Of a DNA stretch of 20,521 bases, positions 1 through 20,521 are shown one piece after another. The position numbers and the translations under genes are program-made. The notes beneath the pieces are model-generated. The model saw nothing but the letters and a program-made list of their open reading frames with translations, did no database searches and was not told the DNA's origin. Each line of letters starts with the position of its first letter. Within the stretch, counting starts at the first letter, position 1. The DNA is from a virus. Where the stretch lies: positions 1 to 20,521 of the IMG/VR virus record IMGVR_UViG_3300036985_001082; one strand, given 5' to 3'.

Positions 1-795
1 TTCCCCTAAATTAAAATCAAAACCTTTGAAATCATTAGTGAATAAACTTTTGGTATCTTCTTTGAATTTACCATGCAATTGCTCTGAACGCTTTTCGTTC
101 TGTTTGTAGCGATTGAAAAAGTCATTAACTTCTTGTTGTTCTCTGTTAACTGATGGTCTCAACTTGATCTCATCATAATACTTTGATTTAACATCCTCCA
201 AGAATCTTTTTGCTTTCGCAACCTCCTCTTTAAATTCGAGTCTTTTTTTCTTGATGTCTCGATCATCATCTTCTTCTTCGTCGTAACTAAATTTTTCTTC
301 CATGAGAAATTGTATCTCATCGTCATCTAAATGTGGTCTTGACTTTCTATAATATTCTTTTATTAGTGTTTCACTTTTTATATTTTCGTAATCTACATTA
401 AGCCTTGAATAATCATCTATTGTACCCCCGGTGTCCTTCATAAAAGCAATAAGCTTCTCTATGTTTTCCGGTAAAGGTTCCCCCGATGTTTTTGCTTCCG
501 CGACAATCTCATTTAATTCAGCAGCCGTTTCAACTTCTGGCGGTGCTGCAATCATTTCAATTATTTCTTTTTCTTTGTTTTCGGTAACGACTTCAACGAC
601 TTTGTTTCCTTGGACCACTTCTTGCAATCCCACTTCGGGCTGCTGATTGCCCAACACGCTTTCATTTGTGCTTTGCTCTTGAATGGCATCTTGTTCCTTT
701 TTAGCTTTTAAATTTACTTTTGTTACCTCGTTAGTCTTACCTAACTTCCTTGGGGTTTTAATTTTGAACTCCCCTTCTTGTTTAATTTCTGACAT
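1..795 (-). CDS. Probable head scaffolding/assembly protein, C-terminus cut by window edge
   Basis: An open frame runs from ATG at 795-793 to the left edge without a stop, giving at least 265 residues. The N-terminal 100 residues are Lys/Glu/Gln-rich and low in complexity. The middle (about 120-175) is a more ordered helical stretch around a DTGGTIDDYSRLN segment, followed by an acidic run (EEEDDD, about 175) and charged helices predicted to coil. It contains no membrane segment and few aromatic residues. Position directly after portal and before the expected capsid gene, plus the acidic coiled-coil composition, matches scaffolding or head-assembly proteins of Bacteroidota phages. The role is inferred from order and composition rather than from a diagnostic motif. 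The start lies 30 bases after the portal stop. Confidence 0.6.
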   Translation of the reverse strand, partial: MSEIKQEGEFKIKTPRKLGKTNEVTKVNLKAKKEQDAIQEQSTNESVLGNQQPEVGLQEVVQGNKVVEVVTENKEKEIIEMIAAPPEVETAAELNEIVAEAKTSGEPLPENIEKLIAFMKDTGGTIDDYSRLNVDYENIKSETLIKEYYRKSRPHLDDDEIQFLMEEKFSYDEEEDDDRDIKKKRLEFKEEVAKAKRFLEDVKSKYYDEIKLRPSVNREQQEVNDFFNRYKQNEKRSEQLHGKFKEDTKSLFTNDFKGFDFNLGE

Positions 796-825
796 GATAT
801 AATATTATAAAATTGTTAATGTAAT

Positions 826-3243
826 CTATTCTCCAAATAAATCAAATCCTAACCCATTCATTACATCACTACCTGATGATTCAAAATCTTTTGGCATTGA
901 TTGGTTTTGTCTTTGATCTATTAATTCGCTTTGCTGAGTACCTTGCATTTTTATTCTTTTATCTTTTCGGTCCTCAATTTCTTTTATTTTGTTTTGCTGT
1001 TGTGATAAATTCATTTGAGCAAGTTGAACACTATAATTAAACTCTTCCGCCATTAACATTCTTTTAAGCTCCATCTCTGATTGCATTCGTTGAATCTCAA
1101 ATTGTGATTTAGCTTGTTCTATTTGTATTTGTGTTTGGGCTAACGCTTCTTGTTTTTGTACCTCAGCCATTGCTGATCTCTCAGCCAACTCTCCATTTGC
1201 TTGCGCTTGTGCTTGAATATTTTGTTGTTGCTGTTGTTGCTCCCTTTCTATCTTTTTCTTTCTCTTATATTTAAGAGATTGATTAGCTAGTTTTAAATTC
1301 TTTATTTGTCTAAGATCGATTGCATCCTCTAAGTCTATACCGCCTGATTGCAATGCCACTTGTATGTTTTGTTCTAACTGCGCTTTTTCTTCTTCATCTG
1401 GCTCTAGTTCTAAATAGATACCAAAGTCATGCAGATTTAAATTAGCTACCTCTTTTAGTGTTTGTACATTAAATGTAGATATGCTTTGCATTAAAGAATT
1501 TGCTGTTAGTGGGTAATTTAAAGATTCCGCTATTCTTAACGATATATTTTCACACAATCTTAATGTCAAATATAAACTTGATTGTACAATGTGCCTTGTG
1601 GCTGTATTAGAATTTGCTGCTGCTAGTTTTTGTAACCCAACTAAAGCATTAGGGTCTGGAGTACTGCCATCTCTTGCTTCATTTAACCCGGTAACATCAC
1701 GTATCATTTGTAAATAATATTGATATGTACCTATAAGAGATTGTATCTTAGCATTACCATTAGACGATTGTAGCTCCTGTATTGGCATTCTAGCGCCATT
1801 CTGGCCTCCATCTTGGTTCATTGATCTACCAACTATACTACCTGTTTGGAAATACATACTAAGCGCCTCCGCAGCATTATAGTTAGTGCCATTACCAAGA
1901 TCTACCTCTGCTAAGCTATCAACATCTACAAATACTCCATCAGGTACAATCTTAGATAATACTTGTTGTAATTTTAAATGTGTTAACTGGATCATATCAG
2001 CAAAACCTATAGTTCTGCTTACAAGTGATTCTATTCTGCCTCTGTACATTCTAGGAGCACATATAGCATAGTTCATTTCAACCTTTGTGGTATCTGCAAA
2101 TGGACGTGTCATAGACTCACTCATCTCCCACTTTAACATTTTGTTCTTACCTAATAATTTTACACCAGAATATAATACCTCTATTGATCTAGAGACTCTT
2201 TTGAATGTGTCATTCTCAGGTGGATTAAATCCATCATCTTTTTCTATAGCCTTCTCTAAGCCCGAATCAGTTTGTTTAATTTTAAACACTTGATCCATAA
2301 AGGTTTTATATTCAAAATATAACACCTGTACATTACTTGAGTCGTAACTTTGTGCATAATAGGTATTCCTGTAATTACTATCCCCTGGAAATTTTTCAAT
2401 CTCTAAAAGGTCTTCCTCTGTTAAACTTGGAAATTGCTTTCTAAGTTCTTCAAAACTAACAGTTTTAACTTCTCCAACATAATATATATCTTCAAAGTTA
2501 GGGTCTTCTGTATATGAATATACCAAGTTAGCAGGGTCAACGTACTCTAATTTAATACCACCTGATTTATTCCAACTTGTTTTAGCTGCCCCTATACCTA
2601 ATACAGCTAAATCGTAATTTATTTTTCTATTTAGTAACTCGTATTTATTCCTGGCTAGAGTATTATTTATAACCTCTTCTTCTGCTGTTTCTATGGCTTC
2701 TTTATAGCTTAGTTGTAATCTAAGTTCTAATTCTTCCATGTCTTCAGGTAAATTAGAAGGATCCGCTGTGTTAAATAAGTCCACCCCCAATTTATTCTTA
2801 ATATTACTTAACAAATCTTTTGCCATCATATCCCTTACTATGTTTGAGGCATAATCTGTTTTTTTCTTTATAGAAACAGGATCTTGGGCAAATGCCTTTA
2901 TTTCGTAGTTTTTACTTGATATTCCGTTCACAACAATATCAACAAACTTTGGCAGTACAGGTATTGGTTTCCAATCTAAATTTAAATAAGACAAATCACC
3001 ATTAACGGATAATTCATCTTTGTATTTCTGAACAGGTTGTTCTCCTCTGGCATATAGCCTTAGTAAGTGAAATTGATTCCAATTAGCACTCCATCTATCA
3101 CCACCAACACCTCCATTACGATTACCCCTAAACCATTCGTTCTCAATTGCTTTAGCAACAGATGTTCCGTACTCTAAACTGTTCTTTACAGAAGTAGGTA
3201 CTACTTGACTAGGGAATGTGCTATTATTATTTGTATAAATCAT
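826..3243 (-). CDS. Portal protein
   Basis: An 805-residue protein encoded immediately after the large terminase (terminase TAA, then ATG with no gap). The body is a mixed alpha/beta protein with early segments such as PIPVLPKFVDIVVNG (about residue 93) and a long central region around DVTGLNEARDGS (about residue 520), typical of large portals in Bacteroidota phages. The C-terminal fifth is a Gln/Glu/Lys-rich coiled coil with a run of seven Gln near residue 670, as expected for the barrel or crown. Its length fits large portals (700-900 aa) of crAss-like and related phages. In the head it would form the dodecameric DNA channel that docks terminase. Terminase immediately upstream and a scaffold-like gene downstream support the call. 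I rely on context and overall resemblance, not a catalytic motif. Confidence 0.85.
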   Translation of the reverse strand: MIYTNNNSTFPSQVVPTSVKNSLEYGTSVAKAIENEWFRGNRNGGVGGDRWSANWNQFHLLRLYARGEQPVQKYKDELSVNGDLSYLNLDWKPIPVLPKFVDIVVNGISSKNYEIKAFAQDPVSIKKKTDYASNIVRDMMAKDLLSNIKNKLGVDLFNTADPSNLPEDMEELELRLQLSYKEAIETAEEEVINNTLARNKYELLNRKINYDLAVLGIGAAKTSWNKSGGIKLEYVDPANLVYSYTEDPNFEDIYYVGEVKTVSFEELRKQFPSLTEEDLLEIEKFPGDSNYRNTYYAQSYDSSNVQVLYFEYKTFMDQVFKIKQTDSGLEKAIEKDDGFNPPENDTFKRVSRSIEVLYSGVKLLGKNKMLKWEMSESMTRPFADTTKVEMNYAICAPRMYRGRIESLVSRTIGFADMIQLTHLKLQQVLSKIVPDGVFVDVDSLAEVDLGNGTNYNAAEALSMYFQTGSIVGRSMNQDGGQNGARMPIQELQSSNGNAKIQSLIGTYQYYLQMIRDVTGLNEARDGSTPDPNALVGLQKLAAANSNTATRHIVQSSLYLTLRLCENISLRIAESLNYPLTANSLMQSISTFNVQTLKEVANLNLHDFGIYLELEPDEEEKAQLEQNIQVALQSGGIDLEDAIDLRQIKNLKLANQSLKYKRKKKIEREQQQQQQNIQAQAQANGELAERSAMAEVQKQEALAQTQIQIEQAKSQFEIQRMQSEMELKRMLMAEEFNYSVQLAQMNLSQQQNKIKEIEDRKDKRIKMQGTQQSELIDQRQNQSMPKDFESSGSDVMNGLGFDLFGE

Positions 3244-5466
3244 TTATCTTATTATTTGCGAGCTATGACCTGTGTTATTAAATCTTTTAAAGTTTAATGG
3301 CACTACTTGTTTTTGTAATGGATTTGATGGATAGTATAAATGCCTGTTACATGCCATTATAGCTAATCCTGAACTTATAGAGGCATCATGCTTGGTTCTA
3401 TTGTTTATATTAAATCTAGCCCAATCCTCTAAGGTTCTTTGAAAATACATATCACCATACCCGTGTTCTTTTAATCCCACGTAACTTTCTATGTATGTTT
3501 CAATTGCAGCCGCATGGGCTTGCATTATATCTTGTGATGAGTTAGGTATTCCACCAACCTCACGTTCGAATGGTGATAACTTATTATAAACCTTATCTGG
3601 TCTGTTAATAGAGTAACCTCTGTATCCCCTTCTTTTTATATGATATAATAATCTTGGTTTATTATTCTCTGCTAATATAGGCATTCCGTAAAATACCATC
3701 GCCATAAGAACCTCTTCAAAGAATATTTCAGATGTTTGTGGCCTAGCTATATACTCTAGGAAAAACCTGTTAGGTGGTACGTCTTCCATTGAAAACTTAG
3801 TTAATCCTGATAAGGACCCATTAGATGCTCTTACGTCTACTGTTCCTGATATATCATAACTATCACAACCAAATGCACCACACTGCTCGTTGCCTGGGTA
3901 TTTAAGCCCATCCTTTACTATTACGTGGTTTTGCAAATGTTTAGGTGGTATCCATGAAACTAAGAACCTACCATCTTTATTAGGATGGAATATAACCCTA
4001 GAATCGAGTATACCGTTTTCCCATTGAAAACTACCCTTTGTTAGTATATTTGTATTTCTTAAGTCTTCGTTATAATCTATCTGTTCGTATATCTTTGTAA
4101 GATTAAACAACGACTGTTTTGTTTCGTCTCTAAATGCATGCTGCTCCGTCTTAGGAAACTGTCGATAGTATTCGTTTAATCCGTCTGGATCATTCTTTAA
4201 ACCATCAACTTCATTCTGCCAGTGTTCTAGTACCCCATAATCTATAAGATTACCATCAACACCTTTTACCGGTTTTTCTGGAGTGTCGAAGACAGGTATG
4301 CCATAAGTATCAATGAATCCCTCGTACGACCATTCCATAGGTATGAACAAACTATATAATCCTGAACTAGTCTGTCCATTGCGGTTTCTTTTCTTAACAT
4401 CTGAATCATAGTAGAGTCTTTTAAAATTTTCTCCTCCTTTATCAAGAGCGTTTGATGTTGAACCCATCATACACTTACCTATAACCTTGCTACCAAGTCT
4501 TAATGTCGTTTTAGTAACCCTCCAGTTATTTAATATATTGTCTGGACGTTCCCATTTACCACTCTCATCATGAACTAGTAATCTTAACTTTTCCCCATCA
4601 TAAGAGTTATCACCTGTATTCTTCCAGTCAATTGTTGTATCAAGACCTTCAAGTTCAGCTAGCTTTTCATTAGAATCTAATTTCTTTCTTGTAAACTTAG
4701 AAGCTGGAACCCTATATGATAATTCTGTTTTAGGTCTATCCATACCGTCTTGTATGGGTTTGAAGAAAAAAGGATAGTTAACAGATATGGGTACTACTTT
4801 GTCTGTAAACATTTTTTTGGCATCAGCCCCCGATTTTGATAGTATACCAAATCTAGCATCACTTGTTATAGTGGCTTGATTTACAGTTTCAGCGGATGAC
4901 ATAAATGAAAATCCAGAACGTCTGTTCTTCAAATAACACATGCCGTAACTTCTTGAATCCGCTTTGCAAGCTTCCCAAAATATAAAGAATAGCCTGTTTG
5001 ATTCTCTAAAATCAGGAGCGCCAATATCTATCTTGCTCCATTGTAGATACATATAATGCGTACCTGTTATATATGTTGGTTTACCATTGTTATAGAATGA
5101 GAACCCTTCTTCTCGGTATTTAAACTCACTATCTATATAGTTATACCACTTATCTTTAAACGCATCTGAATTTTTGTTCCATTCAAATACACTTTTTATT
5201 TTTATTATTTCTTTTGGAATATCAAATTGCCTCCAATATTGTTCTTCTTTAATCTTTGATCTTTGATAAGCATTATCTATTAACGGCAAAGCTATTCTTA
5301 AACCCTGCACTTCATAGATCTCATCTATCATACCTGTCTTACTTATAACTACAACATCGTATTCTTTGTTGTAACCATAATGCCATTTTTTCAACCTATT
5401 GTTTTTTTTAATAACTGTAGGTTTTATATAGCCATTTAGTACGGAATATAGTTCTTGATTATACAT
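3244..5466 (-). CDS. terL: Terminase large subunit (packaging ATPase and nuclease)
   Basis: A 740-residue DNA-packaging motor protein. The N-terminal ATPase half has a deviant Walker A region in CYLKNRRSGFSFMSSAE (about 177-193), a Walker B-like strand LRLLVHDESG (about 294-303, acidic pair DE) and a coupling-motif candidate MMGSTSNA (about 335-341). The C-terminal half looks like an RNase H-fold nuclease: a first acidic residue in GCDSYDISG (about 534-542), a possible second in LAENNKPRL (about 600), and a late Asp in TKHDASISSGLAIMA (about 692-706). The start overlaps the preceding stop as TAATG, which points to translational coupling with the small-subunit candidate. Portal follows directly. 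It cuts and pumps DNA into the prohead. Order, length and motifs agree, so confidence is high; the exact identity of the second acidic residue is inferred. Confidence 0.92.
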   Translation of the reverse strand: MYNQELYSVLNGYIKPTVIKKNNRLKKWHYGYNKEYDVVVISKTGMIDEIYEVQGLRIALPLIDNAYQRSKIKEEQYWRQFDIPKEIIKIKSVFEWNKNSDAFKDKWYNYIDSEFKYREEGFSFYNNGKPTYITGTHYMYLQWSKIDIGAPDFRESNRLFFIFWEACKADSRSYGMCYLKNRRSGFSFMSSAETVNQATITSDARFGILSKSGADAKKMFTDKVVPISVNYPFFFKPIQDGMDRPKTELSYRVPASKFTRKKLDSNEKLAELEGLDTTIDWKNTGDNSYDGEKLRLLVHDESGKWERPDNILNNWRVTKTTLRLGSKVIGKCMMGSTSNALDKGGENFKRLYYDSDVKKRNRNGQTSSGLYSLFIPMEWSYEGFIDTYGIPVFDTPEKPVKGVDGNLIDYGVLEHWQNEVDGLKNDPDGLNEYYRQFPKTEQHAFRDETKQSLFNLTKIYEQIDYNEDLRNTNILTKGSFQWENGILDSRVIFHPNKDGRFLVSWIPPKHLQNHVIVKDGLKYPGNEQCGAFGCDSYDISGTVDVRASNGSLSGLTKFSMEDVPPNRFFLEYIARPQTSEIFFEEVLMAMVFYGMPILAENNKPRLLYHIKRRGYRGYSINRPDKVYNKLSPFEREVGGIPNSSQDIMQAHAAAIETYIESYVGLKEHGYGDMYFQRTLEDWARFNINNRTKHDASISSGLAIMACNRHLYYPSNPLQKQVVPLNFKRFNNTGHSSQIIR

Positions 5467-5741
5467 TATCTAGATCTCCCTTCTGCAAATCCTTTAAATT
5501 GTTTTGCTGGAGTATCTTCTACACCATTATCCTCAAGCATTTTTTCTTCTTCGTCTATTCTGTTTAGAATTTCAAAAGCGTCAAATATTGCTAGTTTTTT
5601 TGTAGCTGCCGCGTTCTTTAGTCTATCAGCGCTTAAATCATCATCACTACCAATAATAGCTTCCTCTGCAACCTTAATTAATTCCTCAACTGCTTTTCGC
5701 CCAGCTTGGATTATACTCTGCTTCGTTTCCTTTGTATTCAT
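5466..5741 (-). CDS. Terminase small subunit candidate
   Basis: A 91-residue, almost entirely helical, charged protein just before terL. Its conserved-looking core is RLKNAAATKKLAIFDAFEIL (about 41-60), a pattern I associate with the small gene preceding terL in Bacteroidota phages. There is no membrane segment or cysteine. The only ATG in the frame places its first 56 bases inside the end of the 202-aa gene, an unusually long overlap, but no later Met exists, so this start is kept. The stop shares one base with the terL start (TAATG). Small terminases bind the packaging site on phage DNA and regulate the large subunit. The assignment rests on position, size and helical content; a generic small head protein is the alternative. 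Confidence 0.55.
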   Translation of the reverse strand: MNTKETKQSIIQAGRKAVEELIKVAEEAIIGSDDDLSADRLKNAAATKKLAIFDAFEILNRIDEEEKMLEDNGVEDTPAKQFKGFAEGRSR

Positions 5742-6294
5742 ATTTAATTACAATATCATTTGATTTCATACAATATAATCTTTCGCCGTCAACATTAAAG
5801 TCATATTCGCCATAAGGCTTATACCCAACTAAGTCTCCACGATTGATTTTAAGCTCATTTAAAGAGCTATTGTCATATTTTAGTATTCCAATAAGCCTTT
5901 GTTCTTTATCTAGCTTAAAATGATCTATATTCTTTAATGGTTTTACAAAGCACCGGTCGCCCACAGTATTCCATTTGCCACCTTGCTTATATAAATATAT
6001 TTGATCCAATTCACAAAAGTATAGCTTCTCCATAAGATATGCACGGCTATTCTTTTGCTTTCCTCTAATATCATAAAATCTTCTAAATACATTATGATGT
6101 ATAATTACTAGATCACCTACTTTTATGCCGGTATTTTCTATTGCTAATGGAACAGCCACGACTTCTGCTAGATTGTTTACGGATTTAAAGCTTTCAATCG
6201 ATGTATTGATAATTAGTTCCTTATCCCCAACAGCTACCTTATTATCATATCGGTCACCTATTGGTCTTACTAAATAACTAAATACACTTCTCAT
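5686..6294 (-). CDS. Tandem GroES-like (chaperonin-10 fold) protein, putative
   Basis: A 202-residue beta-rich protein. The first half (about 27-120) shows a GroES-type pattern: a strand ending in AEVVAVP, then GIKVGDLVIIHHNVF, then a strand containing LYFCELDQIYL. The second half (about 133-186) repeats the logic: RLIGILKY, then INRGDLVGYKPYGEYDF, then VDGERLYCMKSNDIVIKYE. In GroES proteins a G-x-V-x-x-V-G strand is followed by a GD-x-V turn and a late x-x-x-D-I-x strand; both halves fit. I infer two fused co-chaperonin-like barrels. The gene starts one base into the stop of the 75-aa gene and overlaps the terminase small-subunit candidate. It could assist head assembly or partner the phage GroEL. 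A virion protein with a related fold is possible. Confidence 0.5.
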   Translation of the reverse strand: MRSVFSYLVRPIGDRYDNKVAVGDKELIINTSIESFKSVNNLAEVVAVPLAIENTGIKVGDLVIIHHNVFRRFYDIRGKQKNSRAYLMEKLYFCELDQIYLYKQGGKWNTVGDRCFVKPLKNIDHFKLDKEQRLIGILKYDNSSLNELKINRGDLVGYKPYGEYDFNVDGERLYCMKSNDIVIKYEYKGNEAEYNPSWAKSS

Positions 6295-6521
6295 TAGTAC
6301 TCTAAATCATATTCAATTGCAACCGCCATATTAATGTTAAACTTTTTCCATGGCATTACCTCGTCATTTTTCTTTATGTGTATACTATAAGAACTATCAG
6401 CTGGCTCAAATAATATATGGGAAATCTCATGACCCCCATATACTACTTGCCCTACTGAATAATGCATTGCATTGTCTTTATAATCTGCACCAATACTTAT
6501 TTTTCTTATAATTTGGTCCAC
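6294..6521 (-). CDS. Conserved small phage protein, function unknown
   Basis: A 75-residue protein predicted to be mostly beta strands, with the features ADYKDNAMHYSVGQ (about 12-25), an aromatic/charged middle, and a C-terminal VMPWKKFNINMAVAIEYDL (about 55-73). There is no membrane segment, signal peptide or catalytic motif. Small proteins of this look recur near terminase in marine Bacteroidota phages, but I know no function. It sits two bases after the 79-aa coiled-coil gene, and its stop overlaps the start of the tandem GroES-like gene by one base, so it is probably co-translated with its neighbours. The pattern would fit a small virion or assembly factor; nothing in the sequence decides this. 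Confidence 0.7.
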   Translation of the reverse strand: MDQIIRKISIGADYKDNAMHYSVGQVVYGGHEISHILFEPADSSYSIHIKKNDEVMPWKKFNINMAVAIEYDLEY

Positions 6522-6523
6522 AA

Positions 6524-6763
6524 TTATTCATCTTTTTTCTCAATTTCGGTATATGAACCGTCCTCAAGATTAATATTTATAGCACCATACTCGTTTTCAA
6601 GCTCAGCTTTAGTCTCCTCAATCTCTTTATTAACTTCAGCAATCTGATGTAATAACGCGTGTTTTTGAGATTCTAATACTCCAATATTAGATAGCATCAT
6701 ATTTAATGCTTTTTGCTGATCTGTAATTTTGTCTAATTGTTCCTTTGTAATCTTGTTTTCCAT
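6524..6763 (-). CDS. Small coiled-coil phage protein
   Basis: A 79-residue protein. Residues about 5-60 form a strongly predicted coiled coil with leucines and isoleucines at heptad spacing. A short ending follows: NEYGAININLEDGSYTEI (about 57-74), a YG-x-(I/V)-N-(I/V)-N-L-x-DG tail that I have seen on small coiled-coil proteins of phages. The two-part shape (helical hairpin then a short beta tail) resembles assembly adaptors or prefoldin-like helpers, which is an inference only. It contains no cysteine, signal or membrane segment. It lies two bases before the 75-aa gene and 15 bases after the 81-aa gene in the virion block. Confidence 0.7.
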   Translation of the reverse strand: MENKITKEQLDKITDQQKALNMMLSNIGVLESQKHALLHQIAEVNKEIEETKAELENEYGAININLEDGSYTEIEKKDE

Positions 6764-6778
6764 TTTTATTTAATTTGA

Positions 6779-7024
6779 TTATTTTTTAAACATTCTATTA
6801 TATATTCCTTTTTTATTCTTTCTTAATGGCACCTCTAATACAACATCTCCTGGAAAATTATAATCTTTACCAGGCTGCATAACTTTAGAATTGCCTTTGT
6901 TGTCTATACCGTAGACAGGGAAATCAACGTTTTTCATTGTGATCTCCCCACTAGGTATTACATTATAAGGTCTATCTTTGTCAGGACTATTTCTTTTATA
7001 ACCTGTTGTTGATAGATTTTTCAT
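6779..7024 (-). CDS. Small phage protein with FPVYGID...FPGD pattern, function unknown
   Basis: An 81-residue basic protein. The N-terminal third is Pro/Lys-rich and probably disordered. The central part has an ITMKNVDFPVYGID segment (about 28-41), followed by a V-M-Q-P-G-K-x-Y-x-F-P-G-D segment and a basic C-terminus ending in two lysines. This mix of a short beta unit plus FPGD is familiar from small proteins in the head region of Bacteroidota phages, but I know no assigned role. The start ATG is immediately after the stop of the 222-aa basic protein (stop at 7027-7025, start at 7024), suggesting coupled translation. Probably a minor virion or assembly protein. Confidence 0.7.
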   Translation of the reverse strand: MKNLSTTGYKRNSPDKDRPYNVIPSGEITMKNVDFPVYGIDNKGNSKVMQPGKDYNFPGDVVLEVPLRKNKKGIYNRMFKK

Positions 7025-7693
7025 TTAGCATTTTTTCATTTTAACAGGAGCAGCTTTTTTATATTCACCTGTTTTTGTATTTTCTTTAGCCACGGGTTTT
7101 TTACTTGTTGGCTTTGTTTGTTTAGCAGGGGAAACTTTCTTTTTTACCATCATTCTATTAGGAGATTGACTAGTTCTTGGATTTACCTTAACATTGCCAA
7201 GACGTTTGGCACTTTCTAATACTTCTGGATTAGATAAGTTTGATACAGGTCCTTGCATTGCATTGTAAGTATTTGCATTTTTATTTCTTCTAAAATTTAC
7301 ATCCTTTACTTTGCTCTCACTTTCTTTTACAAAATCGTCAGTAGCCTTCATGCCAACCTTACCTCTAAATATACGTTGTTCTTTACCATCAGCGCCCATT
7401 CCATAAACCTCTGTATAGTTGTCTGGTGTGGTGGCATACCTGCGAGTAAACGGCTTAGCTGTTGCTTGTAAATCGCCACCAATTGAAACACCGGATTCGC
7501 TTCCAAAGTTTGACCCCTCATTTGCTAATTGGCCTTGGCCTCTTTTTACTCTCTCATTGTATTTCCCGGTTATTTCCGCACCTGCTGGCAACGTTTGCTT
7601 TACAGGGGAAGCTTTTTTAGCTGATACAGCAAGCTTTTTTGCTACCATTTTTTTTGCCGCTATTTTTTTTACAGCCATTTTTTTTGTTGCCAT
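7025..7693 (-). CDS. Lysine/alanine-rich, histone H1-like basic protein
   Basis: A 222-residue very basic protein. Residues 3-28 are a run of (K-K-x-x-[AV])-type repeats, with alternating KK and Ala/Val, like bacterial histone H1-like tails. The middle (about 30-160) is Gly/Asn/Arg-rich with few hydrophobics, for example a YGMGADGKEQRIFRGKVG segment. The C-terminal 60 residues return to Lys/Pro/Thr-rich sequence and end in KMKKC. The whole looks largely disordered and nucleic-acid binding. In a virion operon this could be a DNA-packaged internal protein, a condensing protein, or a cement tail, all inferred. The last residues match the end of the 49-aa protein at 8679-8828, including the DNA around the stop. 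Confidence 0.7.
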   Translation of the reverse strand: MATKKMAVKKIAAKKMVAKKLAVSAKKASPVKQTLPAGAEITGKYNERVKRGQGQLANEGSNFGSESGVSIGGDLQATAKPFTRRYATTPDNYTEVYGMGADGKEQRIFRGKVGMKATDDFVKESESKVKDVNFRRNKNANTYNAMQGPVSNLSNPEVLESAKRLGNVKVNPRTSQSPNRMMVKKKVSPAKQTKPTSKKPVAKENTKTGEYKKAAPVKMKKC

Positions 7694-7706
7694 TTTTTTT
7701 GTTTGT

Positions 7707-8072
7707 TTAATTTTTATTATTTACTCTTTTATATATCAACACGCCTGGGTAGTCACTTGTAACATCCAAAGCCATAGTATCTTTATTTATAATAGTAAAT
7801 TTTGACGTTGATTCAAATTTTAGTTGTTCAAATACAGTCTTTAAATAAAACGTATTACCTACTATCTTGTGCTCTAAAACAGTTAAAGGATCACCTGTAT
7901 AAGATGAAACTTCTATTATTGTTAATTCATTACTGTCTGAAACATTAAACCATATTTCAGTACCTTCCCCGTTAGATGTCCATTGTCCCTCTAAAAAATC
8001 ATTACTCATTTTTTGAGCATTAGCAAAAGAGAACATAAAAAAAACCCCCGATAATAAAAATAATTTTTTCAT
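7707..8072 (-). CDS. Secreted/periplasmic small beta-rich protein
   Basis: A 121-residue protein with a clear signal peptide: MKK, a hydrophobic core LFLLSGVFFMFSF, and cleavage after about ANAQ (residue 20), the typical ending in Flavobacteriia. The mature 100 residues are alternating beta strands (for example EGQWTSNGEGTEIWFNVSD and TVFEQLKFESTSKFTII), resembling small lipocalin-like or DUF-type periplasmic domains. There is no lipobox, catalytic residue or cysteine pair. Host-type small secreted proteins with this layout are common in flavobacteria, so the gene may have been captured from a host. In the phage it could act at the cell envelope during lysis or exclude superinfection; both are guesses. 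About 40 bases of very AT-rich DNA precede its start, more than for most neighbours. Confidence 0.7.
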   Translation of the reverse strand: MKKLFLLSGVFFMFSFANAQKMSNDFLEGQWTSNGEGTEIWFNVSDSNELTIIEVSSYTGDPLTVLEHKIVGNTFYLKTVFEQLKFESTSKFTIINKDTMALDVTSDYPGVLIYKRVNNKN

Positions 8073-8114
8073 AATATATTTGATTAAAGTTATATATTAT
8101 TATTATTACATATA

Positions 8115-8453
8115 TTATCTCTTTTTTAACTTACTAGAGTTTTGTTTTTTATATGCTTCTTTTTCCCAGGGTAAATTCTTAGCCCCCTCGTCCATAGCAG
8201 CTCTTGAATATTTCTTACCTTTCCAGGTTACGTGTGTGTCATCATAACCTAAGTCACCACGTTTCATTTGATCAATATGAACCATTTCGTGTTCTATTGT
8301 TTTATTTTTTCTTAACTCTAATGGTGACGCATTCTGATTAATAAGTATTGTGCCATTTGATTGTGCCATACCGAGAACGTCATCTTCCATATCTGTACTG
8401 TAGATTGGAGTATTATTCAAAGCGTACGGAGGGCCTTTCATTTTAAATGCCAT
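8115..8453 (-). CDS. Mini zinc metallopeptidase-like protein (HEMVH)
   Basis: A 112-residue protein with a zincin signature: TIEHEMVHIDQMKRGDLGYD, with HExxH at H55-E56-M57-V58-H59. A possible third zinc ligand is a Glu in the downstream PWEKEAY helix (about 96-102). The N-terminal half has short strands, including GTILINQN (about 34-41), ahead of the zinc helix, as in minimal gluzincins. No signal peptide or membrane segment is present. The size is close to the smallest stand-alone zincin domains. It starts within the last 11 bases of the 76-aa gene. Likely an intracellular or virion-borne peptidase, perhaps for head maturation or cell-wall entry. Activity is inferred from the motif only; the third ligand is a candidate. 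Confidence 0.65.
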   Translation of the reverse strand: MAFKMKGPPYALNNTPIYSTDMEDDVLGMAQSNGTILINQNASPLELRKNKTIEHEMVHIDQMKRGDLGYDDTHVTWKGKKYSRAAMDEGAKNLPWEKEAYKKQNSSKLKKR

Positions 8454-8673
8454 TGCTACTTTTATTTTCGTTATTGTTATAAAAAACCTTATTAACTAAT
8501 AATTCTGGTTTATTAAGCGCTTTCTGTCTTTCCGTACACCCGCAACTTTTATAACCAAGTATTCTTGACACTTTTTCTGCGGCAACATCAGCCTTAATAA
8601 ACTTAGTTACTTTGGCAATATCATCTCCTATTCCTATTGATTTATTACCTTTTATCATAGTTGCTTTTGTCAA
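8443..8673 (-). CDS. Small phage protein with Cys-Gly-Cys motif
   Basis: A 76-residue protein. The first 40 residues are a helical, basic region (GDDIAKVTKFIKADVAAEKV, about 16-35), followed by SCGCTERQKALNK (about 43-55), a CGC-x3-RQ-x-x-LN element that recurs in small phage proteins. The final 15 residues are Asn/Lys-rich. The two close cysteines could bind a metal or a disulfide partner, but no other ligands are evident. No membrane segment. It overlaps the mini-zincin start by 11 bases and is followed on its other side by the 49-aa lysine-rich gene after 5 bases. Function unknown; I recognise the pattern from phages but not a named family. Confidence 0.65.
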   Translation of the reverse strand: MTKATMIKGNKSIGIGDDIAKVTKFIKADVAAEKVSRILGYKSCGCTERQKALNKPELLVNKVFYNNNENKSSNGI

Positions 8674-8678
8674 TTATA

Positions 8679-8828
8679 TTAACATTTTTTCATTTTAGTT
8701 GGAGGAGTTCTTTTAACTTTCCCGTATTCTTTTTTTTGCTCGGCTTTTGATTCCACTTTTTCGTGCTTTTTCATTGCTGCTTTAGAAGCATACTTTTCAC
8801 CGGTCTTTTTTTCTACTATTTTTTTCAT
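8679..8828 (-). CDS. Micro-protein, lysine-rich (49 aa)
   Basis: A 49-residue frame, ATG at 8828-8826 and TAA at 8681-8679, fits snugly between its neighbours (2 bases after the preceding stop, 5 bases before the next start). Almost a third of residues are lysine. The start, MKKIVEKKTGEKY, is closely similar to the start of the following-upstream 36-aa protein (MKKVIEKKT...). The end, PPTKMKKC, repeats the end of the 222-aa H1-like protein. The middle is a charged helix. It is almost certainly a nucleic-acid-binding or head-internal micro-protein or a structural tag; this is inferred. The tight spacing argues that it is translated. Confidence 0.6.
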   Translation of the reverse strand: MKKIVEKKTGEKYASKAAMKKHEKVESKAEQKKEYGKVKRTPPTKMKKC

Positions 8829-8830
8829 AA

Positions 8831-8941
8831 TTATTTATTTTTAGTTTTAATCATTGGTTTTTCTTTCCCCATAATAGAATTAGCAGCACGCATTGTTTTT
8901 TTACCACTTATTGGAGTTTTCTTTTCTATTACTTTTTTCAT
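8831..8941 (-). CDS. Micro-protein, lysine-rich (36 aa)
   Basis: A 36-residue frame, ATG at 8941-8939 and TAA at 8833-8831, placed 3 bases after the stop of the 156-aa gene and 2 bases before the 49-aa gene. The N-terminus MKKVIEKKTPISGKK resembles the 49-aa protein, and the C-terminus IKTKNK repeats that of the 48-aa protein at 9417-9563. Very basic with no hydrophobic core, so it is probably unfolded alone. The tidy spacing and the resemblance to two neighbours support coding. Role unknown; possibly DNA-binding or structural. Confidence 0.5.
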   Translation of the reverse strand: MKKVIEKKTPISGKKTMRAANSIMGKEKPMIKTKNK

Positions 8942-8944
8942 ATA

Positions 8945-9415
8945 TTAGTTATATACTCTGATTTCTATTGGATACTTAGTTAAATAATCGTCCACCAAGG
9001 TACCCGATGAGTCGGTGACAAATAGATCAACCCTATCTTTACCCACAAAAACTATACTTGTCCCAGGCCCTAGAAGGGAGACACCAACGCCTCCACTACC
9101 ACCGTCTAAACCACTTATAAAAAACGCAGTTTTATTGGCTGTAAATGCATCAATTAATTCAGCCGAATAGTTTCCCGGACCCCGACGACTCCATTCTATC
9201 TCTCCAATAGTATTCTCTAAAACTATTACCTCAGGATCACCTTCGCCAGCCTGTGATATTAAAGCCGTATACACTTTATAGGAGCGTACGCTATCCGTAA
9301 TATCCTGCATTGAAACCGGTTGAGTTTCACGGTTTATTCTTGCTGATCTTCTTTCTCTTAAATTTACGGTAGGATTAATTCCTATAAAACGTGTATCATT
9401 AGGTACTATTGCCAT
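8945..9415 (-). CDS. Probable virion or tail-associated protein, 156 aa
   Basis: A 156-residue protein. After about 40 basic residues (repeated Arg/Glu, for example LRERRSARINRE) there is a beta-rich domain: SYKVYTALISQAG (about 45-57), an EVIVLENTIGEIEWSRRG segment, then GNYSAEL, AFFISG, a Gly-rich loop and TSIVFVGKDRVDLFVTD, ending in LTKYPIEIRVYN. I recognise this beta-sandwich-like pattern (V-L-E-N-T-x-G-x-I-x-W...IEIRVY) from small proteins in the structural regions of Bacteroidota phages, where it is usually unnamed. No membrane segment or catalytic motif. The start is within a base of the stop of the 48-aa gene. Most likely a virion decoration or tail accessory protein. Confidence 0.65.
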   Translation of the reverse strand: MAIVPNDTRFIGINPTVNLRERRSARINRETQPVSMQDITDSVRSYKVYTALISQAGEGDPEVIVLENTIGEIEWSRRGPGNYSAELIDAFTANKTAFFISGLDGGSGGVGVSLLGPGTSIVFVGKDRVDLFVTDSSGTLVDDYLTKYPIEIRVYN

Positions 9416-9416
9416 A

Positions 9417-9563
9417 TTATTTGTTTTTAGTTTTAGCTTTTATTTTTTTTGCTTCTGAAAGCATTGCTTTGGTTGGTTTTTTACCACTACCTTTATTTTC
9501 TCTAATGTTATCCCAAAGTCCACGTCTTGACGTAGATCCATCTTTTCTTTTTAACAGTTCCAT
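9417..9563 (-). CDS. Micro-protein, lysine/arginine-rich (48 aa)
   Basis: A 48-residue frame, ATG at 9563-9561 and TAA at 9419-9417. It begins inside the last 13 bases of the DUF6321-like gene and ends one base before the 156-aa gene. The protein starts MELLKRKDGSTSRRGLWDNI and carries a KPTKAMLSEAKKIKAKTKNK C-terminus. A basic tail on a short helical head (GLWDNIRENKGSGKKPT) is common in small proteins beside DUF6321-like genes in marine phages. Function unknown; DNA-binding or assembly is plausible. Confidence 0.6.
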   Translation of the reverse strand: MELLKRKDGSTSRRGLWDNIRENKGSGKKPTKAMLSEAKKIKAKTKNK

Positions 9564-9823
9564 TTGTCTAACGCTAATTTCTTTCTTGTTGGTTCACCAT
9601 TTGGTTTCTTCATAGGACCCGGCATACCAGACATCCTAGCACAAAAAGATTTACGTCTTTTAGCGTCCTTACTACCTGCTTTTAATTTAGAAGGTTTTGT
9701 AGTAACCGCTGTTTGCAATTTACTACCCGGATTAGTTGCTCTATAACTTGCAACACCTTTTGCGTTTAATCCACCTTTAGGGTCTTTACCCTCTTTACGA
9801 GTCCACGCTGCCGTCTTTGCCAT
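9551..9823 (-). CDS. DUF6321-like small phage protein
   Basis: A 90-residue basic protein that matches the pattern of the DUF6321 family: AWTRKEGKDPKGGLNAKGVA (about 6-25), then S-Y-R-x-x-N-P-G-S-x-L, a cysteine-containing RRKSFCARMSGMPGPMKKP (about 57-75) and the ending GEPTRKKLALDKW. Members are found in marine phages and cyanophages; a function is not established as far as I know. Strong conservation, basic charge and placement in a virion operon suggest a nucleic-acid-associated or head role. The first 29 bases overlap the 59-aa membrane-protein gene, and its end overlaps the 48-aa gene by 13 bases. Confidence 0.75.
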   Translation of the reverse strand: MAKTAAWTRKEGKDPKGGLNAKGVASYRATNPGSKLQTAVTTKPSKLKAGSKDAKRRKSFCARMSGMPGPMKKPNGEPTRKKLALDKWNC

Positions 9824-9974
9824 CTTTATTCTCTTTTAAATGAATCCACTTGTGTAATGTATAACCTATAGATACCACAAGTAGAGTTATCTTTAAATAT
9901 GTCTCTATATTAGTCATACTTAGTATTAATGATGTGGTATTCAGTATATATATTCTTGCGTCTATAACGTTCAT
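9795..9974 (-). CDS. Small membrane protein, one TM segment (holin-like size)
   Basis: A 59-residue protein starting at ATG 9974-9972, just after the stop of the 71-aa gene (TAA-G-ATG). A longer start at 10031 is possible but would overlap that gene by 56 bases and add 19 odd residues, so I prefer the downstream start. It has a short amphipathic start (MNVIDARIYILNTTSLILS), then one strong membrane segment (YLKITLLVVSIGYTLHKWI, about 25-43), then a short charged tail. It resembles one-TM phage membrane proteins, including small holins, but it is not beside the endolysin. A second holin, an antiholin or a head-anchoring protein are all possible. It overlaps the DUF6321-like gene by 29 bases. 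Confidence 0.65.
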   Translation of the reverse strand: MNVIDARIYILNTTSLILSMTNIETYLKITLLVVSIGYTLHKWIHLKENKDGKDGSVDS

Positions 9975-9975
9975 C

Positions 9976-10191
9976 TTATCGCATTTTAGCACGTTGCGTA
10001 ATAGGCATATTAAGAGGGGCATCACACCCACAATCTTTTTTTAGTTTTATGCCATTCTTGCCACTGCTAGACCCTGGTTTCATTGGGTATCCTGCTGTAT
10101 CTAATGGACCGTCCCATAAGTGATTTAAACCTGATGTTTTAGGTTTTTCTAATTTCATCAAATGGGGATCTTTAGTATCTGGTGTATACAT
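9976..10191 (-). CDS. Small phage protein with Cys-Gly-Cys element, 71 aa
   Basis: A 71-residue, Pro/Gly/Lys-rich protein with little predicted fold. It contains GLNHLWDGPLDTAGYPMKPG (about 21-40), a basic KNGIKLKKDCGCDAP stretch (about 45-59) and a short ending NMPITQRAKMR. The CGC pair recalls the one in the 76-aa protein at 8443-8673, though the flanks differ. No signal or membrane segment. It lies 11 bases after the 85-aa gene and one base before the 59-aa membrane-protein gene. Function unknown; probably a minor virion or assembly protein, judged by neighbours only. Confidence 0.6.
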   Translation of the reverse strand: MYTPDTKDPHLMKLEKPKTSGLNHLWDGPLDTAGYPMKPGSSSGKNGIKLKKDCGCDAPLNMPITQRAKMR

Positions 10192-10202
10192 GATATAGTT
10201 AT

Positions 10203-10460
10203 TTATAAGGTTGATAAATTATAGTTTGGGGTCACTGGTGTTTTAACTGCTACTGGCGGTTGTGGAGGAGCAGACATTTGTCTATCAAATGAACCCTGCA
10301 TTGGCGTACCATACATATTAACCATTGATTGTTGTGCTCCTGGTGTAAACGGAACCTGGGCTCCACTTGGTTTAACTCCTGGATTAAATAATCTAGGGTC
10401 CACAGAAGCAGATACTGGTTGTACTGGTGTTTGTGTGTTTGTAACTCCTACGTCATTCAT
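10203..10460 (-). CDS. Pro/Gln-rich disordered small protein
   Basis: An 85-residue low-complexity protein rich in Pro, Gln, Val, Ser and Met (for example QTPVQPVSASVDPRLFNPG at about 10-28 and MSAPPQPPVAVKTPVTPNYN near the end). It contains no helix of length or membrane segment and is predicted disordered. It starts 8 bases inside the end of the 149-aa gene. Such proteins in phage late operons can be head or tail linkers. I see no motif that fixes a role. Confidence 0.6.
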   Translation of the reverse strand: MNDVGVTNTQTPVQPVSASVDPRLFNPGVKPSGAQVPFTPGAQQSMVNMYGTPMQGSFDRQMSAPPQPPVAVKTPVTPNYNLSTL

Positions 10461-10902
10461 AATTGGTATTTTTATTTGCGTTATTTATAGAGGTAATCAA
10501 TACTGTATCAGTATACGTTTTACCCCTCATTATTTTATTGCTTCTTGGGCTTGTTGGTATTTCTTCTTCGCCAATCATTATTCTGTATATGCGGTTTATT
10601 AGCATTTTACATTTAAAAGAAACTTTATATATGTTGTATTTTTGGGTTGTATGATTTCTATTTCTCCACACAACTATCCATCCATCTTTTAATAAATTGT
10701 TCCAACGTTTGTTATCCCAACTATAAGCATATGTACCTATCTTGTAATCTTGCTTTGTAAAAAAATCCATGCAATCAAAATAGATTAACAACTCTAAATC
10801 AGCGTCGGTTAAATCATTGTTCCTACATGCCCACCTGCGGATTATTCTATAATGTTTTAATATATTGTTATTTCTGAGATCGCTAAATTCTAAACGCTTC
10901 AT
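10453..10902 (-). CDS. Winged-helix-like protein, putative regulator
   Basis: A 149-residue protein with helix segments around NNILKHYRIIRRWACRNN (about 12-29) and LTDADLELLIYFDCMDFFTK (about 31-50), then WDNKRWNNLLKDGWIVVWRNRN (about 62-83), a helix-turn-wing layout with Arg/Asn in the wing, and SFKCKMLINRIYRIMIGEE (about 94-112). This resembles MarR-type winged helices (recognition helix then an R-N-R-N wing). I recognise similar proteins in marine Bacteroidota phages. It starts by ATGA overlap with groES and so would be coupled to it. It could regulate late genes or bind packaged DNA. The HTH assignment is by pattern, so confidence in function is moderate to low. Confidence 0.5.
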   Translation of the reverse strand: MKRLEFSDLRNNNILKHYRIIRRWACRNNDLTDADLELLIYFDCMDFFTKQDYKIGTYAYSWDNKRWNNLLKDGWIVVWRNRNHTTQKYNIYKVSFKCKMLINRIYRIMIGEEEIPTSPRSNKIMRGKTYTDTVLITSINNANKNTNYE

Positions 10903-11159
10903 AATTTAACAACAATATCATCTATCTTTATCAACCTGTAGTTATTATCTACACCTTCTAACATATGCCCGGCAACCATATCATATAATATCTGCGTACC
11001 TGGCTCTAGGCCTAATATAGGCATCCCTATTGAGATAATTTCTGCTTCTCTATATCTTATATCTTCTCTGGTTTTATTGTCCATTAGAAGTCCTTTTTCG
11101 CTTTTGCTTAAAATATCTTTTTTAGGCAAAACTATTACGTATTTACCTATTGCTTCCAT
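10899..11159 (-). CDS. groES: Phage co-chaperonin (GroES-like)
   Basis: An 86-residue protein (ATG at 11159; a TTG three bases earlier would add one residue). It has the GroES fold order: a starting strand AIGKYVIVLPKK, a mobile-loop region ILSKSEKGLLMDNKTRED (about 17-34), then AEIISIGMPI and PGTQILYDMVAGHMLE, ending DNNYRLIKIDDIVVKL. In host GroES the mobile loop carries an IVL triad; here LLM sits at that place. It is ten or so residues shorter than the usual ~97. It overlaps groEL by 17 bases and the winged-helix gene by 4 bases (ATGA). It would cap the phage GroEL ring, or host GroEL, as T4 gp31 does. Identity is well supported by its position after groEL. Confidence 0.8.
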   Translation of the reverse strand: MEAIGKYVIVLPKKDILSKSEKGLLMDNKTREDIRYREAEIISIGMPILGLEPGTQILYDMVAGHMLEGVDNNYRLIKIDDIVVKL

Positions 11160-12705
11160 CAACTCTTAAATTATTGATTACACAATCGGTTGACAATATA
11201 GTTATAGCCACTGACACCGCATTTCTTAATGCGCTTTTTGTAACTAATAGTGGATCTATAATGCCAGCATCCACCATATTAACTAATTCTCCTGTAACTA
11301 CGTTTATACCAAATCCTTCGTCGTATATATTATCGTTATGATCTATACCTGCGTTAGATAGTATTGTATTGTGAGGTGCACGTATTGCTTTTAATAAAAC
11401 ATTTTCAGCTAATCCTAAACCTTTAGCAGCGTAATGATCAGCTGCGTTCTTTAAGGCTATTCCACCTCCAGCAACTATACCATCTTTAATGGCTGCTTTG
11501 GTAGCACATATAGCATCCTCAACTCTGTCAGCTTTTTCTCTAAGCTCTATATCTGAATTAGCACCTACTTTTACTACAGCAATTTTAGCGGATAACCTAG
11601 CCAACCTTTTTTCTAGTCGTATTACTTCATTAGGTTTTTTGGCTCTTGATATATCCTGTTTTATATTTAGGATAATATTATCCACCTCTTCTGTTTGTTT
11701 TTCAATCTTTAATATTGTTTCTTGATCGTATGTTATGCTTTTTATACAATTGCCCAAATGTTCAGGTTGTATTAAATCCATATCATCGCCAAGATCCTCG
11801 TTTATAACTGTAGCCCCTGTTAACAAAGCTAAGTCGTATATTGTATCTTTTTTATTAACACCGTATGTTGGCGCATTTATAACGTTAACCTTTAGATTAC
11901 CTTTAACCTTATTCATGGCTATTGCAGCTATAACCGGCTGATCTAAATCTGCAATAATTAATAACGATCTTTTCTGTTCTATCGCATACTCTAATACAGA
12001 TCTTATCTGTCTTATATTAGTTATTGGCGATTCAATTATTAGAACTAATGGATTATCTAATTCAGCAGCTTTAATCTCTGGGCTAGTAATAAAATGTGCA
12101 TTAACTAATCCTTTGTCATACTGAACACCTTCTACTATTTCTACCTCAGTGTCTGATAACACAGAGTGTTCTAACATTACAACTCCCGTATTGCCAACAG
12201 CTCTAAAAGCATCACCTATTATCTTACCTAAGTATGGATCATTGTTAGCAGATATTGTTGCAATCTGATCTAGCATATCGCCCTCTGCTAATATAGCTTT
12301 GTTTCCAATGTAATCTATCACTAACTCTAACGCGTTCTCAATACCGGCTTTTAGTTCCCTAAGATTTACGGTATCATTAACTTTATGAGCTTCATCTAAA
12401 ATAGCATGTGCCAATATTGTAGCGGTGGTTGTTCCGTCACCGGCTTCTTTAACAGTCTTACGTGCAGCCTCTTTTAAAAGCCTAGCCCCCATATTTTCTA
12501 TGGGATCTAATAGTATAATACTATCTGCCACTGTCACACCATCTTTTGTAATAACTGGATTACCAGAACCATCTTCAAGCATTACGCATTTACCACTGGC
12601 TCCTAATGTAGAACTAACGGCTTTAGTCAGTTTTGTTATTCCTTCGAATACTTTATTCCTAGCTTCATTTCCAAAGCTAAGATTCTTTACAATTGCATCT
12701 GTCAT
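11143..12705 (-). CDS. groEL: Phage chaperonin GroEL
   Basis: A 520-residue group I chaperonin, compared with about 545-550 for host GroEL. ATP-site elements are present: LGASG in place of the usual LGPKG (about 34-38), ITKDG (about 52-56), GDGTTTAT (about 89-96), RVEDA with the catalytic-type Asp (about 393-397), AGGG (about 411-414) and DAGIIDP (about 478-484). The apical domain is divergent: the GFGDRR block is replaced by TYGVNKK, and the helix around NIRQIRSVLEYA carries Arg where E. coli GroEL has Leu234. Of the usual substrate/GroES contacts, Tyr199 and Tyr203 appear as Leu and His. The Gly-Met tail is missing; it ends RVDGSNR. It probably folds phage proteins with the adjacent co-chaperonin. 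A 61-base AT-rich gap precedes it. Confidence 0.95.
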   Translation of the reverse strand: MTDAIVKNLSFGNEARNKVFEGITKLTKAVSSTLGASGKCVMLEDGSGNPVITKDGVTVADSIILLDPIENMGARLLKEAARKTVKEAGDGTTTATILAHAILDEAHKVNDTVNLRELKAGIENALELVIDYIGNKAILAEGDMLDQIATISANNDPYLGKIIGDAFRAVGNTGVVMLEHSVLSDTEVEIVEGVQYDKGLVNAHFITSPEIKAAELDNPLVLIIESPITNIRQIRSVLEYAIEQKRSLLIIADLDQPVIAAIAMNKVKGNLKVNVINAPTYGVNKKDTIYDLALLTGATVINEDLGDDMDLIQPEHLGNCIKSITYDQETILKIEKQTEEVDNIILNIKQDISRAKKPNEVIRLEKRLARLSAKIAVVKVGANSDIELREKADRVEDAICATKAAIKDGIVAGGGIALKNAADHYAAKGLGLAENVLLKAIRAPHNTILSNAGIDHNDNIYDEGFGINVVTGELVNMVDAGIIDPLLVTKSALRNAVSVAITILSTDCVINNLRVDGSNR

Positions 12706-12741
12706 GTTGTATTTAATTTGATTTAATTTTATAACAGTATT

Positions 12742-12751
12742 ATTACGTAAT
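12742..12751 (-). promoter_or_regulatory. Palindrome in AT-rich gap before groEL; possible promoter region
   Basis: The 61-base gap between the lipoprotein gene and groEL holds a perfect ATTACGTAAT palindrome, followed on the minus strand by GTTATAAAAT, a -10-like run about 30 bases before the groEL ATG. No good -35 or Bacteroidota-type -33/-7 pair is visible. This is the widest gap in the middle of the late block, so a separate control point for the chaperonins is possible. Confidence 0.25.
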
Positions 12752-12766
12752 TTTTAGGGTTTTTAG

Positions 12767-13213
12767 TTAAAATAGTTTATATTCTAAAAACACATTATAC
12801 GCATATGAATCTTTTAGTATCATAGAATATTGAAATCCTAAGTTAAACTTATATAAGGACACTAATCCTCTAACATATAAGTTTAAATAATTAAGTCTAA
12901 ACTCTTTATTGTGTAATCCAGCAAACGCGTGGAATTTTATTTTATTTGGGTTATCTAACAACTTGCTCTGAAGGACAATATAATCCCCTTGACTAGTTAT
13001 AATAGAATCTTTAGCCACTATTATATCTTTAAAGTTTTCTATCTTCTTATCCTTTAACAACGATATTTGTTTGCAAGCGTCTCCTTCTGTAAGATCCTTA
13101 ACAACTTCTCTTGCTAAATTTTCCGACAGGATTACCTTATTTATTGTATCTGTCTGTGAAATACTTTTGCAGGCTACTAGCACGCATAGTATCAATAATT
13201 TTAATTGTGTCAT
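12767..13213 (-). CDS. Outer-membrane lipoprotein, probable lysis (o-spanin-like) protein
   Basis: A 148-residue protein with a lipoprotein signal: MTQLKLLILCVLVAC, lipobox L-V-A-C with the lipidated Cys at 15. The middle (about 20-85) is a charged helical region with repeated Lys/Asp/Ile. The C-terminal 55 residues (about 95-148) alternate polar and aromatic residues (FAGLHNKEFRLNYLNLYVRG, then FNLGFQYSMILK) and finish FLEYKLF, the aromatic-ended pattern of an outer-membrane beta strand. The start lies inside the preceding 102-aa membrane-protein gene in another frame, overlapping 77 bases. That layout (membrane-anchored coiled coil followed by overlapping lipoprotein, after endolysin) is the classic spanin arrangement. 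It is longer than typical o-spanins, and the strand-rich tail is unusual. Confidence 0.55.
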   Translation of the reverse strand: MTQLKLLILCVLVACKSISQTDTINKVILSENLAREVVKDLTEGDACKQISLLKDKKIENFKDIIVAKDSIITSQGDYIVLQSKLLDNPNKIKFHAFAGLHNKEFRLNYLNLYVRGLVSLYKFNLGFQYSMILKDSYAYNVFLEYKLF

Positions 13214-13445
13214 GAGTAACTATTTTTATGTATTTTATTTTATTATCTATAACTGTATTCGTTTTATACAACGTATCAACCCTTAGTTTTTCTTTTATAA
13301 TAACCTTCTCAAGAACTTTGGCCTCTTCAACTAGCTTATCGTCAGCCATTTGCATAAATATTATATATATAATCCATAATATTGATACAATCACACCTAA
13401 CCATTGGTCTTTTGCAAACTTTAATATTTTAAATAAATCTATCAT
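13137..13445 (-). CDS. Inner-membrane coiled-coil protein, probable i-spanin
   Basis: A 102-residue protein. One membrane segment lies at about 15-33 (WLGVIVSILWIIYIIFMQM), after a short basic start. A charged coiled coil follows (about 34-75, with KLVEEAKVLEKVIIKEKLRV), then a basic end. This is the layout of i-spanins, which sit in the inner membrane and span the periplasm to reach the lipoprotein partner. It begins one base after the endolysin stop and its last 77 bases overlap the lipoprotein gene. Its order (holin-like, endolysin, i-spanin-like, o-spanin-like) supports a lysis role. Without a search this is by topology, so another periplasmic membrane protein is possible. Confidence 0.55.
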   Translation of the reverse strand: MIDLFKILKFAKDQWLGVIVSILWIIYIIFMQMADDKLVEEAKVLEKVIIKEKLRVDTLYKTNTVIDNKIKYIKIVTHDTIKIIDTMRASSLQKYFTDRYNK

Positions 13446-13446
13446 A

Positions 13447-13914
13447 TTATCCTTTTATTTGGAAATGCATCCAATCATAATTTTTTTCCCTGCCTAAAGA
13501 CTCAAACCCGTGCTTGTAGAATATATCTATCATAGCTTTATATTCTGGTCTTGCAAACCTTGCTGTTGCCGATGTTTCCTTTAGTTGATTTCTTTCTGGG
13601 TCTAGGTCTATTGCCACTGCCCAACTATGCCGTGAATAATCAGATCCGCCTCTCATTTTACGGAAGTTAAAACAGCCACCGTATAGATCAATACCAAGCT
13701 TTACTATTTGCTCGTAACCATAATGTGTTAATAGATCTTTAAATACTTTTTCAAAGTTATCTTTTATTAATTTATGACATCTCATTTTAGTAACCTTCTT
13801 GTCTTTGTCCCAGGCCAAACGCATAGGATATGGCAATTGTAGCGTTACTAAATAAGCTCTACCATCTTCAGTAGGTTTACCGTATTTTGCATTTAATTCT
13901 TTTGTTGTTATCAT
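13447..13914 (-). CDS. Endolysin, M15-family D,D/L,D peptidase
   Basis: A 155-residue VanY/M15-type peptidase that would cut peptidoglycan cross-links. The zinc-site motif [13 protein letters not shown] (about 94-106) supplies H96 and D103, and DWMHFQ (about 147-152) supplies H150 plus the general-base Asp147. The family consensus is S-x-H-x-x-G-x-A-x-D; here the Gly is Ala (A99). No signal peptide or membrane segment is visible, so release would depend on the holin-like protein just upstream. It begins by ATGA overlap with that gene. A terminal-module wall-binding domain is absent, as usual for Gram-negative phage enzymes. Alternative: a virion-borne peptidase, but the lysis-cassette context favours endolysin. 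Confidence 0.85.
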
Positions 13915-14093
13915 GGTCGTAATTTATTAACTATATCTGTAAACCCTTGAATGCCTATATAAGCAGTCGCAACTATTACCCAGTCTCCGGATGTTATATT
14001 AGTTAAAAACAAACCTGCACAAGCTACTAAAAACACTAATAGTTTTCTGCTGATCCATTTGTTTAATAACCGATCTAATGTTTCTTTACTCAT
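13911..14093 (-). CDS. Holin-like small membrane protein
   Basis: A 60-residue protein with two hydrophobic segments: [16 protein letters not shown] (about 18-33) and [19 protein letters not shown] (about 37-55), with a basic start ([15 protein letters not shown]) and short basic end. This short hairpin fits small class II-type holins. It sits one base after the preceding stop and shares ATGA with the endolysin. Holins form lesions that let endolysin reach the cell wall. The call rests on size, hairpin and neighbours; it has no diagnostic motif. A membrane-bound cofactor of the endolysin is the alternative. Confidence 0.55.
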
Positions 14094-14094
14094 C

Positions 14095-15294
14095 TTAAAT
14101 TGTATATGCGGCTATTTGCCCGCCTGTTGTAGCTACGGTTGCAGCATTTTGTAATCTGTCTCCAATACTATTTGCTGTGAATCCGCTTGCAATTAAATAG
14201 TTCCAAAAGTCTGCAGGTGTCATTAATAGCGTTCCTGTTGTTGCATCAGTTCCAACACCTTGTAGTACATTAGAAGGAGAAGGTACAATTAATGTTCCTG
14301 TTAAAGCATTTGCAACTCCAAAAGCTGTTCCAAGTCTTACATTGGCCACTGAAGGAAACCCTGTAACTTGATCATTTGTATATAGTATTTTATTAACCCC
14401 TACAGAAGATTGATTAGTCCAAAATGTTGATGTACCTGTGATAAAAAATTTAACAGTTGAAATTGCACTAACTCCACTAACATTTACTAATGGTCCAGAA
14501 AGTTGTATTGTCGATGCAAGTGAATTTGATGACAAACCAACTTGTGTATTTGCTGATATAGTTCCTGTTACAGTTATAGATCCTGGAGTTGTCGAACTAA
14601 TGCCTTGAGCTAAATTACCACCGCCACCTGTAACATTTCCTATTACCACCAAATTACCTGATGTTATAAGAATACCATGAGTTGATCCAGTAGAAGATCC
14701 ACCAGTTACACTACCTGTAACAGTTGTTGTACCACCTGTTATATTTAAGCCAGTTGAAGAAGATGTACTTGCGCCACCTAATATATTACCTGTTATATTT
14801 ACAGTTCCTGCTGTAATATTAATAACTCCGTTATTACCACCACCACCTGTAATATTGCCAACAAAGTTTAATGTTCCTGCTCCATTTTTATAAAATGCTC
14901 CATTTGTAATACTTGCTGAAGAATTAAGTAATGGTATATTAAAGTTTACAGTTCCATTACCAGCAAATTGTATTGTATTAATAATTGCAAATAAAGTATT
15001 AGTTACATTAAATGTGTTAGTTCCTGTTGCGTGATTAAAAGTTACTAAACCTGCTATTAATCCATTTAAAGATGTAACATTAGCTGTCAATCCACCTGCT
15101 GTAAAGTTAAAACCACCACCTGAAGTTGCACCCCCTGTTGTTGAATTACTTAAACTTAAAACTGTAATGTTTGTGTCTACAACAACTATAAAGGTATTGC
15201 TTACGGCATCATCAGCTGCACCTGGTACAACACCACCAAGCCAAGTTAATGGTGAGCTAAAATTACCACTTAGAATTGCTCTTATAGCAGCCAT
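14095..15294 (-). CDS. Beta-solenoid tail fibre/adhesin
   Basis: A 399-residue Gly/Thr/Ser/Asn-rich protein. The N-terminus (about 1-45) has NFSSPLTWLGGVVPGAADDA, a W-x-G-G-x-x-P-x-x-x-D-D signature seen at the start of fibre and G8-like domains. Residues about 139-250 contain four to five repeats of about 25 residues (G-T-[L/V/T]-x-[F/I/V]-x-G-[N/S]-[I/V]-x-G-G...), typical of a beta-solenoid (one rung per repeat). The end, about 350-399, has TGTLLMTPADFWNYLIASG, a C-terminal W-N-x-L pattern I associate with tail proteins. Probably the host-recognition fibre or its adhesive part, forming trimers. No catalytic site visible. It starts 2 bases after the 96-aa gene. Confidence 0.7.
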   Translation of the reverse strand: MAAIRAILSGNFSSPLTWLGGVVPGAADDAVSNTFIVVVDTNITVLSLSNSTTGGATSGGGFNFTAGGLTANVTSLNGLIAGLVTFNHATGTNTFNVTNTLFAIINTIQFAGNGTVNFNIPLLNSSASITNGAFYKNGAGTLNFVGNITGGGGNNGVINITAGTVNITGNILGGASTSSSTGLNITGGTTTVTGSVTGGSSTGSTHGILITSGNLVVIGNVTGGGGNLAQGISSTTPGSITVTGTISANTQVGLSSNSLASTIQLSGPLVNVSGVSAISTVKFFITGTSTFWTNQSSVGVNKILYTNDQVTGFPSVANVRLGTAFGVANALTGTLIVPSPSNVLQGVGTDATTGTLLMTPADFWNYLIASGFTANSIGDRLQNAATVATTGGQIAAYTI

Positions 15295-15296
15295 AA

Positions 15297-15587
15297 TTAA
15301 ATGTTTTTATCTGTTATAAACTTTTGCAACGCACTCATAATTGTAAATGTAGTTTCTAATGCTTCTGAATCTTCACTTTCAAAAATATCCATATAGGTAA
15401 ATTGTAGAGCATTATTAGGTAAACTATCTGAGCTGCCGTCTTCTAATAATCTATAAGGTGTTAAAAGCATTGCTACTGTTCCACCTATATCAGTTGGTTT
15501 AACCAATGGCGATATTGCTAAATTAATCATAAAATATGGATAAACTTCTCCATCTACTTCAATCGGGTTTGTACTTTGTATTGGCAT
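15297..15587 (-). CDS. Small protein between tail-fibre genes, function unknown
   Basis: A 96-residue acidic protein. It has a beta-rich start with EVDGEVYPYFMINLAI (about 10-25), then a stretch of T-P-Y-R-L-L-E-D-G, and an acidic helical end (FESEDSEALETTFTIM). No signal or membrane segment. It lies 9 bases after the 789-aa fibre and 2 before the 399-aa fibre. Being small and between fibres, it could be a chaperone or base for the fibre; this is inferred from order only. I do not recognise the family with certainty. Confidence 0.65.
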   Translation of the reverse strand: MPIQSTNPIEVDGEVYPYFMINLAISPLVKPTDIGGTVAMLLTPYRLLEDGSSDSLPNNALQFTYMDIFESEDSEALETTFTIMSALQKFITDKNI

Positions 15588-15596
15588 AATTTCTAT

Positions 15597-17966
15597 TTAT
15601 ATATAAGTTGCTGATTCTCTATTTGTCCAAGCTACGTTTGTAGCAGTTGCAACGGTTATTGAACCACTTGCAGCTATTGTTAATCTTTTTATTGTCCATA
15701 CCGCTGATGATTCTGATGAACCCGTTACAGCATATCCATTATAATTTATATTATTATTAGAAGAATTATTTGCATTTCTTCTTATATTAAATAATAGATT
15801 AAATGTATGTGTATCACCACTTGATGATATATTAAAATTTGTAGCTCCTGTTCCAACATCAAAAAATTGCACTTGGTCAGTTAAACCATTCAATGCAGTT
15901 AATCCTGTTGTAAATGTAGTTATAATTTGAGATAGGTGACTATCCTCAGTGTGCATCTTAATAGTTCTACCACTATGAATAACATAAAATCTAACAGCTA
16001 ATCTATCTGTTGCAAGTAATACAGTAGAAGGAACTGCTAATGCTGTAAAATATAAATCTATACTTGTACCACCTGTGATATATTCAGGCGTTGCTGAATT
16101 ACTTGCAATTAAAGTAAATGTAGTTCCATCGTACTTATATAATTCAATATAAAACCTTGGACTCCCACCTCCTGAAGAGGCGCTAAAATATGTTTCAAAA
16201 TTCCAATTACCTGCAGGTATTAATAATTTATTTGGATCACCTGCATCTGTAATGAATGATTGAATATACCCATCTGCATTTATAGTAAAATCTGTACCTG
16301 CTCCAATTACAGGAACACTATTCATTTCTTTATATGCAACTCCCCCTATTGTGCCCTGAGATACACTGCCATTTAAATAATAAGAAACAGAAGCTCCTCC
16401 TCCTGTTGATGCTGGGAAATTAGCTAATGTTCCATCACCTCTAACATATTGCGAAACTAAACCAGCTCCTGTTACGGCTATATCACCACTTGATGTAATT
16501 GGACTATTCGTAACACTAAAAGCTGATGGCATTGTTAAACCTACTGAAGTAACTCCTGCCGCACTTGCATTTAATGTTCCTCCTGATAAAGTTAATCCTG
16601 TGCCAATAGTTATTTCTTCCATTACACCTACACCCGCTGTGCTTCTACCAATAAGTTTATTAGTAGCCATAGATGTAGATATATCTGGGGTAGTTCCTCC
16701 TGAAGATGTAATAGGACTTGTTGCTGTTACAGAAGTAACTCCTACATCAGAAAGTAAAGCTATTGTGCCTGTTGCATTTTGTAGTGTCTGAGTATTTGTT
16801 CCAGAAATAGTAACAGGTGATTTTAAATATAAAATGTTTGCTCCATTTTGAAATGTAAAATCATCATCTACTGATATTTTAGTAATTTTACCTGTAATAA
16901 TATTATTAAAATTAGCAAAACTAAGTGCTAATACAGAAAAATATGGACTTAGTCCAGGATTTGTAATAGATATTCCATTTGTGCTAGTATTACCTGCTGT
17001 TGTTACCTGTTGAAGCGTTGGAATAGTTGCGGTTGGTAATGTAGCAAACGTACCATCTCCCCTAATATATTGAGATATTGTACCTGTTGGATAAGGATAA
17101 TATGATGTAGTGTCTAATGCAAATGTTCCTGCAGCAGTCATCTTTACAAATGGTGTGCCTGTAGTCCATGTAGGATAATTTAATGCCCCCCATGTGCCTA
17201 TATTAGAAGTTAAAGCTAAAATACCTGATGCGTCAGGAAATTGCCAAGATCTTGTACCTGTTAGTAAATCTGACCTTAAATTTCCATCGCCTACAGCAGT
17301 TTGGAATCCTATACTCGCATCTTGATAAAGATAAACATAATCAGAATTATTAGTTATTTGCAATCCTACAAAAGGTTGATACAACATATTATAGTTAGTA
17401 TCATAGTTATCACTAATTCCAAAATTATATCCATCTGAATATAAATTTCCTGATGTTATACCTCCAACGGTTATTGTATCTGTGGTTATTGCTCCTGTAT
17501 CCGTAACTTCTTGAAGTGTTGGCGCGTCCGATAGCAAAGCAACGGTACCAGATTTATTAGGAAAATCCCATACTCGGTTAGCAGTTATACTACTTACTTC
17601 AAATGAACCTCTATAACCAGATGATGAGAAAGAACTAAACATATCTCTCTGTGCTCTGAATACTTCACCGTGCGTAACAGTATTAAAAGAAAATCTATTT
17701 TGGTTTAATACGATATTGCCATAGTCCTCTACAGGGGTATCATATAAATATAACCCACCAACTTTAGCATCTAATAACGATGTGTTACCAACCAGTAGCA
17801 CGTCATTTAAAGACACGTTTTGTTTAATAAATCCCGTTAAATCCGCAATGCTGAAATTCTTTGTTGCATTTTTAGGCTGACCATTGACTATATTAGTAGA
17901 TGTGCCAATAAGCATATCCTCCGCTAATAGTATGGAATTTAAAGGGTAATTATATATTATGGCCAT
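15597..17966 (-). CDS. Tail fibre protein with receptor-binding-like C-terminus
   Basis: A 789-residue protein. N-terminal residues 1-90 (starting MAIIYNYPL and including SLNDVLLVGNTSLLDAKVGG and LYLYD) match the start of the adjacent 274-aa protein. Residues about 130-450 are repeated units of a P-N-K-x-G-T-x-A-L-L-S-D kind (FPNKSGTVALLSD, FPDASGILALTSN, LQNATGTIALLSD). Two copies of QY(V/I)RGDGT lie near 300 and 510. The C-terminal 250 residues form a jelly-roll-like region (for example IPAGNWNFETYFSASSG and ELYKYDGTTFTLIASN) resembling domains in environmental phage fibres and probably binding host surface. This would be the main host-range determinant. Confidence 0.8.
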   Translation of the reverse strand: MAIIYNYPLNSILLAEDMLIGTSTNIVNGQPKNATKNFSIADLTGFIKQNVSLNDVLLVGNTSLLDAKVGGLYLYDTPVEDYGNIVLNQNRFSFNTVTHGEVFRAQRDMFSSFSSSGYRGSFEVSSITANRVWDFPNKSGTVALLSDAPTLQEVTDTGAITTDTITVGGITSGNLYSDGYNFGISDNYDTNYNMLYQPFVGLQITNNSDYVYLYQDASIGFQTAVGDGNLRSDLLTGTRSWQFPDASGILALTSNIGTWGALNYPTWTTGTPFVKMTAAGTFALDTTSYYPYPTGTISQYIRGDGTFATLPTATIPTLQQVTTAGNTSTNGISITNPGLSPYFSVLALSFANFNNIITGKITKISVDDDFTFQNGANILYLKSPVTISGTNTQTLQNATGTIALLSDVGVTSVTATSPITSSGGTTPDISTSMATNKLIGRSTAGVGVMEEITIGTGLTLSGGTLNASAAGVTSVGLTMPSAFSVTNSPITSSGDIAVTGAGLVSQYVRGDGTLANFPASTGGGASVSYYLNGSVSQGTIGGVAYKEMNSVPVIGAGTDFTINADGYIQSFITDAGDPNKLLIPAGNWNFETYFSASSGGGSPRFYIELYKYDGTTFTLIASNSATPEYITGGTSIDLYFTALAVPSTVLLATDRLAVRFYVIHSGRTIKMHTEDSHLSQIITTFTTGLTALNGLTDQVQFFDVGTGATNFNISSSGDTHTFNLLFNIRRNANNSSNNNINYNGYAVTGSSESSAVWTIKRLTIAASGSITVATATNVAWTNRESATYI

Positions 17967-17972
17967 AGGTGA

Positions 17973-18797
17973 TTATACTAATCTTATTTTTACGGTACCA
18001 GCAGTGTGATATAACCCACCAACAGCAATACCACCAATAGCCGCCGCTGCATCATCCGCAAAATTATCTGCTACCTGCGGAAGATCATTGGTCATGGCAT
18101 ATGTACCTGATTTATTTGGCTCCTGTCTGTTCTTTGTACCTGTTACCGAACTCCAACTTACATTAAGAAGACCGCCACCTAATGTGAATCTGTCCTCACC
18201 TCCATCATATATTTCTCTAATTAAATTACCTGTGTCACCTTTAAAAAAGGTTGCGTTACCAAAAGCATAGATGGTGGAATAATTGCCGGTGCTTGTATCA
18301 CCTAACCGTAACTCACCTACCTCTACAGAGTTTGTTGTAACACTACCTTCATCTGTTACTATTTGCAAATCAGGGGTTACTAAGTCATTTGTTAAAGCAA
18401 TTGTACCGTCTTTGTTCGGTAGGGTAAAAAACCTGGACACGGTTAAATTATCACCAAGTAGATTCATATTGCCTACGGTTAAAAGGGGTCCTTCCGCATA
18501 AAGCACGTCAGAACCATTTGAACCAATAAGTCTAAAGATACTGTCGTTTAAACGTATCTTACCATAATCAGCATTAGCATCGTCATAAAGATATAACTCA
18601 CCTATCTTAGCATCTAACAATGATTCATTGTCATTATCTAAAACATCATTAAGTGTTACAAAACCACGTGTAAAAGAAACAATATCACCCACACTGTAGT
18701 TCTTAACCACACGTAAGCCATTATCCATTTCACTACCTAAAACCCAACTGTCATTTGTTACTTCATCCGCCAACGGATAACTGTATATTATTGCCAT
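17973..18797 (-). CDS. Short tail-fibre paralogue
   Basis: A 274-residue protein. Residues 1-90 parallel the N-terminus of the 789-aa fibre (MAIIYSYPL..., then TLNDVLDNDNESLLDAKIGE, then LYLYDDANADYGKIRL), so the two are tandem paralogues. P-N-K-x-G-T units occur at about 125 (LPNKDGTIALTNDL) and about 229 (EPNKSGTYAMTNDL). The last 30 residues, ADDAAAAIGGIAVGGLYHTA and a short strand, are a C-terminal cap common in tail proteins of marine phages. It lacks the long receptor-like region of its partner. It may be a shorter fibre, a baseplate attachment part, or a stump of the same family. Its start overlaps the preceding stop as TAATG. Confidence 0.75.
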   Translation of the reverse strand: MAIIYSYPLADEVTNDSWVLGSEMDNGLRVVKNYSVGDIVSFTRGFVTLNDVLDNDNESLLDAKIGELYLYDDANADYGKIRLNDSIFRLIGSNGSDVLYAEGPLLTVGNMNLLGDNLTVSRFFTLPNKDGTIALTNDLVTPDLQIVTDEGSVTTNSVEVGELRLGDTSTGNYSTIYAFGNATFFKGDTGNLIREIYDGGEDRFTLGGGLLNVSWSSVTGTKNRQEPNKSGTYAMTNDLPQVADNFADDAAAAIGGIAVGGLYHTAGTVKIRLV

Positions 18798-19051
18798 TAT
18801 TTCCTACCTTTAGTTATTTTATATTTTTTACCACTCTCTTTCTTAGTGCCCTCGCCTTCATTGCCGCGATTCTGTTTCACACTTTCAAATCTTCTGTCTT
18901 CGTGATCATAATCTTTACCTTTGTTGCCCGGGCTTTTACGATGCATCCTTTGTGATTCCGCCTTCTTCATTCTCCGGTCATCGGTTTTTGCATATCTTAA
19001 GTCTCTTTCCGCTTTTGCCTTAGCCGCCTTTGGAGATAATTTCTGTGCCAT
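18797..19051 (-). CDS. Small basic phage protein, first gene of the late block
   Basis: An 84-residue Lys/Arg-rich protein starting MAQKLSPKAAKAKAERDLRY. The frame is open upstream to an ATG at 19096, but the 15 extra residues (MYLYVIVYTITK...) include a palindrome in the DNA and are unlike the rest, so I take the downstream start. It is highly charged with a predicted helix at the start (A-K-A-K-A-E-R-D) and a disordered basic remainder; it has no membrane segment. Such proteins occur in marine Bacteroidota phages near tail genes; function unknown, possibly nucleic-acid binding. Stop and next start overlap as TAATG. Confidence 0.65.
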   Translation of the reverse strand: MAQKLSPKAAKAKAERDLRYAKTDDRRMKKAESQRMHRKSPGNKGKDYDHEDRRFESVKQNRGNEGEGTKKESGKKYKITKGRK

Positions 19052-19067
19052 ATTACTAAATTTAGTT

Positions 19068-19081
19068 ATAGTATATACTAT
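19068..19081. promoter_or_regulatory. 14-bp perfect palindrome before the late operon
   Basis: ATAGTATATACTAT is its own reverse complement and lies 16 bases upstream of the preferred start of the first late gene (19051). The position is right for an operator or promoter-associated site. It is AT-only except for one G/C pair, so chance cannot be excluded. Confidence 0.3.
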
Positions 19082-19108
19082 CACGTATAAATACAAATTC
19101 TTAAAAGT

Positions 19109-19161
19109 AAAAAAACAGTGACATTAGCCTATTACTATTATACTTAACAACCTAACGTCAC
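19109..19161 (-). terminator. Terminator-like hairpin ahead of the late operon (minus strand)
   Basis: On the minus strand GTGACGTTAG (19161-19152) pairs with CTAATGTCAC (19127-19118), 10 bp including one G-U, around a 24-base loop. A run of seven T (19115-19109) follows two bases later. This is an intrinsic-terminator layout pointing into the late operon, 58 bases before its preferred first start. The loop is longer than in most terminators. It could end a short transcript from the right or act as an attenuator needing antitermination. No T-run is present in the plus direction. Confidence 0.5.
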
Positions 19162-19252
19162 ACTATTAATGTACTATATTATACACATTATTAGTCTTTT
19201 TGTGTGTAATATGATGCATTGTGAAAAAATTTTGTTACAAATATATAAGTAA

Positions 19253-19263
19253 GGGGTTACCCC
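19253..19263. repeat. Short GGGG-TTA-CCCC hairpin
   Basis: An 11-base perfect hairpin, four G-C pairs with a three-base loop. On the plus strand it is followed by TATTTTC, a weak T-tract, so it might help terminate plus-strand transcripts or pause polymerase; no plus-strand gene is upstream of it. Weak evidence. Confidence 0.25.
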
Positions 19264-19500
19264 TATTTTCAACGAATTATTTTCAAAAGGAAAACAGATC
19301 TGAATCAACCCACCCCCCGACTTGAAATAGCATAATCGTGAAACGTTTCGGCTTTTCGTACGGGGCGGTGTAATCGTTCCGAGTATATGGTCTAGACTTT
19401 ACGTGGTGCATGCATAGACATGAATACATATACGTACAGACATAAGCACTGGTCGTGTGCCTACTCGTGTGCCGTACGATAATATATATATAGTGTTGAT

Positions 19501-19525
19501 GTATAACATGGCTGGTATGTTATAC
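19501..19525. repeat. 9-bp inverted repeat, GTATAACAT/ATGTTATAC
   Basis: Perfect 9-bp arms (19501-19509 and 19517-19525) around a 7-base loop, GGCTGGT. A further direct copy of ATGTTATAC lies at 19558-19566, inside a 14-bp direct repeat TATGTTATACGATA (19516-19529 and 19557-19570). No T-tract follows, so it is more like a protein-binding or origin repeat than a terminator. Confidence 0.5.
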
Positions 19526-19591
19526 GATACGATCTTATATGTGTGTATGTGTACGATATGTTATACGATAGTGATACGATACGATACGATA
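19524..19591. repeat. Iterated ACGATA (iteron-like) cluster
   Basis: ACGATA occurs at 19524, 19553, 19565, 19576, 19581 and 19586 (and once more at 19476). The last three overlap as a 5-base tandem GATAC array (19573-19590). Clustered short iterations with the adjacent inverted repeat resemble iterons or a multi-site operator. I cannot tell from sequence whether an initiator binds them. Confidence 0.5.
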
Positions 19592-19604
19592 ACGAAGCGG
19601 AGCA

Positions 19605-19639
19605 ACGCGGAGCGTAGCGTATAGCATTTGCGTATAGCA
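19605..19639. repeat. Composite repeat, copy A (upstream of promoter element 1)
   Basis: A 12-base ACGCGGAGCGTA (19605-19616) is followed by a 21-base unit (19619-19639) made of GTATAGCA, TTTGC and GTATAGCA. Both recur in the same order at 20120-20160, each time just ahead of a TTACAGT promoter-like element. Two GCGGAGC heptamers occur in copy A (about 19597 and 19607). Confidence 0.6.
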
Positions 19640-19640
19640 C

Positions 19641-19682
19641 TTACAGTCTGAGTACGACCTAGATCTGATAATATATATGAAT
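19641..19682 (+). promoter_or_regulatory. Promoter-like element, copy 1
   Basis: TTACAGT, N5, TACGA (offset 12), N8, then TGATAATATATATGAAT (offset 25). The same blocks with identical offsets occur at 20165 and 20371, each just before a tiny plus-strand gene. The GATAAT/TAATAT core is -10-like. TTACAG could be a -35 box 20 bases before GATAAT, which is long for sigma-70; a phage-specific recognition is possible. No Bacteroidota -33 TTTG/-7 TAnnTTTG pair fits. Confidence 0.65.
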
Positions 19683-19703
19683 CTAAAAATAAATATACTA
19701 TGA
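19677..19703 (+). other. Micro-leader ORF 1 (8 codons)
   Basis: The ATG inside TATATATGAAT opens a short frame, MNLKINIL, whose TGA overlaps the next ATG (CTATGA, start at 19700). It could be a coupling leader. Alternatively ATGAAT is just the conserved initially transcribed part of the promoter. Confidence 0.35.
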
Positions 19704-19867
19704 CTTTCACATTATCAAACTTCAAATTTCAAATTTATTATTCAAAAGAATTTAAACTATATGATTTATTAATTACTTATAATAATAAATTTCACTCTCA
19801 TTATCATTTATCAAATAAAAAACAAATCAACAAAATAATTAATAAAACTTTAAAACAACTTAAATAA
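19700..19867 (+). CDS. Tiny AT-rich early gene, 55 aa
   Basis: A 55-residue protein, ATG at 19700 and TAA at 19865-19867. It is rich in Lys, Asn, Phe and Tyr (MTFTLSNFKFQIYYSKEFKL, then an LLITYNNKFHSHYHLSNKKQ middle and a NKIINKTLKQLK end), with no membrane segment or known motif. It begins in an ATGA overlap with the micro-leader and lies 18 bases after promoter-like element 1. The next gene starts 7 bases after its stop, so the two are probably co-transcribed. Very small AT-rich proteins of this sort in a phage early region often act on host functions; this is inference. Confidence 0.6.
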   Translation: MTFTLSNFKFQIYYSKEFKLYDLLITYNNKFHSHYHLSNKKQINKIINKTLKQLK

Positions 19868-19874
19868 ATTAACT

Positions 19875-20057
19875 ATGAATAATCTAATCAACAACCTAGA
19901 ATTAAGAATTAAAGTAGCTTTTAAAAATCAGGCCATATTAGAATCAATGGGTTCAGACTATGACGAAGACTATATCTGCAATATAAAATCAGACTTTATA
20001 ATAAGATATAAAAATAAATTAACTAATGATCAGATAGATTATATAGCTAAGATCTAG
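19875..20057 (+). CDS. Tiny early gene, 60 aa
   Basis: A 60-residue, mostly helical, mixed-charge protein: MNNLINNLELRIKVAFKNQA, then an acidic GSDYDEDYIC segment (about 26-35), then a basic helix and an NDQIDYIAKI ending. No membrane segment, signal or recognised domain. It is second in a two-gene unit after the 55-aa gene and is followed at once by a hairpin terminator, so the pair is a complete transcription unit. Function unknown. Confidence 0.65.
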   Translation: MNNLINNLELRIKVAFKNQAILESMGSDYDEDYICNIKSDFIIRYKNKLTNDQIDYIAKI

Positions 20058-20078
20058 CCCTAGCAATAGGGTTTTATT
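20056..20078 (+). terminator. Intrinsic terminator after the 60-aa gene
   Basis: CCCTA (20058-20062), loop GCAA, TAGGG (20067-20071), then TTTTATT. The flanking AG/TT can extend the stem to about 7 bp with one G-U. A compact GNRA-type loop, a GC-rich stem and a T-tract directly after the stop codon make this a convincing plus-strand terminator. Confidence 0.8.
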
Positions 20079-20119
20079 ACTCTGCTGCGGCGGAATTGGC
20101 AGGCGGAGCCGTGCTCAAT

Positions 20120-20160
20120 ACGCGGAGCGTATAGCAAATGTATAGCATTTGCGTATAGCA
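20120..20160. repeat. Composite repeat, copy B (upstream of promoter element 2)
   Basis: The 12-base ACGCGGAGCGTA (20120-20131) and the 21-base GTATAGCA-TTTGC-GTATAGCA unit (20140-20160) repeat copy A exactly. Extra bases between them create an inverted repeat GCAAATG/CATTTGC around TATAG (about 20134-20152). Another GCGGAGC is at about 20102. Copy 3 of the promoter element lacks this upstream block. Confidence 0.6.
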
Positions 20161-20164
20161 TTTC

Positions 20165-20206
20165 TTACAGTCTGAATACGAGGTTAAAATGATAATATAT
20201 ATGAAT
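20165..20206 (+). promoter_or_regulatory. Promoter-like element, copy 2
   Basis: Same blocks and offsets as copy 1 (TTACAGT at 0, TACGA at 12, TGATAATATATATGAAT at 25). The similarity to copy 3 continues past the element for about 13 bases (AAAGAAATTAATA). It lies after the hairpin terminator and before the 40-aa gene, so it would start a new transcript. Confidence 0.65.
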
Positions 20207-20239
20207 AAAGAAATTAATATAAATAATAAAATTAAATAA
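20201..20239 (+). other. Micro-leader ORF 2 (12 codons)
   Basis: The ATG in the element opens MNKEININNKIK, stop at 20237-20239, two bases before the start of the 40-aa gene. First seven codons are the same as in copy 3. Same caution as for copy 1. Confidence 0.35.
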
Positions 20240-20241
20240 TT

Positions 20242-20364
20242 ATGAATTTAGAATTAAAAGAAATTTGGTTAATAAAAGAATTAATTTATAAAAGAATAGA
20301 TGAAGTTGAAGGTTATGAAAATTTAGAAGATGAATTAAAAGAATTATTAAATAAATTAAAATAA
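20242..20364 (+). CDS. Tiny early gene, 40 aa
   Basis: A 40-residue, Leu/Glu/Lys-rich protein (MNLELKEIWLIKELIYKRID, then EVEGYENLEDELKELLNKLK) expected to form two amphipathic helices, possibly a helical hairpin. The stop is at 20362-20364 and the third promoter-like element starts 6 bases later. No recognised family. The match of leader, start and length with its neighbours supports coding, although nothing but order and composition shows this. Confidence 0.5.
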   Translation: MNLELKEIWLIKELIYKRIDEVEGYENLEDELKELLNKLK

Positions 20365-20370
20365 AAGTCT

Positions 20371-20412
20371 TTACAGTAATAATACGACTAGAAGATGATA
20401 ATATATATGAAT
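20371..20412 (+). promoter_or_regulatory. Promoter-like element, copy 3
   Basis: TTACAGT at 0, TACGA at 12 and TGATAATATATATGAAT at 25, spacing identical to copies 1 and 2. N5 differs (AATAA rather than CTGAG/CTGAA). It lacks the upstream composite repeat. It precedes a further tiny gene cut by the window edge. Confidence 0.6.
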
Positions 20413-20436
20413 AAAGAAATTAATATAAACAAATAA
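20407..20436 (+). other. Micro-leader ORF 3 (9 codons)
   Basis: The ATG of the element opens MNKEININK, stop at 20434-20436, 10 bases before the next ATG. The start is the same as copy 2 for seven codons. Confidence 0.3.
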
Positions 20437-20446
20437 AATAAATAAA

Positions 20447-20521
20447 ATGACTTTAAAAATTAATCAAAATTTCAAATCAATTATTAATAATCAATTAATA
20501 AATTCTCACAAATTAAGTTAT
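20447..20521 (+). CDS. Tiny early gene, start only (cut by right edge)
   Basis: ATG at 20447, open for 25 codons to the edge: MTLKINQNFKSIINNQLINS and a short basic stretch. Composition (Asn, Lys, Ile-rich) matches the 55-aa gene, and its MT-x-x start plus promoter-like element is parallel. Coding is inferred from the repeated cassette layout. Confidence 0.45.
   Translation, partial: MTLKINQNFKSIINNQLINSHKLSY

Follow-up and report, generated by a model that had tools for sequence, protein, structure and literature searches.

A repeated promoter-like element in aquatic Bacteroidota phages, a probable early promoter class with a phage sigma factor as candidate reader

Annotation of the early region at the right-hand end of the window

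The window analyzed here, an IMG/VR record taken at its whole length of 20,521 bp, is a phage fragment, the right end of which lies just inside the early region. The portal protein, the terminase large subunit, GroEL, a GroES-like protein and an endolysin-type gene are encoded on the minus strand, and tiny genes are located on the plus strand at the right-hand end. The pattern TTACAGT-N5-TACGA-N8-TGATAATATATATGAAT was found on the plus strand at 19641-19682, 20165-20206 and 20371-20412, in all cases as an exact match, which agrees with the three copies with fixed offsets of 0, 12 and 25 nt given in the preliminary description. No further copy was detected in the window, even with three mismatches allowed, and just three are visible because the fragment stops so soon after entering the early region. 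Three pattern matches were obtained in none of 100 dinucleotide shuffles of the window.

In the first copy, TTACAGT is located at 19641-19647, followed by AGTACGA (19651-19657) and the −10 box GATAAT (19667-19672), with a predicted transcription start at about 19679. The second and third copies are likewise exact matches and agree with the 215-site profile described below, with GATAAT at 20191-20196 and 20397-20402 and predicted starts at about 20203 and 20409, respectively. All three starts were predicted from the lower bound of start codons at motif position 39.

Open reading frames follow all three copies, as had been described. Behind the first copy there are two of them, encoding 55 aa (19700-19867, plus strand; homologues, best 66% identity over 53 aa, E 1e-17) and 60 aa (19875-20057, plus strand; homologue in L153/L028, E 9e-11). 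This first unit ends with a predicted intrinsic terminator at 20056-20073 on the plus strand, consisting of a 7-bp stem and a T-rich tail; the terminator pattern occurred twice in the scanned region with 0.6 expected, and the hairpin was also obtained by folding. The second unit contains a gene of 40 aa (20242-20364, plus strand; homologues, best 63% over 41 aa, E 7e-8). The gene of the third unit starts with an ATG 76 nt past the start of the third copy and runs from 20447 to 20521 on the plus strand without a stop codon before the contig end. As related contigs contain homologues of the first three ORFs (tblastn, best E 1e-17 to 7e-8), the tiny genes are regarded as real.

Repeats of GTATAGC/GCTATAC and GCGGAGC were observed at 19600-19640 and 20120-20160 of the window as well as upstream of many sites in the relatives, where TATAGC is contained in 61 of 210 stretches upstream of promoter copies.

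According to the terminase, the nearest named relative is MW202828 (Podoviridae sp. ctfjg026, 65% identity), followed by the Flavobacterium phage elemo (Elemovirus, 45%), both of which have a gene layout with groEL and groES similar to that of the window. Cellulophaga and Tenacibaculum phages that belong to the Pachyviridae and Pervagoviridae share 30-38% terminase identity with it. The known hosts of the named relatives are Flavobacteriaceae. The motif-bearing phages are a large, common and almost uncultured group of aquatic Bacteroidota phages. A literature search for promoters or sigma factors in this group found nothing, and both are unmentioned in a study of the related families (PMC8776804). 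Likewise, no earlier description of the transcription programme of the group was found in this search, and a precise promoter with predicted starts is now proposed for it.

Occurrence of the motif in related phages

A strict scan of viral contigs for the pattern resulted in 30 stretches. When whole records were searched with three mismatches allowed, 3-14 sites were found in each of the 27 related contigs selected by the motif (27/27), always on a single strand per genome, and a reversed control pattern had no match in these 27 records. The refined profile was built from 215 sites and has the consensus YTTACARtCtnAAYACGAnnnnnAAtTGATAATATAWATGtAAc with an information content of about 49 bits. 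It had no match on the opposite strand, reversed or column-shuffled profiles had none at all, and the scores of sites and background are far apart.

As the 27 records had been chosen by the motif, the test was repeated with the phage sigma gene as the criterion for selecting loci. For this, the best 80 of 315 stretches were used, which had been found in viral contigs by a profile search for relatives of the sigma protein described below. The motif is present in 73 of the 80 loci; 404 of its sites share the strand of the sigma gene, and 2 are on the opposite one. In the seven loci that do not contain it, the early sequence upstream of the sigma gene is short or missing, most of them having about 3 kb or less there. 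The remaining one of the seven, L214, with the sigma gene, 10 kb of upstream sequence and no motif, was rejected as a true exception: compared with the relatives, the stretch adjoining the sigma gene has the opposite orientation, so that the early sequence is missing there. This inversion is probably an assembly error or a rearrangement.

The spacer between AAYACGn and nGATAATA has a length of 8 nt in 383 of 387 sites. Variants of the motif are fairly consistent within a genome, and each genome has its own type. For example, L236 has GATATTA throughout, L201 and L211 have upstream blocks like AAATAAGGTTGACACGA, and in G028 the sigma gene is present and the motif is strongly altered (ACGGACTTA), the middle block being absent.

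The motif is limited to the early region and located shortly upstream of start codons, the ATG mostly following 10-35 nt downstream. In the search of relatives that had been suggested for such an element, copies were returned in front of genes on the early strand, and the late strand had none. With the many further copies in related contigs the set does continue past the window edge, as had been supposed. Operons with the sigma gene and with primase/helicase are headed by the motif, too. The term micro-genes used in the preliminary description is therefore too narrow for the class as a whole.

Promoter architecture and predicted transcription start

The element is read as a promoter class because of its strand bias, its set distance to start codons and its −10 box. 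Judged from sequence comparison, it is very probably a dedicated, phage-specific class, and the idea of a dedicated early-gene class gains from the strand bias, the link to early genes and the many copies in relatives.

GATAAT is nearly invariant in the 215-site profile and matches TATAAT in five of six positions. The first ATGs of ORFs of at least 80 aa are most frequent in two places, motif position 39 (26 genes) and positions 58-61. Few are located between positions 26 and 38, where nine at position 37 coincide with the ATG of the motif itself. About 25 first ATGs lie earlier and overlap the motif; these may be wrong starts or belong to genes transcribed from further up. Because genes starting at position 39 would miss a transcript begun at position 46, GATAAT (positions 27-32) was assigned as the −10 box, with transcription probably starting near position 39. 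The −7 register of Bacteroidota promoters, with a start near position 46, was rejected since genes start at position 39. Given the predicted start, genes with their ATG at this position would be transcribed as leaderless mRNAs.

The −35-like block is CARtCt (positions 4-9), separated from GATAAT by 17 bp, with AAYACGA inside this spacer. The hexamer TTGACA is absent at a distance of 17 ± 1 bp. A −35 to −10 distance of 20 bp had been considered long for sigma-70, which is not supported in this form: with GATAAT as the −10 box the spacer has the normal 17 bp, and the positions of the start codons agree with this. The element thus resembles a sigma-70 promoter in the 5/6 match of its −10 box, the normal discriminator and the spacer to the −35-like block, and differs from it by CARtCt instead of TTGACA and by the additional conserved block in the spacer.

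The reported mismatch to the TTTG/TAnnTTTG promoter of Bacteroidota was confirmed, as both boxes are absent from the 215-site consensus. The sigma-A promoter of this phylum (PMC9723704) occupies the same place before genes, and the named relatives infect Flavobacteriaceae, whereas the motif lacks TAnnTTTG and instead has a GATAAT −10 box, TTACA and AAYACGA.

According to the proposed mechanism, the host core RNA polymerase would probably start about 7 nt past the sigma-70-like −10 box GATAAT. It would be assisted by two blocks in fixed positions further upstream, namely YTTACAR (about −39 to −33) and AAYACGA (about −28 to −22). At every copy, a short unit comprising between one and several genes would begin to be transcribed.

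A phage sigma factor as candidate reader

On the early strand of a related genome (G024), a sigma-family protein of 254 aa is encoded at 60498-61262; the window ends before such a gene. This protein was matched by Sigma70_r2 (PF04542) above and by sigma-70 region 4 below the Pfam cut-off, by NCBIfam TIGR02937 (sigma-70 superfamily) above the cut-off and by PHROG 351 ‘RNA polymerase sigma factor’ (1.7e-23), and it aligns with RpoD, SigA and FliA chains. In a structure model of only moderate confidence, the best structural matches were all from sigma-containing entries. The sigma is encoded by over 300 viral contigs, and its gene sits inside a motif-headed operon.

Neither the sigma gene nor the motif array was found in MW202828, elemo, phi46:3, phi40:1 and Gundel_1; the absence of the motif from these five sigma-less relatives may be one evolutionary event. 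In this respect MW202828 and elemo differ from the sigma-bearing phages, in spite of being the closest named relatives of the window. Upstream of their genes, the host-type promoter TTG-N17-21-TAnnTTTG occurs twice in each genome, compared to 0.1-0.2 expected from shuffles, whereas eight sigma-bearing genomes contain a single such site in all with about 1.2 expected, which is chance level; the numbers are small in both cases. In the early region of sigma-bearing phages, no host-type promoter was found. A candidate specificity factor is hereby combined with a contrast to sigma-less relatives that have host-type promoters.

The sigma did not co-diverge with the motif more closely than neighbouring genes do (partial r of 0.10-0.12, p = 0.04-0.07; −0.08 in a wider screen), which, overall distance being a blunt measure, lends no support to the sigma as reader. 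Its putative region 4 recognition helix (YVRISEIKKQA) is nearly constant where the upstream blocks differ strongly, e.g. between L201 and L205. Perhaps a second phage DNA-binding protein reads these blocks.

Phage sigma factors are known from SPO1 (gp28, gp33/34) and T4 (gp55), where they serve middle or late genes. What both systems share with the present one is a sigma-70-family protein encoded by the phage, along with a class of promoters that is specific to the phage and serves its genes. The difference is that the present motif precedes genes of the early strand, the sigma operon among them, and that the sigma is a candidate reader.

The contrast with the sigma-less relatives, the promoter classes of Flavobacterium psychrophilum and the late motif (see below for both) point to a phage-specific factor that reads the motif. 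For the phage sigma-70-family protein to be this reader, the sequence comparisons leave a chance that is close to even, and it is ranked slightly ahead of other factors. As it would be expressed from an operon with the same motif, the phage's own sigma, as the most likely specificity factor, would create a positive feedback. The best explanation overall is an early phage promoter class transcribed by the host core polymerase with the phage sigma as likely specificity factor, to which a probability of roughly 50% is assigned. Of the phage or modified host polymerase proposed in the preliminary description, the former has no counterpart in that no phage RNA polymerase was detected, while the phage sigma, as a candidate, fits the latter. 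Promoters of this kind might be used as phage-inducible promoters in a phylum where standard ones fail.

A candidate late promoter class and alternative readings

Late genes of the sigma-bearing phages are preceded by a second, weaker motif, GTRATA-N7-TATAWA, which lies for example some 44 nt ahead of groEL and for which the controls were less strict than for the early motif. In the window, candidate late elements are located on the minus strand at 12725-12752 (GTAATA-N7-TTATAA, upstream of groEL at 11143-12705), at 19063-19090 before the first late gene (18797-19051) and at 8088-8115 before a late gene. Most of the complete relatives have a similar element, which precedes their groEL by about 40-47 nt. 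This motif is likely to represent a late promoter class.

Such a class on the other strand would also suit a classic early-to-late cascade, in which the early class is read at once by the host holoenzyme, containing sigma-A or an alternative or ECF sigma, and the phage sigma switches transcription to GTRATA-N7-TATAWA. This reading has a substantial, if smaller, share of the probability. If the sigma is required for the early motif, the first transcripts need another source, i.e. something already in the cell, and the location of the sigma gene within a motif-headed operon, the presence of a distinct late-strand motif and the lack of co-divergence between early motif and sigma all fit a host reader. 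However, six promoter classes have been mapped in Flavobacterium psychrophilum (three TAnnTTTG variants, sigma-54, TAnnTTGY and an ECF CGT box), and the motif matches none of them (PMC9723704); the two sigma-less relatives MW202828 and elemo have host-type promoters instead. Flavobacterial chromosomes that have no phage sigma contain single copies before genes, one of them beside an ECF sigma gene, which speaks for the host again; these are so rare, the strict pattern yielding just 11 stretches in 257 Gb of bacterial genome sequence, that the element is not a general host promoter.

It is improbable that the element is chiefly an operator, i.e. a stoperator-like site of a phage repressor or activator with the core promoter elsewhere. 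About 49 bits are very high for a sigma-70 promoter, and TTACA (positions 1-5) and TGTAA (positions 38-42) form an imperfect inverted repeat, but TGTAA varies where TTACA is constant, so there is no covariation as expected of a dyad. Furthermore, the strict orientation (404 vs. 2 sites) and the set distance to starts with a −10-like box, start codons beginning exactly one discriminator length past it, disagree with an operator. A perfect palindrome, GTGTCGTTAACGACAC, occurs at 14 places, several of them intergenic, in the early region of the sigma-less MW202828 (43745-55154, L114/L115) and favours this reading by analogy; there it is possibly an operator.

Least probable is a phage-encoded RNA polymerase, either virion-borne or T7-like, as the reader: long, highly conserved promoters repeated before early genes are typical of phage polymerases such as those of N4 or crAss-like phages, and the phages carry a virion-region protein of 2,500-3,900 aa, whereas no phage polymerase was detected here, the architecture is sigma-like, and the giant protein had no RNA polymerase family in Pfam, PHROGs, NCBIfam and PDB searches. 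Encoded for example at L126:5272-14424 on the minus strand, it has no family match, no shared DxDxD column and no T7-type R-K-YG. Instead it contains conserved HEFLH (HExxH) and DFDDT motifs, and could be a protein that is ejected and has parts resembling proteases and HAD proteins. It was rejected as a polymerase for want of any polymerase signature, a statement that covers this protein.

Motif copies in bacterial chromosomes

For the 11 stretches found with the strict pattern in bacterial genomes, less than one was expected by chance, as roughly calculated from base composition. Two of them belong to phage contigs, namely L260, which also contains the sigma, and L270, which has eight sites. 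L261 was found behind a tRNA where its contig ends. Each of the remaining eight is a single exact copy on a flavobacterial or Bacteroidota-like MAG contig. These are L262, L263, L264, L265, L266, L267, L268 and L269 (contigs G048, G049, G050, G051, G052, G053, G054 and G055, respectively). Most are intergenic, and the next start codon follows at a distance of about 58-69 nt, an arrangement also seen in the phages; the situation of L264 and L269 is less clear. An origin as coincidences within coding sequences was rejected, since the frames comprise merely 15-42 aa in nearly all cases. No phage sigma was found in the genomes with single chromosomal copies.

The operons behind these copies encode a 460-aa lipoprotein-like protein, MORN/trypsin or TPR proteins, a 348-aa protein that has one region in common with an early phage family, and secreted proteins of 120-130 aa, which are arranged in tandem and have a homologue among the late proteins of the phages (E down to about 5e-43). 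In the window this protein family is represented by a late gene for a secreted protein of 121 aa (7707-8072, minus strand), and a search of 400 genomes from the taxonomic family to which G053 belongs did not detect it. The copy on G052 is close to AbiEi/AbiEii and a WYL protein, the contig G048 carries a large serine recombinase, and on G053 there is a divergent ECF sigma gene with its own degenerate motif copy.

As a phage promoter precedes phage-related operons, these islands, as host or satellite elements, might eavesdrop on the phages, infection switching them on via the phage sigma. This is considered rather unlikely; alternatively, the phages may have copied a host ECF-type promoter. All islands were found through the motif, and they offer a starting point for studying chromosomal islands with a possible response to infection.

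At L421:9872-10001, L239:5362 and L257:5859, on phage contigs and at a flavobacterial contig end, a motif copy immediately follows a tRNA-like 3′ end, which possibly marks an attachment site or an assembly junction.
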